From Arcobacter porcinus (GTDB lineage: Bacteria; Campylobacterota; Campylobacteria; Campylobacterales; Arcobacteraceae), in NCBI RefSeq assembly GCF_004299785.2, contig NZ_CP036246.2, positions 1,674,001 to 1,738,000 on the forward strand: a stretch of DNA of 64,000 nucleotides, read 5' to 3'. The translations under genes were made by a program, and so were the position numbers. The notes under the pieces were generated by a model. The model searched no databases, was not told the origin of the DNA, and worked only from the letters and a program-made list of their open reading frames with translations. This document shows, one piece after another, positions 1 through 64,000 of this stretch; within the stretch, counting starts at the first letter, position 1; each line of letters starts with the position of its first letter.

Positions 1-336
1 AAGACCTTTTATCTCTGCTAGCATCTTATCCATTTTTGGTATTTCATCAATATCTAAAACAGAAAAAATAATACTATTTTCAATAATAGTAAGTCCATCA
101 ATTAAAAGCTCTTCATCATCTGTAAAATACTTAATAGCAGTTGCTATTGATTTTATTTTAGATGTAACTGCTTCTTCTGTTTTAACTCCAAGAAGCATAT
201 GAAGTCCACCTTGAAGATCAAGTCCAAGATTTACTTTTTTTCCATAATCTTTATCAAATAAAGATGGAAAAGAAAAAACAATTCCAAATATAAAAGCTAT
301 TAGAAAAATTGTTAGTTTAAAATTAAAAAATTTCAA
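1..336 (-). CDS. secD: Protein translocase subunit SecD, N-terminal part (cut by window edge)
   Basis: This is the 5' part of secD, about 112 codons; the rest lies beyond the left edge. SecD works with SecF and YajC at the Sec translocon and uses the proton gradient to help draw proteins across the inner membrane. The translation opens with a membrane segment at residues 8-23, followed by the SecD hallmark GLDLQGG at residues 38-44 at the start of the first periplasmic domain. No ATG is available in this frame near the hydrophobic segment. The best start is TTG, preceded by AAGGAT about 7 bases upstream. It lies downstream of yajC on the same strand, the usual order in this phylum. Confidence 0.9.
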   Translation of the reverse strand, partial: MKFFNFKLTIFLIAFIFGIVFSFPSLFDKDYGKKVNLGLDLQGGLHMLLGVKTEEAVTSKIKSIATAIKYFTDDEELLIDGLTIIENSIIFSVLDIDEIPKMDKMLAEIKGL

Positions 337-353
337 TATTTATCCTTTAAGGC

Positions 354-382
354 ATTTAAGATATGAGTCTCATATCTTAAAT
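354..382. other. Perfect hairpin in the yajC-secD gap
   Basis: A 13-bp perfect inverted repeat (arms 354-366 and 370-382) with a 3-base GTC loop fills most of the gap between yajC and secD. On the minus strand, the strand of both genes, it is not followed by a T run, so it is unlikely to be a full terminator. It could be a processing or attenuation hairpin that lowers secD expression relative to yajC. On the plus strand a short T-rich run follows. Confidence 0.5.
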
Positions 383-387
383 ATTTT

Positions 388-654
388 TTATGCTGTAATT
401 TGTCTAGCTACGAACTCTTTTGCTAGTTTCATCTCTGAGTTATCACTATTTTTTACTAAAAAATAAGTCTCTTCAACTTTTACAACCTCAACCATTAAGC
501 CACCATTAGTTACAATGCTATCACCTTTTTTAAGTCCTGCAATCATTTCTTTATGAGCTTTTGCTTGTTTTTGTTGCGGTCTTATAATTAAAAAATAAAA
601 TATCGCAAATAAAGCAACCAAAGGTAGTAATGATGTTAATAAATCACCTTGCAT
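388..654 (-). CDS. yajC: Sec translocon accessory protein YajC
   Basis: Small single-span inner-membrane protein (88 residues) that associates with SecDF. One transmembrane helix (about residues 5-24) is followed at once by the family motif RPQQKQ and a small cytoplasmic domain containing KKGDSIVTNGGL, typical of YajC. A longer reading frame extends 20 codons upstream. The internal ATG is preferred because it has a GGAAA ribosome site and gives the family's usual length and N-terminus. It is divergent from lnt, and the two start regions almost touch. Confidence 0.93.
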   Translation of the reverse strand: MQGDLLTSLLPLVALFAIFYFLIIRPQQKQAKAHKEMIAGLKKGDSIVTNGGLMVEVVKVEETYFLVKNSDNSEMKLAKEFVARQITA

Positions 655-682
655 GTCATTTCCTTTTTCTAAGAAGTTATCT

Positions 683-1948
683 ATGTTTTTTCTAAAAACC
701 CAACATTTTAACAAAAGAAGTATAATAAACGGCTTGGTTTTATCAATACTTTTAAGCTCTTTTATCTATCTTGATTATTTTAATATTAGTTTTAAATTGC
801 TTGATACATTTTTGGCTTTGGCTTCAATTTTTCTTCTTTTAAAATATTCAAAAAGTGATCTATTTTTCACTGGTTTTTTTGTAGGAATATTTTGGTTTTG
901 GTGGTTTATAAATAGTTTACAATACTATGATTTAAACTATTTAGCACCTCTTATTATTTTGGGATTGGGTATTTTTTATGGACTATCCTTCTTAATTTTA
1001 GGAATATTCAAAAATATTTATCTTAAAGCTATTTTAATCTCTCTTTTTTTGTTTTATGCTCCTTTTGGATTTGATTGGTTAAAACTTGATTTAATATTTA
1101 TAAACTCATATTTAAATAGTTCAAAACTATCTTTTATTCTTGTTATTATAGGATTTTTAATTCTTTTTGAAAATAGATTAAAAAGCCTTAGAATTATTGC
1201 TATTTTACCTTTTATTTTGGCTCTTTCATTTTCACAAAATTTTCTAAAAAATGAGAATCAAAACACTATTTTGGCAAAAAAAGATTTTCCAAAAATTTAT
1301 ATGAGTCAATTTTATATAAATCAAGACTTAAGATGGCAAAAAGAGAATTTCAAAAAAATAAACAGTATGGTTTTAGATAAGATTTACAAAGCAATAGATG
1401 AAAAATATGATGTGATAGTTCTTCCTGAAACTATATTTACTTTTGTTTTAAGTGATTATAAATCTTTGTTTGAAGAGTTAAAAATATTATCAAATGATAT
1501 TGATATTATTGCTGGTTCAATATATAAAGAAAACAATTCTTACTACAATGCTTCATATTTTTTTAGTAAAGAAAATATACAAATAGCAAAAAAAGTTGTG
1601 CTTGTTCCTTTTGGGGAAGAGATTCCACTTCCTAAATTTATGCAAGATTTTATAAATAAACTTTTTTATGGAGGAGCAAGTGACCTTGCAAAAGCTAATT
1701 TTCCAACAGATTTTTTAGTAAAAGATACAAAGTTTAGAAATGCTATTTGCTATGAAGGGACAAATGATAAAATTTATGAAGATTTAAATGGTGTAGAAAA
1801 TATGATTATGATTTCAAATAATGCTTGGTTTACTCCATCTATTGAGCCAACTTTACAACATCTTCTTTTAAAATATTATTCAAATAAGTACGATATAAAT
1901 ATCTATCATATTGTAAATGGAAGTAAAAATAGAGTTTATAAAAGATAG
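683..1948 (+). CDS. lnt: Apolipoprotein N-acyltransferase
   Basis: Lnt transfers the third acyl chain to the N-terminal cysteine of lipoproteins at the periplasmic face of the inner membrane. Several hydrophobic helices fill the first 190 residues; a nitrilase-like domain follows. The Glu-Lys-Cys triad is visible: Glu249 in VLPETIF, Lys in AKKVVLVPFGE (about 304), and Cys356 in NAICYEGT. The frame is open from an ATG at 653, but that codon overlaps the yajC start and lacks a ribosome site. The ATG at 683 has AAGAAG upstream and is chosen, giving 421 residues. The 653 start cannot be excluded. Confidence 0.88.
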   Translation: MFFLKTQHFNKRSIINGLVLSILLSSFIYLDYFNISFKLLDTFLALASIFLLLKYSKSDLFFTGFFVGIFWFWWFINSLQYYDLNYLAPLIILGLGIFYGLSFLILGIFKNIYLKAILISLFLFYAPFGFDWLKLDLIFINSYLNSSKLSFILVIIGFLILFENRLKSLRIIAILPFILALSFSQNFLKNENQNTILAKKDFPKIYMSQFYINQDLRWQKENFKKINSMVLDKIYKAIDEKYDVIVLPETIFTFVLSDYKSLFEELKILSNDIDIIAGSIYKENNSYYNASYFFSKENIQIAKKVVLVPFGEEIPLPKFMQDFINKLFYGGASDLAKANFPTDFLVKDTKFRNAICYEGTNDKIYEDLNGVENMIMISNNAWFTPSIEPTLQHLLLKYYSNKYDINIYHIVNGSKNRVYKR

Positions 1949-1951
1949 TTT

Positions 1952-1977
1952 TCAACAAGGAGTTTAATCCTTGTTGA
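1952..1977. terminator. Bidirectional terminator hairpin between lnt and TonB receptor
   Basis: A perfect 10-bp inverted repeat (TCAACAAGGA / TCCTTGTTGA, 6-base loop) lies between two convergent genes immediately after the lnt stop. T-rich flanks are modest. The position between converging genes supports a shared terminator. Confidence 0.7.
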
Positions 1978-1988
1978 GTAAGTTTGTT

Positions 1989-4160
1989 TTAGAATGTTAG
2001 ATTCATAGCTAACCAAAGTCTTCTACCCTCAATTACAGTATCAGAAGAAGCATACTTTGTTGTCCCGCCATAAGTATATTGATCTCTTGAGAAGAAATCT
2101 TTATCAAATAAGTTATATATTGTTGCACTAAAAGTTAAATCTTTATTTACTTGATAACTTCCACCTAAATGAGCAAGTGCATAAGAATTTATTTCTCCTA
2201 GCTGATCATAAATTGCTTTATTTTCATCAGATAGCTCATCATATTTTTGTGTAAATCTAAATCTATCACTTCTATATTCACCTTTTAACCACAAATTTAA
2301 ATCATTTGTTACTTTATAATTAAGTGTAGCATTTACTGAATGTTCTGGTGTACTTAAAAAAGTTGCTCCCTTATTAGGACCATCTTTTTTTTCTGTTTTC
2401 ATATATGTATAGTTTGCTTTTAAATTTAATCCCTCAAAATAAAGTGGTATTTGAGTACCAAATTCTATACCTTTTGTTTCAGCTTTTCCTATATTATAAC
2501 TTCTAGAATAGCTCCCGTTATCAGGATGATCAGATAAATTAGGATGATTTTTAACCCTATATCCACTATCAGACGGTATATTTGGATTTCCAGTAACATG
2601 TATCCTATTCCCAGATTCAATTTTATCTGTATATTCATTATAAAATACAGTCGCATTTGCTAAAAAACCATTACCAGAATTATAATAAACACCTGCTTCA
2701 TAGTTTGTAGATTTTTCAGGTTTTAAATCTGGATTTCCAATTGTTAATTGTGCACCTTGAGCTGTTGCTCCATTTATTCCATCATGAAGAGCTTGTACTT
2801 GTGGAGCTTTGAATCCTCTTGAAACTCCTCCTTTAGTAGTCCAATTATCATTTAAAGTGTATACTGCATATGCTCTTGGACTAAAGTTACCACCAAATTT
2901 ATCATGATGGTCATATCTTCCACCAAGAGTAAGTGCTAAAGAATCTGTAATAGATATTTCATCTTCTAAAAACAATGCCCACATGTCTTGTTTAAATTTA
3001 TCATCTACTATTCCATCATTAAATTCCGATTTCCAAAATTGTCCACCAAGTGTAATGATATTTCTATCAATTGAAGCAGTTACAAATTTTGTATCAAAAA
3101 CTGTATCTGTATTTTTTAACTCCCTTTTTTCTCCACCAACTTGATTTGGCATTCCAGTATATGCAACTCCTAAATCCCCAGGAATTAATCTTCCTAAATT
3201 ATTTGTTTCTGTTCTCATAATACTTGATTCCAAAGTACCATAATCAAAAATAGAAGTGTGTCCTAAAGTAAACTGTTCTCTTTCAAATCTTAATGTATCA
3301 TCATATCCAGAAGATTTAGTTGCTGTGTTTGATGTACCTAATTGCCCTTTATCATTATTATATTTTTGTTTTGAACTAAAAACATCAAGATATATATCAT
3401 GATTTTCAACTGGTGTATAAGTTAATTTTGCACCAATAGAATAATTTTTACCCTCAACAGGTGAGTTTCCTCTTTTACTAACTTCACCACCATCTCCATA
3501 TTTTATATCTGAAGCATTTCTTTCATAGTGACTTCCTCTTAAACTAAGTCCTAATTTATCTTTTATTAGTGGTCCACTAATATATGTATTTACAGTATTA
3601 CTATCTCCAAATTGTGAACTTTCATTAAATGTTCTATCAACTCCAATTGAACCTGTCCACTCATCTGCCACTTTTTTGGTAATTATATTTATAACTCCAC
3701 CCATAGCATCACTTCCATAAAGTGTACTCATTGGTCCTCTAATTACCTCTATTCTCTCAATAGATGATAAAGGTGGTAAAAAGTTATTGTTAGTTTCTCC
3801 AAAACCATTTGGCGTATTGTTTCCAGAAGAGTTTTGTCTTTTTCCATCGATTAATATTAGTGTATTTTCAAAACCCATACCTCTAATACTTATATTTAAA
3901 CCACCTGTTTTACCATTTCCTCCTCTAACATCTACTCCCTCAACATCTTCAATTGATTCTGCAAGATTTGCATATTTTTTATTTTTTAAATCTTCTTGTG
4001 AAATAACTGAAATAGATGCTGGAGCATCTGTAACTTTTTGTTCATAACCTGAAGCTGTTGTTACAACTTGTACAGAATCAAGTTTTGTAGTCTCATTTGC
4101 TAAAACTATATTTTGTGTAAGTAATAGTGTAGCAACACTAAAAGCCATTTTAATCTTCAT
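1989..4160 (-). CDS. TonB-dependent outer-membrane receptor, ferric-siderophore type
   Basis: A 723-residue outer-membrane receptor. A signal peptide (residues 1-21, ending VLA-NE) precedes a TonB-box-like stretch (SVQVVTTA). The plug domain follows, with the signatures SISVISQEDL, IRGMGFENTLILIDGKR and ERIEVIRGPMSTLYGSDAMGGVINIITKK written here only in part: RGPMSTLYGSDAMGG is conserved. The beta-barrel ends in a terminal phenylalanine (LWLAMNLTF), as expected for BAM-dependent insertion. Plug and barrel resemble the FepA/CfrA/CirA group, so a catecholate-type ferric siderophore is the likely ligand; this is inference. The start has AGGAG 5 bases upstream. Two Fur-like palindromes precede the gene, and exbB/exbD are encoded elsewhere in the window. 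Confidence 0.88.
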   Translation of the reverse strand: MKIKMAFSVATLLLTQNIVLANETTKLDSVQVVTTASGYEQKVTDAPASISVISQEDLKNKKYANLAESIEDVEGVDVRGGNGKTGGLNISIRGMGFENTLILIDGKRQNSSGNNTPNGFGETNNNFLPPLSSIERIEVIRGPMSTLYGSDAMGGVINIITKKVADEWTGSIGVDRTFNESSQFGDSNTVNTYISGPLIKDKLGLSLRGSHYERNASDIKYGDGGEVSKRGNSPVEGKNYSIGAKLTYTPVENHDIYLDVFSSKQKYNNDKGQLGTSNTATKSSGYDDTLRFEREQFTLGHTSIFDYGTLESSIMRTETNNLGRLIPGDLGVAYTGMPNQVGGEKRELKNTDTVFDTKFVTASIDRNIITLGGQFWKSEFNDGIVDDKFKQDMWALFLEDEISITDSLALTLGGRYDHHDKFGGNFSPRAYAVYTLNDNWTTKGGVSRGFKAPQVQALHDGINGATAQGAQLTIGNPDLKPEKSTNYEAGVYYNSGNGFLANATVFYNEYTDKIESGNRIHVTGNPNIPSDSGYRVKNHPNLSDHPDNGSYSRSYNIGKAETKGIEFGTQIPLYFEGLNLKANYTYMKTEKKDGPNKGATFLSTPEHSVNATLNYKVTNDLNLWLKGEYRSDRFRFTQKYDELSDENKAIYDQLGEINSYALAHLGGSYQVNKDLTFSATIYNLFDKDFFSRDQYTYGGTTKYASSDTVIEGRRLWLAMNLTF

Positions 4161-4189
4161 TTCTTCTCCTAAATTTTAGCAATAAAAAA

Positions 4190-4217
4190 ATTAGAATACA
4201 GAAAACTATATTCTAAT
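4190..4217. repeat. Inverted repeat in receptor leader
   Basis: A perfect 9-bp inverted repeat (ATTAGAATA / TATTCTAAT) with a 10-base spacer lies in the predicted untranslated leader of the TonB-dependent receptor, between its likely promoter and start codon. It may be an mRNA hairpin or an operator; nothing in the sequence decides between them. Confidence 0.4.
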
Positions 4218-4236
4218 AATTGTTATCACTATTATA
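4214..4236 (-). promoter_or_regulatory. Likely promoter -10 with overlapping Fur-like site for the TonB receptor
   Basis: On the minus strand TATAAT (4231-4236) is followed by TGATAACAATTATTA (4214-4228), an imperfect palindrome resembling the Fur box, at the expected transcription start. A repressor bound here would block initiation. This fits iron-dependent control of a siderophore receptor but is inferred from sequence alone. Confidence 0.45.
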
Positions 4237-4278
4237 ATAGGTGAATAATATTGACTATTTACTTAATTTATCTTTAAA

Positions 4279-4295
4279 ATGATACTAATTATCAT
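4279..4295. promoter_or_regulatory. Fur-box-like palindrome upstream of the TonB receptor
   Basis: ATGATA-N5-TATCAT is a perfect inverted repeat, close to the classical Fur box core. It overlaps the 3' end of the neighbouring nucleotidyltransferase gene and lies about 45 bases upstream of the receptor's predicted -10 element. Confidence 0.45.
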
Positions 4296-5508
4296 AATTT
4301 TTAAGTCTATTGAGAATCTCTTTTTTTGTGAGTTTTTTATCTATTTGAAGTGCTAGAGCTTTTTCTAATATCTCTTTAAATTCCATTCCAGCTAAAAATC
4401 CAGCATCAATTAAATCTTTTCCAAAAACCAATATTTCTAAAGGTCTATTTAATATATTGTTTCTTTTTAATTTTCTAAGAATGTTTCTTAATATTTTTTT
4501 ATTTTTATTTTTTGCAAAATCTATGAAGATTAACTCTTCAATATTCAACTTTAGTGACAATCTTTTAAGATATTTTATATCATCTTTAATATCATTTTCT
4601 ATTAAAAGATTTATATGTTTTATTAAATTTTTATCATTGATTACTTTAGTTATAAATATATCTTTTTTCTCTCTATTTTGTTTTTTTAATAATAGGGCAA
4701 AAACAATCGCTAAGACTCTTTTTTCATCTTTTATATCTTTATTTTCTAAAATTTTCATAAGCCTATCTATGCTCTTATAAGATTTTTTAAAAGAGATATT
4801 AAATATCTCTAATTCATCTAATAGTTTTAATCCAATACTTGGTTTTTTTGATTTTAGAAATAGTTTTTTTAGCTCTTCAAAGACTCTTTCTTTTGATAAA
4901 TATTCAAGTTCTCTATTTTTAATAATATCTTTGCAAAGTCTTTTTGTATTTTTATCTACTTTAAAATCAAATCTTGAAGCAAATTGTACTGCTCTAAAAA
5001 CTCTTAAACTATCTTCTACAAATGTTTTATAATTTATATGTTTTATTTTTCTATTTTTTAAGTCATTTATTCCATTGTATGGATCAAGGAATTGATTTTT
5101 GAAATAATCATATCCAATAGAGTTTATAGTAAAATCTCTTCTTTTACTAGCCTCTTCATAAGTTAATTTGGAATCTAAAACCACATCAAAATCTCTATGC
5201 TTTTGCCCTATTTTACTCTCAGTTCTTGGAAGAGAAAAATCAAACTCTAAGTCATCAAATTTTAGTTTTAAAACACCAAAAGATTTTCCTACAAATTTAG
5301 GTTTTTGATATTTTGAAAGAATTTTTATGAGAGTTTCAATAGATTCTATATTGAAAACCTCTATATCATAATCTTTTATTTCTTTATTTAAAAAATTATC
5401 TCTAACTGAGCCTCCAACAATTATTGGCTCAGCTTGTATATTTTTTAAATCATTAAAAATATTTTCTAATATTTTAGGTATTTTAAGTTTTGTTATTTTG
5501 GTAAACAT
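4285..5508 (-). CDS. CCA tRNA nucleotidyltransferase / poly(A) polymerase family protein
   Basis: Class II nucleotidyltransferase of the CCA-adding/poly(A) polymerase family, about 407 residues. The head domain holds GGSVRD, the metal-binding DYDIEVF (DxD-type carboxylates) and RRDFTINSIGYD, all close to the N-terminus. RNA-binding neck and body helices follow. It probably adds or repairs the CCA end of tRNAs, although sequence alone does not separate this from poly(A) addition. The frame is open further upstream, but the ATG chosen gives the family-like start MFTKITKL; it overlaps the 3' end of the upstream mscS-like gene by 26 bases, suggesting translational coupling. Confidence 0.85.
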   Translation of the reverse strand: MFTKITKLKIPKILENIFNDLKNIQAEPIIVGGSVRDNFLNKEIKDYDIEVFNIESIETLIKILSKYQKPKFVGKSFGVLKLKFDDLEFDFSLPRTESKIGQKHRDFDVVLDSKLTYEEASKRRDFTINSIGYDYFKNQFLDPYNGINDLKNRKIKHINYKTFVEDSLRVFRAVQFASRFDFKVDKNTKRLCKDIIKNRELEYLSKERVFEELKKLFLKSKKPSIGLKLLDELEIFNISFKKSYKSIDRLMKILENKDIKDEKRVLAIVFALLLKKQNREKKDIFITKVINDKNLIKHINLLIENDIKDDIKYLKRLSLKLNIEELIFIDFAKNKNKKILRNILRKLKRNNILNRPLEILVFGKDLIDAGFLAGMEFKEILEKALALQIDKKLTKKEILNRLKNYDN

Positions 5509-6346
5509 ATTGAGTTGGATATGGAATTGTAATTCCCTCTTTATCAAATAGAAGCTTGATATTTTCTATTATATAAAATCTCACTTCCCAATAATCAGGA
5601 GTATTCACCCAAGCTCTTACAACAAAATTTATAGAAGAATCAGCAAGTTCTGAAACTGAAACTGTAAGCCCTTTTTCAAGTAATATCTTTTCATGAGATG
5701 AGAGTAGATTTGTTATTAAAGTTTTTGCTTTTTTTATATCATCATCATAAGATATACTAACAACTAAATCAACTCTTCTTGTATCAAATGCATTTACATT
5801 TGTAATAGAACCTCTTGTAATTGAACTATTTGGTACAATTATTCTTTGATTATCTCCTGTTATAAACACTGAACTAAAAATTCCCACTTCACTTACACTT
5901 CCAGTTACTCCACCTGCACTTACAAGATCACCAACTTTAAATGGCTTAAATATTATTATCATAACACCCGAAGCAAAATTTCCTAAAGAGTCTTTTAAAG
6001 CCAAACCAATAGCTAATCCAGCAGCTCCAAGTATTGCAAGAAATGATGTTGTAGTAATTCCCAGTTTATTTAAAGCTGCAATAATAACAGCTGTAATTAG
6101 TGCATAATAAACTATATTTTCCAAAAACTTAACTAATATCTCATCTATTCCATCAATTTTTCTTATTATTTTTCCAAATACTTTTACAACTCTATTTACT
6201 ATCCATTTTCCAATAACAAAAATTAAAATTGCAATAAAAATTGACCAAGAGTAATCAATAATATTATCAATTAAATTTTGTGGTATAAAAGAGAAAAAAT
6301 CTTTTTTAATACTATTAATACTTGTTTCTACATTTATAATATCCAT
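5483..6346 (-). CDS. MscS-family small-conductance mechanosensitive channel
   Basis: Inner-membrane channel that opens under membrane tension to release solutes during hypo-osmotic shock. The 287-residue protein has three predicted helices. The third carries the Gly/Ala-rich pore pattern ILGAAGLAIGLALKDSLGN, followed by FASGVMIIIFKPFKVGDLV at the start of the cytoplasmic beta domain, both diagnostic for MscS. Length matches E. coli MscS (286). It lies 9 bases downstream of proS on the same strand and overlaps the following nucleotidyltransferase gene. Confidence 0.92.
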   Translation of the reverse strand: MDIINVETSINSIKKDFFSFIPQNLIDNIIDYSWSIFIAILIFVIGKWIVNRVVKVFGKIIRKIDGIDEILVKFLENIVYYALITAVIIAALNKLGITTTSFLAILGAAGLAIGLALKDSLGNFASGVMIIIFKPFKVGDLVSAGGVTGSVSEVGIFSSVFITGDNQRIIVPNSSITRGSITNVNAFDTRRVDLVVSISYDDDIKKAKTLITNLLSSHEKILLEKGLTVSVSELADSSINFVVRAWVNTPDYWEVRFYIIENIKLLFDKEGITIPYPTQYVYQNNKT

Positions 6347-6355
6347 AAAAGTCTC

Positions 6356-8053
6356 CTATTTAATAAGTTCTAAAATTTTCGAAACAGCTTCTTCTATCTT
6401 TACTTCAAATTTCTCTAAAGTTTTTCTATCTACTATTTCAACTAATCCATCTTCTAGTTTTTTACCAATTATTATTGCATATGGGAAACCAATAAGTTCA
6501 AAATCTCCCATTTTAAAACCAAATCTAGCATTTATTCTATCATCTAAAATAGTTGAAACACCAGCCTCTTTTAATTTATTATATAGCTCTTCACCAAGTT
6601 TAGCTTCTTCCTCTTTTTTAGAGTTTGAAACAATAATATCAAGCATAAATGGAGCTGTTGTTTTTGTCCAGATACAACCTTTTTCATCATGATTTTGTTC
6701 TATTACAGCTGCTACTAATCTTGAAACTCCAACTCCATAACAACCCATAACAAATGGTTTTGCTTTTCCATTTTCATCTAAGAAATTTGCATTCATAGCA
6801 CTTGAATATTTTGTACCCAATTGAAAAATATGACCAGCTTCAATCCCTTTTGTATAAGAAAGCTTCCCACCACAACAAGAGCAAGAGTCACCTTCTTGAA
6901 CTGCAACTAAGTCAAAATATTTTACATCTTTTAAAGTTCTTAAATCTGCATTCTTAAAGTGATGATTCTCTTCATTTGCTCCACAAACAAGTCCAAAACA
7001 ATCTTTTAATTCACTATCAACTACAAAAGTTGAATCTAAATTTACAAATCCACAATATCCAGCAACAATTCCTGATTCTTTTATCTCATCTTCAGAAGCA
7101 TCTATTAACTCTAAAGCATTTACACTATTTGTAGCTTTCGTCTCCTCAAGTTCATCATTTCCTCTTACAAAGAAAACAACAATTTTTGAACTATCTTCAA
7201 AGATTGCTTTTTTTATAACTGCTTTTACAGTTTGCTCTTTTGAAACTTTTAAAAAACTTGCTACTTCTTCTATTGTTTTACAGTTTGGTGTCTCTATTTT
7301 TTCTAAACTAGAATTTTCAAATTTATACTCTTTTACTGCTCTTTTTGCAGCTTCAATATTTGCTGCATATGTACAAGAATCACAAACAACAATTGTATCT
7401 TCTCCACTAGAAGCTAATACGTGAAACTCCTTTGAACCACTTCCCCCAATAGCTCCACTATCAGCTTCAACAACTCTAAAATCAAGCCCTAATTTTGTAT
7501 ATATTCTTTTATAAGTCTCTTCCATAAGATTAAATTCTCTTATTAAATCATCTTCATTTGAGTGGAAAGAGTAAGCATCTTTCATCAAAAACTCTCTTCC
7601 TCTCATAAGCCCAAATCTTGGTCTTGCTTCATCCCTAAATTTTGTATTTATTTGGTAAAGATTTAAAGGTAACTCTTTATATGAATTTACTCTATTTTTT
7701 ACCATATTTACAACTGATTCTTCATTTGTAGGACTTAGAACAAATTCTGAGTTTTTTCTATCTTTAAATCTAAGAAGTTCATTTCCCATAGTAGTTGCAC
7801 GACCTGACTCTTCCCATAAAGAAAGTGGTGTTACAAAACCAAATTGAACCTCATTTGCTCCTGCATTATCCATCTCTTCTTTTACTATATTTCTAATTTT
7901 ATCTAAAACTATTTTTCCTAAAGGCATAAAATCGTAAATTCCAGCTCCTGTTTGAGCAATAAATCCAGCTCTTACTAAAAACTGATGTGATGGTAAAGTT
8001 GCATCGTTTGGTGTCTCTTTTGTAGTTGGAATAAAAAGTCTGCTAAATTTCAT
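6356..8053 (-). CDS. proS: Prolyl-tRNA synthetase
   Basis: Charges tRNA-Pro with proline in the cytoplasm. At 565 residues it is the bacterial-type ProRS with an editing insertion. Class II motifs are visible: [25 protein letters not shown] (motif 2 region, partly quoted) around residue 140-165 and [10 protein letters not shown] in motif 3 near residue 440. The YbaK-like editing domain lies between them (about 230-390), and an anticodon-binding domain follows at the C-terminus. It is part of a leftward run with hemA upstream and the mscS-like gene downstream. Confidence 0.97.
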
Positions 8054-8074
8054 AATATCTCTTTCCTAATATTT

Positions 8075-9364
8075 TTAATTTTTATTTATATGTTCACAAT
8101 TATAATCTATCTCTTGCACATTTTGAGAAAACATATTTTGAACTGAACTTACTACCAAATCACAGTGTTTTGTTCTTGAAATAGTTTTAAGTTGCTTTGC
8201 TGGATTATGTAAATACTCAGTTATAATTGTTTGGCAAAGCTTTTTTATATTCTCTTCATACTCTTTAGGAACATATCCTTTCTTAATAGCGTTTTCTAAC
8301 TTTTTATCTATTATTTGATCACCTTTTATATATAAATCTTTTATTAAAGGTTCAATATCTAAACTTTTTAACCAATCAAAAAACTCTAAAGTATTTCTTC
8401 CAACAATTGTATAAGCCTCTTTTGCTTGTGCTGATCTTTGAGTCATATTTTTATTTACAATCTCTTGTAAATCATCAACACTATAAATCTCTAAATCAAA
8501 CATTGATATATCTTCATCAATATCTCTTGGAACAGCTATATCAAACCAATATCTATTTATACTAGAACTTGGAGTGTTTTCTTGTGTAATAATAGGATAT
8601 GGAGCACTTGTTGCTGTTATCATTACTGGCATTATTTCAAGTAACTCTTCTAATTTATCATATGGTTTTACTTCTATATTTTCTGTAAAACTATTTGCTA
8701 GATTTTGTGCTTTTTTTATGTTTCTACTAATAATTGTAACATCAAAACCAGCTGCTAATAAGTGCTTAACAGCCAATTCACTCATTGTTCCAGCACCAAT
8801 TACAAGTGCTTTTATACCTTTTTTATCTCCTATAAGCTCTTTTGCTTTTGCAACTGCTGTTGATGCAACAGAAACTGAACCAGTTCCTAAACTTGTAGCC
8901 GTTCTTACTTGTGCTGCACATTTAAAAGCATAGTGCATAACTCTACTAATACTTTGATCACAAAAACCCAAACTTTGAGAGAATCTAAATGCATCTTTTA
9001 ATTGACCAACTATTTGAGTCTCACCAATTACCAATGAATCCAAGGCTGAGGCAACTGAAAAAAGATGATGAACTGCGATATCTCCATCATAAATATCAGC
9101 TCTATCATATAAAAAATCATATGATAAATTTGAATAAGAAGATAAGTTTTCTAAAATATTTTTACTACTTTGTTTTATATTTGAACTTTTTCCAATAATC
9201 TCAACTCTATTACATGTTGATAATAAAACTAACTCTTTTGTAGTTTCAAATTCTAGAAGTTTTTTAATAAATCTACTTTTTTCATCATCACTACTAAAAG
9301 CTAGTTTTTCTCTCTGTTTTATATCAATATTCTTATGTGAAAAACTGATTACTAGATAACTCAT
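8075..9364 (-). CDS. hemA: Glutamyl-tRNA reductase
   Basis: Catalyses the NADPH-dependent reduction of glutamyl-tRNA to glutamate-1-semialdehyde, the first committed step of tetrapyrrole synthesis by the C5 pathway. The 429-residue protein shows the catalytic-cysteine motif LSTCNRVEI near residue 50, then SLVIGETQIVGQLKDAF around residue 110, a Rossmann domain with GAGTMSELA, and a C-terminal dimerisation domain. Its start follows the polyprenyl synthase stop with no gap, so the two are probably cotranscribed. hemC lies elsewhere in this window. Confidence 0.97.
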   Translation of the reverse strand: MSYLVISFSHKNIDIKQREKLAFSSDDEKSRFIKKLLEFETTKELVLLSTCNRVEIIGKSSNIKQSSKNILENLSSYSNLSYDFLYDRADIYDGDIAVHHLFSVASALDSLVIGETQIVGQLKDAFRFSQSLGFCDQSISRVMHYAFKCAAQVRTATSLGTGSVSVASTAVAKAKELIGDKKGIKALVIGAGTMSELAVKHLLAAGFDVTIISRNIKKAQNLANSFTENIEVKPYDKLEELLEIMPVMITATSAPYPIITQENTPSSSINRYWFDIAVPRDIDEDISMFDLEIYSVDDLQEIVNKNMTQRSAQAKEAYTIVGRNTLEFFDWLKSLDIEPLIKDLYIKGDQIIDKKLENAIKKGYVPKEYEENIKKLCQTIITEYLHNPAKQLKTISRTKHCDLVVSSVQNMFSQNVQEIDYNCEHINKN

Positions 9365-10264
9365 TTAAAACTCTCTTTCTATCATATCTTTCATAATATC
9401 AACTAAATCTTTACTATTCTTTTCATCTTTTATAGAATTTATTGCTTCTAATCCTATTTTTCTAGCTTCATTTATAGAATCATTTAAAGCATTTGTCTCT
9501 TTAAATTTTGTTTTTATCCAGTTTAGTTCTTCACTATTTAACTCTTTTTTATATAGTGATTTTAAATAATCTTTTTCTTCAACTCTTTCATATAAATATA
9601 AGTAAGGAATAGTTACTTTTCCTTCTACAAAATCAAGCATAGCTGGTTTTCCAAGAGTTTCTGAATCTTGAGTTATATCCAAAATATCATCTATCATTTG
9701 AAAAGCAAGTCCAAGATTTTTTCCATATAGAGCATATTTCTCACTATCAAGTCCAACTAATATTGCTGCACTTCTTGCACTAGCTTCAATTAAAGATGCT
9801 GTCTTTTTATAAATCATTGTTAAATATTTATCATATGAAGTATTAAAAGTAAGCGTTAAATCAACATCCATCATCTCTCCAATACTCAGCTCTGTTACAG
9901 TATTAGAAATATGATAAGCAACTCTTTTATCCATTTGTGAAAGTTCTGTAAATGCTCTTGAATATAAAATATCTCCAAACATTATTGAAGTTTTATCACT
10001 ATAAAGTGCATTAATTGATGGTTTACCTCTTCTTGTATCTGCTTCATCAATCACATCATCATGTAATAAAGAAGCTGCATGAATCATCTCAACAACTGCA
10101 CAAAGTTTTATACTATCTTCACTAAGTCCAGCAATTTTTAAAATCAACTTACTTCTTAACATCTTTCCAGTAGAAAGTTTTTCCAAAAGTTCTAAAGCTT
10201 TTGGATAATTACACACTTCTATAAACTCATAAATCTTTTTTTTAACTTGTTCTAAAACTTCCAC
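9365..10264 (-). CDS. Polyprenyl diphosphate synthase (quinone side-chain type)
   Basis: Trans-prenyltransferase that builds the isoprenoid tail of the respiratory quinone from IPP and an allylic diphosphate. Both aspartate-rich motifs are present: DDVIDEADTRRGKPS near residue 70 and MIDDILDITQD near residue 190. The length (299 residues) and LHDDVID context fit octaprenyl/heptaprenyl synthases. Chain length cannot be fixed by eye. Downstream hemA abuts it directly, and the upstream DUF2018 gene ends one base away, indicating a tight operon. Confidence 0.9.
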   Translation of the reverse strand: MEVLEQVKKKIYEFIEVCNYPKALELLEKLSTGKMLRSKLILKIAGLSEDSIKLCAVVEMIHAASLLHDDVIDEADTRRGKPSINALYSDKTSIMFGDILYSRAFTELSQMDKRVAYHISNTVTELSIGEMMDVDLTLTFNTSYDKYLTMIYKKTASLIEASARSAAILVGLDSEKYALYGKNLGLAFQMIDDILDITQDSETLGKPAMLDFVEGKVTIPYLYLYERVEEKDYLKSLYKKELNSEELNWIKTKFKETNALNDSINEARKIGLEAINSIKDEKNSKDLVDIMKDMIEREF

Positions 10265-10567
10265 TTAACTATCCAACCTACTAATAATTTCTCCAGATAT
10301 TTCCATATAAAGTCCTTTTTTCATAGATTTAACTTCATTCATATTTCTCTCTTTAAAGTCATTTATAAAAGAGTTTAAATCAAAATCTTCATCTTTGTTT
10401 TCACTTATTATAAGTTCTAAAACTGCAAGTTTTTCAATAACTTTATCAAGTTCCTCTTCAACTAAATCTCTGTGAGTTTGTTCAACAATATCAAAGAATT
10501 TTGATTTTGGACTCCCAAAGAAGATATCATCTTCATCTTCTGTGAACCAATCTTTAAATTTTGACAT
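10265..10567 (-). CDS. DUF2018 family protein
   Basis: Small acidic protein of 100 residues, predicted to be almost wholly helical, with no signal peptide or membrane segment. It matches the Campylobacterota-restricted family DUF2018, recognised from the opening pattern with WFTEDEDDIFFG and the helix HRDLVEEELDKVIEK. The function is unknown. Its start overlaps the hisD stop by one base and its stop abuts the prenyl synthase start, so it is translated within the same operon. Confidence 0.8.
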   Translation of the reverse strand: MSKFKDWFTEDEDDIFFGSPKSKFFDIVEQTHRDLVEEELDKVIEKLAVLELIISENKDEDFDLNSFINDFKERNMNEVKSMKKGLYMEISGEIISRLDS

Positions 10568-11862
10568 TAGTTGTTTTCCAATCTTACTCTTACACTTTTT
10601 GCATGAGCTGTTAAACCTTCTGTATCAGCCAACAGTGCACAAGGTTCTCCTAAAGATTGAATAGCTTTTTTAGAAAAACTAATTATTGAGCTTTTTTTCA
10701 AAAAGTTTTCAACATTTAATGGGCTATAAAACTTAGCAGTTCCACCTGTTGGTAAAGTATGATTTGGACCAGCTATATAATCCCCAATTGGTTCAGGTGT
10801 GTTTTCACCTAAAAATATTGCTCCAGCGTGTTTTATATATGGTAAAAGTTCAAAAGGGTTTTCTGTCATTACTTCAAGGTGTTCAGGAGCAATATCATTC
10901 ATAAGTTCTATTGCTTCATCCATATCTCTTGCAATAATTATAGCTCCTCTTTCATCTATTGATTTTCTAGCTATTGTTTCTCTTTCTAGTTTTGATAAAT
11001 ATGTTTCAACTTCAATATCTGTTTTTCTTGCAAGTTTTTCACATGTTGTAATCAAAATAGAACTTGCCATTTCATCATGTTCTGCTTGAGAAAGTAAATC
11101 TATTGCAATATAGTTTGCTTTTGCATTTTTATCAGCTAAAATCCCAATTTCACTTGGACCTGCTATCATATCAATATTTACTTCTCCAAAAACAAGTTTT
11201 TTTGCTGTTGCAACAAAGATATTACCAGGACCTGTTATTACATCTACTTTTGGAATAGTTTTTGTTCCATAAGCCATAGCTGCAACGGCACTTGCTCCTC
11301 CAACTTTATAAACCTTTGAAACTCCACATAAGTGACAAGCTGCTAAAAGCAACTCATTTACTTCATTATTTGGAGCTGGTGTACATACAACTATCTCTTT
11401 CACATTTGCAACTAATGCTGGAATTGCATTCATAAGAAGTGAGCTTGGATATGCAGCTTTTCCTCCTGGAATATAAAGTCCTGCTCTATCAACAGGAGTT
11501 ACTTTTTGCCCTAAAATAGTTCCATTATCTTCAAAATCAATCCAAGATTTTGGAAGCTGTTTTTCGTGATAAGCTTTTATCCTATCATAAGCTGTGTGAA
11601 GTGATTTTCTTAATTCATCATCAATATTTTTATATGCTTTTTCCATATCATTTGTAGAGATTAAAAGTTCATTTGCATCTTTAAATTCCCATTTATCAAA
11701 CTTCTCTATATGTTTTTTTAAAGCTTCATCACCATTTTCAATAATTTCATCAATAATATTTGTAACAATTTTTGAAACATCTTTTATATCACTTTTAGCT
11801 CTTGCTAAAATATTTTCAAACTCTTCTTTAAAATTCTTATCTTTTGTATTAATTATTTTCAT
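10567..11862 (-). CDS. hisD: Histidinol dehydrogenase
   Basis: Performs the last two steps of histidine synthesis, oxidising L-histidinol to L-histidine with two NAD+. The 431-residue protein shows the family signature from IDMIAGPSEIGILAD into LSQAEHDEMASS (around residues 225-265), including the zinc-binding Gln/His, and the conserved GPNHTLPTGGTAKF near residue 370. It overlaps the end of aroK by 14 bases. No other his gene lies nearby. Confidence 0.96.
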   Translation of the reverse strand: MKIINTKDKNFKEEFENILARAKSDIKDVSKIVTNIIDEIIENGDEALKKHIEKFDKWEFKDANELLISTNDMEKAYKNIDDELRKSLHTAYDRIKAYHEKQLPKSWIDFEDNGTILGQKVTPVDRAGLYIPGGKAAYPSSLLMNAIPALVANVKEIVVCTPAPNNEVNELLLAACHLCGVSKVYKVGGASAVAAMAYGTKTIPKVDVITGPGNIFVATAKKLVFGEVNIDMIAGPSEIGILADKNAKANYIAIDLLSQAEHDEMASSILITTCEKLARKTDIEVETYLSKLERETIARKSIDERGAIIIARDMDEAIELMNDIAPEHLEVMTENPFELLPYIKHAGAIFLGENTPEPIGDYIAGPNHTLPTGGTAKFYSPLNVENFLKKSSIISFSKKAIQSLGEPCALLADTEGLTAHAKSVRVRLENN

Positions 11863-12376
11863 TTAATTTTCCTAATATCTCTTTTACAATATTTTTTAAA
11901 TCTTTTTTTTCAACATCAATTACAATATTTGAAACTTTTTCATACTCTTTTTCTCTTGTATTAAAAAGCTTCAAAGCCTCTTTTTTATTTTGTAAAAGTG
12001 GTCTTTTTTTAAGTTTATTCTTTGCATTTGGTGCTTTTTTTATTCTTTCTAAAATTCCATCAAAAGATGATTTTAAATATATTACTAAACCAATATTTTG
12101 AAGATTTTCTTGTTTATAAAATCCACCACCTGTTGAAATAATTGTATTTTCTACACTATTTTCAAGCCAAAGAGCAGTTTTTTTCTCTAAATTTCTAAAA
12201 TAAGCTTCGCCATCACTAGCAAAAATATTTTTAATTTTTCTATTTTCCATACTTTCGATTAAATCATCTGTATCAATAGAAAACATTGAAGAATTTTTCA
12301 CTAAAGCTCTTGCAACTGTACCTTTTCCAACACCCATAAAACCGATTAAAATAATATTGTTTTTATTCATTTTCAT
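11849..12376 (-). CDS. aroK: Shikimate kinase
   Basis: Phosphorylates shikimate at the 3-hydroxyl in chorismate synthesis. The 175-residue P-loop kinase has Walker A GFMGVGKGTVA at residues 12-22, the shikimate-binding DTDDLIE (about 36-42) and STGGGFYKQE (about 81-90), and a lid-region arginine in KKRPLL. A second in-frame ATG lies two codons downstream, so the precise start is uncertain by two residues. The gene overlaps hisD. Confidence 0.92.
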   Translation of the reverse strand: MKMNKNNIILIGFMGVGKGTVARALVKNSSMFSIDTDDLIESMENRKIKNIFASDGEAYFRNLEKKTALWLENSVENTIISTGGGFYKQENLQNIGLVIYLKSSFDGILERIKKAPNAKNKLKKRPLLQNKKEALKLFNTREKEYEKVSNIVIDVEKKDLKNIVKEILGKLNENN

Positions 12377-12403
12377 TCTTTTTTCAATAATTTTGGATTA
12401 TAT

Positions 12404-13273
12404 CTAAATATTAGTAAATTTTCTTTTGTATCTCTCTAACATTGTTTCATTTCCTAAAATTCCACCTTGATGAATATATAAAAAAGTATAATTTTCTTTA
12501 TTTTCTAAGTTCTTAACATAATTTTCAAAAACAATCCATCCTAAACTATCATAAAGTAAATCAAACTCTATATCTGTTTGCTTTAAAATTTCAATATGCT
12601 TAAGATAAAATTCTTTATATAATTTCCCAAAATGATATTTTTTATCTTTTTCTAAAATTTTTGGATGATTAGTTTTTTCAAGCTCTAAAAACTGTTTTTC
12701 TAAATATTCATCATCTCCCACACAAGAGTTTGTAAGCACTTCAAAAGGAAGATAGTGTTGTAAATATAAAGCAGTTGTTCCAGTTCCACTTGGCAAAAAT
12801 ATTTTTAATTTTTTAGAATCTATATCTATTTGTTTTGCCCAAGTTTTTATCTCATTTGCTAATATCTCTATTCCATATTTAGCCTCTTTTACAGCTCCAC
12901 CTTCACTTATAAATAACTCATCTTTTAAAAAAGTTTTTGGAACTTCACCAACTATTATATTCATTCCATTTTCAATAGCTTTTTTATAATTCCCACTTGG
13001 ATTTTCCTCTAAAAATTTAGGAATATGTGAAACATAATAATCAAAATCCAATGATTTTAACTTTGCTAAAACACTCAAAGAGTACATTGCATTTGATTGG
13101 TTTGAACCATGAGAAACTATCTTTTTATAATCTTTTAAATTTTTATTTAAGAAATAGTGAAATTTTCTTGCTTTGTTTCCAGAGAAATCTTTATGCAATA
13201 AATCATCTCTTTTTACAAAATATTTTTGAGAATTTAAAATAACTTCATCTACTTTTGAACTTTGAAAATCCAT
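12404..13273 (-). CDS. PLP-dependent enzyme, ACC deaminase / D-cysteine desulfhydrase family
   Basis: Fold-type II PLP enzyme of 289 residues. The start matches the family: KRDDLLHKDFSGNKARKFHYF, where the lysine of GNKARK is the likely Schiff-base residue (about residue 34), then SHGSNQSNAM, and a phosphate-binding LPSGTGTTALYL near residue 145. Likely substrates are 1-aminocyclopropane-1-carboxylate, D-cysteine or a related D-amino acid; the sequence does not decide. It is divergent from exbB, and the start regions of the two share a perfect 17-bp inverted repeat. Confidence 0.75.
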   Translation of the reverse strand: MDFQSSKVDEVILNSQKYFVKRDDLLHKDFSGNKARKFHYFLNKNLKDYKKIVSHGSNQSNAMYSLSVLAKLKSLDFDYYVSHIPKFLEENPSGNYKKAIENGMNIIVGEVPKTFLKDELFISEGGAVKEAKYGIEILANEIKTWAKQIDIDSKKLKIFLPSGTGTTALYLQHYLPFEVLTNSCVGDDEYLEKQFLELEKTNHPKILEKDKKYHFGKLYKEFYLKHIEILKQTDIEFDLLYDSLGWIVFENYVKNLENKENYTFLYIHQGGILGNETMLERYKRKFTNI

Positions 13274-13337
13274 AAACTAACCTTATTAATTAAACTTTCA
13301 TTATAATATAAAAAAATTAAAAGGTTAGTTTATGGAT
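13268..13337. repeat. 17-bp inverted repeat spanning two divergent start codons
   Basis: The sequence AAGGTTAGTTTATGGAT occurs at 13321-13337 on the plus strand and, as an exact reverse complement, at 13268-13284. Each copy carries the ribosome site and start codon of one of the two divergent genes (PLP enzyme and exbB). The 36-base centre is AT-rich, contains TATAAT and presumably holds both promoters. Confidence 0.8.
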
Positions 13338-13802
13338 ATTTTAGAGTTTATTCACAAAGGTGGAGCGATTGTTTATATTTTAATAGTTTTAAATTTTATT
13401 GGTTTTTCAATAATTATCTACAAATTTCTAACTTTTCCTAAGATTAATAATATTCTACAAAATATAGCAAATAATGTTGATAGAACAAAAAATGTAGAAG
13501 CACAAATAGAGTTTGAGATTAAAAAACTTGAAAGAGGATTAGTTGTAATAAAAAATATTGCTGTTATTTCTCCACTTTTAGGTCTTTTAGGAACAGTTGT
13601 TGGAATTTATTCATCTTTTGATGTAATTAGTGTAAAAGGTTTAGGAGATCCAACAATATTTTCAGGTGGAATCGCTGTTGCTTTAATCACAACAATAGCA
13701 GGAATAATCGTATCAATACCTCATCAAATTGCATATAATCACTTTATATCTTTTGTTGATGAAGCGGAATTAAAAGCCAAAAAAGAGATTTTGGGAGCAT
13801 AA
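13332..13802 (+). CDS. exbB: ExbB/TolQ-type proton channel subunit
   Basis: Inner-membrane MotA/TolQ/ExbB-family protein (156 residues) that forms the proton-conducting motor with ExbD and energises TonB-dependent uptake. Three hydrophobic segments are visible: residues 11-31, about 75-98 and 110-135. The second falls in the conserved SPLLGLLGTVVGIYSSF and the third in AVALITTIAGIIVSIP. The exbD gene follows 2 bases later. No tonB gene is adjacent; it must be elsewhere if the system is complete. A TolQ role with a Tol system is less likely because no tol genes are near. Confidence 0.88.
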   Translation: MDILEFIHKGGAIVYILIVLNFIGFSIIIYKFLTFPKINNILQNIANNVDRTKNVEAQIEFEIKKLERGLVVIKNIAVISPLLGLLGTVVGIYSSFDVISVKGLGDPTIFSGGIAVALITTIAGIIVSIPHQIAYNHFISFVDEAELKAKKEILGA

Positions 13803-13804
13803 TT

Positions 13805-14194
13805 ATGAGAAGAAGAGAACAATTAGGTCTTGATTTAACTCCTATAATTGATGTTGTTTTTATTCTTTTAATTTTCTTTTTGGTTACAAGTGTTTTTAAA
13901 AAAGAGGAACTAGCTTTAATGCTTGATTTACCAAAAGCTGAAGCAAGTGGAGTTCAAGTAAAAACTGAACAAATTTTCATAGAACTAAACCTTGATAAAC
14001 TAGCAATAAAAGGAATAGAAGTTTCATTTGACTCTTTAGAAGACAATCTAAAAGCAATAGAGAATAAAAATGATGCAATTGTTGTAAGAATAGATAGTAA
14101 AGTTCCTTATGAAAGAGTTGTAAAGCTTCTTGATTTGTTACAAAAATACAATTTAAACAACTTAGCTTTAGTAGCAAATGATATTAAAAAATAA
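13805..14194 (+). CDS. exbD: ExbD/TolR-type biopolymer transport protein
   Basis: Partner of ExbB, 129 residues. It has the cytoplasmic N-terminus RRREQLGLDLTPIIDVVFILLIFFLVTS in abbreviated form: the key features are DLTPIIDVVFILLIFFL, with the proton-carrying Asp at about residue 16, one membrane helix (14-35) and a periplasmic domain. The spacing to exbB is 2 bases. The following permease gene starts near the exbD stop, so the three genes probably form one transcript. Confidence 0.9.
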   Translation: MRRREQLGLDLTPIIDVVFILLIFFLVTSVFKKEELALMLDLPKAEASGVQVKTEQIFIELNLDKLAIKGIEVSFDSLEDNLKAIENKNDAIVVRIDSKVPYERVVKLLDLLQKYNLNNLALVANDIKK

Positions 14195-14210
14195 TTCAAA
14201 AGGAGAATAT

Positions 14211-15257
14211 TTGCAAACAGCAAATCTAAAAAACTACTTCTTTTATTTAGCTAGTTTTGTAATAATTATGGCTGGAATTAAAATGGCTAGTGAAATAGTA
14301 ATAATACTATTTCTAGCTATTTTTATATCAATAATATTTTCATCTGTTTTAATTTTTCTTCAAAAAAAAAGAATTCCAAAACTTATTTCATATATTATTT
14401 TAATACTAATTGTTTTGACTATTGGTTTTATTTTATCTTATGTAATAAATATCTCTCTAAAAGACTTTTTAAAAAACATCCCTATGTATGAAGACAATCT
14501 TAAACATTTGGTATTTAATTTAATAAATTTACTTCATAATTATGGATTTGAACTTAATATTGATAGAGCTGTAATTATGGAAACTTTAAATATTAGCTCA
14601 TTTTTTGGTATTACAAAAAATCTAATTGGAAGTATTAGTGCATTTTTATCAAAATTTCTATTGATTATTATTGGAGTTGCTTTTATTCTTGCAGAATCAA
14701 AATCTTTTCAAACAAAATTAAAATTAATTTTTAGAAATGATTCAAATAAAATAAATAGCTTTGATCTTTTTTCAGAAAATATCCAAAAATATTTTGTTGT
14801 AAAAACTTTTACAAGCTTTTTAACTGGTTTAATCATAGCTTTAATGCTGATCTTCTTTGATGTAGATTATCCTATTTTATGGGGTGTTTTAGCTATGCTA
14901 TTTAATTTTGTTCCAGTTGTTGGTTCAATTATTGCTTCTATTCCAGCAATAATCCTAGCTCTTATGAGTTTAGATATATTATCTGTTATTTGGATAATTA
15001 CTTTTTATCTTATTATAAATATCTCTATAAGCAATATTTTAGAGCCAAAACTAATGGGAAAAGAGCTTGGTCTTTCTCCTTTAATAATATTCTTTTCTCT
15101 TATTTTTTGGGGATATATTTTAAATATTGTAGGAATGTTCTTAGCTGTTCCTCTTACGATGTCTCTAAAAATTGCATTTGATTCAAATAAAAATACAAGA
15201 TGGCTTGGAATTTTGATGTCAAATCTATCATCAAAAAGAGTAAAAAAAGTTAATTGA
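14211..15257 (+). CDS. AI-2E family transporter (PerM/TqsA-like permease)
   Basis: Polytopic inner-membrane protein of about 348 residues with roughly eight hydrophobic segments and the C-terminal family signature around NFVPVVGSIIASIPAII and LGLSPLIIFFSLIFWGYI. The AI-2E superfamily includes putative exporters of AI-2, ions or metabolites; the substrate here is unknown. An ATG exists 33 bases upstream inside exbD, but a TTG with AAAGGAG at ideal spacing just after the exbD stop is the more probable start. It converges with fba across a strong hairpin. Confidence 0.8.
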   Translation: MQTANLKNYFFYLASFVIIMAGIKMASEIVIILFLAIFISIIFSSVLIFLQKKRIPKLISYIILILIVLTIGFILSYVINISLKDFLKNIPMYEDNLKHLVFNLINLLHNYGFELNIDRAVIMETLNISSFFGITKNLIGSISAFLSKFLLIIIGVAFILAESKSFQTKLKLIFRNDSNKINSFDLFSENIQKYFVVKTFTSFLTGLIIALMLIFFDVDYPILWGVLAMLFNFVPVVGSIIASIPAIILALMSLDILSVIWIITFYLIINISISNILEPKLMGKELGLSPLIIFFSLIFWGYILNIVGMFLAVPLTMSLKIAFDSNKNTRWLGILMSNLSSKRVKKVN

Positions 15258-15266
15258 TTTTTGTCT

Positions 15267-15301
15267 ATTTTGTATCTATTTAAGATAAATAGATACAAAA
15301 T
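15267..15301. terminator. Bidirectional terminator, permease / fba
   Basis: A perfect 15-bp inverted repeat (arms 15267-15281 and 15287-15301, loop AAGAT) between convergent genes. The arms are AT-rich, beginning ATTTTG and ending CAAAAT, so each strand has T residues at the 3' side of the hairpin. Confidence 0.8.
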
Positions 15302-15315
15302 TATGTTTTATTTTT

Positions 15316-16383
15316 TTAGTTTTTATTTAATGCCAAAAGGTCAGAATATGCAATTTTAAGTCTTGCAATCATACTTTCTTGCCCTGCTCTTATCCATTTT
15401 CTTGGATCATAATAATTTTTATTTGGTTTATCTTCACCTTCAGGGTTCCCAATTTGTCCTTGTAGATATCCATGATATTTATCTTCGTAAGCTCTTACTC
15501 CATCCCAAAATGACCATTGAGTATCTGTATCAATATTCATTTTAATAACTCCATAAGATATAGCATCTCTTATATCTTTTAATTCTGAACCACTCCCTCC
15601 ATGAAATACAAAATCAACTGGTTTTGAAGAAGTTTTAAAGTTCTCTTCAATATATTTTTGAGAATTTAATAATATTTCTGGACTAAGTACAACATTTCCT
15701 GGTTTATAAACACCATGAACATTTCCAAAACTTGCAGCTATTGTGAAGTTTTCACCAACTTTACTTAACTCTTCATATGCATATGCCACTTCACTTGGTT
15801 GAGTATATAGTAAAGAGTTATCTACATTTGTATTATCAACTCCATCTTCTTCACCACCTGTAATTCCTAACTCAATTTCAATCATCATATCAAGCTCTTT
15901 CATCTTTTTAAAATACTCAACACAAATTGAGATATTCTCTTCAAGACTCTCTTCGCTTAAATCAAGCATATGAGATGTAAAAAGTGGTTTCCCAGTTTTA
16001 TTAAAGTGCTCTTTTCCTGCATCTAATAAACCATCAATCCATGGAAGAAGCTTTTTAGCTGCATGATCTGTATGTAAAATTACAGGTATATTATAAGCTT
16101 TAGCCATTATATGAACATGATTTGCTCCACTAATAGCTCCAAGAACAGCTGCATCTGAAGTTTTTAAACCTTTCCCAGCATAAAACCCAGCTCCACCATT
16201 TGAAAATTGAATAATAATTGGCGATTTAACTTTTGATGCTACTTCTAAAACAGCATTTACAGAATCTGTTCCTACAACATTAACAGCTGGTATTGCAAAA
16301 CCTTGCTCTTTTGCATATGCAAAAAGTTTTTTAGCTTCACTACCTGATAAAACTCCAGCATTTACAACATCTAATACACCCAT
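15316..16383 (-). CDS. fba: Class II fructose-bisphosphate aldolase
   Basis: Zinc-dependent aldolase that interconverts fructose-1,6-bisphosphate with DHAP and glyceraldehyde-3-phosphate, used in gluconeogenesis in this group. The 355-residue protein carries the catalytic/zinc motif VILHTDHAAKKLLPW near residue 105, EIELGITGGEEDGVD near 175, and the phosphate-binding VFHGGSGS near 265. Length and the GGEEDGV insertion fit the E. coli FbaA-like class IIA. It follows the peb4-like foldase gene by 12 bases, an association also known in Campylobacter. Confidence 0.96.
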   Translation of the reverse strand: MGVLDVVNAGVLSGSEAKKLFAYAKEQGFAIPAVNVVGTDSVNAVLEVASKVKSPIIIQFSNGGAGFYAGKGLKTSDAAVLGAISGANHVHIMAKAYNIPVILHTDHAAKKLLPWIDGLLDAGKEHFNKTGKPLFTSHMLDLSEESLEENISICVEYFKKMKELDMMIEIELGITGGEEDGVDNTNVDNSLLYTQPSEVAYAYEELSKVGENFTIAASFGNVHGVYKPGNVVLSPEILLNSQKYIEENFKTSSKPVDFVFHGGSGSELKDIRDAISYGVIKMNIDTDTQWSFWDGVRAYEDKYHGYLQGQIGNPEGEDKPNKNYYDPRKWIRAGQESMIARLKIAYSDLLALNKN

Positions 16384-16395
16384 ACAAAACTCTCC

Positions 16396-17193
16396 TTATT
16401 TAATTACTATTTTTGCTTTTTGTCTAAGATCTGAAACTAATGCTTCAATATCTTTATTTATTTTTTCACTTTTCATGATATTTTCAATATTATCTTTTAC
16501 TTCATCGTAGCTTAATGATCTAGCAGATGACTTATCTTTTAATAAAATAACATGGTATCCAAATTGTGTTTTTACAGGAGCTTTTGTATAAGCACCTTTT
16601 GATAACTTTTTAACAGCTTCAGAAAATTCAGGTACCATCTCATTTGATGCAAACTTACCTAAATAACCACCATTGTTAGCAGATCCATCTTTTGATTTTG
16701 AAGCAGCTAATTCTGTAAATTTACTCTCTTTATTGATAGCTTTGTCAAGCTCTTTAATTATACTTTTAGCTTCACTTTCATCGTCAATTAATATATGACT
16801 AGCTTCAAAAGTTTCAGGAATATTGAATTTATCTTTATTTTTATCATAAAACTCTTTTTTCTCTTTTTCACTAAATGAAATACTCTCAATTTTTTGTTTT
16901 TGCCAAACTTGAAGAGCCAAATCTTCTTTAATTCTATCAAGAGCTTCTTTATAAGTTGGATCTTTCTCAACTCCACTTGATAAGGCATTTTTTGCTAATA
17001 ACTTTCTATTTATTGCACCATCTAAAATCTGTTTTTTCATATCTTCTGGAAGTTGATCATAATTTACTCTTGGATCTTGAATTAAAATACTAATATCTTG
17101 TTTAGTAATTTTATTTCCATTTACAGTTGCATAGTAGTCTTCTGCAAATAGAATAGTCCCAAATAAAGCTGTTGCTAACACAATTTTTTTCAT
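16396..17193 (-). CDS. Periplasmic peptidyl-prolyl isomerase/chaperone (Peb4/Cbf2-like, SurA family)
   Basis: Exported foldase of 265 residues. A signal peptide (1-17, LFGTILFA-EDYY) is followed by a SurA-like N-terminal chaperone region and a parvulin domain (about residues 125-225), with the signature EASHILIDDESEA and, later, FGYHVILLKDK. It probably helps outer-membrane proteins cross the periplasm and fold. The neighbouring fba gene reproduces the peb4-fba order of Campylobacter jejuni, supporting orthology. Confidence 0.9.
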   Translation of the reverse strand: MKKIVLATALFGTILFAEDYYATVNGNKITKQDISILIQDPRVNYDQLPEDMKKQILDGAINRKLLAKNALSSGVEKDPTYKEALDRIKEDLALQVWQKQKIESISFSEKEKKEFYDKNKDKFNIPETFEASHILIDDESEAKSIIKELDKAINKESKFTELAASKSKDGSANNGGYLGKFASNEMVPEFSEAVKKLSKGAYTKAPVKTQFGYHVILLKDKSSARSLSYDEVKDNIENIMKSEKINKDIEALVSDLRQKAKIVIK

Positions 17194-17330
17194 ATTTTTC
17201 CTTTTATTATTTTCAGATATTTTAACCTTTTCTTGTTAATATAAAATTAAGGCGATATTTTACTATATTTTTCATTTTAATAAGATTTTTAGCTTTTAAT
17301 TTAAAGAATGTTTAAAAAAACTTTTTTTTA

Positions 17331-17339
17331 TGGTATACT
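17331..17339 (+). promoter_or_regulatory. Extended -10 promoter for the first two-component system
   Basis: TGGTATACT is an extended -10 (TGn-TATACT) placed 41 bases before the response regulator ATG and preceded by a T run, a pattern usual for housekeeping promoters in this phylum, which often lack a clear -35. Confidence 0.5.
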
Positions 17340-17379
17340 GCGAACAAATTTTAAGATTAATTTAAACTTAAGGATAGAA

Positions 17380-18063
17380 ATGAGAATTTTAATTATAGAA
17401 GATGAAATAACTTTAAATAGAACTTTACAGGAAGGATTGATTGATTTTGGATATCAAGTTGACACTGCAGAAAACTATAAAGATGCTGAATACTTCATTG
17501 ATATTAGAAATTACGATTTAGTTCTTACAGATTGGATGCTTCCAGATGGTGATGGTATTGAGCTTTGTAAAATTGTAAAAAATAGAAGTTCTAGAACAGC
17601 TGTTGTAATTATCTCTGCAAGAGATGATAAAGAGAGTGAAATTGAAGCTCTTAAATCTGGAGCTGATGATTTTATTAAAAAACCATTTGATTTTGATATT
17701 TTACTTGCAAGAATTGAAGCAAGATTAAGATTTGGTGGAACAAATATTATAGAAATTGATGACTTAGTTATAAATCCAGATGAAGAAAAAATTGAATACG
17801 CAGGTGAAGAGATTGAACTAAAAGGTAAACCTTTTGAAGTTTTAACTCATTTAGCAAGACATAGAGATCAAATTGTTTCAAAAGAGCAATTATTAGATGC
17901 TATTTGGGAAGAGCCTGAACTTGTAACTCCAAATGTTATTGAAGTTGCTATTAATCAAATTAGACAAAAAATGGATAAACCTCTAAACATTTCAACTATT
18001 GAAACTATTAGAAGAAGAGGTTATAGATTCTGTTATCCAAACCAAGTTTCTGAGGAAAAATAG
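17380..18063 (+). CDS. OmpR/PhoB-type response regulator
   Basis: Two-domain transcription regulator of 227 residues. The receiver domain holds the acidic pair EDE at residues 7-9, the phosphoacceptor Asp51 in VLTDWMLPDGDG, and Lys in IKKPFDFD near residue 103. The C-terminal winged helix shows LKGKPFEVLTHLARHRDQIVSKEQLL and the terminal IETIRRRGYRF. A frame extension upstream is ignored: the chosen ATG has AAGGAT 6 bases before it and gives the canonical N-terminus MRILIIEDE. The partner kinase follows after 9 bases. The target genes are not evident. Confidence 0.92.
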   Translation: MRILIIEDEITLNRTLQEGLIDFGYQVDTAENYKDAEYFIDIRNYDLVLTDWMLPDGDGIELCKIVKNRSSRTAVVIISARDDKESEIEALKSGADDFIKKPFDFDILLARIEARLRFGGTNIIEIDDLVINPDEEKIEYAGEEIELKGKPFEVLTHLARHRDQIVSKEQLLDAIWEEPELVTPNVIEVAINQIRQKMDKPLNISTIETIRRRGYRFCYPNQVSEEK

Positions 18064-18072
18064 TTTTATAAT

Positions 18073-19353
18073 ATGAAAAGTAGAAGTATTTATAAACAGT
18101 TTTATATAAAACTGATTATTGCAACTTCTCTTTTCATTCTTTCTTTGTCATTTCTCTTTTTTGAATACTCTAGGAACTCTTTTTATAACAATATTTCTGA
18201 AAGCTTATTAGTTCAAGCAAAAAATATTGAAGAAAAATATAAGATTACAAATATAATTGAAGAGAATACAAACCCTTTTTATAGTATTAGACTTATTAAT
18301 AATATATTATCTTTAAATGTTTATTCTTACTCAAGAATAAGTAAAGATGAAAAAGATTTTGTAAAAATAGATTACCCTTTAAATAACAATTTACTATTAG
18401 AAATAAGAAAAGATATAACTTTGGAAAAAGATCTTTTATATACAATCATTCTAAAAAACTATCTATCTTTAGCTGTTCCTATTTTTATTTTGATGCTTAT
18501 TTACTCTTTGTTTGTTTCAAAAAACTTACTAAGACCTATTGTTGAAATAAATAAAAAGCTATCAAATATGGATGAAAATTCTCTTTCTCAAATTGATACA
18601 AAGAACCTTCCAACAGAGTTTTTAACTCTTGCAAACTCTATAAACTCGCTAACAAATAGAATAGGAACTTATCTAAGATTCAAAAAAGAGCTTTATATTG
18701 GAATTGCACATGAACTTAAAACTCCACTTGCTGTTATGAAATTAAAAAATGAATTAATGCTTAGAAAACCAAGAGAAAAAGAGGCTTATATTGATACTAT
18801 TAATCTTACAATTAGTGAAATAAATAGTATGAATATAATGATTAGCTCGATTTTAGATATTGGAAGAACAGAAGGTGCACAATTTGAACAGGCAAAAAAT
18901 ATAGAGTTGGTTTCATATATTAATAAAAAAGTTGAAGATTATAAAATGTTAGCTTCACAAAAAGATATAAATATGAGATTTGTTACAAATGTTTCATCTC
19001 TTAATATATCTATTCAAGAGACACTTTTTATGCAAATTCTTCAGAACTTTGTACAAAATGCAATAAAATTTACTCCAAATGAAAAATCAATTGAAATTGG
19101 TTTAAAAAAAGTTGATAACCATATAAACATTTATGTTTTAGATGAAGGTTTGGGAATTGATGAATCAGTTGATGTTTTTGCACCATTTAAGAAAATTGGA
19201 AAAGAAAATGGAGTTGGTTTAGGTTTATATTTAGCACAAATTGCAAGTGATGCTTTAAATGCTAAAATATCTTTAAAGAACAGAGACGATGGGAAATCAG
19301 GTGCTATTGCAAAGCTAGAGCTTCACAATAACAAAGAAGATGAGATTTTCTAA
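18073..19353 (+). CDS. Sensor histidine kinase
   Basis: Membrane kinase of 426 residues paired with the preceding regulator. Transmembrane helices at about 12-31 and 130-148 enclose a short (about 100 residue) periplasmic sensor region. A HAMP-like linker (LRPIVEINKKLSNMD) leads to the dimerisation helix with His213 in IAHELKTPLAVMK, then the ATPase domain with NFVQNAIKFTPNE (N box), DEGLGID (G1) and GVGLGLYLAQ (G2). The signal is unknown. The 3' end overlaps the convergent CoA-binding gene by 4 bases. Confidence 0.92.
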   Translation: MKSRSIYKQFYIKLIIATSLFILSLSFLFFEYSRNSFYNNISESLLVQAKNIEEKYKITNIIEENTNPFYSIRLINNILSLNVYSYSRISKDEKDFVKIDYPLNNNLLLEIRKDITLEKDLLYTIILKNYLSLAVPIFILMLIYSLFVSKNLLRPIVEINKKLSNMDENSLSQIDTKNLPTEFLTLANSINSLTNRIGTYLRFKKELYIGIAHELKTPLAVMKLKNELMLRKPREKEAYIDTINLTISEINSMNIMISSILDIGRTEGAQFEQAKNIELVSYINKKVEDYKMLASQKDINMRFVTNVSSLNISIQETLFMQILQNFVQNAIKFTPNEKSIEIGLKKVDNHINIYVLDEGLGIDESVDVFAPFKKIGKENGVGLGLYLAQIASDALNAKISLKNRDDGKSGAIAKLELHNNKEDEIF

Positions 19354-19790
19354 GAGTAAATAGCATTATGCTCTATTTTTGTACACTTATTTTGTACAAC
19401 TTTTAATCCAGCTTTTAAAGCATTTTGTGCTGCTTCATTATTTGCAAGTCCAAGTTGAAACCAAACAGATTTTATATTTTTTTCATCTTTTATTTTTATA
19501 ACTTCATCAACTACTTTTAAAATAGCATCAGGTTTTCTAAAAATATCAATCATATCAATAGAAAAAGGGATCTCTGATAAAGATCTATAAACTTTCTCTC
19601 CTAATATTTCATCCTCTTTTGGATAAATTGGAACAATTTTAAAACCATTATTTTGTAAATATTGTGCAACTTTGAAAGATGCTTTTTCACTATTTGGAGA
19701 AAGCCCTACAATAGCAATAGTTTTTGTCTCTTCAAATATAGCTTTTATCTCTTCTTTATTTGAATTAACTGTTGGAAATTCACACTCCAT
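19350..19790 (-). CDS. CoA-binding domain protein (YccU-like)
   Basis: Single-domain Rossmann-fold protein of 146 residues from the CoA_binding family, related to the N-terminal domain of succinyl-CoA synthetase alpha. The nucleotide-binding loop is AIVGLSPNSEKASFKVAQYL, near residue 27-45. Later, VWFQLGLANNEAAQNALKAGLKVVQNKC is typical of the YccU group (key part FQLGLANNEAA). The biochemical role is unestablished. It lies 10 bases downstream of the DHH phosphoesterase on the same strand. Confidence 0.85.
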   Translation of the reverse strand: MECEFPTVNSNKEEIKAIFEETKTIAIVGLSPNSEKASFKVAQYLQNNGFKIVPIYPKEDEILGEKVYRSLSEIPFSIDMIDIFRKPDAILKVVDEVIKIKDEKNIKSVWFQLGLANNEAAQNALKAGLKVVQNKCTKIEHNAIYS

Positions 19791-19800
19791 ATTATCTCCT

Positions 19801-20835
19801 TTATTTTAAATTATCTAATTTATTTTGAATATATTTTTTTATATCTTGAATATATATTGAATCTACAAAATCTTCAAATTTACATCCACTTGCATTTATA
19901 TGTCCACCACCATTTGCTAATTTCATAGCTAATTGTGAAACATCAAGTTTTCCATCTGCCCTAAAAGATGCATTTCCTTTTTTATTAATATCAATAAAGA
20001 AATCATAATCACTATTTGCTCTTAGAAAACTATTTGCAGGAATAGAAATAGAACCTAAACAATAAGTCATAAGTCCTTTTTGTCCATTATAAACTATTGT
20101 TAATTCATCTTTTATATTGTCCAAAGATTTTACTAAATATTTTGCACTTAAATTATCTAAAGTATCATCTTTATTCTCTTTTAGATAATCTTTTTTAATT
20201 TTATGCATATCATTATCTAAAACTATATGCCTATCTTCAAAATTCAAATAATCTTTTGCTTTATCTAAAATATAAAACTTATATTCTCTATCTAAAGAGG
20301 CAAATAAAATACTATTTATCTCTCTTGCTTTTATTATAGATGACATTAAAACTTTTCCAAACTCAAAGTTTTCTACTTCATTTTCTAACCAAATATCAAC
20401 AGCATTTATAGTATCTACAAGCTCTTTATATTCATCAATCTTTGCATCAAAATTATCTTTTAAATAGTCAAAAACTATTTTTGTAGCACATCTTTTATCA
20501 TCTAAAAAATACCAATCATATTTTTCTGAGCTTTTTTTACCAGTTATATGATGATCTAATAATTGTAAAGTAATATCACACCCAAACTCTTTTAATTCAT
20601 CAATATTTTTATCAAGTTCCGCACTCTCTTGAGGAGTTAAATTTAAATCACTTATTATAAAAAGTATTTTTTCATCTTTATGCTTTTCTATATCAAGTAG
20701 TGCTTGTTTTAATGCTTGTTTGACCTCTAATCCATAATTTGCATTATAAAAAGTATTTTTAGAGAAAACTTTATTTGTCAAAAATTGACAAGCATATCCA
20801 TCTAAATCTGTGTGTGAAATATGAAATAATCTCAT
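19801..20835 (-). CDS. DHH-family phosphoesterase
   Basis: Manganese-dependent phosphohydrolase of 344 residues. The N-terminal DHH domain has HISHTDLDGYACQF (metal-binding HxDxDG, residues 5-18), ISDLN near residue 63 and the name-giving LLDHHITG near residue 91. The C-terminal DHHA1 domain has LANGGGHINASGCKF, close to residues 310-324. Related enzymes cleave nanoRNA, oligonucleotides or cyclic dinucleotides; the substrate here is not determined. Its start overlaps the stop of the Rrf2 gene by 4 bases (ATGA). Confidence 0.88.
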   Translation of the reverse strand: MRLFHISHTDLDGYACQFLTNKVFSKNTFYNANYGLEVKQALKQALLDIEKHKDEKILFIISDLNLTPQESAELDKNIDELKEFGCDITLQLLDHHITGKKSSEKYDWYFLDDKRCATKIVFDYLKDNFDAKIDEYKELVDTINAVDIWLENEVENFEFGKVLMSSIIKAREINSILFASLDREYKFYILDKAKDYLNFEDRHIVLDNDMHKIKKDYLKENKDDTLDNLSAKYLVKSLDNIKDELTIVYNGQKGLMTYCLGSISIPANSFLRANSDYDFFIDINKKGNASFRADGKLDVSQLAMKLANGGGHINASGCKFEDFVDSIYIQDIKKYIQNKLDNLK

Positions 20836-21233
20836 GATATTATATCTTTCAAAGTAAGTTGAGATAAAAAGTCATTTACTTTAAATTGAAGATTATTTAA
20901 AAAAGGCCAAATATTACAAAGCTTTGCTTTATTATTTGGACAAGAACTTATAGAATCTGAACACTCAAAAACCATCGGTGTTCTCTCTTCAGCAGCTACA
21001 ACTATCTCAAAAATTGTAAGTTCATCAATAGGTTTATTTAAAGTAAATCCACCATTTACTCCTCTATGAGAAGTAACTAGCTCCTCTTTTGCTAGATTTT
21101 GCATAATTTTTGCTAAAAAAGATTTAGAAATTTCAAGCTCTTTTGATAATTGATCTACATTTATTGGTTCTTCATGTTTTGATATAGAAATAAGTGATAA
21201 TAGAGCATATTCGCTTTTTTTTGTTAATAACAT
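20832..21233 (-). CDS. Rrf2-family transcriptional regulator
   Basis: Winged-helix regulator of 133 residues in the IscR/NsrR/RsrR family. The helix-turn-helix covers about residues 23-60 (DQLSKELEISKSFLAKIMQNL), followed by the wing SHRGVNGGFTL. Three cysteines cluster late in the protein (FECSDSISSCPNNKAKLC, about residues 94-111), spaced like the Fe-S ligands of the family, so an iron-sulfur or NO/redox-sensing role is likely. It overlaps and precedes the DHH gene. Targets are not visible. Confidence 0.9.
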   Translation of the reverse strand: MLLTKKSEYALLSLISISKHEEPINVDQLSKELEISKSFLAKIMQNLAKEELVTSHRGVNGGFTLNKPIDELTIFEIVVAAEERTPMVFECSDSISSCPNNKAKLCNIWPFLNNLQFKVNDFLSQLTLKDIIS

Positions 21234-21290
21234 ATTTTATCCATTATAAATTTTTCTATATTGTACAAAAGATATTATTAAAAGTAGAGA

Positions 21291-21331
21291 AACAGCAAAA
21301 AAAAAGGAGAGAAACTAAGTTCCTCTCCTTT
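21291..21331 (-). terminator. Intrinsic terminator of rpsO
   Basis: On the minus strand a 9-bp GC-containing stem (AAAGGAGAG / CTCTCCTTT, extended by three further pairs beyond one mismatch) is followed directly by about ten T residues. This is a textbook factor-independent terminator, just downstream of the rpsO stop. Confidence 0.93.
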
Positions 21332-21352
21332 ATAAATAATATTTTGAAAAAA

Positions 21353-21625
21353 TTATTTTGCTCTAATTCCTAAATCTTCAACAAGTTTAGTAAATCTTGC
21401 ATAATCTTTCCCTCTTAAATAAGAAAGAAGTTTTTTTCTTTTTCCAACCATTTTTAATAGACCAAGTCTTGATGAGTGATCTTTTTTAAATACTTTTAAA
21501 TGTTCTGTTAAAATTTTAATTTGTTCACTTAATAGTGCGATTTGAACTTCAGCAGACCCTGTGTCTCCCTCTTTTCTTCCATATTTTGCGATAATATTTG
21601 CTTTTAAATCCTGATCTAAAGCCAT
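21353..21625 (-). CDS. rpsO: 30S ribosomal protein S15
   Basis: Ribosomal protein of 90 residues that binds 16S rRNA in the platform of the small subunit. The signature is present: [19 protein letters not shown] near residues 14-32, then [26 protein letters not shown], ending in DLGIRAK. It appears to be monocistronic, with a GGAGG ribosome site upstream and a strong terminator downstream. Confidence 0.98.
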
Positions 21626-21723
21626 TGTGACCTCCTAATAGGTATATTGTAATCTTACTTTCAAATGAAAATAGGTGCGAATTTTATATAAAGTTTGCTT
21701 TATATTTACTTTAAACTAATTAA

Positions 21724-22695
21724 TCAACCACCTGTTTCATAAAAAGCTCTTTTTGAAACTTCATTATCAGATTTACTTGACCATCTGTTTTTTTCTGGTT
21801 TATTTTGTAAAACTTTTTTTAATATTTCTGCTGCTTTTTCAACATCATTCGCTCTTATGGCATCTTTTATACTCATTGCATCTTCAAAATATAAACAAGG
21901 TATTAAAAATCCTTCTGCTGTAAGCCTAATTCTATTACATGATGAACAAAAATCATCTTTATGTGGTTCTATAATTCCAAACTCATATCCATCTTCAAGC
22001 TTGTAATATTGTGCTGGTGAACTCGTATCTCTTGGAACTTTTTCTATATTTTTATATTTTTTAGAGATTATTTCTAAAATCTCATTTGAATTTAGACCTT
22101 TTACACTTGTTTTTGCAAAAGAGTTTTCCATAAATTCAATATATCTAACAGGAAAAGAGTTTTTCTTACCAAATTCCAAAATATCAATAATATCAATATC
22201 ATTTATTCCTTTTAAAGGCACACAATTTATTTTTATTTTTAAGCCAACTTCTTTTGCTTTTTCTATTCCTTCTAAAACTGTTCCTAAAACATCTTTTTGT
22301 GCTATTTTTTCTGCTCTGTCTTTATTTAAAGTATCCAAAGAGATATTTATTCGTTTTAATCCTGCATCTTTTAGTTTTTGTGCCATTTGTGGAAGTAAAT
22401 AAGCATTTGTTGTAAGAGCTAAATCTATATCTTTTTTATAATCACTTATTAACTTTATGAAATAGTCTAAATTGTCTCTTATAAGTGGTTCTCCACCTGT
22501 AATTCTAACTTTTTTTATACCTTCATCAATTCCAACTTTTATAAATTTAAACATATCTTCATATGATAATAAATTCTCTTTTGGAACCCATGAAAAAGGT
22601 TTTTGAGGCATACAATATTGACATCTAAAATTACATCTTTCTGTAACTGATACTCTTAAATAATCGTGTTTTCTTCCAAATCCATCTATTAACAT
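21724..22695 (-). CDS. moaA: GTP 3',8-cyclase MoaA
   Basis: Radical-SAM enzyme for the first step of molybdenum cofactor synthesis, acting with MoaC. The N-terminal cluster motif CNFRCQYC is at residues 21-28, the SAM-associated ITGGEPLIR near residue 65, and the second cluster ligands in [19 protein letters not shown] near residues 249-267. The chain ends in Gly-Gly, which is conserved and needed for activity in this family. The cofactor is required by the nitrate reductase encoded a few kilobases away. Confidence 0.97.
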
Positions 22696-22704
22696 CTTAT
22701 TCCT

Positions 22705-23634
22705 TTAATTCATTCTTTGCCAAGCTTCATCAAGTGTTTTTACTCTTGATGAAAATAGTAAATATAAAGCTACATTAAATTTTGCCAGATTTAAAATATC
22801 TCTATCTGGATTTTTCAGTATATTTATATTCTCTTCTAAGCTTATGTTTTCAAAATCTTTATCTATATTTATTCCAAAATCTTTTAAGAAAAACTCTTTT
22901 TCTACTATTTTTCCTTGCTCTTTTTGCCAAAACTTAGAGTCTTTAAAAACTTCTATATCTCCTTCATTCCCTCTTATAACTGTAACTTTTTTAAAATTAT
23001 CTTCAAACATATCAATATATTTTTGCACATATGGTTTATGAAAAACTCCACAAACTCCATATTCACTAAGACTTGGATTTAAAAGTTTTTCAACCGTATT
23101 AAATGCTGTTCTTAATCCAAGTTCTTGCCTTAAAGATGTTAAATCACTTAACTCTTTTAAATATTCTACTCTATCAATAAATTTTACATATTGATTTTCA
23201 TCAAAACTTTTAAATATATCTTTTGTTCCAAAACCATTCTTTGTAGGCTGTAACAAATCTCCACTAATTACAAGATTTAATCTTTTTATATCACTATTTT
23301 TTTCATAAAACTTTTTTAAAATATTCTCATATAAAGGAAATAGATATGGTGTTCTTTCTCTTCCATCACTGTTATATCCAAGTAAAATCGAGTCATCTAT
23401 TTTACTGATTTTCATTAAAGAGTTTAGAGCTTTTATACAAGCTTTAAACTCTTCAGTAGTCTCAAGCTTAACTCTCCAAGCAATCAAAAAAGCCCCGATT
23501 TGAGCATCTGTTGCATCTTTTCTTAATATTTGTAAACTTGCTTCATAAACTTCTTCAAAATTTAAATCTCTATTGCCTTTTATTCCAGTTCCAACAGCTT
23601 TTATAAAGGTTTTAAAAATTTTATTATTTTTCAT
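22705..23634 (-). CDS. TrpD2/YbiB-like protein (anthranilate phosphoribosyltransferase fold)
   Basis: 309-residue protein with the glycosyl transferase family 3 fold. The N-terminal helical domain includes DATDAQIGAFLIAWRVK (about 40-56). The central part retains LRQELGLRTAFNTVEKLLNP and a VIRGNEGDIE stretch typical of the TrpD2 group. The PRPP-binding GTGGD motif of true TrpD enzymes is not seen: the matching place reads LLGYNSDGRERTPYL. It is therefore probably not anthranilate phosphoribosyltransferase; E. coli YbiB, a relative, binds nucleic acid. No trp genes are near. It lies 9 bases upstream of moaA. Confidence 0.7.
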   Translation of the reverse strand: MKNNKIFKTFIKAVGTGIKGNRDLNFEEVYEASLQILRKDATDAQIGAFLIAWRVKLETTEEFKACIKALNSLMKISKIDDSILLGYNSDGRERTPYLFPLYENILKKFYEKNSDIKRLNLVISGDLLQPTKNGFGTKDIFKSFDENQYVKFIDRVEYLKELSDLTSLRQELGLRTAFNTVEKLLNPSLSEYGVCGVFHKPYVQKYIDMFEDNFKKVTVIRGNEGDIEVFKDSKFWQKEQGKIVEKEFFLKDFGINIDKDFENISLEENINILKNPDRDILNLAKFNVALYLLFSSRVKTLDEAWQRMN

Positions 23635-23719
23635 TAATTTTCCTTTATTTACTATGATTAATTACTTTTTTTACAAGCTTAATATATACTAGCTTAAATA
23701 AATCATTTTAGGGAAATTT

Positions 23720-24385
23720 ATGACTTTAAAAAATTGTATTGAAAATCTAGATTTTTTTAAAAATTTAAATCATGAACAGATTGAGTTACTTTCTAGTTTT
23801 TCTTTTATAAAAAACTATGAAAAAGATTCAATACTATTTTACCAATCTGACAAAAAAAATAGTCTTCTTTTTTTAGTTCAAGGTTTAATAAAAATATATA
23901 AATATGATAAGTTTGACAATGAAATTTTTTTGTATCATATTAATCCAAACTCTTTAATTAGTGAATTAAGTTCAATTGAAAATAGTGAAATAATATCTTA
24001 TTCAAATAGTGCTTTTATAGAAAATTCAACAGTTTTAGCAGTAGATTTTCAAAAATTCAAAGAACATTTTTTGGATACTGATATTTTAATAAAAGAACTT
24101 ATGAACTCTCTTTTAAAAAAAAATCACAAGCTTCAATCTCTATTAGATAGAGAGTTGGTTTTTGATGCAACAGCAAAAGTTGCTTATATGCTTTTTTCTG
24201 ATTTAAAACTATTCAATAGTATAAAAAGGCAAGAGGTTAGTTTTATGCTTCATATTCAACCTGAAACACTATCAAGAGTTTTGAAAAAACTTACAAGAGA
24301 TAATATAATTGAAATAGAGAGTCAAGAGGTTATAATAAAAGACTCTTTTTTACTTGAAGCTATTTTTAAAGGAGTTTCTATATGA
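23720..24385 (+). CDS. CRP/FNR-family transcriptional regulator next to the nap operon
   Basis: 221-residue regulator with an N-terminal cyclic-nucleotide-binding-like beta roll (about residues 10-115), a dimerisation helix and a C-terminal helix-turn-helix (about 169-190). The recognition helix reads QPETLSRVLKKL, keeping the Glu182, Ser185, Arg186 spacing that lets FNR read TTGAT half sites. There is only one cysteine (Cys6), so it cannot hold an FNR-type Fe-S cluster by itself. Its stop overlaps the start of the NarX/PilJ-like sensor (ATGA). The nap operon follows. Control of nap in response to nitrate or nitric oxide is the likely role, by inference. Confidence 0.87.
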   Translation: MTLKNCIENLDFFKNLNHEQIELLSSFSFIKNYEKDSILFYQSDKKNSLLFLVQGLIKIYKYDKFDNEIFLYHINPNSLISELSSIENSEIISYSNSAFIENSTVLAVDFQKFKEHFLDTDILIKELMNSLLKKNHKLQSLLDRELVFDATAKVAYMLFSDLKLFNSIKRQEVSFMLHIQPETLSRVLKKLTRDNIIEIESQEVIIKDSFLLEAIFKGVSI

Positions 24386-25356
24386 AAAAAAGAACTATTA
24401 GCACAAAAATAAAAATAATTGGAATATTTTTTACACTATTAATGGTAAGTGTAATTGCAACAACTATTTATTTAAATAATAAAAGCCAAAAAGATGCAAC
24501 TCTTATAAATATTGCTGGAAAGCAAAGAATGCTTACTCAAAATATATCTAAAAATATATTTTATCTTTACTCAAATAAAAATGCATCTTTAAGTGAATTG
24601 TTAAATAGTAGAGATGAATTTATCTACAATCTTAATAATCTAAAAAATAGAGAAAACTTATCAAATACAAAAATAGATACTCAGTTTTTAAAAGTTGAAT
24701 ATTTATGGAAAAGCTTTGATAAAAATATAGAGCTTTTTATAAATAATCTTCACTCTTTAAATGATGATGAACTAAAGATAATAGTAGATAATATTTATGA
24801 ATCAAATCCTATTCTTTTGAGTAAAGTAGATGAGTTAGTAAGTCTTTATACAATAAATAGTGAGCAAAAAGTTAGCTTTTTAAAGAATACTCAATATCTT
24901 TTTGCAATACTAATTATATTTCTAATCATTTATAGTTTTTTAGAGTTAAAAACTATGGAAAGAAATGCAATTAATTTTTTAGAAGAGTCAAAAAAAGTTA
25001 TGGAACAAAATTTAGCTGAACCTCTTAAGCCTCTTGAAATTGATGCAGAAAAAGAGTTAATTGAAGCTTCTAATATGTTTAATAGTTTTCTTAATAAGAT
25101 AAATCTTGCAATAAAAGACTCTAATAATGCATTAATTCAATCTCAAAGTGCTTCTTTTAAATTAGAAGAACTAACAAATGAATTTGATGAAATTATAAAT
25201 GCATTAAAAGATAAAAATGAGTTATCAAACCATTTAAATAGAAGTGAAGATATAGCTATTGAAACTCATGAGCAATTAATCTTCTCAACAAAACGGCTAG
25301 AAGATCTTAAAAAAGAGCTTGAAAAAATAGCAAACACTCTTGAAGAGAACAAATAA
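24382..25356 (+). CDS. NarX/PilJ-type nitrate-sensor-like membrane protein without kinase domain
   Basis: 324 residues. A first membrane helix (about 10-30) and a second (about 172-188) enclose a helical periplasmic domain of some 140 residues. Just after helix 1 lies DATLINIAGKQRMLTQNIS (38-56), matching the P-box of NarX/NarQ and PilJ sensors that binds nitrate or nitrite. The cytoplasmic part is a HAMP-like segment and coiled coil, with no histidine-kinase, methyl-accepting or cyclase signature. It is translationally coupled to the CRP/FNR-type gene and sits just before napA. A signalling role through the partner regulator is inferred; a chemotaxis-like role is an alternative. Confidence 0.78.
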   Translation: MKKRTISTKIKIIGIFFTLLMVSVIATTIYLNNKSQKDATLINIAGKQRMLTQNISKNIFYLYSNKNASLSELLNSRDEFIYNLNNLKNRENLSNTKIDTQFLKVEYLWKSFDKNIELFINNLHSLNDDELKIIVDNIYESNPILLSKVDELVSLYTINSEQKVSFLKNTQYLFAILIIFLIIYSFLELKTMERNAINFLEESKKVMEQNLAEPLKPLEIDAEKELIEASNMFNSFLNKINLAIKDSNNALIQSQSASFKLEELTNEFDEIINALKDKNELSNHLNRSEDIAIETHEQLIFSTKRLEDLKKELEKIANTLEENK

Positions 25357-25399
25357 TTTAAGTTTATAAGCTTAATTTAATCTTCATATATAAGAAATC

Positions 25400-25413
25400 T
25401 TGACCATTGTCAA
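25400..25413. promoter_or_regulatory. FNR-like palindrome upstream of napA
   Basis: TTGAC-CATT-GTCAA is a perfect 5-4-5 palindrome, close to the FNR consensus TTGAT-N4-ATCAA. The symmetry extends outward with AAGAAA/TTTCTT (25392-25421), giving 11 of 13 paired positions per arm. It lies 64 bases before the napA start, and the CRP/FNR-type gene with matching recognition residues is encoded directly upstream. Confidence 0.65.
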
Positions 25414-25428
25414 AGTTTCTTATCACTC

Positions 25429-25442
25429 TATGAGATATCATA
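25429..25442. promoter_or_regulatory. Second palindrome in napA promoter region
   Basis: TATGA-GATA-TCATA is a second perfect 5-4-5 palindrome, 29 bases centre to centre from the FNR-like site. It may be another regulator site or simply part of an AT-rich promoter core. Confidence 0.35.
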
Positions 25443-25476
25443 CTCTTGTTTAAAATTTATTTCATAAGGAGTACGA

Positions 25477-28287
25477 ATGTCACTTTCACGAAGAGATTTT
25501 CTAAAAAGTTCAGCAGCAGCAAGTGCAGCAGCAGCTATTGGTATGACTATACCAAAAGATCTTGAAGCACAAGCAAATGTAGCTGAAGGTGGTTGGCGTT
25601 GGGATAAAGCAGCCTGTAGATTTTGTGGAACAGGTTGTGGAATTATGCTTGCAACAAAAGAGGGAAAAATTGTAGCAGTTAAAGGTGATCCAGCAGCACC
25701 TGTAAATAGAGGATTAAACTGTATTAAAGGTTATTTTAATGCAAAAATCATGTATGGAGCTGATAGATTAAAAACTCCTCTTTTAAGAATGAATAAAAAA
25801 GGTGAATTTGATAAGAATGGAGATTTTGCACCTATTTCTTGGGAAAGAGCTTTTGATGAGATGGAAAAACATATCAAATTAGCCTTAAAAGAGAAAGGTC
25901 CTGAAGGAATTGGAGTATTTGCAAGTGGTCAATATACAATTATGGAAGGTTATGCTGCTGTTAAAATGATGAAAGCAGGATTTAGATCTAATGCTATTGA
26001 TCCAAATGCAAGACACTGTATGGCTAGTGCTGTTGTTGGTTTCTATCAAACTTTTGGTATTGATGAGCCAAGTGGTTGTTATGATGATATTGAACTTACA
26101 GATACAATTGTTTGTTGGGGTTCAAACATGGCAGAGATGCACCCAATTTTATGGTCAAGAGTAACAGATAGAAAACTTAGTGATCCTGATAATGTAAAGG
26201 TTATTAATATTTCAACTTATAGACATAGAACATCAGATATTGCTGATATGGAGATAATATTTACTCCTCATACTGATTTAGCTTTATGGAACTATATTGC
26301 ACATGAAATTGTATATAATCATCCAGAATCGATTGATTGGAATTTTGTAAAAGAGCATATTGTTTTTGCAGCAAGTCCAGTTAATATTGGTTATGGAATG
26401 AGAAGAGATGATGAAAAATCAATCAAAGATGGAAAATATTCTGATAAAGAGATGGAAATTGTAAAAAAAGAGATGCAAACAATAGTTTCAAAAACTGAAG
26501 CTCCTGCACTTGCACCTTATGGTTACAAAGAGGGTGATACAATGACTCACAAAAATGCAGGTCTTGCTCACTGGGAAATCTCTTTTGAAGAGTATAAAAA
26601 GTTCCTTGAACCGTATAATTTAGACTATGTAGCAACTATTGCAAAAGGTGATCCAGATGAAGATATCGAAGTATTTAAGAAAAAACTTAAACAACTTGCA
26701 AATTGGTATATAGAAAAAAGTAGAAAAGTTGTAAGTTTCTGGACAATGGGTATGAACCAACACACAAGAGGAACTTGGGTAAATACTTTAGCTTATAATG
26801 TTCACTTTTTACTAAATAAACAAGCAAAACCAGGAAGTGGTGCATTCTCACTTACAGGGCAACCAAGTGCTTGTGGAACAGCAAGAGAAGTTGGAACATT
26901 TACACATAGACTTCCAGCTGATATGATGAATGAAAATCCAAAACATAGAGAGATAACAGAAAAAGCATGGAATGTACCTCTTGGAACAATTAATCCAAAA
27001 GGAACTCAAGCATTTATGAAAATAATGAGAGATTTAGAAGATGGAAATATGAAGTTTGCTTGGGTAAATGTAAATAATCCTTGGCAAAATACAGCAAATG
27101 CAAATCACTGGCTAAAAGCAGCTAGACAAATGGATAATTTCATTGTTACAAGTGATCCTTATCCTGGAATTTCTGCAAAAGTATCGGATCTTGTTTTACC
27201 ATCTGCTATGATTTATGAAAAATGGGGTGGATATGGTAATGCTGAAAGAAGAACTCAATTATGGAGACAACAAGTTCTTCCAATAGGTGATTCAATGAGT
27301 GATACTTGGCAATGGGTTGAATTATCAAAAAGATTTACAGTTAAAGATTTATGGGGTGAGCAAAGCTTACTAAGTACAGATAACAAAGTAAAACTTCCAA
27401 ATATTATTGAAGAAGCAAAAGCTATGGGATATAATGAAGATACAACAATGTATGAGATTTTATTTGCAAATAAAAGAGCAAAATCTTATAAAATAGATCC
27501 TAAAGACCCTATTCAAGCTGGATTTGATAACACTGAAGCATCTGGAGATAGCAGAAATGTTTTAGGAAGCGATGGTAAACCTTGGCAAGGATATGGATTC
27601 TTTATTCAAAAGTATCTTTTTGAAGAATATGCAGATTTTGGAAGAGGACATGCACACGATTTAGCAGATTTCGATACTTATCATAGAGTAAGAGGATTAA
27701 AATGGCCAGTTGTTGATGGAAAAGAGACTTCTTGGAGATTTAATACAAAATATGATCCATATGCTAAAAAAGCAAATCCAAATAGTGATTTTGCATTCTA
27801 TGGAACATTAGCAAAAGAGTTAGCTCAAGGTGATTTATTAGGAGTTAAAGACAAAACTAAAAAATCATTAAAAAACAAAGCAAAAATATTTGCAAGACCA
27901 TATATGGACCCACCTGAAATGCCAGATAATGAGTACCCAATTTGGTTAAGTACAGGAAGAGTTTTAGAGCACTGGCATAGTGGAACAATGACAATGAGAG
28001 TTCCTGAGCTTTATAGAGCAGTTCCAGAAGCACTTTGTTATATACACCCTGAAGATGCAAAAAAATATGGCGTAAAACAAGGTGAATTGGCTTGGGTTGA
28101 AAGTAGAAGAGGAAAAGTAAAAGCAAGAGTTGAAACAAGAGGAAGAAATAGACCAAGTAGAGGTCTTGTATATGTTCCTTGGTTTGATGAAAAAGTATTT
28201 ATAAACAAAGTTTGTTTAGATGCAACTTGTCCTCAATCTGGTCAAACTGACTTTAAAAAATGTGCTGTAAAAGTTTATAAGGCTTAA
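25477..28287 (+). CDS. napA: Periplasmic nitrate reductase catalytic subunit
   Basis: Molybdenum enzyme that reduces nitrate to nitrite in the periplasm. At 936 residues it shows a twin-arginine signal ([19 protein letters not shown], residues 4-22), the [4Fe-4S] motif [19 protein letters not shown] with the later Cys in GLNCIKGYF, and the bis-MGD ligand Cys in [12 protein letters not shown] (about residue 181). The sequence is rich in NapA motifs, such as [10 protein letters not shown] and [15 protein letters not shown], and includes the insertion usual for the Campylobacterota form. It heads the operon, with AAGGAG 6 bases upstream of ATG. Confidence 0.98.
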
Positions 28288-28297
28288 GGTAAAAAAG

Positions 28298-29104
28298 ATG
28301 AATATAATAAAAAACTATCAAGAAAATAGAAGAAAATTTCTTTTAAAAAGTGCTAGAACTATTGGTCTAGTAGTTCTTGGTGGTTTAACATGGAGTGCAT
28401 ATTTAAGTGAAGTAAAAGCTACTTCACTTATTTTAAGACCACCAGCTGCTTTAAAAGAGGATGACTTTTTAGCAACTTGTATAAAATGTGGACTTTGTGT
28501 TGAGGCATGTCCTTTTGATACATTAAAATTAGCAAAACCCGGGGATAATTTACCTTTAGGAATTCCCTATTTTATTCCTAGAGATATCCCTTGCTATATG
28601 TGTGTTGATATTCCTTGTGTTCCTATTTGTCCAACAAATGCTTTAGATGAAAAACTTGTAAAAAATAAAGATAATGAGTTTGAAATAAGACAAATGGAAA
28701 TGGGTGTTGCAATAGTAGATGAAAAATCTTGTGTAGCATTTTGGGGAATACAATGTGATGCTTGTTATAGAGCTTGTCCACTTTTAGGAGAAGCTATAAA
28801 TATAGTGTATGAAAAAAATGAAAGAACAGGAAAACATGCATTCTTGAAACCTGTTGTAGATAGTGATATCTGTACTGGTTGTGGACTTTGTGAAAAAGCT
28901 TGTATTACTGAAAAACCAGCTATTTTTGTACTACCAAAAGATGTAGCTTTAGGAAAAGTTGGTAACCACTATATTAAAGGTTGGGATAAAGCAGATGAAC
29001 AAAGATTAAAAGATGCAAATGCAACAAAAGGAGTAACCAATATAAATAAAAAGAGTGCAATTGATTCTTTAAACAGTGGACTGGAGGATTTATTAGATGA
29101 TTAA
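28298..29104 (+). CDS. napG: Ferredoxin-type protein NapG
   Basis: Periplasmic iron-sulfur protein (268 residues) that passes electrons from NapH towards NapAB. It carries a twin-arginine signal (NRRKFLLKSARTIGL, residues 9-23) and four cysteine clusters: CIKCGLCVEACP, CYMCVDIPCVPICP, CDACYRACP and CTGCGLCEKACI, enough for four [4Fe-4S] centres. It follows napA by 10 bases and overlaps napH by 8. Together with NapH it stands in for the absent NapC as the quinol-linked electron donor. Confidence 0.96.
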   Translation: MNIIKNYQENRRKFLLKSARTIGLVVLGGLTWSAYLSEVKATSLILRPPAALKEDDFLATCIKCGLCVEACPFDTLKLAKPGDNLPLGIPYFIPRDIPCYMCVDIPCVPICPTNALDEKLVKNKDNEFEIRQMEMGVAIVDEKSCVAFWGIQCDACYRACPLLGEAINIVYEKNERTGKHAFLKPVVDSDICTGCGLCEKACITEKPAIFVLPKDVALGKVGNHYIKGWDKADEQRLKDANATKGVTNINKKSAIDSLNSGLEDLLDD

Positions 29105-29903
29105 AAAATATAGATTTTTAATAGCTAGAAGAGTTAGTCAAATCTCTATTATGTGCTTATATATCTTGGCAAATATATATGGAATAAATATATTAATGGG
29201 AAATTTAAGTAGTTCATTATTACTTGAAACTATTAATTTAAGTGATCCTTTCGCTGTTTTACAAATGTTTTTTGCAGGAGCAATTATCTCTTTTGATATA
29301 GCTTTAGGAGCATTTATCATAGCAATATTTTATTTTACTATTGGTGGTAGAGCTTTTTGTTCTTGGGTTTGTCCTGTAAATATTATTACAGATTTTGCAA
29401 ACTACTTAAGAAGAGTTTTGAAATTTGATGAAGTCCAAAAAAGACAACCAGCAACTAGAAATCTTAGATATTGGCTTATTTTAATAAGTTTTATTATCTC
29501 TTATTTTATGAGTGTTGCTGCTTTTGAATTAATATCTCCTGTTTCAATGATTCATAGAGGGTTAATATTTGGATTAGGTTTTGGATTTGCAACAATATTA
29601 GTAATATTTTTGTTTGACCTATTTGTTTTAAAAAATGGTTGGTGTGGGCATCTTTGTCCTCTTGGTGGATTTTATTCACTAATTGGAAGATTTAGCCTTA
29701 TAAGAGTGCATCACAATCACACAAAATGTACAAACTGTATGAAGTGTAAAGTAGTTTGTCCTGAAATACAAGTACTTCATATGATAAATAAAAGTTCTGA
29801 AGCTGTTTTAGATGAGTGTACAAATTGTGGAAGATGTATTGAAGTGTGCGATGATGAAGCACTTAATTTTTCAATAAGAAACTATATAAAGGATAAAAAA
29901 TGA
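29097..29903 (+). CDS. napH: Quinol dehydrogenase membrane subunit NapH
   Basis: Polytopic inner-membrane protein of 268 residues that is proposed to oxidise menaquinol and pass electrons to NapG. Four to five membrane helices are visible, with the conserved CSWVCPVNIITD and CGHLCPLGGFYSLIG facing loops, and two C-terminal [4Fe-4S] motifs, CTNCMKCKVVCP and CTNCGRCIEVC. It overlaps napG at the 5' end and napB at the 3' end (4 bases). Confidence 0.96.
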   Translation: MIKKYRFLIARRVSQISIMCLYILANIYGINILMGNLSSSLLLETINLSDPFAVLQMFFAGAIISFDIALGAFIIAIFYFTIGGRAFCSWVCPVNIITDFANYLRRVLKFDEVQKRQPATRNLRYWLILISFIISYFMSVAAFELISPVSMIHRGLIFGLGFGFATILVIFLFDLFVLKNGWCGHLCPLGGFYSLIGRFSLIRVHHNHTKCTNCMKCKVVCPEIQVLHMINKSSEAVLDECTNCGRCIEVCDDEALNFSIRNYIKDKK

Positions 29904-30487
29904 AATTTTTTAAAATTGCCTTAATCTCACTTATTGCTATATTTTTCATAGCATGTAATGAAGAGAAAAAAGAGGATAATTTTGGATTAAGAACAGGGGA
30001 TTTATTTGATGAAAGTTCAATTGTTGCTGATCCTACAAATTATAGTACAGATGTAGCAGGTACTAGTGTTAAAATAAAAAGAGCTTTTGAAAATGCTCCT
30101 CCTATGATTCCTCATGATACAGAAGGAATGCTTCCAATTACTATTGATAATAATCAATGTGTAACTTGTCATGACCCTATGATTGCTGAATCAATGGGAG
30201 CAACTGCTCTTCCAAAATCTCACTTCACAGATTTTAGAGAAGGTGTTAAAATAGATAATAAAGGAAATCTAATAAGAGATGGGAAAAATATAGATAGTAG
30301 TGAATTAAAAACTATTGTAAAACCTTTAGATCACCTATCAAATGCTAGATTTAACTGTTCTGCTTGTCATGCACCACAATCAGACAATGAAAATGTTCCT
30401 AAAAATAACTTTACAACAGAGTTTAGAAGTGTTGATTTAAATGATAAATCAAACTTAATTGATGTTGTTGGTGAAGGTGTAAGATAG
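29900..30487 (+). CDS. napB: Periplasmic nitrate reductase diheme cytochrome subunit
   Basis: Small electron-transfer subunit of NapAB, 195 residues. It has two c-type heme motifs, CVTCH (about residue 84) and CSACH (about 153), with the additional axial-ligand histidines expected (for example in SHFTDF). The N-terminus is a hydrophobic signal (MKFFKIALISLIAIFFIAC) ending in a cysteine followed by acidic and polar residues. This resembles a lipoprotein box, so this NapB may be lipid-anchored instead of freely soluble. Its start overlaps napH, and napF begins immediately after its stop. Confidence 0.94.
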   Translation: MKFFKIALISLIAIFFIACNEEKKEDNFGLRTGDLFDESSIVADPTNYSTDVAGTSVKIKRAFENAPPMIPHDTEGMLPITIDNNQCVTCHDPMIAESMGATALPKSHFTDFREGVKIDNKGNLIRDGKNIDSSELKTIVKPLDHLSNARFNCSACHAPQSDNENVPKNNFTTEFRSVDLNDKSNLIDVVGEGVR

Positions 30488-30967
30488 ATGGATAGAAGAG
30501 AGCTTTTTAGCTCTCTTTCTAAATCTTTTAGAAATGAGAGTAGAAAAATAAAAAGAGTTAGACCTCCATATTTTATAGATGAAAATATTTTTTTCACAAA
30601 CTGTATAAATTGCTCTACAAAAGATTGTATTACGGCTTGTGAAGAAAATATAATTTTATTAGATGATGACCAAACTATATTTTTAGATTTTTCAAAAAGT
30701 GGTTGTACTTATTGTGATTTATGTGCGAATGCTTGTACAAATAGTGTTTTAAAAATTGAAGATAAAACTAAAATAGATGCTAAGTTTGAAATAGATATTC
30801 TTTCTTGTTTATCTTGGCAAAATACTATGTGCTTTTCTTGTAAAGATCCTTGTTTAGATAATGCAATTGATTTTTTAGGAGTTTTTAGACCTTCAATAAA
30901 TGATAATTGTACTTCATGTGGGTTTTGTTTAAAAGTTTGTCCAAGTGGTGCAATTAAAATAAAATAG
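30488..30967 (+). CDS. napF: Ferredoxin-type maturation protein NapF
   Basis: Cytoplasmic iron-sulfur protein of 159 residues, thought to help supply Fe-S clusters to or mature NapA before export. The cysteine groups are CINCSTKDCITAC, CTYCDLCANAC, CFSCKDPC and CTSCGFCLKVCP. It starts with MDRRELFSSL, a motif typical of NapF that looks like, but is not, a full twin-arginine signal because no hydrophobic stretch follows. It begins at the base after the napB stop. Confidence 0.92.
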   Translation: MDRRELFSSLSKSFRNESRKIKRVRPPYFIDENIFFTNCINCSTKDCITACEENIILLDDDQTIFLDFSKSGCTYCDLCANACTNSVLKIEDKTKIDAKFEIDILSCLSWQNTMCFSCKDPCLDNAIDFLGVFRPSINDNCTSCGFCLKVCPSGAIKIK

Positions 30968-30974
30968 GAGAAAT

Positions 30975-31925
30975 ATGAGACTTTTAGTTTTTTTATCATT
31001 TTTGATTTTATCTTTACAAGCAAAAGAATTACTTCCTTCAAGTTCTTTTTTAGTAAGTGGTGGAGTAAATGATATTGTAAAATATAAAGATAATTTATAT
31101 TTAGCCACAAGCAGTAGTTCGGTTGATATTTTTGATTTAAATACGAAAAAGATGCAAAAATCTATTAAAGTAGCAAAAATAAAAGATTTTACAAATGATA
31201 TTATAGATTCAAAGGTTTTTAGTGTTGATGCTATAAATAATAGTGTTCTTATTCTTTCTCAAGGTGAAAGTGGTGGAAGAGATATATTTATAGAAAAAGA
31301 TGGTAAGTTAGAGAATATAATTAGTTCAGATGAGAGACTTTTCATTGCTTATGCAAAATTTTTAGATGAAAACAAAATTATTTATGCTTTATTATCAAAT
31401 CAAATATTTATCTATGATTTAAAAGAGAAAAGAGTTTTAAATGAACTTCATATCTCTTATTCATCTTTTTCACACTTTACTTTGAGTAATGATTTAAAAT
31501 ATGTTTTTGTCTCAGATGAAAGTGGAACTATAACAAAAATAGATACAAAAAGTTTAAGAATTATTGATGAGTTCAATAAAGAAAATGTTGATAGAGTTTT
31601 CAAAGTTGATTATAAAAACAATACTATTTTAGCAACTGGACAAGATAGAAGAGCTGCTATATATTTTGAAAAATCTTCAAATTCATATCATAAAAGTATA
31701 GACTTTTTGGTATATGCAGGTGCTTTAAATAGTGATGCATCAAAAGCTGCAATATCTTATAATGAAAACAATGATGTTTTAATATTTGATGTTTCATCTC
31801 AAAAAGAGGAGTACATTTTAAAAGAAAATAGCTCTTTAATAACTTCCATTCTATTTTTAAATAGTTATGAAATAGTAGTTGCAAGTGATGATAAAAAAGT
31901 AAATATATTTAATTTAAAGGAGTAA
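30975..31925 (+). CDS. napL: NapL, periplasmic beta-propeller-like protein
   Basis: 316-residue protein with a signal peptide (1-17, LILSLQA-KEL) and repeated WD40-like blades, for example DIFDLNTKKMQKSIKV, IFIYDLKEKRVLNELH, ITKIDTKSLRIIDEF and VLIFDVSSQKEE. This matches NapL, found between napF and napD in Campylobacterota. Its role is not well defined; deletion in a relative lowers nitrate reductase activity, so it probably assists NapA assembly or electron transfer. Confidence 0.87.
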   Translation: MRLLVFLSFLILSLQAKELLPSSSFLVSGGVNDIVKYKDNLYLATSSSSVDIFDLNTKKMQKSIKVAKIKDFTNDIIDSKVFSVDAINNSVLILSQGESGGRDIFIEKDGKLENIISSDERLFIAYAKFLDENKIIYALLSNQIFIYDLKEKRVLNELHISYSSFSHFTLSNDLKYVFVSDESGTITKIDTKSLRIIDEFNKENVDRVFKVDYKNNTILATGQDRRAAIYFEKSSNSYHKSIDFLVYAGALNSDASKAAISYNENNDVLIFDVSSQKEEYILKENSSLITSILFLNSYEIVVASDDKKVNIFNLKE

Positions 31926-31928
31926 TTT

Positions 31929-32309
31929 ATGAATATTTCAAGCATTGTGGTACAAACTTTACCAAAAAATCTGGATAGTGTAATTAATGATTTAAAAAAA
32001 TCAGGAGTTTGTGATTATCATATACATGATGAAAAAGGTCGAATAATTGTTACTATTGAAGGAAAAAATGTAGAAGAAGAGCTTAAAAAATTAAAAGTAA
32101 TAGAAGCTATTCCTTTTGTAAGTAGTGCTGATATGCAGATGTCTTATAGTGAAGAAGAGTTATCAAGCCATCTTGAAGTTTTAGAAAATTCAGATGCTGT
32201 TCCTAAAGTTTTAAATGACAAGGATATAAAAGCTGAAGATATTATCTATAGAGGAGATCTTAAAAAGAAAGATTTAGTGGATTTTTCAAAGGAATTTGAC
32301 AAAGCATAG
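31929..32309 (+). CDS. napD: NapD chaperone
   Basis: Cytoplasmic chaperone of 126 residues that binds the NapA twin-arginine signal and stops export before the cofactor is loaded. The ferredoxin-like NapD core is in the first 80 residues (start MNISSIVVQTLPKNLDSVI; later GRIIVTIEGKN and IEAIPFVSSADMQMSY). The tail of about 45 residues is charged and longer than in E. coli NapD. It is the last gene of the operon, 3 bases after napL. Confidence 0.93.
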   Translation: MNISSIVVQTLPKNLDSVINDLKKSGVCDYHIHDEKGRIIVTIEGKNVEEELKKLKVIEAIPFVSSADMQMSYSEEELSSHLEVLENSDAVPKVLNDKDIKAEDIIYRGDLKKKDLVDFSKEFDKA

Positions 32310-32525
32310 TTTAGTTAAAAAGAATTACAAAATTCTTTTTAAACATAGCAATTAAATAGCAAACTTTAAGTTTATTAGTTGTATCATTCCCCTGATCAAG
32401 AGATTTTACCATACTTATCTCTCCTTAGTTAAAATGTAGCAATTTTAGGTAAAGTCTCTTAAAAAGGTCGTTCTATAATTCTTAGGTTATGAAAAAATAT
32501 TAAAAACTATTAAACCTAAGTATCC

Positions 32526-32554
32526 AAAAAAGGGGCCTTCTCATCCCCTTTTTT
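32526..32554. terminator. Strong terminator hairpin downstream of the nap operon
   Basis: AAAAAAGGGG and CCCCTTTTTT form a perfect 10-bp stem with a 9-base loop. The T run on the plus strand continues the stem, so this should end + strand transcription. It can also act on the minus strand. Confidence 0.88.
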
Positions 32555-32585
32555 CTCCCAAAAGAAATTGAAGTAGATTTTCAAA

Positions 32586-32614
32586 TTTTAAGAGGATTTT
32601 GTGACCTCTTAAAA
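32586..32614. terminator. Hairpin at the 3' end of serS
   Basis: A perfect 10-bp inverted repeat (TTTTAAGAGG / CCTCTTAAAA, 9-base loop) 17 bases beyond the serS stop. On the minus strand the hairpin runs into TTT, a plausible if weak intrinsic terminator. Confidence 0.6.
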
Positions 32615-32630
32615 CTATACATTTTTTATC

Positions 32631-33872
32631 TTATTTTAAATATGGTTTTAAAACTTCTGGTATTATTATTGTTCCATCTTCTTGTTGGTAATTTTCCATT
32701 ATAGCAACAAGTGTTCTTCCAACAGCCAAACTTGAACCATTTAAAGTATGTACAAATATATTTTTTTTGTCATCTTTATATCTTATTTTTGCTCGTCTTG
32801 CTTGGAAATCTCTTGTATTTGATATTGAAGATATCTCTCTAAATTTATTTTGTCCTGGTAACCACACTTCTAAATCAATAGTTGTTGCTGCACTAAATCC
32901 TAAATCTCCTGTACATAGTTGAACTTTTTGATGACAAAGCCCTAGAGAACTTAATAAATCACTAGCTGTTTGTACCATTTTTTCAAAAATTTCATTTGAC
33001 TGCTCTTGTGAAGTTATAGCAACCATTTCAACCTTATCAAATTGATGTTGTCTTATAAAACCTCTTGTATCTCGACCTGCACTTCCTGCTTCTTTTCTAA
33101 AACAAGGTGTATATGATGTAAGAAGCAAAGGTAACTCATTTTTATCTAATATTTCATCATTATAAAGATTTGTAAGACTCACTTCTGATGTTGGAATTAG
33201 GTATAAATCTTCTCCTTCTATTTTGAATAAATCATCTTCAAATTTTGGAAGTTGTCCTGTTCCTAAAAGAGTATTTGAGTTTGCCATAAAAGGAACATAC
33301 CACTCATTAAATCCTCTTTCTCTATTAAAATCAAGCATATAATTTATTAAGGCTCTTTCAAGTCTTGCACCCTGCCCTTTAAGAGCTGTAAATCTTGATT
33401 TTGCTAGTTTTACACCTCTTTCAAAATCTAACCAATCACAAGAGATATCCCAATGCTCTTTTGGAGTAAAAGCAAACTCTGGCTTTTTCCCAAGAACTTC
33501 TAAAACAATATTTTCATTCTCATCAGCTCCAATAGGAACACTATCATCAGGAGTATTTGGTACACCTAAAATAATAGAGTTTAATTCATTTTCTAAATCT
33601 CTAACTTCATCTTCCATATCTTGTTTTTGAGTTTTTAAAGAATTAATTTTTGATTGAAGTTCACTAATATCAAGATTCTCTTTTTTGTATCTTCCAAACT
33701 CTTTTGATAGAAGATTTTGAGAAGCAGTTATCTCTTCCATCTCTTGTCTTTTTTGCTTTGTTTTTAGGGCTTTTTCTTTTAAACTATTTAATAATTCGTT
33801 GCTTACACCTTTTTTTTCTAAAGCTTGGCTAATCTTTTCAAAATCATTTTGTAGTAGTTTTATATCTATCAT
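32631..33872 (-). CDS. serS: Seryl-tRNA synthetase
   Basis: Charges tRNA-Ser and tRNA-Sec. The 413-residue class II enzyme begins with a long antiparallel coiled coil (about residues 30-100) that contacts the tRNA. The catalytic core follows, with the motif 2 region [24 protein letters not shown] (key part [14 protein letters not shown]) near residue 255 and motif 3 [17 protein letters not shown] near residue 380. It is divergent from the second TonB-dependent receptor. Confidence 0.97.
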
Positions 33873-33941
33873 AATTGTCTCTTTATCTAATTTTTGCCGA
33901 TTATATCAAAAAAACTTAGCAATAAAACTGAAATAGTTAAG

Positions 33942-33958
33942 ATGCAACTAAGTTGCAT
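33942..33958. promoter_or_regulatory. Operator dyad 1 upstream of the second TonB receptor
   Basis: ATGCAAC-TAA-GTTGCAT is a near-perfect 17-base palindrome with 7-base arms. The same dyad recurs 35 bases downstream. It lies where the -35 region of the receptor promoter would be. Confidence 0.7.
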
Positions 33959-33961
33959 TTA

Positions 33962-33967
33962 TATAAT
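33962..33967 (+). promoter_or_regulatory. -10 element of the second TonB receptor
   Basis: TATAAT lies between the two operator dyads, 52 bases before the receptor's start codon, so binding of a repressor to either dyad would cover the promoter. Confidence 0.55.
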
Positions 33968-33976
33968 ATTTCTTCT

Positions 33977-33993
33977 TTGCAACTTAGTTGCAT
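33977..33993. promoter_or_regulatory. Operator dyad 2 upstream of the second TonB receptor
   Basis: TTGCAAC-TTA-GTTGCAT repeats the first dyad in inverted form; the core TGCAAC-N3-GTTGCA is identical. It falls just after the expected transcription start. Confidence 0.7.
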
Positions 33994-34018
33994 AATTTTT
34001 AATTATAAAGGAAACATT

Positions 34019-36064
34019 ATGAAAATAAATACTAAAGCCAAGATATTTCTTTATTCTTTGCTATTACCTCATCTTCTATTTTCAGAAACAACAAAATTAG
34101 AAGAGGTAAAGATAGAGGAGAAAAGTATAAGCTCAAATTCAATAAATATTGATTTAGATAAAGTTGAACAAAATCAAGCAAACTCATTTAAAGAGATTTT
34201 TGATAACAATTCTTCAATTGAGATTGGTGGTGGAGCTATAAATGTACAAAGAGTCTATTTAAGAGGTTTAGAGAGTTCAAATTTTAATATTTCACTAGAT
34301 GGTGCAAAACAAGGGAAAAATATGTTTCAGCATAGAAGTAATGAACTTGGAATTAATCCAGATTTATTAAAAGTTGTAGATATAAAAACATCTGGTGATG
34401 CTTCAAAAAGTGGAGCTCTTGGTGGAAGTATAGAAATGAGTACAAAAGATGCACAAGACTTTATTAAAGCTAATAAAAGTGCTGGAATTATTTTCAAAAC
34501 TGGATACAACACAAATGCAAATCAAAAATATGGAAATACAACTGCTTATTCAGTTTTTGAAAATAATTTAGGAGCTTATATTAGTATAAGTGGTTTAAAT
34601 AGTGAAGATTATAAAGATGCCAATAAAAATAAAGAGTTAGGAAGTGCATATAAAGATAGAGATTATCTATTTAAAATAAGTTTACTAAATTCAAATAATC
34701 ATGATTTAAGATTATCAATAAACCAAAATGAAAATAGTGGAAATACAAGATGGAGAGGAACTGAATATAGACCAAAACCTGAAGAGCTTGAAAAAATAGT
34801 ATCAACTACTACAAACTACTCTTTAAATCATACTTATAATCCAAACAATTTAGTAAATTTAAATACAAATTTAAATTTAACTGATATATCTTTAGAAAGA
34901 AAAAATGCTAAAAATAAAGATGGTAAAAGAGATTATGAAAATAGAAATATTGGATTAAAAGTACAAAATCACTTTGATTTTGATATATCTTCAACAACAA
35001 ATAGAGTATCTATTGGAGCTGATTATCAAAAAGAGCATGGGAAAGGTAGTTTTTATAAAGATGATTTAAAACCTGCTGATAGAAAAAGAACAAAATATTC
35101 TGATTTAGATTCAGAAAATAGAGCTTTGTTTTTTCAAAATAGAACTACAATTGGCTCTTTAGGCTTTGATTATGGTTTAAGATATGACTACTATACTTTT
35201 GAAACTGGACTTGGGAAACAAAGTGATGATACATTTTCTCCAAATATTGGTCTTGATTATGAAGCTACACAAAACTCTTTGATTTATGCAAACTATGGAA
35301 AAGCTAGTAGAATGAGTAGTATAATTCCATTTACATGGGCACTAAACACAAAAATTGGTTCAACTTACTCAAAAGATTTAAAAGCTGAAAAATCAAATAG
35401 ATATGAACTTGGTTATAAATATAGTAAAAAAGATACTTTTTTAAGTGATGATTATCTATCTTTTAATGCAAATGTTTTTCAAACAAATATTAAAGATTTA
35501 ATTGTATCTAAAGATACAAATTGTTCATCTGGAAAATGTGGAAGCGGTGAAGGTGGATGGACTTTACAAGATATTTACAATAGAGATGATGAGTTTAAAT
35601 CAAAAGGTTTTGAGCTGAAACTTATATACAACTACGATATTTTTTCAACATCTTTTGCTTATACACAAATTGATACTAATAATAGTGCAAGTGATGTTAA
35701 TAACAATTCAGATATAAATGAAGATCAAAATATAAGAAGAGTTGGTGGATACGATAGCAAAAAATTTGTTTTTAATGGTGGAGTTGAAATAATAGAGAAT
35801 TTAAATATTAACTATATTTTAAATGCAGTTGCCAAAACTGATGTTTTAGATAGCAATAATAATGAGATAAGAAGAGCTGGTTATACAACTCATGATATAA
35901 ATTTAGAGTATAAATTAAAAGATTGGACTCTATTTTTTGCTGTTAATAACTTAACAAATAAACAATACGCAAAAGCGACAACAATATCTACAAAAAATCA
36001 AGCAGATGTTTATAGATATGAGATGGGAAGAGATTATAGATTTGCTCTTAAATATGAGTTTTAA
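34019..36064 (+). CDS. TonB-dependent outer-membrane receptor, ligand unknown
   Basis: Outer-membrane receptor of about 681 residues. The chosen ATG has AAAGGAAA before it and opens a signal peptide (MKINTKAKIFLYSLLLPHLL-FSE). A plug with VYLRGLESSNFNISLDGAKQ and LKVVDIKTSGDASKSGALGGSIEM follows, then a barrel ending RFALKYEF with terminal Phe. A longer frame upstream would run through the operator and is rejected. The plug resembles haem/haemophore-type receptors in its DG-AKQG and GALGG pattern, but no clear FRAP/NPNL haem signature was found. A loop with CSSGKCG could form a disulfide. It is regulated by twin dyads and lies next to a cluster of insertion sequences. Confidence 0.85.
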   Translation: MKINTKAKIFLYSLLLPHLLFSETTKLEEVKIEEKSISSNSINIDLDKVEQNQANSFKEIFDNNSSIEIGGGAINVQRVYLRGLESSNFNISLDGAKQGKNMFQHRSNELGINPDLLKVVDIKTSGDASKSGALGGSIEMSTKDAQDFIKANKSAGIIFKTGYNTNANQKYGNTTAYSVFENNLGAYISISGLNSEDYKDANKNKELGSAYKDRDYLFKISLLNSNNHDLRLSINQNENSGNTRWRGTEYRPKPEELEKIVSTTTNYSLNHTYNPNNLVNLNTNLNLTDISLERKNAKNKDGKRDYENRNIGLKVQNHFDFDISSTTNRVSIGADYQKEHGKGSFYKDDLKPADRKRTKYSDLDSENRALFFQNRTTIGSLGFDYGLRYDYYTFETGLGKQSDDTFSPNIGLDYEATQNSLIYANYGKASRMSSIIPFTWALNTKIGSTYSKDLKAEKSNRYELGYKYSKKDTFLSDDYLSFNANVFQTNIKDLIVSKDTNCSSGKCGSGEGGWTLQDIYNRDDEFKSKGFELKLIYNYDIFSTSFAYTQIDTNNSASDVNNNSDINEDQNIRRVGGYDSKKFVFNGGVEIIENLNINYILNAVAKTDVLDSNNNEIRRAGYTTHDINLEYKLKDWTLFFAVNNLTNKQYAKATTISTKNQADVYRYEMGRDYRFALKYEF

Positions 36065-36186
36065 GAAATACTAGAAATAGAGATTAAAAAATGGGAGTAT
36101 AAAATTAACTGTGTAAATTCAAAAATATCAATTTATTAGATAGAATAAAAAAACTATCTAGTAAATTTTCATTAAAGGATTTACAA

Positions 36187-37462
36187 ATGAATATTTTAAA
36201 TAAAGAAGAACTACGAAGACAAATAAGAGAAGGGAAAGAGATATCATTAGATGGTATTTTAGAAGAATTTAAATCCCTTCTTAGAGAGTCACTACAAGCA
36301 GCAAGTGAAGAAGAGCTTACTTCACACCTAGGTTATGAGAAACATCAAGAATCAGAAAATACAAACTATAGAAATGGACACAATAAAAAGAGTTTAAAAA
36401 CTAAGTATGGACAAATAGATGTAGCAATACCAAGAGATAGAGAAGGAACATTTGAACCAAAATTAGTTCCAAAAAGAGAGAGGATTTTAAAAGGTAGTGA
36501 AGAGTTAATACTTTCACTTTATGCAAAAGGTATGAGTGTAGCTGATATAAGTACTCACCTTGATGATTTGTATGGCTATCAACTCTCAGAGCAAACAATT
36601 TCAAATATTACTGAAGCTATTATGGATAAAGCAAAAGATGGGTCCCATAAAATTATATTTTATGGGTGTAAAAGTGGCAAAATCGTCCTCTTGAAGCAAT
36701 TTATCCAATAGTATTTCTCACAGAGAGTGCAAGCACAAGATGGATGCAACTGTTTTAAAGATTAGAGTAGATCGAGTTGTAAAAAATATTGCAGCTTATA
36801 TAATGCTAGGTATTACTCTTGAAGGTAAAAAAGAGATACTTGGAATTTGGATTGGTGAAAATGAAACTTCTAAATATTGGTTAACACTATTAAATGAACT
36901 AAAAAATAGAGGTGTAGAAGATATACTAATATTTGCGATAGATGGTTTAAATGGATTTAATCAAGCAATACAAGCTGTTTATCCTAAGGCTGAAATACAA
37001 AGATGTATAGTTCATCAGATTAGAAGCTCTCTAAAATTTGTATCATGGAAAGATAGAAAGGCTGTTGCCAAAGATCTAAAAACTGTATATGGTGCAAAAA
37101 CAGAAGAAGATGCACAAATAGCTCTTACAGAATTTAATGATATTTGGGGTTCTAAATATCCTCATATTGCACAATCTTGGATAAATAACTGGAATGAATT
37201 AGCTACTTTCTTTAAATACCCAAAATCTATTCAAACACTAATTTATACAACAAATCCAATAGAATCACTAAATTCTAATATAAAAAGAAAAACAAACTCT
37301 AAAGGATCATTTCCAACAATAGATTCAGCTTTTAAAATGTTATATATGTCAACACAGGAGGTTCAAGCAAAATGGGAAAGAACTAGTATTAGAAACTGGA
37401 GTGAGATTTATCCTCAACTTTGTATATTTTTCAGTGAAATTATGGAAAAATACACAAAGTAA
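36187..37462 (+). pseudogene. IS256-family transposase, split into three frames by two small insertions
   Basis: The N-terminal 150 residues (start MNILNKEELRRQIREGKE, with NYRNGH and PRDREGTFEPKLVPK) and the C-terminal 240 residues (FAIDGLNGFNQAIQAVYP with a DDE Asp, CIVHQIRSSLKFVSWKDRK and TTNPIESLNSNIKRKT) are typical of the family. Between them the expected WQNRPLEAIYPIVFL is present at 36675-36719, in a third frame. It is separated from the first part by about 35 extra bases containing a perfect hairpin (36644-36666) and from the last part by about 20-23 extra bases. The transposase is therefore non-functional unless both interruptions are bypassed. Confidence 0.85.
36644..36666. repeat. 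Hairpin inside the disrupted IS256 transposase
   Basis: CCCATAAAAT-TAT-ATTTTATGGG is a perfect 10-bp stem with a 3-base loop. It sits in the stretch of about 35 bases inserted into the transposase gene. Repeated AAAAG flanks the stretch (36633-36637 and 36670-36674), as if copied at insertion. Confidence 0.7.
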
Positions 37463-37555
37463 GAAAAAGGGCTAGAGGTGATTTACACAGTTTAGTTTAC
37501 AGTCCCTCCAAAAGTGCACCAAAATGCAGTGCAAAAGTGCACCACTTATTAACAC

Positions 37556-38323
37556 CTATTTATTAGAAATATCTAACAAGCCAGCTTCTCTTTTTTGCTT
37601 TAATCTATAGCTTTCACCAGTAACATTTATTAAATGAGAATGATGGATTAATCTATCTAAAATTGCAGTTGTTAATGCTTCATCATTATTTAATACCTCC
37701 TTCCATTTTGTAAAAGATAAATTTGATGTAATAATTATTGAACCAAGTTCATATTTTTTATTAACTATTTGGAAAAATAGATTAGCTTGAATTTCATTGA
37801 ATTTTACATATCCAAACTCATCTATTACAAGTAATTTTGAGACACCAATTACTCTTTTAAAGTAGCTATCAAGTCTATTTTGAGCTTGAGCACTTTCAAG
37901 TTGAATTATTAAATCACTTGCTGTTATAAATTTAGTTTTTATTCTTTGTTGTGTTGCTGCATATGCAATTGCAGTTGCAAGATGAGTTTTTCCAACTCCA
38001 CTTGGACCAAAGAGTAAAATATTTTTACACTCATCTATAAATCTTAGGGTTAGAATTTCATTAATTAATGTTTTATCAACTGAAGAAGATTTATAATCAA
38101 AGCTATCAATAGTTTTTATTTTTGGAATTCCTGCCAATTTTAAAGCCATTTGTCTGCTTCTTTGCAATCTTCCATCATTTTCAAACTCTAAGAGCCTATA
38201 GAGGTACTCACTATATGATATTTTATCTTCTGAGGCGCTATTGGCTAAGTTTTGATAATGTTTTAATATTCCAGGTAGTTTAAATTTTAAACAGTACTCA
38301 TTTATAGATTCATGCACCAACAT
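37556..38323 (-). CDS. istB: IS21-family transposition helper IstB
   Basis: AAA+ ATPase of 255 residues that helps IstA in target selection. Walker A reads LLFGPSGVGKTHLATAIAYAA near residues 103-123 (core GPSGVGKTH), Walker B LLVIDEFGY near 165-175, and the sensor region IITSNLSFTKWKEVL near 198-212. It begins within the last codons of istA (14-base overlap), the normal arrangement for coupled translation. The gene itself looks intact, although its partner contains a stop codon. Confidence 0.92.
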   Translation of the reverse strand: MLVHESINEYCLKFKLPGILKHYQNLANSASEDKISYSEYLYRLLEFENDGRLQRSRQMALKLAGIPKIKTIDSFDYKSSSVDKTLINEILTLRFIDECKNILLFGPSGVGKTHLATAIAYAATQQRIKTKFITASDLIIQLESAQAQNRLDSYFKRVIGVSKLLVIDEFGYVKFNEIQANLFFQIVNKKYELGSIIITSNLSFTKWKEVLNNDEALTTAILDRLIHHSHLINVTGESYRLKQKREAGLLDISNK

Positions 38324-39359
38324 AAGATACTCCTAATACTTTTTCATAATCTGAAATAGTTGTATGATATTTTATATCCATATTTAGTTTTGATAAATCT
38401 ATAGAACTATTTATTATTTTAGTTTCTTTATTATCTTTTATCTCTTTTACACTTGAATAAAAAGGTTGAAGTAATGGCTTTTCATCTTTAAACATATCAA
38501 TTGGTTTTTTCTTTGTAGTATCATGGACTCTTGAGTTTGCATACTCTAACCAGGTAAATATTTTTGAGTTTAATAAGATAATATCTATTGTTATTTGGCT
38601 TCCTTTAAGTGAAGCTTTTAAAGGTATATAGAAATTGTTTTTTAGATAGTGATTAAATCTTTCTACTTTTCCTTTAGTTTTTGCTCTATATACTTTACAC
38701 AATTTTGGAATGAAATTATCTTTTGCAAACTCTAAAAAATCATTATTAAAGCCATGTTGATTTTTACCATATTTATCTCTTTGTATAACAACACTTTTTA
38801 AATTATCATAAAGTAAAGTCTCTGGAACTCCACCAAAGTATTCAAAGGCTTTTATATGGCACTCTTGCCAAGTAGTTTGTCTCATATTATCTGTAAAATA
38901 GACAAATGCCATTCTACTATATCCTAAAACCATTACAAAGCCATATATTGGTTTCTTACCACTTCTAATTATTGTTCAATCTACTTGTGCTTGATATGAT
39001 GGTTTAGTCTCAAACCTTATTATCTCTTCAGGTTTTAAAATAGGTTTTATTGAACTTAAAAAAGTTTGTAAAATTCTAATCTTTCCATCATAGCCATAGT
39101 TTTTTATCTCTTCATAAATTACACTTGAAGGTATCTTGTCTGGAGAAGCTTGATTTACTCTTTTAATAATGTAATCTTTAAATGAATCTAACTTTGATCT
39201 ATATTCAACTTTTTTATAAGCTTGTAACTCTTTTTCTTGAAGCCTTTTTGAAATTGTCCTTCTATTTAATCCTACTATTTTTGATATAGCTCTTATGCTA
39301 TACCCTCTTTTATATAAAGTATGTATCACGGTAAATTCCTCTTTATTAATCATACTCAC
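38310..39359 (-). pseudogene. istA: IS21-family transposase IstA with an in-frame TGA
   Basis: The two halves are in the same frame, separated only by a TGA at 38976-38978. The N-terminal half has a helix-turn-helix (YKRGYSIRAISKIVGLNRRTI) and ends at YQAQVD. The C-terminal half resumes with TIIRSGKKPIYGFVMVLGYSRM and contains DNLKSVV (second catalytic Asp) and KGKVERFNHYLKNNF (Glu). In IstA the catalytic QVD is normally followed by Trp, so a single TGG to TGA change explains the stop. With standard decoding the transposase is cut before the rest of the DDE domain. Confidence 0.88.
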
Positions 39360-39458
39360 TCCAAATATTTTATTTAGAGTTTATTCTATTTATTTTTATT
39401 AATAAAGTGGTGCACTTTTACTTTGCACTACTGGTGTATTTTACCTTTGCATTTGACA

Positions 39459-40197
39459 TAAAATAAAAGATGATACAGATATTATTGATGTTTTAAATAA
39501 ACTTGTAGATAAACATCCTAGAAATGGTTTCTTTTTAATATATCATAGGATTAGGAAACTGGGATATAAATGGAATCATAAAAGAGTTTATAGGGTATAT
39601 AAAGTTCTTGGCTTAAATATAAAAAGAAGAACTAAAAAAAGGATACCTGCAAGAATAAAACAGCCATTGCAATATCTATCAGCTCCAAATGAACAATGGG
39701 CAATGGATTTTATGTCTGATACACTTTATGGTGGCAGAAGATATAGAATATTAAATATTATGGATGAATTTAATAGAGAGCTTATAGAGTTTGAAGTTTC
39801 AAATTCATTACCATCAAATAAAGTAATACAAGCTTTACAAAGAGCAATTGATTTTAGAGGTAAACCCAAATCTATTAGAGTTGATAATGGTCCAGAGTTT
39901 ATATCTCATAAACTTGAAGCATATTGTTATATTCACAATATTGAACTAAAATTCATTCAACCTGGTAAGCCTATGCAAAACTCAAGAGTAGAAAGATTTA
40001 ACGGATCAATGAGAAGAGAGTTTTTTAATGCTTATATTTTTAGTTCATTAGATGAAGTTAGAGATATGGCCAAAGAGTGGATTGATGATTATAATTATAA
40101 TAGACCACATACTATTTTAAATAAATTAAGTCCAGTTGAATATTTAGAACAGTACAATTTGAATGCAAATTATTCTGATTTAAGCTGTCCTAATTAA
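39459..40197 (+). pseudogene. IS3-family transposase OrfB, 5'-truncated
   Basis: The frame is open from the edge of the IS21 element to a TAA. It starts without an initiation codon at KIKDDTDIIDVLNKLVDKHP and continues through HRIRKLGYKWNHKRVYRVYK into the integrase core. DDE residues are visible in AMDFMSDTLYGG (Asp), VDNGPEF (Asp) and NSRVERFNGSMRREF (Glu). The N-terminal 30-40 residues of OrfB and all of OrfA are missing. It ends 4 bases before the surviving flavoprotein reading frame, so this element marks the break point in that gene. Confidence 0.85.
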
Positions 40198-40200
40198 AGG

Positions 40201-40671
40201 GAGGCTTACACAAGAGGTGAAAATTTTGCACCAAAAGATGGTCACGTTTGGTTCTCTCCAATTATTCCAAGAGATGGGAAAGAGTTATTAAAATGTCAAG
40301 AGATCTATATTGATACTTTCCATGAACTTGGTATGGAGTCTATGATTACTCCATTCTCTCATCCAAGAACATGGATGTATAGAGCATTTTGTTTTATGCT
40401 AGGTTTTGCAAATTCAAGAGAAGATCAAAAACAAAATGAACAGATGAGAAATATGTATAATAAAATGGTTGAAGTAGCTGCAAAACATGGTTGGGGAGAT
40501 TATAGAGCTGCACCTGAATTCCAAGATGCTGTTTATGGTGTTTATAATTTCAATGACCATATTTTAAAAAGATTTACTGAACAACTAAAAGATTCTATTG
40601 ATCCAAATGGAATATTAGCTCCAGGTAGAGGTGGTATTTGGCCAAAAAGATTAAGAGAGGTTAAAAAATAA
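40201..40671 (+). pseudogene. p-Cresol methylhydroxylase/vanillyl-alcohol-oxidase-type flavoprotein, 3' fragment
   Basis: About 156 codons of the C-terminal part of a roughly 520-residue FAD-linked oxidase. The frame opens right after the IS3-type gene (EAYTRGENFAPKDGHVWFSP) and shows family hallmarks HGWGDYRAAPEFQDAVYG, YNFNDHILKRFTEQLKD and DPNGILAPGRGGIWPKRL, close to PchF of p-cresol methylhydroxylase. The FAD-binding N-terminal two thirds are absent and are not found on the other side of the insertion cluster in this window. The fragment contains an internal ATG but cannot encode a working enzyme. The cytochrome subunit gene follows with overlapping stop and start. Confidence 0.85.
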
Positions 40672-40994
40672 TGAAAAATATAAAAATATTAATTTTAGCT
40701 CTTATTACAGCTAGCTCTTTATTTGCAAATGAAAACATAAAAGAGGGAAAACAACTATTTGATAAGTGGTGTCTCTCTTGTCATGGTGTTGATATGCCAG
40801 CTACAAAAGCTTTAGCTATTGTTTATAAAGGAACTGGAATATCTCCTGTTATTGAACAAAGAGATGAATTAAACAAAGAGTTTGTAAAATATGTTGTAAG
40901 ATATGGAAGATTTAGTATGCCATTTTTTAGAAAAGTTGAAATAAATGATAAAGAACTTGAAAATTTAACAGAATATTTATATTCGAAAAAGTAA
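40671..40994 (+). CDS. Small c-type cytochrome (PchC-like subunit)
   Basis: Exported monoheme cytochrome c of 107 residues: signal peptide (1-19, LITASSLFA-NEN), heme motif CLSCHG at about residues 34-39, and a Met ligand candidate in GRFSMPFF near residue 83. Size and position directly after the flavoprotein fragment match the cytochrome subunit that accepts electrons in p-cresol methylhydroxylase. The gene is intact, but the promoter and the flavoprotein partner are lost, so it may be silent or read from an insertion-sequence promoter. Confidence 0.82.
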   Translation: MKNIKILILALITASSLFANENIKEGKQLFDKWCLSCHGVDMPATKALAIVYKGTGISPVIEQRDELNKEFVKYVVRYGRFSMPFFRKVEINDKELENLTEYLYSKK

Positions 40995-41001
40995 TAAAAA
41001 C

Positions 41002-41025
41002 AAGCATCTAATTTTTTAGATGCTT
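41002..41025 (+). terminator. Hairpin after the cytochrome gene
   Basis: AAGCATCTA and TAGATGCTT form a perfect 9-bp stem with a 6-base loop, 8 bases beyond the cytochrome stop. The T run downstream is short, so termination may be weak. Confidence 0.6.
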
Positions 41026-41107
41026 CTTGCACTGTTTATATTTCTCCAAGTTTCATTTTTGCTATTTTGGTTATAATCTCTCTTTCATATAAAAGAAGAG
41101 GAATTGT

Positions 41108-41647
41108 ATGTTAGAAGTTTTGATATTAGCATTTGCATTAAGTATGGATGCATTTGCAGTTGCTATTGGAATAGGTATAAAAAATAGATTAAATTTAAAA
41201 ATAATTGCTTTAAAAGTAGCTCTATTTTTTGGTTTTTTTCAAGCTTTAATGCCTTTTATTGGTTATTTAGGAAACATTGGTTTAAAAGATTATATTCAAA
41301 ATTATGACAAAATAATTGCATTTATTTTACTTCTTTTAATTGGTTTAAAGATGATTTATGAAGCTTTTAAAAATGATGAAGATGAAAAAGATTTTAATCT
41401 TACAAACAAAGTATTATTAACTTTAGCTATTGCAACAAGTTTAGATGCTATGGCTGCTGGATATAGTTTACATCTATTTAATATAAATATTTATTTATCT
41501 CTATTTATTATTGGATTTACAACTTTTATAATATCTTATATTGGTGTTTATCTTGGAAGTCGTGGTGGAGAAAAGTATGATCAAAAAGCTGAAATATTAG
41601 GTGGAGTTATTCTTGTATTAATTGGATTTAAAATTTTACTTTTTTAA
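41108..41647 (+). CDS. mntP: Manganese efflux pump MntP
   Basis: Inner-membrane protein of 179 residues with six hydrophobic helices. The duplicated acidic signature of the MntP/DUF204 family is present: ALSMDAFAVAIGIG near residues 10-23 and ATSLDAMAAGYSL near 114-126, each with a buried Asp. The family exports Mn2+ to avoid toxicity. It has its own promoter region after the insertion cluster and converges on the DUF350 gene across a hairpin. Confidence 0.92.
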   Translation: MLEVLILAFALSMDAFAVAIGIGIKNRLNLKIIALKVALFFGFFQALMPFIGYLGNIGLKDYIQNYDKIIAFILLLLIGLKMIYEAFKNDEDEKDFNLTNKVLLTLAIATSLDAMAAGYSLHLFNINIYLSLFIIGFTTFIISYIGVYLGSRGGEKYDQKAEILGGVILVLIGFKILLF

Positions 41648-41648
41648 A

Positions 41649-41673
41649 AATCTTGGATTTGAAATCCAAGATT
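41649..41673. terminator. Bidirectional terminator, mntP / DUF350
   Basis: A perfect 11-bp inverted repeat (AATCTTGGATT / AATCCAAGATT, 3-base loop) begins just after the mntP stop and reaches the stop of the convergent gene. Confidence 0.8.
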
Positions 41674-42076
41674 AATAACTCATTGATCCAGCATTTAATA
41701 AACCAATTGAGATTGATAAAAATGCCATTAAAATTCCAACAGGAACAACACCTTCTGAAATCTTCTCATTAAAAGAGTATTTTCCACCAATTCTTGTTAC
41801 TATAAATGCAAAAGCAAGTTGAATAAAAATTGCAACCGCACCCCAAATAGCAAAATCAATATATGAAACAGAATTTTCTAAAGCAGAAAAAAGTGGTATA
41901 GAAACACCAATAATCGCTCCTCCAAAACCTAAAGCAGCTGCAATATTATTCTCTTTGAATATTAATTGATAATCATCATAAGGAGTTACAATTGTATATA
42001 AATATAAAAATACAACTACAAATAAAATAGCTGTGAAGAAAAATCCTAAAAAACTTAAAAATAGACTAATTTCCAT
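41672..42076 (-). CDS. DUF350 family membrane protein
   Basis: Protein of 134 residues with four hydrophobic helices in two similar halves, the layout of DUF350 (YjfL/UPF0719-type) proteins. Recognisable patterns are NIAAALGFGGAIIGVSIPLFSA in the first half and GVVPVGILMAFLSISIGLLNAGSM in the second. The function is unknown. It is a single gene, convergent with mntP. Confidence 0.8.
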   Translation of the reverse strand: MEISLFLSFLGFFFTAILFVVVFLYLYTIVTPYDDYQLIFKENNIAAALGFGGAIIGVSIPLFSALENSVSYIDFAIWGAVAIFIQLAFAFIVTRIGGKYSFNEKISEGVVPVGILMAFLSISIGLLNAGSMSY

Positions 42077-42200
42077 TTACTGACCTTTTTTTCTTTGAAT
42101 TCTAGCAAAATAAGATTTTAGAACTTATAAAAATTTAATCTTAAATCTTTAAGTTTTAGCTACTTTTGATATAATCTAAACAAAAAAGAAGGATTTTGAT

Positions 42201-43166
42201 TTGAGAATTTTTTCAGGTATTCAACCATCAGGAACTATACATATAGGAAACTACTTTGGTATGATAAAAAAAATGATAGAGTCACAAAATGAAGGTGAAC
42301 TTTTTGCATTTTTAGCTTCATATCATGCTTTAACATCAGTAAAAAGTAAAGAGCTTTTAGAGAAGAACTCTTACGAAGCAGCGATAAACTTTTTAGCTTT
42401 AGGAATGGATCCAGAAAAATCAACATTTTGGATTCAACACGATGTAAAAGAGGTTCTTGAACTATACTGGATACTTTCAAATCATACTTCTATGGGTTTA
42501 CTAGAAAGAGCTCACTCATATAAAGATAAAACTGCTAGAGGAATTCAAGCAAATCATGGACTATTTTCATATCCTGTTTTAATGGCAGCAGATATTTTAC
42601 TTTTTGATTCTAATATTATTCCTGTTGGAAAAGACCAAATTCAACATGTTGAGATGACAAGAGATATTGCAAACTCTTTTAATCACGCTTATTCTAAAGA
42701 GATTTTTGTATTACCAGTTGCAAGAGTTGATGAAATAGTTGCAACAGTTCCTGGAACTGATGGAGCAAAAATGTCAAAATCTTACAACAATACAATTGAT
42801 ATGTTTACATCTTTAAAAGATAGAAAAAAACAAGTTATGGGAATTGTTACTGATTCAAAAGAGTTAAATGAAGTAAAAGAGTGGGAAAATTGCAATATAT
42901 ACTCTATTTCAAAACTATTTATGAATGAAAATGAGTTAGCAAACTTAAGACAAAGATATGAAACTCCTGGAGAAGGTTATGGTCATTTTAAAATGACTTT
43001 ACTTGAAAAAATAAATGAATATTTTGCACCTTATGAAGAGAAAAGAGAGTATTACTTAAACAATAAAAAAGAGGTTAGAGAGATTCTTGAATTTGGAGCT
43101 TCAAAAGCAAGAAAAATTGCAAGTGCAAAAATGGAAATAGTAAAAGATTGTGTAGGGCTAATTTAA
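42201..43166 (+). CDS. trpS: Tryptophanyl-tRNA synthetase
   Basis: Charges tRNA-Trp. Class I enzyme of 321 residues with the HIGH-type signature in SGTIHIGNYFGMIKK (about residues 10-24) and the KMSKS loop (KMSKSYNN, about 194-201). The start is TTG: the frame begins with RIFSGIQPSG, the invariant opening of the family, and AAGAAGGA lies 8 bases upstream, while no suitable ATG is present. Confidence 0.96.
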   Translation: MRIFSGIQPSGTIHIGNYFGMIKKMIESQNEGELFAFLASYHALTSVKSKELLEKNSYEAAINFLALGMDPEKSTFWIQHDVKEVLELYWILSNHTSMGLLERAHSYKDKTARGIQANHGLFSYPVLMAADILLFDSNIIPVGKDQIQHVEMTRDIANSFNHAYSKEIFVLPVARVDEIVATVPGTDGAKMSKSYNNTIDMFTSLKDRKKQVMGIVTDSKELNEVKEWENCNIYSISKLFMNENELANLRQRYETPGEGYGHFKMTLLEKINEYFAPYEEKREYYLNNKKEVREILEFGASKARKIASAKMEIVKDCVGLI

Positions 43167-43172
43167 TTAGCT

Positions 43173-43808
43173 CTATTTGATATAATATCCTTCATCTAAA
43201 TTTGTAATAATTATATTAGTTGGTAGTTTTTTTCTAACTCTTTTTACTAAACTTCTTATTGCATCAATTGTTTTAAATTCACCTTCATAGACATACTCTT
43301 CAATCAAATCATAACTTACATTATTTCCCTTATTAGAAATTAATAGATTTATAAAAAGCTTTTCTCTCTTTGTTAATTCAAGCTCTTCATCATTGCATAT
43401 AAGTTTATTTTGAATAATATTAAAATATACACCTTCACTTAACATAAAATTATCTTGCTTATCTTGATACTTTTTTAATTTAAATAGTAACTCTTGTATA
43501 TTAAAAGGTTTTTTAAGATAATCATCACAACCTTTTTTATAAGCCTCTTCAATCATACTTATATCAATATTTGCACTCATTATAAATACAGTTGCTAATT
43601 TATTCTCTTTTTTGATCTTATCCATAAGTTCTATTCCATTTAAATTTGGAACAAATATATCTAAGATATATAATGTATATTCACTACTTATATTTTGATA
43701 AGCTATATTCCCATCATAAAAACTATCTACACTAAATCCTTCACTCTCAAGCATATCTTTTATTGACTCATTTAAAGAAAAATCATCTTCTAATAGAAAT
43801 ATTTTCAT
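43173..43808 (-). CDS. OmpR-type response regulator (second two-component system)
   Basis: 211-residue regulator. The receiver has EDD at 7-9, phosphoacceptor Asp50 in YILDIFVPNLNG and Lys in LKKPFNIQ near residue 102. The winged-helix domain is rather short and divergent (ELTKREKLFINLLISNKGNNVSYDLI, then DAIRSLVKRVRKKLP and LDEGYYIK). Its start overlaps the kinase stop by 4 bases, as expected for a coupled pair. Confidence 0.88.
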   Translation of the reverse strand: MKIFLLEDDFSLNESIKDMLESEGFSVDSFYDGNIAYQNISSEYTLYILDIFVPNLNGIELMDKIKKENKLATVFIMSANIDISMIEEAYKKGCDDYLKKPFNIQELLFKLKKYQDKQDNFMLSEGVYFNIIQNKLICNDEELELTKREKLFINLLISNKGNNVSYDLIEEYVYEGEFKTIDAIRSLVKRVRKKLPTNIIITNLDEGYYIK

Positions 43809-45403
43809 TCTTCATCCTTTAGTGTATCTTCTCCTAAGATATATCTAAATATATTAACCTCTCTACTTTCAACTTCAATTCTAAAATCATATTTTTTACA
43901 AATATCACTTACAATAGCAAGTCCTAATCCGTGTCCACCTGTTGTTTTATCTTCTCTTTTATATTTTATAAATATATTTTTAGGATTTTCTATTTTTTGC
44001 CCTACTGAATGAAACTCTAAAACATTCCCTTTTAAATATACTTTTATTGTACTTCCCATAAGAGAATATTTTATTGCATTTGATATATTATTATCAATTA
44101 ATCTATTTAACTCAATTTTTCCCATCTTAAGGAAAAGCGTATTATCTGCAATAATTTCAATACTTCTATTTTGACTTTGAGCAATAGTATCAAAATACTT
44201 AACTCTACTTTCTAATGCTTTTAAAAGATTATTATCAACTAACTCATACTCTATTTTATCTTTAGTATGTAAAAAAGTCATATCTTCATAAGAGTTTTCC
44301 AAAGTTCTTAAAGCTCCATTTATTTTTAAAGAGTATTTATCACTTCCATAAAGTTTCTCTCTTAGTTGAGTATTAATTGTAATAATAGACAAAGGAGTAT
44401 TTATCTCATGTATAGAGTGAGCTATAAACTTATCTTTATAATTTAATAATAGTTCTGTATTTCTTAAATTATATGTCAATGATATTGCACTTGCACCAAT
44501 TATAAATGCTAAAAAAGATACTGCTTTTAGATATAAAACATTTCTAAAAAAACTATTATCATCAAAAACTATACAGTACAAAATATTTGCATCATTATAT
44601 ATAGCACTTGTTTGTATAGAGTTATAGACATGATATTGTATTCCCTCTTCTTCCTTATGAAATGTTATAAATGTTTTATCTCCTAAAAGTGTAGATATTT
44701 CATCACTCTTTTTTAATCTTCCTTCTAACTCTTTTATAGTTTGCTTATATGAAGGTATAGATTTAAAAGCGAAGTTTCCTATATAGTCACCTGATTTTAT
44801 ATATGCAATAGATGTTTTAATAGTTTTTTCACTTTTTATTAAATCTTGTATTTCTTTTAAATCCTCAGACAAGCCTTTATAGTTATAACTCATTTTAAAA
44901 TATCTATTATCATCTAATTTTGAAATAGAATAACTTATGAACTTTAAATGTTCATGCGAAAATTCTGGAATAGTTACTCCAATATCACTATTTTCTAAAT
45001 ATTTTAAAAACTGTTTTTTTAATAGATTTAAGCTAAATCCTATATCACTAAAATTTGAACTATCAACTATCTCAAAATCTTCATTTAATATATATATTTC
45101 AAAATTCTCTTTATTATTTGAATCAAGAAAAGTTTTTATATCATCAATATCTTCACCATCTCTATATAATTTTAGAGCTTCTTTATGTTTATTCTTTATA
45201 AAATATTTTTTATTATGATATTTTTGTAAAATTTTTGTAAGTAAACTTGAACTTTTTTCTTTAATTTGAAAAAAAAGAATCTCTTGATTCTTTTCATTAT
45301 TAAGTTTCAAGTTTTCATAGATTATTATATATCCAGCAATTATAATATTTAAAAATATTAAAATATTAAAAAATAGCATCGTCGATGATTTTGGTAGTTT
45401 CAT
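43805..45403 (-). CDS. Sensor histidine kinase (second two-component system)
   Basis: About 532 residues. A membrane helix near 9-29 and another near 290-310 enclose a large periplasmic sensor domain of some 250 residues that looks like a Cache-type double fold (YILNEDFEIVDSSNFSDIG and later HVYNSIQTSAIYNDANILY), so a small extracellular ligand is likely. The kinase core has His332 in AHSIHEINTPLSI, the N box NNISNAIKYSL and the G2 loop GGHGLGLAIV. A 7-codon longer start exists, but AAAGGGA lies ideally before the chosen ATG. Ligand unknown. Confidence 0.85.
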   Translation of the reverse strand: MKLPKSSTMLFFNILIFLNIIIAGYIIIYENLKLNNEKNQEILFFQIKEKSSSLLTKILQKYHNKKYFIKNKHKEALKLYRDGEDIDDIKTFLDSNNKENFEIYILNEDFEIVDSSNFSDIGFSLNLLKKQFLKYLENSDIGVTIPEFSHEHLKFISYSISKLDDNRYFKMSYNYKGLSEDLKEIQDLIKSEKTIKTSIAYIKSGDYIGNFAFKSIPSYKQTIKELEGRLKKSDEISTLLGDKTFITFHKEEEGIQYHVYNSIQTSAIYNDANILYCIVFDDNSFFRNVLYLKAVSFLAFIIGASAISLTYNLRNTELLLNYKDKFIAHSIHEINTPLSIITINTQLREKLYGSDKYSLKINGALRTLENSYEDMTFLHTKDKIEYELVDNNLLKALESRVKYFDTIAQSQNRSIEIIADNTLFLKMGKIELNRLIDNNISNAIKYSLMGSTIKVYLKGNVLEFHSVGQKIENPKNIFIKYKREDKTTGGHGLGLAIVSDICKKYDFRIEVESREVNIFRYILGEDTLKDEE

Positions 45404-45424
45404 AGATTTTCCCTTTAATAGCAT

Positions 45425-45720
45425 TTATTTTACATTTCTCTTAGTTCAAAAATAATTTTGACATTTAATTGACATAAGTCTTAGTTATAATTCTTTCGCC
45501 AAGAGATTAAGAACAAGGAAATAGCTTTAGAAACTTGTTATTTCGTTTTAAGTTTTTGTTATTTTGGGTTATGGGGAGCCAAAATAATCTTTCTTTTTAG
45601 ATCAAAAATTTAAAATCCTTAACTTTATAGTCATAAAGCTTTAATAGTTAATTTAATTGAGGCATACCTTATTCTATATTCATCTAATTTATTTAAAGAG
45701 GCTAAAATTGGCCTCTTTTT
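45425..45720 (+). other. Gene-free region with features of a small RNA gene (+ strand)
   Basis: No credible open reading frame. Two stem-loops with T-rich tails on the plus strand point to + strand transcription between two minus-strand genes. A TATAAT lies at 45486-45491, with TTGACA twice upstream. Within the putative transcript, AAGAGATTA near 45500 can pair with TAATCTTTCTT at 45584-45594, joining its two ends, and AACAAG/CTTGTT (45512-45517, 45534-45539) forms a small hairpin. Confidence 0.45.
45498..45598 (+). ncRNA. Candidate small RNA of about 100 bases
   Basis: Predicted from a -10 TATAAT about 7 bases upstream and a terminator-like stem TTATTTTGG/CCAAAATAA (45559-45567, 45579-45587) followed by TCTTTCTTTTT. 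It does not carry the signature of SRP RNA, tmRNA or RNase P RNA. The boundaries are estimates. It could also be the leader of a longer transcript reaching the second hairpin at 45697-45720. Confidence 0.4.
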
Positions 45721-45721
45721 T
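45695..45721 (+). terminator. Terminator with T run on the + strand, no + strand gene before it
   Basis: AAAGAGGC-TAAAATTG-GCCTCTTT is a perfect 8-bp stem followed by T residues on the plus strand. On the minus strand it follows the argD stop directly but lacks a good T run there. It may serve argD and also stop the putative + strand RNA. Confidence 0.7.
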
Positions 45722-46908
45722 TATGCTATTTTATCTATAGCTTTTTGAAGTCTTCTAAATCCTTCATCTATCTCATCTTTTGAAATAGTAAGTGCAGGTA
45801 AAAATCTTAAAGTGTTGTTTCCAGATTTTAAAACCATAACACCACATTCAAATGATGTTTTTATTAAATTTGTTAAAGTATCAGCATCTTTTACTCTTAA
45901 TCCTCTCATTAATCCAAGACCAACATTTGCTATAAATATATTTTGATTTTTTTCATATATATCATTCATTTTTTCAATGAAATACTCAATAGTTTTATCA
46001 AGTTTTCCACTAGTTTTCTCTTTTTCTAAGATATCTAAAACTTCTAATCCAGCACTTGTAACTAAATAGTTACCACCAAAAGTACTTCCGTGGTCACCAG
46101 CACTCCAAATATCTTTTAGTGTAGTTAAAACTGCTCCAATAGGAACTCCTCCACCAAGACCTTTTGCTAAAGTTATAATATCTGGCTCAATTTCATAAAC
46201 ATTTGAAGCCAAGAACTCTCCAGTTCTATAAACACCTGTTTGAACCTCATCAACTATTAATAATATTTTATTATCTTTTAAAAACTTAGCTAACTCTTGA
46301 ATCTTCTCTTTTGGAAAAGGTAAAATTCCTCCTTCTCCTTGAACAAGCTCAATCATAACTGCAACTGTTTCATCATCTATTGCATTATAAACATCATCTA
46401 TTGTATTAAAAGAGAATCCTTCTGGATATGGAGCAAATTTACTTTGATGAAATGAGCTTTGTCCAGTTGCTTTTACTGTTGTTATTGTTCTTCCATGAAA
46501 AGAGTTTTCCAAAGTTATAATTTTATATCTTTTATTTTCAAATGCTGTTTGACCATATGTTCTAGCTATTTTGATAGCTCCTTCATTTGCTTCGGCTCCA
46601 CTATTTCCGAAAAAAGTTCTAACATCATATTTACTTAACTCTTTAATTTTTTTTGCTAAAAGTGCTTGAGGTTCTATTGAATAAATATTTGAAGTATGTG
46701 TTAAATTTGATACTTGATCAAAAATTCTTTTTGCTACTTGTTTATTTCCATGCCCAACACTTGTAACTCCAATTCCTGAAGTGAAATCTATATAGTCTTT
46801 ATTTTCATCATCATAAAGTGTTGCATTATCACCTTTTTTAAAATTTACATAGTTTCTTGCATAAGTATGAAGAACATAATCTTTATCTAATTTTTCTATC
46901 TCTTTCAT
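45721..46908 (-). CDS. argD: Acetylornithine aminotransferase
   Basis: Class III PLP aminotransferase of 395 residues in arginine synthesis, converting N-acetylglutamate semialdehyde to N-acetylornithine. Visible are GIGVTSVGHGNKQV near residue 45, the cofactor-binding GNSGAEANEGAIKIAR near 100, FHGRT near 135, DEVQTGVYRTG near 215 and the Schiff-base Lys in TLAKGLGGGVPIGA (about 247). In this family it may also act on succinyldiaminopimelate precursors (DapC activity). Single gene. Confidence 0.93.
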   Translation of the reverse strand: MKEIEKLDKDYVLHTYARNYVNFKKGDNATLYDDENKDYIDFTSGIGVTSVGHGNKQVAKRIFDQVSNLTHTSNIYSIEPQALLAKKIKELSKYDVRTFFGNSGAEANEGAIKIARTYGQTAFENKRYKIITLENSFHGRTITTVKATGQSSFHQSKFAPYPEGFSFNTIDDVYNAIDDETVAVMIELVQGEGGILPFPKEKIQELAKFLKDNKILLIVDEVQTGVYRTGEFLASNVYEIEPDIITLAKGLGGGVPIGAVLTTLKDIWSAGDHGSTFGGNYLVTSAGLEVLDILEKEKTSGKLDKTIEYFIEKMNDIYEKNQNIFIANVGLGLMRGLRVKDADTLTNLIKTSFECGVMVLKSGNNTLRFLPALTISKDEIDEGFRRLQKAIDKIA

Positions 46909-46960
46909 TTTTTCCTGCTCTAAAATTTTTGATAAAATTATATCAATATTGCTATTAATA

Positions 46961-47554
46961 CTAACTCTTTTTTGATTTTAGTTTTTTTCTTTTATACCTT
47001 TTATAATGTTTCTTTAAATAGTTTTTATAACTCTCTGGATATGCCCTATTTTTAGGAATATTATTTACTATAAAGGCTATTAAAAAAAGAATAATTGCTC
47101 CACTAAAAACTGGAACTATTACAAATATATATCCTAACTCATGAATTTGTGGTGTTCCTATAACTGCAATTAAAGCAGTTGCACCACCTGGTGGATGTAA
47201 AGTAAGAGTTAGTTGCATTGCTAAAATAGAACTTGAAACGGCAAGAGCTGAAGCCAAAAGTAGATTATCTCCAAATAGTTTATATGAACTCACTCCAATA
47301 ATCGCACTTATAATATGTCCAAGAATTAGATTCTTTGGTTGTGCCAAAGGAGAGTTTACAGCTCCATAAATCAAAACTGCACTTGCTCCAAAAGATGCCA
47401 AAACAAGAGTTAAATCACTATCTTCTAAGAAATCTCTATGAAAAAAAGATATTGCAATAAGTCCTAAAAACGAACCGATCCAAGACCAAAGAAGATTCTC
47501 TTTATCCAATTTTTCTTGGTTAGTTTTTTTAAACTGTTTTAAAAAAAAATTCAT
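46961..47554 (-). CDS. HPP family membrane protein
   Basis: Integral membrane protein of 197 residues with four hydrophobic helices and the family's name-giving sequence in LTLTLHPPGGATALIAVIG (about residues 113-131). Relatives have been linked to nitrite transport in cyanobacteria and chloroplasts, so a role with the nap system is possible but unproven. The C-terminus is very basic (KKHYKRYKRKKLKSKKS). Single gene, divergent from the PhnA-like gene. Confidence 0.85.
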   Translation of the reverse strand: MNFFLKQFKKTNQEKLDKENLLWSWIGSFLGLIAISFFHRDFLEDSDLTLVLASFGASAVLIYGAVNSPLAQPKNLILGHIISAIIGVSSYKLFGDNLLLASALAVSSSILAMQLTLTLHPPGGATALIAVIGTPQIHELGYIFVIVPVFSGAIILFLIAFIVNNIPKNRAYPESYKNYLKKHYKRYKRKKLKSKKS

Positions 47555-47670
47555 TTTATATAATCTCCAAATTTTAAAGACCTATCTTAGTAAATTTATA
47601 AAAACTTTTTTATGATATATATCAAGTAAGAATGGTATAATCAATGATTATTATATTAAAAAGGAATGTT

Positions 47671-48222
47671 GTGGGAATTTTAGAAGATTTATTAAAAAGA
47701 GCAAATAATAGTTGTGAGCTTTGTAAAAATACAGATGATTTAGATGTTTATGAAGTTGCTCCTAGTAATCAAACTGTTGATGAATCTATTTTAGCTTGTA
47801 AAACTTGTAAGTCACATTTAGAAGAGGAGTGCGAGTTAGACCCAAATCATTGGTTTTGTTTGAGTGAATCTATGTGGAGTGAAGTTCCTGCAGTTCAAGT
47901 TGTATCTTATAGAATGTTAAAAAAACTAAATAATCAAGAGCTTCTTGATATGATTTATCTTGATGATGAAACATTAAAATGGGCAAATAGTGGTTTAAAT
48001 GCTCTTGATTCTATTGTTCAAAAAGATTGCAATGGTGTTGTTTTAAATGCTGGTGATAGTGTAAGTATTATTAAGGATTTAGAAGTTAAAGGTGCTGGAT
48101 TTACAGCAAAAAGAGGAACAACTGTAAGAAATATAACTCTAGGTCAAGAAGAAGGTCAAATTGAAGGTAGAGTAAATGGAGTTAAAATCGTTATTCTTAC
48201 TCAATTTGTGAAAAAAGCTTAA
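47671..48222 (+). CDS. PhnA/YjdM-like zinc-ribbon protein
   Basis: Protein of about 183 residues with an N-terminal zinc ribbon (CELCKNTDDL and CKTCKSH) and the C-terminal PhnA domain (NGVVLNAGDSVSIIKDLEVKGAGFTAKRGT in shortened form: key part DLEVKGAGFTAKRGT). Despite the old name, the family is not an established phosphonate enzyme and its function is open. A longer frame starts at an ATG 27 bases upstream. The GTG chosen here has AAAAGGAA at the right distance and gives the family N-terminus. Confidence 0.85.
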   Translation: MGILEDLLKRANNSCELCKNTDDLDVYEVAPSNQTVDESILACKTCKSHLEEECELDPNHWFCLSESMWSEVPAVQVVSYRMLKKLNNQELLDMIYLDDETLKWANSGLNALDSIVQKDCNGVVLNAGDSVSIIKDLEVKGAGFTAKRGTTVRNITLGQEEGQIEGRVNGVKIVILTQFVKKA

Positions 48223-48229
48223 GCCTTAT

Positions 48230-48253
48230 AAAAAAGAGATTTTTCTCTTTTTT
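48230..48253. terminator. Bidirectional terminator between PhnA-like and pabC-like genes
   Basis: AAAAAAGAG and CTCTTTTTT form a perfect 9-bp stem whose arms supply T runs on both strands. It separates two convergent genes. Confidence 0.8.
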
Positions 48254-48812
48254 AATCATTTATCTCAAATTCATTTAAAATATCAAATCCTATCATTGCA
48301 TTTAACAAAGCGATTTTTTCTGCTTTTTTTAACATTTCAACACTAATGTCTCTTTCTACTATATATTTTTCTTCAAGGAGTCTTGCTTTTGTTGTACCTT
48401 CAAGAAGTGAATTCTTTGAAATAATCCAAGATTTATCATAAAATATAGCGATATTTGAAATACTTGTATCTGTCACAACTTGATTTTTTACAATAATTAT
48501 CTCATCACAAAACTCTTTTTTGGAAAATAGATAGTCTAAATTTTCTCTATTCAAATATTTTTTTGAATAGTTTATATCATTTTCATAAATTAGCTTAAAA
48601 CTTTTAATATCTCTTTTTTTATAAGGAAAATAATCAACACTTAAAATCTCATCATCATTATAAATAACTTTACATCTTAAAAGTTCATCTGAAATTGGAT
48701 TTATATACTCTTGAAGATTTAGATTTTTTCCAATAGTTTTTGCAACTCTTTTATTGTGATAATCCAGATTAAAGACTTCAAAATCTTCACATTTTATTGT
48801 TTCAAAATACAT
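48252..48812 (-). CDS. Class IV aminotransferase, probable aminodeoxychorismate lyase
   Basis: 186-residue PLP enzyme of the branched-chain/ADC-lyase fold, shorter than typical PabC (about 270). The catalytic Lys is likely in LNREN-type strand IIVKNQVVTDTSISNIAIF, followed by the family motif SLLEGTTKARLLEE near residue 140. It lies 9 bases downstream of the pabB-like gene, supporting 4-aminobenzoate (folate) synthesis. The assignment depends on this context; the exact activity is not proven. Confidence 0.72.
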   Translation of the reverse strand: MYFETIKCEDFEVFNLDYHNKRVAKTIGKNLNLQEYINPISDELLRCKVIYNDDEILSVDYFPYKKRDIKSFKLIYENDINYSKKYLNRENLDYLFSKKEFCDEIIIVKNQVVTDTSISNIAIFYDKSWIISKNSLLEGTTKARLLEEKYIVERDISVEMLKKAEKIALLNAMIGFDILNEFEIND

Positions 48813-48821
48813 TTTTTTCCT

Positions 48822-49781
48822 TTAAAAAGGTAAATAAACTTTGTTTATTAGCTCTTCATATTCAAGATTTACATCGCTATCTGCTGTAATTCCACCGCCA
48901 CTTTTATAAAATAGTTCACCTTTTATATTTTCTATAAATCTTATAAGCACAAAACTTTGCAATGTTTTTCCATCGAAATACCCAAAAACTCCTGTATAAA
49001 AACCTCTATCATAATTTTCTACTCTTTTTAAAATATCAATAGTTGATTTTTTTGGAGTTCCTGTTATGCTTCCAGCTGGAAGAAGTTTTTCAAATATATC
49101 TCCAAGATTTTCATAGCAATTATTTTCAAGTTTTGCACTTATTTTTGAACTTGTTTGAAAAAGTTCACTATCTTTTGTTTTAATTTTACTAATATATCTA
49201 AACTCTTCTACTTTTATCTCTTTTGCAATTTGTCCTAAATCATTTCTTAATAAATCAACAACCATTGTATGTTCTGCTAGTTCTTTTGTACTATTTATTA
49301 GCATGTTTTTCGCATCTTTTATACTTGAATCAATAGTTCCTTTCATAGGATAAGTATAGATTTTATTATTTATAATATCTACAAACTTCTCAGGAGAAAA
49401 ACATACAAAATCATTTTTATCTGTTTTTACTCTAAGTTTTAAAAGAGAGTTTGAATTTTCATAAATTTCATCTAAACTAAGGTTTGTATCAATTTTTGTT
49501 TTGCTTGTTAAGTTTAGTAAGTAGGAGTTTCCATCTTTTATCTCATTTAAAATCGTATTAAATTTCTCTTTATAATCATTAAAAGATATTGGATATTTAT
49601 TTAGATAGTAATTTTTTATTTCATCTTTTTTTAATCTATTTTCATCTATTTCAAATTTAATATTTTTATTTTTGTCTTTTAATTTTTCTATATAAAAATC
49701 ATTTAAATCATAAGATATTAAGAAGTAAAATGGCTCTTTTAAAGAGCCATATAAGTTTAGTTTATCTACAAAAGCCTTCAA
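48822..49781 (-). CDS. pabB: Aminodeoxychorismate synthase component I
   Basis: 319-residue chorismate-binding enzyme, consisting of little more than the catalytic domain. It produces 4-amino-4-deoxychorismate from chorismate with ammonia or a glutaminase partner. Motifs include YPMKGTID near residue 140, LLRNDLGQIA near 180, PAGSITGTPKKSTIDIL near 235 and YKSGGGITADSD near 293, all typical of PabB/TrpE. PIKGT-type lysine is retained (MKGT), as in PabB. It overlaps pyrB by 4 bases. Confidence 0.9.
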   Translation of the reverse strand: MKAFVDKLNLYGSLKEPFYFLISYDLNDFYIEKLKDKNKNIKFEIDENRLKKDEIKNYYLNKYPISFNDYKEKFNTILNEIKDGNSYLLNLTSKTKIDTNLSLDEIYENSNSLLKLRVKTDKNDFVCFSPEKFVDIINNKIYTYPMKGTIDSSIKDAKNMLINSTKELAEHTMVVDLLRNDLGQIAKEIKVEEFRYISKIKTKDSELFQTSSKISAKLENNCYENLGDIFEKLLPAGSITGTPKKSTIDILKRVENYDRGFYTGVFGYFDGKTLQSFVLIRFIENIKGELFYKSGGGITADSDVNLEYEELINKVYLPF

Positions 49782-50659
49782 TAGTTTAGTATTAGTTTCT
49801 TTAATATTGCAGCTCTTACTGCAACTCCATTTGTAACTTGCTCTAAAACTTTACATCTATGATGTTTTAGCACATCATCATTTATATCTATATTTCTATT
49901 TACAGGTCCTGGATGAAGAAGTAAAAACTCTTTTCTCTCCATTAAATCAGTTGTTATACAAAAATCTCTTGCATACTCTTGAAGTGATTCAAAATATGTA
50001 ATATTATGTCTTTCTAGCTGACTTCTTAAACTCATCACAATATCCATATCATCAATAATTTCAGAGATTGTATCAAACTGTTTATACTCATCTCCTTCAT
50101 ATTTAAAACAATCAGGTGCAACTAAATTAACATCTATTCCAAACCTTGGAAGAAGTCTTCTATTACTTCCAGCAACTCTTGAGTTTCTAACATCTCCAAC
50201 AATCGCTATTTTTTTACCTTCAGTTTGTCCTTCAAAATATTCATAAATTGTAAATAGGTCTAAAAATGCTTGAGTTGGATGAGAGTGTCTTCCATCACCT
50301 GCGTTTATAATTGGGCAATTAACATATCCAATTAAACTCTCTGGAAGTCCACATTCGCTGTGTCTTATAATAATTGCATCTGGTTGCATTGCATTTATAT
50401 TTGCAACTGTGTCGTACATCGTTTCACCTTTTTTCTGTGAAGATGTTCCAACATCAAGATTTACAACTTCTGCTCCTAATCTTTTAGCCGCAATTTCAAA
50501 AGAGCTTCGTGTTCTTGTAGAGTTCTCAAAAAAAAGTGTTATAATTATTTTACCCTCAAGAACCTTACTATTTTTAGTTCTTTTAAATTCTCTTGCTTCG
50601 TCAAAAATATTTAATATTTCCTCTTTTGTAAAATCAGAAGTTCTTATTAAGTGTTGCAT
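49778..50659 (-). CDS. pyrB: Aspartate carbamoyltransferase catalytic subunit
   Basis: Condenses carbamoyl phosphate and aspartate in pyrimidine synthesis. The 293-residue protein has the carbamoyl-phosphate site FFENSTRTRSSFEIAAKRLG (residues 46-65), the loop SSQKKGET near 77-84, HPTQAFLDLFT near 125, and LHPGPVNRNIDI near 250. No regulatory subunit gene (pyrI) is adjacent. It is the first gene of a leftward trio with pabB and the pabC-like gene. Confidence 0.96.
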   Translation of the reverse strand: MQHLIRTSDFTKEEILNIFDEAREFKRTKNSKVLEGKIIITLFFENSTRTRSSFEIAAKRLGAEVVNLDVGTSSQKKGETMYDTVANINAMQPDAIIIRHSECGLPESLIGYVNCPIINAGDGRHSHPTQAFLDLFTIYEYFEGQTEGKKIAIVGDVRNSRVAGSNRRLLPRFGIDVNLVAPDCFKYEGDEYKQFDTISEIIDDMDIVMSLRSQLERHNITYFESLQEYARDFCITTDLMERKEFLLLHPGPVNRNIDINDDVLKHHRCKVLEQVTNGVAVRAAILKKLILNY

Positions 50660-50753
50660 TTTTTTCCTTTCATTTTAGTTTGGAATATTAGCAAAAAGCT
50701 CTTTAAATAAAATTGAGTATAATATAAATTATAATTTAATAAAGGGATTTAAA

Positions 50754-53075
50754 ATGCATTTACAATTTTTATTAATTATTCTATTTTCTTTCTTATTATT
50801 TGGTTGTTCTTCAAAACCACTAGCTCCTGTTGAATATGATAAAATAGATAGGAAACTCTCTTATAGTAAAGATGTGAAACCTATTTTAGATAAAAGATGT
50901 GTATCTTGTCACTCTTGCTACAATTCACCTTGTCAATTGAAACTTGAAAGCTTTGAAGGGCTTGATAGAGGTGCTACAAAAGCTTTAGTTTACGATACAA
51001 GACTTAGAGCTGCTGATCCTACTAGACTTTTTATTGATGCAAAAAAAACAGAAGATTGGAGAGAAAAAAACTTTAGCTCTGTTATTGATAAAAACTTAGA
51101 TAATAATGAATCAATAATGATGCAATATCTTTTCCAAAAAGAGTTAAATCCACAATTAGTAGGAAATTACTCACCTGAAACAGATGAAATATCTTGTGTA
51201 AAAAATCAAGAAGAGCTAGAAGACTATTTTGATAAAAATCCTCATAAAGCTATGCCTTATGGTTTTCCAGCACTAGCAAAAAATGAATATAATATCTTAA
51301 TGAATTGGCTTGATAATGGTCTTACGAATGATACAAATAAGAATGTTATAACAAAATTTGAGAAAGAACAGATTAAAAAATTTGAAGACTTTTTAAATAA
51401 CCCTTCTATAAAACATCAAGTAACAGCAAGATATATATATGAACATCTATTTTTAGCTCATATCTATTTTGATGAGAAAAGTGGTCATTTTTTTGAAATA
51501 ATTCGTTCAAAAACAGCTGCTCCATTTGAACCAGAAATTATTCCAACTGTTTTTCCTTATGATGGAATAGATGAAAAGTTTTATTATAGAATTCAGAAAT
51601 TTGAGCAAACAATTGTACATAAAACACATATGCCATATAAAATTGATGATAAAAAATTAGCACTTTTTAATAATTTATTTATAAAAACAAAATGGAATGA
51701 AAAACCATATATGCCAAGTTTTGATAAAACTAAAGCACCAAATGCACTTGAAGCTTTTAAACAAATTCCAGCAGATAGTAGATATCAATTTTTATTAGAA
51801 GATGTATATTTTTTTGTAAATACATTTATTAAAGGTCCTGTTTGTAAAGGTCAAATTGCACTTAATGTTATTCAAGACCATTTTTGGGTTGCATTTATGG
51901 ATCCAAAATATGATTTAAGCGTAGCAGACAAAGATTTTTTAGAGCAAAATTTAAAAAACTTAGAGATTCCAAATCAACTAGGAGAAGATCCTACTTTATA
52001 TTCAACATTCAAAAATTTAGGGCACAAAGATGAAGTTTTAGCATATTTTAAAAATAAAAATGAAGTTTATAATAAATACTACAAAGATGGATTAAAACTA
52101 GAGTATTTAAGAAAGAGTAAAAAAGATGACTCTATTTTAACAGTTTATAGACACTTTGATACAGCATCACTTCACAAAGGGGCTTTAGGGGATACTCCAA
52201 AAAACATGTGGGTTATAGATTTTCCACTATTAGAAAGAATATATTACTCTTTGGTTGCTGGTTTTGATGTATTTGGAAATACAGCTCATCAACTATTAGT
52301 AAGAACTCATATGGATAGATTAAGAGTTGAAGGGGAGAGTAATTTTCTAGAATTTTTACCAAAAAACAGTAGACAAAACTACTTTAATTCTTGGTATCTT
52401 GGATGGTTGGCTCAATATATTACAATTTACACTCCATCAAATAATGAAACAGCTGTAGAGTATAATACAAGCAACTATAAAGAAGAACTGATTTCAAAAA
52501 TACTGAAATATACAAATACAAAAGAAGATAAAATAAACTATGTTTATAATCAAGATATCTCTATTAAGATAAAAGATTCATATAAAAATAAAGAAGAGAT
52601 AGAAGAAGGATTTAAAGCTCTTTCTTTACCAAATAAACAGAGTATTACAAAATATTTTACAGATAGAGATGCAAATACTGCTTTAATAAAAATAGAACTA
52701 AACAATGGAGAAAATCTTATTTATTCTATGGTTATAAATAGATGGCACAACAATGTTGCCTTGATGTTTAAAGAAGAGACTAGATTAGATCCAAACAAAG
52801 ATGATATAGATTTTATTGAAGGTTTTATTAGCTCTTATCCAAATGTCTTTTTAATTGTAAAACAAAATGAGTTTCAAGATTTCTTAAAAGCTATTAAAAA
52901 TTTTGATAATAGTGAAACTTGTGTAAAAAATATCTCAAAATTTGCTATAAATAGAGCAAATCCAAAATTCTGGGAATTTTATGATTGGTTTACTGAAGAG
53001 TTTAGAAAATCAAATCCTTTAGAGTTTGGACTATTTGATTTAAATAGATATTATCAAAATGCTATTGAAGAATAA
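50754..53075 (+). CDS. cti: Fatty acid cis/trans isomerase
   Basis: Periplasmic heme enzyme that converts cis- to trans-unsaturated fatty acids in membrane phospholipids under solvent, heat or membrane stress. The 773-residue protein begins with a lipoprotein-like signal (LLFGCSSK, Cys18) and has the family's cytochrome motif CVSCHSCYNSPCQLKL near residues 49-64. Further conserved Cti patterns are DPTRLFIDAKKTEDWR and PYDGIDEKFYYRIQKFEQTIVHKTHMPY (in part). Single gene with a terminator after it. Well known from Pseudomonas and Vibrio. Confidence 0.9.
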   Translation: MHLQFLLIILFSFLLFGCSSKPLAPVEYDKIDRKLSYSKDVKPILDKRCVSCHSCYNSPCQLKLESFEGLDRGATKALVYDTRLRAADPTRLFIDAKKTEDWREKNFSSVIDKNLDNNESIMMQYLFQKELNPQLVGNYSPETDEISCVKNQEELEDYFDKNPHKAMPYGFPALAKNEYNILMNWLDNGLTNDTNKNVITKFEKEQIKKFEDFLNNPSIKHQVTARYIYEHLFLAHIYFDEKSGHFFEIIRSKTAAPFEPEIIPTVFPYDGIDEKFYYRIQKFEQTIVHKTHMPYKIDDKKLALFNNLFIKTKWNEKPYMPSFDKTKAPNALEAFKQIPADSRYQFLLEDVYFFVNTFIKGPVCKGQIALNVIQDHFWVAFMDPKYDLSVADKDFLEQNLKNLEIPNQLGEDPTLYSTFKNLGHKDEVLAYFKNKNEVYNKYYKDGLKLEYLRKSKKDDSILTVYRHFDTASLHKGALGDTPKNMWVIDFPLLERIYYSLVAGFDVFGNTAHQLLVRTHMDRLRVEGESNFLEFLPKNSRQNYFNSWYLGWLAQYITIYTPSNNETAVEYNTSNYKEELISKILKYTNTKEDKINYVYNQDISIKIKDSYKNKEEIEEGFKALSLPNKQSITKYFTDRDANTALIKIELNNGENLIYSMVINRWHNNVALMFKEETRLDPNKDDIDFIEGFISSYPNVFLIVKQNEFQDFLKAIKNFDNSETCVKNISKFAINRANPKFWEFYDWFTEEFRKSNPLEFGLFDLNRYYQNAIEE

Positions 53076-53104
53076 TAGATAAAGAGCTTCCCTCTTTATC
53101 TATT
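53074..53104. terminator. Bidirectional terminator, cti / isochorismatase-like gene
   Basis: A 13-bp perfect stem (AATAGATAAAGAG / CTCTTTATCTATT, 5-base loop) overlaps both stop codons of the two convergent genes. Confidence 0.82.
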
Positions 53105-53642
53105 TTATAAGTGCTGATATTGATTTAAAGTTTGGATTCTTTGAATCTAAAGTTAGCTCAAATAAAATTGATTCATAAGTAGTTGGAATTGCTCCTGCTT
53201 GAATTAATCTTTTTATTGCCATTTTGTGGTCAAGTTTTGTTCTACTTCCACAACAATTTGTAACCAAAATCACATTAAATCCATTTTCAAGTAAATCTAT
53301 ACAAGTTTGAAGAACACAAACATGAGTCTCTATTCCAGCTACTACAATATTTTTTTTACTAGATTTTTTAAAAGCATTTAAAATATCACTATTTTGACAA
53401 CCTGAAAATGTAGTTTTTTCATAAGCTTCATACTCATTTACAAGCTCTTTTAAAGGCTCTATTGTTTCCCCAATTCCCTTTTTATATTGCTCATTTACAA
53501 TTATTGGAACATCTAAAACTTTCATTCCTTTTACTAAAATAGGAAGAGTTCTCTCTAACTCTTCCTTATTTCCAATATGTGGAAAAAGTTTTTCCTGAAC
53601 ATCTATTAAGCAAAATAGTGAATCTTCTAATCTTATTCTCAT
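53100..53642 (-). CDS. Isochorismatase-like cysteine hydrolase
   Basis: 180-residue hydrolase of the isochorismatase/YcaC family. The triad is visible: Asp14 in CLIDVQEKLFPHI, Lys near residue 80 in YEKTTFSGC and Cys near residue 106 in GIETHVCVLQTC, with the cis-peptide region VAGIET. The substrate is unknown; relatives hydrolyse amides such as nicotinamide. Single gene between cti and hemC. Confidence 0.85.
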   Translation of the reverse strand: MRIRLEDSLFCLIDVQEKLFPHIGNKEELERTLPILVKGMKVLDVPIIVNEQYKKGIGETIEPLKELVNEYEAYEKTTFSGCQNSDILNAFKKSSKKNIVVAGIETHVCVLQTCIDLLENGFNVILVTNCCGSRTKLDHKMAIKRLIQAGAIPTTYESILFELTLDSKNPNFKSISALIK

Positions 53643-53705
53643 CTTATCTCCTTAAAGTTAAAAGAGATAATATATCAAAAAAACATAGCTACTATCTAGC
53701 TTTTT

Positions 53706-54644
53706 TTATTTAAATGCCATCGTTTCAGCTCTTTTTAGAAGCTCAACTGCACCTTTTTTAATAAATTCATCTGCAAAATCTCTTCCAGCAGTTTCAAAAG
53801 AGTTTATATCTACAACTTTGCTATCTTTTATATATTCGCTTCCATCAGGAAGTCCAACTATTGCATCAATTTTTACAGATTTTTCATCTAAAATTGTAGC
53901 TTTTACTCCAATTGGAACTTGGCAACCACCTTGAAGTTTATCTACAAAACCTCTTTCTATTTTTGATTCTATTTCTGCATCTTTATCATTTAAAACTTTT
54001 ACAATCTCAATAATCTTTGGATCATTTGTTGTCTCTATTCCTAAAGTTGCTTGTCCCATTGATGGAATCATAATATCAGTTGATATTGGTTCAAAATATT
54101 TTACTTCATTTTGTAGATTTAATTTTTCAATTCCTGTTGCAGCTAGAATAATTGCATCATATTCACCTGCATTTAATTTTGCAATTCTTGTATTTATATT
54201 TCCTCTTAAATCTTTAAGCTCAATATCTGGTCTTAACATTTTTAAAGCCATTCTTCTTCTTAAACTTGTTGTTCCTATAACTGCACCTTTTGGAAGTTCA
54301 TCTAAACTTTTATATTTATTACTTAAAAGTGCATCTTGAGGATTAAATCTTTTAGAAACAGCTGCTAAAACTAAACCATCTTCAAACTGAGTTGGAACAT
54401 CTTTTAATGAATGTACAGCTAAGTGTGCACTTCCTTCAAGCATAGCAACTTCAAGCTCTTTTGTAAAAAGCCCTTTTCCACCAATTTTTGCCAAAGGAAC
54501 ATCAAGAATTTTATCCCCTTTTGTTACAAATTCTTGTAACTCAATTTGCATTTTTGGATAATGTTTTTGAAGCTCTGCCTTTATATATTCACTTTGCCAA
54601 AGTGCAAGTTGGCTTCTTCTTGTAGCAATTACTAATTTTTGCAT
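53706..54644 (-). CDS. hemC: Porphobilinogen deaminase (hydroxymethylbilane synthase)
   Basis: Polymerises four porphobilinogens into hydroxymethylbilane in haem synthesis. The 312-residue protein has TRRSQLALWQSEYIK near residues 8-22, KGLFTKELE near 60, AVHSLKDVPT near 77, GTTSLRRRMAL near 125, LRGNINTRIAKL near 145 and the dipyrromethane-binding Cys in GGCQVPIG near 240. It follows the Dsb-like gene's neighbour in a compact leftward run (9-base gap). Confidence 0.97.
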   Translation of the reverse strand: MQKLVIATRRSQLALWQSEYIKAELQKHYPKMQIELQEFVTKGDKILDVPLAKIGGKGLFTKELEVAMLEGSAHLAVHSLKDVPTQFEDGLVLAAVSKRFNPQDALLSNKYKSLDELPKGAVIGTTSLRRRMALKMLRPDIELKDLRGNINTRIAKLNAGEYDAIILAATGIEKLNLQNEVKYFEPISTDIMIPSMGQATLGIETTNDPKIIEIVKVLNDKDAEIESKIERGFVDKLQGGCQVPIGVKATILDEKSVKIDAIVGLPDGSEYIKDSKVVDINSFETAGRDFADEFIKKGAVELLKRAETMAFK

Positions 54645-54653
54645 ACTTTCTCC

Positions 54654-55481
54654 TTATTTTAATTTTTTATAAGCTTCTTTACTGCTATCTTTTTTACCAT
54701 TTATGTATATTGTAGGTGTTCCATTTACAAGCAAGTTTTCTGCCATTTTTACCTCATCTTCTATAACTTTATGATATTTCTCTGCTTGCAACTCTTCTAG
54801 TTTTATATTAGTTTTTAGCTCTTTATTAAAACTATCAAGTATAAGTTTACTATCTGTACTATTTGGATCAAAATATCTATTCCAGTTTACTTTATATGCT
54901 TTTTCTACAATATTTTTATCACTTTGTTTTGCTATTTCAATAAGTTTTGATAAATCAAGTGATGCTCTATGAATTTGAATAAGAGGAAAAGAGTAATAGT
55001 ATAAAGCTATATTTTTACTATTTTTATTTACATAAGATATAAGTTCAGGAATATATCTTTGACAAAATGGACAAAGTGGATCTGAAAAAACAACCAAAGA
55101 GTTTTTAGCTCCATGAGTTCCTGCTATTAATTTTTTCTCATCATAATAAGAGTTATTTAAATCTTGACTTGCTTGTTCTTGTAAAGATTTCTTACTATTT
55201 ATATCATAAAGCTCTGAAGTAACAACTTCTCCATTTGAAAATAGTATATCTTTTACAATCATATTTTTATCTTTTAAATCCACATTTACATCTAAAATAT
55301 ATGCACTCCAATCTCCTTTTATATCAAGTTTTTTAATATAAAAAGTTTTAATACTATTTACAATAAGTTCTGGATTTCTTTCAAGTCTATTTTTCTCAAA
55401 CTCAATTACTAATTGTTCATTTGCAAACAAAAAACTTTTAGAAATAGCAAAAACAAGTGCTAATTTTAATATCATTCTCAT
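54654..55481 (-). CDS. Periplasmic thiol:disulfide oxidoreductase/isomerase (DsbA/DsbC-like)
   Basis: Exported thioredoxin-fold protein of 275 residues with a signal peptide (1-20, ISKSFLFA-NEQ). A N-terminal region of about 100 residues may mediate dimerisation, as in DsbC/DsbG. The redox motif CPFC lies in VVFSDPLCPFCQRYI near residues 136-140, and the cis-Pro loop is GTPTIYING near 253. The overall shape recalls HP0231-type dimeric Dsb proteins of Helicobacter. Whether it oxidises or isomerises disulfides cannot be read from sequence. Confidence 0.82.
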   Translation of the reverse strand: MRMILKLALVFAISKSFLFANEQLVIEFEKNRLERNPELIVNSIKTFYIKKLDIKGDWSAYILDVNVDLKDKNMIVKDILFSNGEVVTSELYDINSKKSLQEQASQDLNNSYYDEKKLIAGTHGAKNSLVVFSDPLCPFCQRYIPELISYVNKNSKNIALYYYSFPLIQIHRASLDLSKLIEIAKQSDKNIVEKAYKVNWNRYFDPNSTDSKLILDSFNKELKTNIKLEELQAEKYHKVIEDEVKMAENLLVNGTPTIYINGKKDSSKEAYKKLK

Positions 55482-55492
55482 TTCAATCCTTT

Positions 55493-57271
55493 TTAAATTT
55501 TTGGTTTTACAACAATCTTTTTAATATCAAAAAGCTCTTTTGCTTGTTCAAGCATTGGTTCATTTAATAACTCTTTTACTTGAATCTCTTTTTGACTTAA
55601 TGTTTCATTTTCTGTCTCTAAAGAGCTTGCAACACAAGATGAAGGGTTTGAAAACTCTTCTACATCTAAAACTTTATTTTCTTCTTCTTTTTGCTCATCA
55701 TTAGAATTAATTATATTCTCTTTTTTCTCTTCACCGTTTATGGTGGCTTCTTCCTTTTTAAAATCTATTTTTGTATTTAATCCAAAAACATCTCCTATAA
55801 AAGTCTTTATAAGTCCAAAATGCTTGTATAAGAAATCTCTTTCTTGATCTTTCGCATATGAAATAATGTGTAAAGTATCATTTGAATAAGCATTATAAAT
55901 AAAGTTTCTTTCAAAACAATCTCCAAGCTCATGACTTCTATCATATAGTTTCTCTATTAATGTATGATATTTATCTTCATATATATCAGTTTCATCTTCT
56001 ACTGTTTCATAAACTACATCATCAAAATCTGTTGTTTCTATTTGTATAGTTTGCTCTTTATTTATATCTATTTTAGTTTCTTCAACTTGCTCTTTTTCAA
56101 CTATTCTTGGCTCTTCTTTATTTTCAATTATAGGATTTTCTATATTTAAACTAGCTACTTTTGGATCTTTTTTTTGTGTTATTATCTCTTGCTCTGTTGC
56201 TTTTATATTATTTACTTGATTTAAAATATCATCTATTGTTTTTAGGTTTGTTGCTTCAATTAACTTCATAAAAGTTAATATAATCACAAAAGTATCATCA
56301 CTATTTAGAGTTAAAAGATATTTTGACTCTCCAAGAATTCTAAAAAATCTTTCATATATAATAGTATTAAATCTACTATCTTTTTCAAGCATTGCATTTT
56401 TTAAATAGTTTGACATCTCATTTAAAATCTGATTTGCTTCATAGTTTTGTAATGTTTCAATTAAAGGATTAAAATCACTATTTTCTAAAACTACTTTAAA
56501 AATATTATCCATAATAAGTGGATCAATCAATCCTAGCATATCAACAACACTTGATACTTCTATTTTTGATTTTGAAAATATTATAGCTTGGTCAAGTAAA
56601 GTTAATGTATCTCTTAAACTTCCTTGTCCACTTTTTGCAATAATTTGTAAAGCTTGTGTTTCGTACTCTATTTGCTCTTTATTCAAAATAGAACTTATAT
56701 GTTTTACAACATCATTTTCTACAATTTTATTAAATCTAAAATGCTGAGTTCTACTTAAAATAGTTGCAGGAAGTTTTAGTGCATCAGTTGTTGCAAGTAT
56801 AAATTTTACAAAACCTGGTGGCTCTTCTAAAGTCTTTAATAGAGCATTAAATGCTTGAGTTGTAAGCATATGAACCTCATCGATTATAAAAACTTTAAAT
56901 CTTGCACTACTTGGTTTATATTTTGTATGTTCGATTAACTCTTTAATATCATCAATTCCTCTATTACTAGCAGCATCCATTTCAATAATATCAAGATGTC
57001 TTCCAGCATTTGCACTAACACAATGTTCACAAACTTCACAAGGTTTACTAGTTGGTTTCTCTTTACAAAGAAGTGATTTTGCCATTATTCTAGCTGTACT
57101 TGTTTTTCCACTTCCTCGAAGTCCTGAAAACAAATAAGCATGTGAGAGTCTATTTAAATCTAATGCCAAAGATAAAGTTTGTGAAATAGTTGTTTGTCCT
57201 ACTAAATCTTCAAATCTTTTTGGTCTATATTTTAGAGCAAGAACTCTATTTTCTATACTATTTTCACTCAT
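55493..57271 (-). CDS. dnaX: DNA polymerase III gamma/tau subunit
   Basis: Clamp-loader ATPase of 592 residues. Walker A is FSGLRGSGKTSTARIMAK near residues 48-65, zinc ligands follow in CKEKPTSKPCEVCEHC (about 69-84), Walker B is FIIDEVHML near 128-136 and the sensor region is LATTDALKLPATILSR near 160-175. The last third is a low-complexity, highly acidic linker (about 370-520) with a small C-terminal domain. It overlaps the end of murI by 4 bases. Confidence 0.96.
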   Translation of the reverse strand: MSENSIENRVLALKYRPKRFEDLVGQTTISQTLSLALDLNRLSHAYLFSGLRGSGKTSTARIMAKSLLCKEKPTSKPCEVCEHCVSANAGRHLDIIEMDAASNRGIDDIKELIEHTKYKPSSARFKVFIIDEVHMLTTQAFNALLKTLEEPPGFVKFILATTDALKLPATILSRTQHFRFNKIVENDVVKHISSILNKEQIEYETQALQIIAKSGQGSLRDTLTLLDQAIIFSKSKIEVSSVVDMLGLIDPLIMDNIFKVVLENSDFNPLIETLQNYEANQILNEMSNYLKNAMLEKDSRFNTIIYERFFRILGESKYLLTLNSDDTFVIILTFMKLIEATNLKTIDDILNQVNNIKATEQEIITQKKDPKVASLNIENPIIENKEEPRIVEKEQVEETKIDINKEQTIQIETTDFDDVVYETVEDETDIYEDKYHTLIEKLYDRSHELGDCFERNFIYNAYSNDTLHIISYAKDQERDFLYKHFGLIKTFIGDVFGLNTKIDFKKEEATINGEEKKENIINSNDEQKEEENKVLDVEEFSNPSSCVASSLETENETLSQKEIQVKELLNEPMLEQAKELFDIKKIVVKPKI

Positions 57272-58050
57272 ATTTTACACTCTCTTAGATCATATTTACA
57301 ATCTTTTAAAATTATATTTACCATATCAAAATTTATCTTACTACTGTATAAAATCGTCACTCTCTGCTCTTTTTCACTTTTAATTTTATCTTTTATTAAC
57401 TCTTTTAATCTCTTTGCAATTGCATCTGCTGAATCATACAATTTTGTATCATTTTCAAAGAAACTTTTTATACTATTTTTAATTATTGGATAATGAGTGC
57501 AACCTAAAACTACACTATCAATATTTTTATCTCTTAACTCTTCTAAGTAGTTTTTTAAAAAAAGATTTAAACTACTCTCTTCAATATCTGCTTCTTCAAT
57601 CTTTTTTGCTAATCCACTACAAGCTATATGATATAAATTTAGTTCTTGATTATTTGATAATTTTTCTACAAGTTCTTTATATTTACTTCCATTTATAGTT
57701 GAAGGTGTTGCTAAAATTGCAATACTTTTTGTTTTTGAAAATTCGATTGCTGGTTTTAAAGCTGGTTCAACTCCAATTATTGGTAAAGATTTATATTTTT
57801 CTCTTAAATGCTTTATAGAAATAGATGTTGCAGTATTACAAGCTACAACCAAAATATCTATTTTATGCTCATTGATTAGATAGTTTGTTATATCATCACA
57901 TCTTTTTAATATCTCTTTAGTATCTTTCTCTCCATATGGAGCAAAAAGAGTATCAGCAACATAAAAAAACTCTATATTTTTCATATTTTTAACAATAGTA
58001 TTTAATATAGTTAATCCACCTATTCCAGAATCAAAAAGTCCAACTCTCAA
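57268..58050 (-). CDS. murI: Glutamate racemase
   Basis: Supplies D-glutamate for peptidoglycan. The 260-residue cofactor-independent enzyme has the two catalytic cysteines in VACNTATSISI (about Cys70) and VLGCTHYPII (about Cys181), with DSGIGGLTILN at the N-terminus (residues 7-17). It overlaps the start of dnaX by 4 bases. Confidence 0.96.
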   Translation of the reverse strand: MRVGLFDSGIGGLTILNTIVKNMKNIEFFYVADTLFAPYGEKDTKEILKRCDDITNYLINEHKIDILVVACNTATSISIKHLREKYKSLPIIGVEPALKPAIEFSKTKSIAILATPSTINGSKYKELVEKLSNNQELNLYHIACSGLAKKIEEADIEESSLNLFLKNYLEELRDKNIDSVVLGCTHYPIIKNSIKSFFENDTKLYDSADAIAKRLKELIKDKIKSEKEQRVTILYSSKINFDMVNIILKDCKYDLRECKI

Positions 58051-58159
58051 GCTTTGCCTTATAAATTTTTTGGCAAAATTATATCAGAAAAACAATAACA
58101 AGATGCTAATTTATGATTTAATTATTTAGAAGTATTTATGAAGATTTATTTATAGAAAT

Positions 58160-58183
58160 ATCTAAAGGACAACTCCTTTAGAT
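58160..58183 (-). terminator. Terminator of gdhA
   Basis: ATCTAAAGGA and TCCTTTAGAT form a perfect 10-bp stem with a CAAC loop, 9 bases past the gdhA stop. The following minus-strand bases are ATTTCT. Confidence 0.75.
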
Positions 58184-58191
58184 AATGTTTA

Positions 58192-59577
<1,386 letters not shown>

Positions 59578-59681
59578 TTATATCAGAAAATTATTCTTTT
59601 TTATTTAAATTAGAAGTAAAATATTCACATTTTTAAGAATATTTTACTTTTATCTACATTTTTAAGTTGTTTGTAAGATTT

Positions 59682-61004
59682 TTATTCGTTCATTGATGCA
59701 AAAAACTCATCATTGTTTTTTGTTTTTTGCATTTTTGGGTATAAGAATTTAAGAACATCTACTTCATCCATTTCACTCATAGCATTTCTTAATATCCATG
59801 TTTTTTGTAAAGTATCAGCACTAAGAAGTAACTCTTCTTTTCTTGTTCCAGATTTTACAATATCAATAGCAGGATAAACTCTCTTATTTGCAGCATTTCT
59901 ACTTAATACAACTTCAGAGTTTCCAGTTCCTTTAAACTCTTCAAAAATTACTTCATCCATTTTTGAACCTGTATCAATTAATGCTGTTGAAATAATAGTT
60001 AAGCTTCCACCCTCTTCTATGTTTCTTGCAGCACCAAAAAATCTTTTTGGTTTATGTAAAGCATTTGCATCAACTCCACCTGAAAGAACTTTTCCACTAC
60101 TTGGAGTAACTGTATTATAAGCTCTTGCTAATCTTGTAATAGAATCAAGTAAAATTACAACATCTTTTTTCATCTCAACAAGTCTTTTTGCTTTTTCAAT
60201 CACAATTTCAGCAACTCTAACATGGTTTTGTGCAGGTAAGTCAAAAGTTGAACTATATACTTCACCTTTTACACTTCTTTGCATATCTGTTACCTCTTCT
60301 GGTCTTTCATCGATTAATAAAACCATTAAAGTAACTTCTGGATGATTTCTAGAAATTGCATGAGCTAACTCTTTTAAAAGTTCAGTCTTACCAGTTTTTG
60401 GAGGAGCTACAATTAAACTTCTTTGTCCTTTTCCCATTGGTGCAAAAAGATCAAGAACTCTTCCTGTTAGTTTTTGTGAATCAAATTCAAATTTAAATTT
60501 TGTAGTAGAATATAAAGGAGTTAAGTTATCAAAAAGTGGTCTATTTTTTGAATCTTTTACAGGCAGATAATTTATAGCTTCTATTTTAAGAAGTGCATTG
60601 TATTTTTCACTATCTTTATTTGGTGGTCTTACTTGTCCTGTTACAATATCTCCAGTTCTTAGTGCAAATTTTCTAATTTGTGTCGCACTTACATAAGAGT
60701 CATTTGATGTATCAGAGAAATTTCCATCTATTGCTCGTAAAAATCCAAATCCACCATCTTTTATCTCTAAGATTCCTGTAAATAGAATAAACCCACCAGC
60801 ATCAATTTGAGATGCAAGAATCATAAACATTAAATCTTGTCTTTTTAGTTCTTGTGGATTCTCAACATCTAAATCATTTGCAATATCTAATAGAGTCTCT
60901 AATGGCAACTCTCTTAATTGTTCAATTTTATAACCATCTACAGGAACATGTGTTCTTGCTTTTTTACTGTTTCTTACTTTTTGTTCTTCTTTAGATTCTT
61001 CCAT
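59682..61004 (-). CDS. rho: Transcription termination factor Rho
   Basis: RNA-dependent ATPase of 440 residues. An N-terminal helical domain ([20 protein letters not shown]) is followed by the RNA-binding cold-shock-like domain ([14 protein letters not shown], about residues 88-101), Walker [14 protein letters not shown] near 203, and the R-loop and Q-loop regions ([19 protein letters not shown] in part, near 310). There is no long glutamine- or charge-rich insertion. It is monocistronic. Confidence 0.98.
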
Positions 61005-61115
61005 ATGGATATTTACCTTTTAGTTTACATATTTAATAATGTAGTATTTTTTGAGTATTTGTAGCTTTATATTTAAAGTGAAGTGTAATTTTATTTAATA
61101 TTTTTTAAATTGTCA

Positions 61116-61143
61116 AGAAAAGAGATAAAAATACCTCTTTTCT
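61116..61143. terminator. Hairpin between rho and peroxiredoxin genes
   Basis: AGAAAAGAG and CTCTTTTCT form a perfect 9-bp stem with a 10-base loop, immediately beyond the peroxiredoxin stop; likely the terminator of that gene. Confidence 0.7.
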
Positions 61144-61152
61144 AAATTATTA

Positions 61153-61746
61153 TTATAGTTTTTCGCTATTTTTAGCTAAGTAATCAGCAACTCCAGCAGT
61201 ATTTGCTTTCATTCCTTCATCACCTTTTTGCCAACCAGCTGGACAAACTTCTCCATGCTCATTAGTAAATATCATTGTATCAACCATTCTAATCATTTCA
61301 TCAATGTTTCTTCCAAGTGGTAAATCATTGATTACAGCATGTCTTACAGTTCCATCTTTATCAATTAAGAAAGAACCTCTTAAAGCAACTGATTTATTAA
61401 ATAAAACATCAAATGATTTTGATATTTTTTTACTAATATCTGCAACTAATGGATACTTAATTCTTCCAATTCCACCATTTTCAACTGGTGTTTCTCTCCA
61501 TGCAAAGTGAGAGAACTCAGAGTCAACTGAACAACCAATTACAGTAACTCCTCTATCTTCAAACTCTTTAATTCTGTGAGAGAATGCAATAATTTCTGAT
61601 GGACAAACAAAAGTAAAATCCATTGGATAGAAGAATAATACAGCACCATTTGTACCAATATTTTTATATAAATTGAAATCTTCTATTGTACCATCTGCTA
61701 AAACAGCTTTTGCTGTAAAGTCAGGAGCTTTTTTTGTAACTAACAT
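61153..61746 (-). CDS. 2-Cys peroxiredoxin (AhpC/Tsa type)
   Basis: 197-residue peroxidase that reduces hydrogen peroxide and organic peroxides. The peroxidatic Cys lies in FYPMDFTFVCPSEIIAF near residue 49 and the resolving Cys in HGEVCPAGWQKG near residue 169. The C-terminus (YLAKNSEKL) carries the typical tail. It corresponds to the AhpC/TsaA enzymes that dominate peroxide defence in Campylobacterota. Single gene, divergent from the ferredoxin gene. Confidence 0.95.
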   Translation of the reverse strand: MLVTKKAPDFTAKAVLADGTIEDFNLYKNIGTNGAVLFFYPMDFTFVCPSEIIAFSHRIKEFEDRGVTVIGCSVDSEFSHFAWRETPVENGGIGRIKYPLVADISKKISKSFDVLFNKSVALRGSFLIDKDGTVRHAVINDLPLGRNIDEMIRMVDTMIFTNEHGEVCPAGWQKGDEGMKANTAGVADYLAKNSEKL

Positions 61747-61914
61747 TTTTTATCCTTTTAAATTAATTTTATGGTTGAAAGTTTAACATCTTTTTTTTAT
61801 ATTTAGCTTAAATATGAAAAAGATTTGCAAATAATAAAATTTATCTTTAATTAGCTTTTATATTCTTTTTATATATTGTTTGTTATTGTTCAAAAAAATT
61901 TTATGGAGAATATT

Positions 61915-62187
61915 ATGGCAGTTTTAATTACTGATACATGTATTAGTTGTGATGCATGTTTAGATGAATGCCCTGTTGGTGCAATAGTTGATAATGATGA
62001 CAATCCATCTGGTGAAGATATTTATTATGTATATAAAGATAAATGTGTAGAGTGTGTTGGTCACAATGATGCTCCTGCATGTGCTGATGCCTGTCCAACT
62101 GAAGGTTGTATCGTTTGGGATGAAGTTGGTTCTAGTAAAATAGAAAAAGAAGATAGAGGTGAAGTGGGTGAAGCAGTTATTGACTAA
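61915..62187 (+). CDS. Ferredoxin, two [4Fe-4S]
   Basis: 90-residue electron carrier. The first cluster ligands are in CISCDACLDECPVGAI (about residues 10-25). The second group is CVECVGHNDAPACADACPTEGC, with the longer spacing seen in the Allochromatium-type ferredoxins (long insertion between the second and third cysteine). A 13-codon longer frame exists, but the ATG chosen has TGGAGAA 6 bases upstream and gives the typical start MAVLITD. Confidence 0.9.
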   Translation: MAVLITDTCISCDACLDECPVGAIVDNDDNPSGEDIYYVYKDKCVECVGHNDAPACADACPTEGCIVWDEVGSSKIEKEDRGEVGEAVID

Positions 62188-62222
62188 TATGCAATAACTT
62201 GCTTTTTTATAACTTTTTTAGA

Positions 62223-62228
62223 TATAAT
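62223..62228 (+). promoter_or_regulatory. -10 element upstream of ndk
   Basis: TATAAT sits 33 bases before the ndk start, after a T-rich stretch, and fits the usual Campylobacterota housekeeping promoter. A small GCAA/TTGC stem with six T residues just upstream (near 62190-62206) may end the ferredoxin transcript. Confidence 0.5.
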
Positions 62229-62260
62229 CCGCGACTAAAAAAACAAAGAGGAATTTAAAG

Positions 62261-62674
62261 ATGGAAAGAACACTATCAATAATCAAACCAGACGCAGTTG
62301 CAAAAAATGTAGTTGGAAAAATCTTAGATAGATTTGAATCAGCTGGATTAAAAATTGCAGCTACAAGAAAAATGCAACTTTCAAGAGCTGATGCAGAAGC
62401 ATTTTATGCAGTTCATGCAAGTAGACCTTTTTTCAAAGATTTAGTTGAATTTATGATTTCTGGTCCAGTTGTAGTATCTGTTTTAGAAGGAACAAATGCT
62501 ATGGCAAAAAACAGAGATTTAATGGGTGCAACAAATCCTAAAGAAGCTGCTGCTGGAACAATTAGAGCAGATTTTGCAGAATCAATTGATGCAAATGCAG
62601 TTCACGGAAGTGATTCATTAGAAAATGCTGCAATTGAAATTGCATTCTTCTTCTCTTCAAGAGAAATTTGCTAA
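62261..62674 (+). CDS. ndk: Nucleoside diphosphate kinase
   Basis: Balances nucleoside triphosphate pools. The 137-residue protein starts with [15 protein letters not shown], and the phospho-histidine lies in [21 protein letters not shown], about residue 117, the family signature NAVHGSDS. It starts a cluster with a DUF177 protein, rpmF and plsX. Confidence 0.98.
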
Positions 62675-62681
62675 TTTCTAA

Positions 62682-63056
62682 ATGAAAATAGAGTTTAAAA
62701 AAGTACCTCAGGATAAAAAAGAGTTAAATACTTCTTTTGATTCAGTGAAAATTGAAGGTACTTTTTGTAGAATTTCATCTACTTTAGTAAAAATAGAAGC
62801 AAAACTAAAAGGTGAAATCACAGTTGATTGTTCTAGATGCCCAAATGAGCTTAAAATAAATCTTAATGAAGATTTAAATCTTCTTATAAGTAATGGAATT
62901 TTTAAAGGTATTGAGGATGATTTTTTAGTAATTGAAGTTGATGAAATAATTGACTTTGATTCTATAATAGAGAGCGAAATCAACAGCATAAAAAGTGATT
63001 ACTATTTATGCAACAGTTGTGAAAATAGCACTACTATATTTGAACAAGAATTTTAA
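62682..63056 (+). CDS. DUF177 (YceD-like) protein
   Basis: 124-residue acidic protein of the YceD/DUF177 family, found just before rpmF in most bacteria. Two cysteine pairs, CSRCPNEL near residue 47 and CNSCEN near residue 111, may bind zinc. YceD homologues are linked to large-subunit rRNA maturation. It follows ndk by 7 bases and precedes rpmF by 12. Confidence 0.88.
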   Translation: MKIEFKKVPQDKKELNTSFDSVKIEGTFCRISSTLVKIEAKLKGEITVDCSRCPNELKINLNEDLNLLISNGIFKGIEDDFLVIEVDEIIDFDSIIESEINSIKSDYYLCNSCENSTTIFEQEF

Positions 63057-63068
63057 AAGGAGATTAAT

Positions 63069-63221
63069 ATGGCAGTTCCAAAAAGAAGAGTGTCACACTC
63101 AAGAGCAGCAAAAAGAAGAACGCACTACAAAATTACATTAAAAAGACCAGTAAAAGATAGTGATGGGTCATTTAAAATGCCTCATATGATAAATCCAAAC
63201 ACTGGTGAATATAAAAACTAA
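63069..63221 (+). CDS. rpmF: 50S ribosomal protein L32
   Basis: 50-residue basic protein of the large subunit, read directly as [20 protein letters not shown] and ending in NPNTGEYKN. It has AAAGGAGA upstream. The zinc cysteines found in some L32 proteins are absent, so this is the cysteine-free form. Its last base overlaps the plsX start (TAATG). Confidence 0.97.
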
Positions 63222-64000
63222 TGATTAAAATAGCAATAGATGCAATTGGTGGGGACTTTGGTCCCGAACCAATAATGGAAGGTTTAATCTTAGCCATTAG
63301 AAACAATAACAACTTTACAGCGCTTGCTGTTGGAGATAAAGATATTTTATCAAAACTAATTCCCCCTGCTTTTAGTTCAAGAATTGAAATTGTTGATACA
63401 AAAGATGTGATTAGTATGAATGATCATGCTACTGATGCATTAAAAAGAAAAGAGTCAACAATATATAAAGCTATTGATTTAGTAAGAGAAGGAAAAGCTG
63501 ATGCTGTTGTATCTGCTGGTCATTCTGGTGCTTCAATGTCTTTAGCAACTCTAAGAATTGGAAGAATCAAAGGTGTTTCAAGACCTGCAATAGCTACACT
63601 TATGCCTACAAGTGAAAACCAAAATACTTTGGTATTAGATGTTGGAGCAAATGTAGATAGTGATGCTAGAAACTTATTTGAGTTTGCTGTTATGGGTCAA
63701 GCTTATGCTCAAACAGTTTTAAGACTTGATGAGCCAATAGTTGGTCTTTTGAGTAATGGAGAAGAAGAGAGTAAAGGAAATGAAGTAACTAAAGAAGCAT
63801 ATAAAATGCTAAAAAGAGTTCCAAACTTTGCTGGAAATGTTGAAGGTAATGATATTTTTAAAGGTACAGTTGATGTTGTTGTTTGTGATGGTTTTGTAGG
63901 AAATATTCTATTAAAAACTGCAGAAGGTGTTGCAGATACAATTGGAAAAATCATTAAAAAGAATTTAAAGAGATCTCTTATTTCGATTGCGGGTGCTGTT
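63221..64000 (+). CDS. plsX: Phosphate acyltransferase PlsX, N-terminal part (cut by window edge)
   Basis: Makes acyl-phosphate from acyl-ACP for phospholipid synthesis. The first 260 residues are present with no stop before the right edge. The start [21 protein letters not shown] contains the family motif [20 protein letters not shown] near residue 98 and [11 protein letters not shown] near 142 are also typical. The rpmF-plsX order is widely conserved and fabH usually follows. Confidence 0.96.

What the first reader, a model, noticed from the sequence alone, without database searches (positions are those of the whole stretch)
33942..33993. Twin 17-base operator dyads flank the promoter of a TonB-dependent receptor
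ATGCAAC-TAA-GTTGCAT and TTGCAAC-TTA-GTTGCAT lie 35 bases apart (centre to centre) with TATAAT between them. They do not resemble Fur boxes. The receptor therefore seems controlled by a different regulator that reads TGCAAC-N3-GTTGCA, possibly sensing the transported ligand.
Basis: partly seen in the sequence, partly recalled or inferred. Interest (0 to 1): 0.58.

Follow-up and report, generated by a model that had tools for sequence, protein, structure and literature searches.

The report
Zinc-regulator sites before a metal receptor
The twin palindromes are very probably binding sites for the bacterium's zinc sensor (Zur), so this surface receptor is probably switched on when zinc runs short; the same site stands before zinc-uptake genes in many related bacteria.

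Summary
Observation confirmed. Two copies of TGCAACTnAGTTGCA (33943-33957, 33978-33992) bracket a TATAAT (33962-33967) upstream of a TonB-dependent receptor (34019-36064) in an Aliarcobacter-type genome. TGCAACnnnGTTGCA occurs 4 times in the 2.02-Mb genome (0.03-0.07 expected): twice here, once between a divergent small Fur-family gene and znuA, once before znuC-znuB. 14 of 14 close receptor orthologues have two sites; 8 of 8 distant homologues have none. In relatives the site precedes zur, znuA, PyrC, HisI/RibA and other receptor genes, the classic Zur-regulon set; 22 of 23 sites fetched from other families of the order lie at zur or znuA genes. The same palindrome was predicted in 2004 as the Zur box of Desulfovibrio. 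Best reading: Zn-loaded Zur occupies both sites, blocks the promoter and releases it on zinc starvation; the receptor probably imports zinc or a zinc complex. Binding and transport are inferred, not measured. New member of a known kind; the order-wide Zur box and a zinc-controlled receptor outside the ZnuD model may be new.

The parts
33942..33958 (.). Operator 1 (Zur-box-like 17-bp palindrome ATGCAAC-TAA-GTTGCAT)
   Evidence: identical 15-mer in 14 of 14 orthologues, read in the direction of the gene
33977..33993 (.). Operator 2 (TTGCAAC-TTA-GTTGCAT)
   Evidence: present with at most 1 mismatch in 14 of 14 orthologues
33962..33967 (+). Probable -10 element TATAAT between the operators; start site inferred near 33974
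   Evidence: A TAnnAT hexamer lies 4-6 bases after operator 1 in 13 of 14 orthologues, at 17 bases in the 14th; the tool's sigma-70 consensus scan, which demands a TTGACA-like -35, did not list it
34007..34012 (+). Probable ribosome-binding site AAAGGA
   Evidence: by eye; AAAGG(A) seen in most orthologues
34019..36064 (+). TonB-dependent outer-membrane receptor, 681 aa
   Evidence: Pfam Plug and TonB_dep_Rec_b-barrel above cut-off; NCBIfam heme/hemoglobin receptor subfamily TIGR01785 E 1e-68 but below its cut-off
32631..33872 (-). Neighbour: divergent serS-like gene (seryl-tRNA synthetase; name recalled from the sequence), not thought to be part of the regulon
   Evidence: ORF; same neighbour in L154, L155, L156 and L158, not in L157

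Best explanation
The two palindromes are Zur operators. The regulator is the small Fur-family protein encoded at genome position about 717715-718086 (minus strand), next to znuA. When zinc is sufficient, Zn-bound Zur dimers sit on both sites; operator 1 covers the region just upstream of the -10 element and operator 2 the start of the transcript, so RNA polymerase is excluded. When zinc runs short Zur lets go, and the receptor is made together with ZnuA, ZnuB and ZnuC, which carry zinc (free or as a complex brought in by the receptor) from the periplasm into the cell. Shown here by sequence: sites, their rarity, conservation, gene neighbourhood, regulator family. Inferred: binding, direction of control (repression), start site, zinc as the ligand.
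For: Four genome sites, all at zinc-type loci: two here, one at 718167 (with a 2-mismatch twin at 718117) between the Fur-family gene and znuA, one at 1606991 before znuC-znuB. Twin sites upstream of 14 of 14 close receptor orthologues (54-100% identity) and none at up to 2 mismatches in the loci of 8 of 8 distant homologues (26-35%). 30 of 30 zur loci (L064-L093) carry two or more sites at up to 2 mismatches, 27 of 30 one at up to 1; the same loci give 46 places at up to 1 mismatch against 0 after shuffling. In 59 loci picked by the exact motif or as the receptor (64 site clusters) 53 clusters lie within 300 bp of znuA, zur, receptor/TBDR, PyrC, HisI or RibA genes and 1 lies inside an ORF. 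Exact motif in 26 of 36 genomes with this Zur against 2 of 24 without, Fisher p 9e-7 (the genomes are related, so p is optimistic). 20 of 20 sites fetched by the phylum scan lie at zur/znuABC loci; with three fetched before from other families (L136-L138) it is 22 of 23. The identical palindrome ATGCAACnnnGTTGCAT was predicted as the Desulfovibrio Zur box (PMC545781, passages read). HisI and PyrC paralogues are predicted Zur targets elsewhere (PMC2770081, passages read). Of 5 TonB-dependent receptors in the genome only this one has a site; the loci of the other 4 show none at up to 2 mismatches.
Against: No binding or expression data. NCBIfam names no Zur equivalog for the regulator; its hits are Fur/PerR models far below cut-off. 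2 zur loci (L147, L149) have no site at up to 1 mismatch. 10 of 36 Zur-bearing genomes lack the exact motif. Some sites stand before genes with no obvious zinc role (TehA/outer-membrane protein pair 4, methyltransferase 4, 4 unlabelled clusters, of 64), and the site in L138 lies inside an ORF. The receptor's nearest named families are heme/hemoglobin and FrpB-type iron receptors, not ZnuD, and a structure model failed (mean pLDDT 28), so zinc as its ligand rests on control alone.
Confidence: 0.9

Rival explanations
1. The sites are Zur operators, but the receptor carries something other than zinc (heme, another metal, or a metallophore) that is merely useful in zinc shortage.
For: Best sequence relatives are heme receptors ShuA and PhuR and, by profile, FrpB. 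A plug histidine (H105, invariant in 6 of 6) lies near the ShuA plug histidine in the alignment. N. meningitidis ZnuD is reported to mediate zinc or heme uptake (PMC3872050, passages).
Against: It is the only one of 5 receptors in the genome with zinc-type control. The second heme-ligand region of ShuA (KHFS before the NPNL box; role recalled) aligns with a stretch without histidine. No nicotianamine-synthase-type metallophore gene was found in the genome.
Confidence: 0.25
2. One of the other two Fur-family proteins of the genome (a Fur and a PerR-like protein) reads the sites.
For: Both exist, and Fur-family boxes share the 7-1-7 geometry.
Against: The site does not resemble the Fur consensus GATAATGATnATCATTATC quoted; sites lie beside the zur-type gene in 30 of 30 zur loci and the motif follows its presence.
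Confidence: 0.05
3. The palindromes act in RNA as hairpins or a terminator/attenuator, not as DNA operators.
For: Operator 2 followed by T's is listed as terminator-like; the two copies pair with each other when the strand is folded, z -5.4.
Against: Two copies of one palindrome must pair. The letters themselves, not merely the pairing, are kept (15-mer of operator 1 identical in 14 of 14), and the same letters stand at divergent promoters such as zur/znuA, where no single transcript explains them. The probable start site lies between the copies.
Confidence: 0.02
4. Chance palindromes in AT-rich DNA.
For: At up to 2 mismatches the window count is not unusual.
Against: Expected 0.03-0.07 exact sites per genome, 4 found, all at zinc-type loci; conserved in 14 of 14 orthologues.
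Confidence: 0.005

Closest known systems
Desulfovibrio ZUR_D box ATGCAACnnnGTTGCAT upstream of znuABC-zur (Rodionov et al. 2004, PMC545781; computational prediction)
   Same: Identical 17-bp palindrome, same target operon type, Fur-family regulator beside it.
   Different: There one site per operon in two genomes; here paired sites and, in relatives, a wider target set including receptors, PyrC, HisI/RibA. The relation of the two Zur proteins was not tested.
Zur-controlled TonB-dependent zinc receptor ZnuD of Neisseria meningitidis
   Same: TonB-dependent receptor under (here predicted) Zur control; both have been linked to heme receptors by sequence or function.
   Different: The window receptor does not match the NCBIfam ZnuD model at E 0.001 and no ZnuD structure was found by sequence or profile.
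Caulobacter znuK/znuL/znuM Zur-controlled receptors (PMC4176598)
   Same: Several TonB-dependent receptors in one Zur regulon (passages).
   Different: The motif searched there was GTTA-N5-TAAC; another phylum or class.
Fur box and other 7-1-7 Zur boxes
   Same: 7-1-7 palindrome type (PMC6103462, passages).
   Different: Half-site TGCAACT in place of the Fur- and GTTA-type half-sites.

Membership tests
Zur regulon | Fur-family regulator encoded beside or within a znuABC locus | tested here: met
   Pfam FUR 52.6 bits against cut-off 23.1, divergent from znuA (Pfam ZnuA, E 2e-63)
Zur regulon | Shared palindrome upstream of zinc uptake genes, rare elsewhere | tested here: met
Zur regulon | Paralogues of zinc-dependent enzymes (PyrC, HisI) under the same site | tested here: met
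   Met in relatives, not in this genome: PyrC 10 and HisI/RibA types 16 of 64 clusters (labels HisI-RibA 11, RibA 4, HisI 1); predicted Zur targets per PMC2770081
Zur protein | Conserved metal ligands: HxH, two CxxC pairs | tested here: met
   H.HF[IV]C..C..I.C in 35 of 35 Zur rows (34 genomes, one entered twice), not in the 3 Fur and PerR-like rows; C-terminal CxxC seen by eye in the same alignment. Which residues bind zinc is recalled.
Zur protein | Zinc-dependent DNA binding | not testable with these tools
   needs biochemistry
ZnuD zinc receptor | Match to NCBIfam NF038289 | tested here: not met
   not among hits at E 0.001
TonB-dependent heme receptor | TIGR01785/TIGR01786 above curated cut-off | tested here: not met
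   232 against 317 bits and 198 against 324 bits
TonB-dependent receptor | Plug and beta-barrel domains | tested here: met

The most novel reading that the evidence does not exclude
An outer-membrane zinc receptor family of Aliarcobacter, not of the ZnuD family, whose promoter is bracketed by two Zur operators, within a Zur regulon whose box TGCAACTnAGTTGCA is kept across the order and shared with Desulfovibrio; in one other family of the order the Zur proteins keep the box although they lack the usual HxH metal ligands.
Probability: 0.6. Interest if true: 0.45.

Novelty: new member of a known kind. Interest (0 to 1): 0.36.

Why it matters
It turns an anonymous palindrome into a usable zinc-starvation box for Arcobacter-type bacteria and their order, assigns a regulator, and predicts which of a genome's several TonB-dependent receptors serves zinc. 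Zinc uptake through ZnuABC is reported to matter for Campylobacter jejuni infection (passages). None of my paper searches (listings) showed a Zur box for this group, though most subscription papers are not held.

Tried and rejected
Fur box: rejected, the half-sites differ. Chance: rejected. RNA hairpin: rejected. Degenerate own-genome sites: 309545 and 1784846 (2 mismatches) lie inside ORFs, and 1614564 lies inside a restriction-modification-like ORF; 769663 (2 mismatches) lies some 60 bp upstream of a gamma-carbonic-anhydrase-like gene (name recalled from the sequence), a plausible but unproven target. At 3 mismatches there are 80 places against 41 of the control, so these were not used. Structure prediction of the receptor failed (mean pLDDT 28), so no fold search was made. 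A metallophore gene (PF03059) was sought and not found. The Zur protein was not sent to structure prediction, since it is not in the window and its loci came from the genome search.

Dropped before counting: the 15 loci L139-L153, fetched mostly around zur genes, were left out because they were not picked by the motif; of the 5 exact sites of G032 and 3 of G035 not all were seen, since the list was cut. One search found the motif in 39 of 121 genomes; I fetched 20 of those places, chosen by eye from the list, many with a centre like the window's, leaving out for example G042, G086, G099 and G126, whose centres differ, and several near-duplicates. G041, G050 and G055 had been fetched before (L138, L136, L137). 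So 20 of 20 and 22 of 23 are not random samples.

Full report
Observation. The two palindromes are exactly where stated. As 15-mers they read TGCAACTAAGTTGCA (33943-33957) and TGCAACTTAGTTGCA (33978-33992); each half-site is TGCAACT, with one central base, i.e. 7-1-7. A TATAAT lies between them at 33962-33967 and the receptor ATG is at 34019. The genome (2,018,219 bp, one contig) contains four TGCAACnnnGTTGCA and none of the reversed control; 0.03 are expected from composition and 0.07 from a Markov estimate.

The other two genome sites name the regulon. One (718167) lies between a divergent pair: a 124-aa Fur-family gene and znuA; a 2-mismatch twin (718117) lies closer to the Fur-family gene. 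The other (1606991) lies just before a zinc-type ABC ATPase and permease gene pair, read as znuC and znuB (best NCBIfam hits are AztA/AztB and others below cut-off). A 1-mismatch site (119348) precedes an 85-aa cysteine-rich protein whose relatives have an exact site in front in 3 loci (L096, L101, L106; Pfam DUF2116 hit just below cut-off). The genome has three Fur-family genes.

Orthologues. Among 60 genomes searched (the own genome included), 14 carry a close orthologue of the receptor (54-100% identity) and all 14 have two sites with at most one mismatch each, spaced 31 (4 genomes), 34 (5), 35 (4) or 45 bp (1), with operator 2 ending 19-27 bp before the start codon. Eight more distant homologues have none at up to 2 mismatches in the locus. 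A TAnnAT hexamer stands 4-6 bases after operator 1 in 13 of 14. Named records among the orthologues are Arcobacter vandammei, A. cryaerophilus gv. crypticus and Aliarcobacter vitoriensis.

Regulon in relatives. Exact sites occur in 28 of 60 genomes, 26 of 36 with this Zur and 2 of 24 without (the Zur set was drawn by hand, and counts a fragment in G025). In 64 exact site clusters (59 loci) the genes within 300 bp were: receptor 14, HisI-RibA type 11, PyrC 10, ZnuA 8 plus a second ZnuA type 5, Zur 8, other receptors 7, RibA 4, TehA 4, outer-membrane protein 4, TehB-type methyltransferase 4, zinc-ribbon 3, HisI 1, porin 1; 4 clusters were unlabelled and 1 lay inside an ORF. 14 of the 64 are the receptor loci themselves. 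At zur genes, 30 of 30 loci have two or more sites at up to 2 mismatches. A phylum scan found the motif in 39 of 121 genomes; 20 of 20 places I fetched from that list lie at zur/znuABC loci, and with three places fetched before it is 22 of 23.

Known work. The same palindrome was predicted as the Zur box of two Desulfovibrio genomes (PMC545781, passages). PyrC and HisI paralogues are predicted Zur targets elsewhere (PMC2770081, passages). Zur-controlled receptors are known in Neisseria and Caulobacter (passages). The 2018 Zur review (PMC6103462) does not mention Campylobacter in its main text (term count 0). Searches for a Campylobacterota Zur regulon in the held library gave listings without one; the paper on the C. 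jejuni znuA gene is not held, so this is weak evidence of novelty.

Mechanism. Operator 1 covers the region upstream of the -10 element and operator 2 the region just after the inferred start, so a zinc-bound repressor on either could block the promoter. The operator spacing varies (31, 34, 35, 45 bp), so the data do not require two dimers to touch on one face of the helix. The receptor's substrate is inferred from its control. It resembles heme and FrpB-type receptors, fails the ZnuD model, keeps one plug histidine and lacks a histidine at the second heme-ligand region of ShuA (ligand roles recalled).

Verdict. A confirmed and well explained observation: predicted Zur operators of a zinc-type outer-membrane receptor. 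Ordinary in kind, useful in detail.

Noticed in passing
L159-L173, L178 (zur genes of other families of the order): 16 of 20 Zur-like proteins at zur/znuABC loci outside Arcobacteraceae lack the HxH before the first CxxC, yet have the same operator; 4 of 20 (L174-L177) keep it. Their metal site may differ.
   Followed up: partly
L006 5013-5363 (genome 119012-119362): A small cysteine-rich protein gene followed by a MerR-type (HspR-like, name recalled) gene has a 1-mismatch Zur-box-like site in front; orthologues have exact sites.
   Followed up: partly
L157 2515-3795, L158 2466-3837, L154 6065-7027: A cation-efflux (CDF) gene, in two of three with a metal-sensing repressor gene (PF02583), lies beside the orthologous receptor (the L157 genes were not scanned and are read by likeness).
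   Followed up: no
window 36187-38933: Downstream of the receptor lie a Mutator-family transposase gene split over two ORFs, and an IS21-type istB with an integrase-core ORF, suggesting insertions between the receptor and the mntP-like gene at 41108.
   Followed up: no
L095, L098, L102, L109: Exact sites between a 280-aa outer-membrane-like protein and a TehA-like transporter (names by likeness, no Pfam hit for the two scanned from L095): possible new Zur targets.
   Followed up: no
genome 769663 (L008 3664): 2-mismatch site upstream of a gamma-carbonic-anhydrase-like gene; such genes are Zur targets elsewhere.
   Followed up: no
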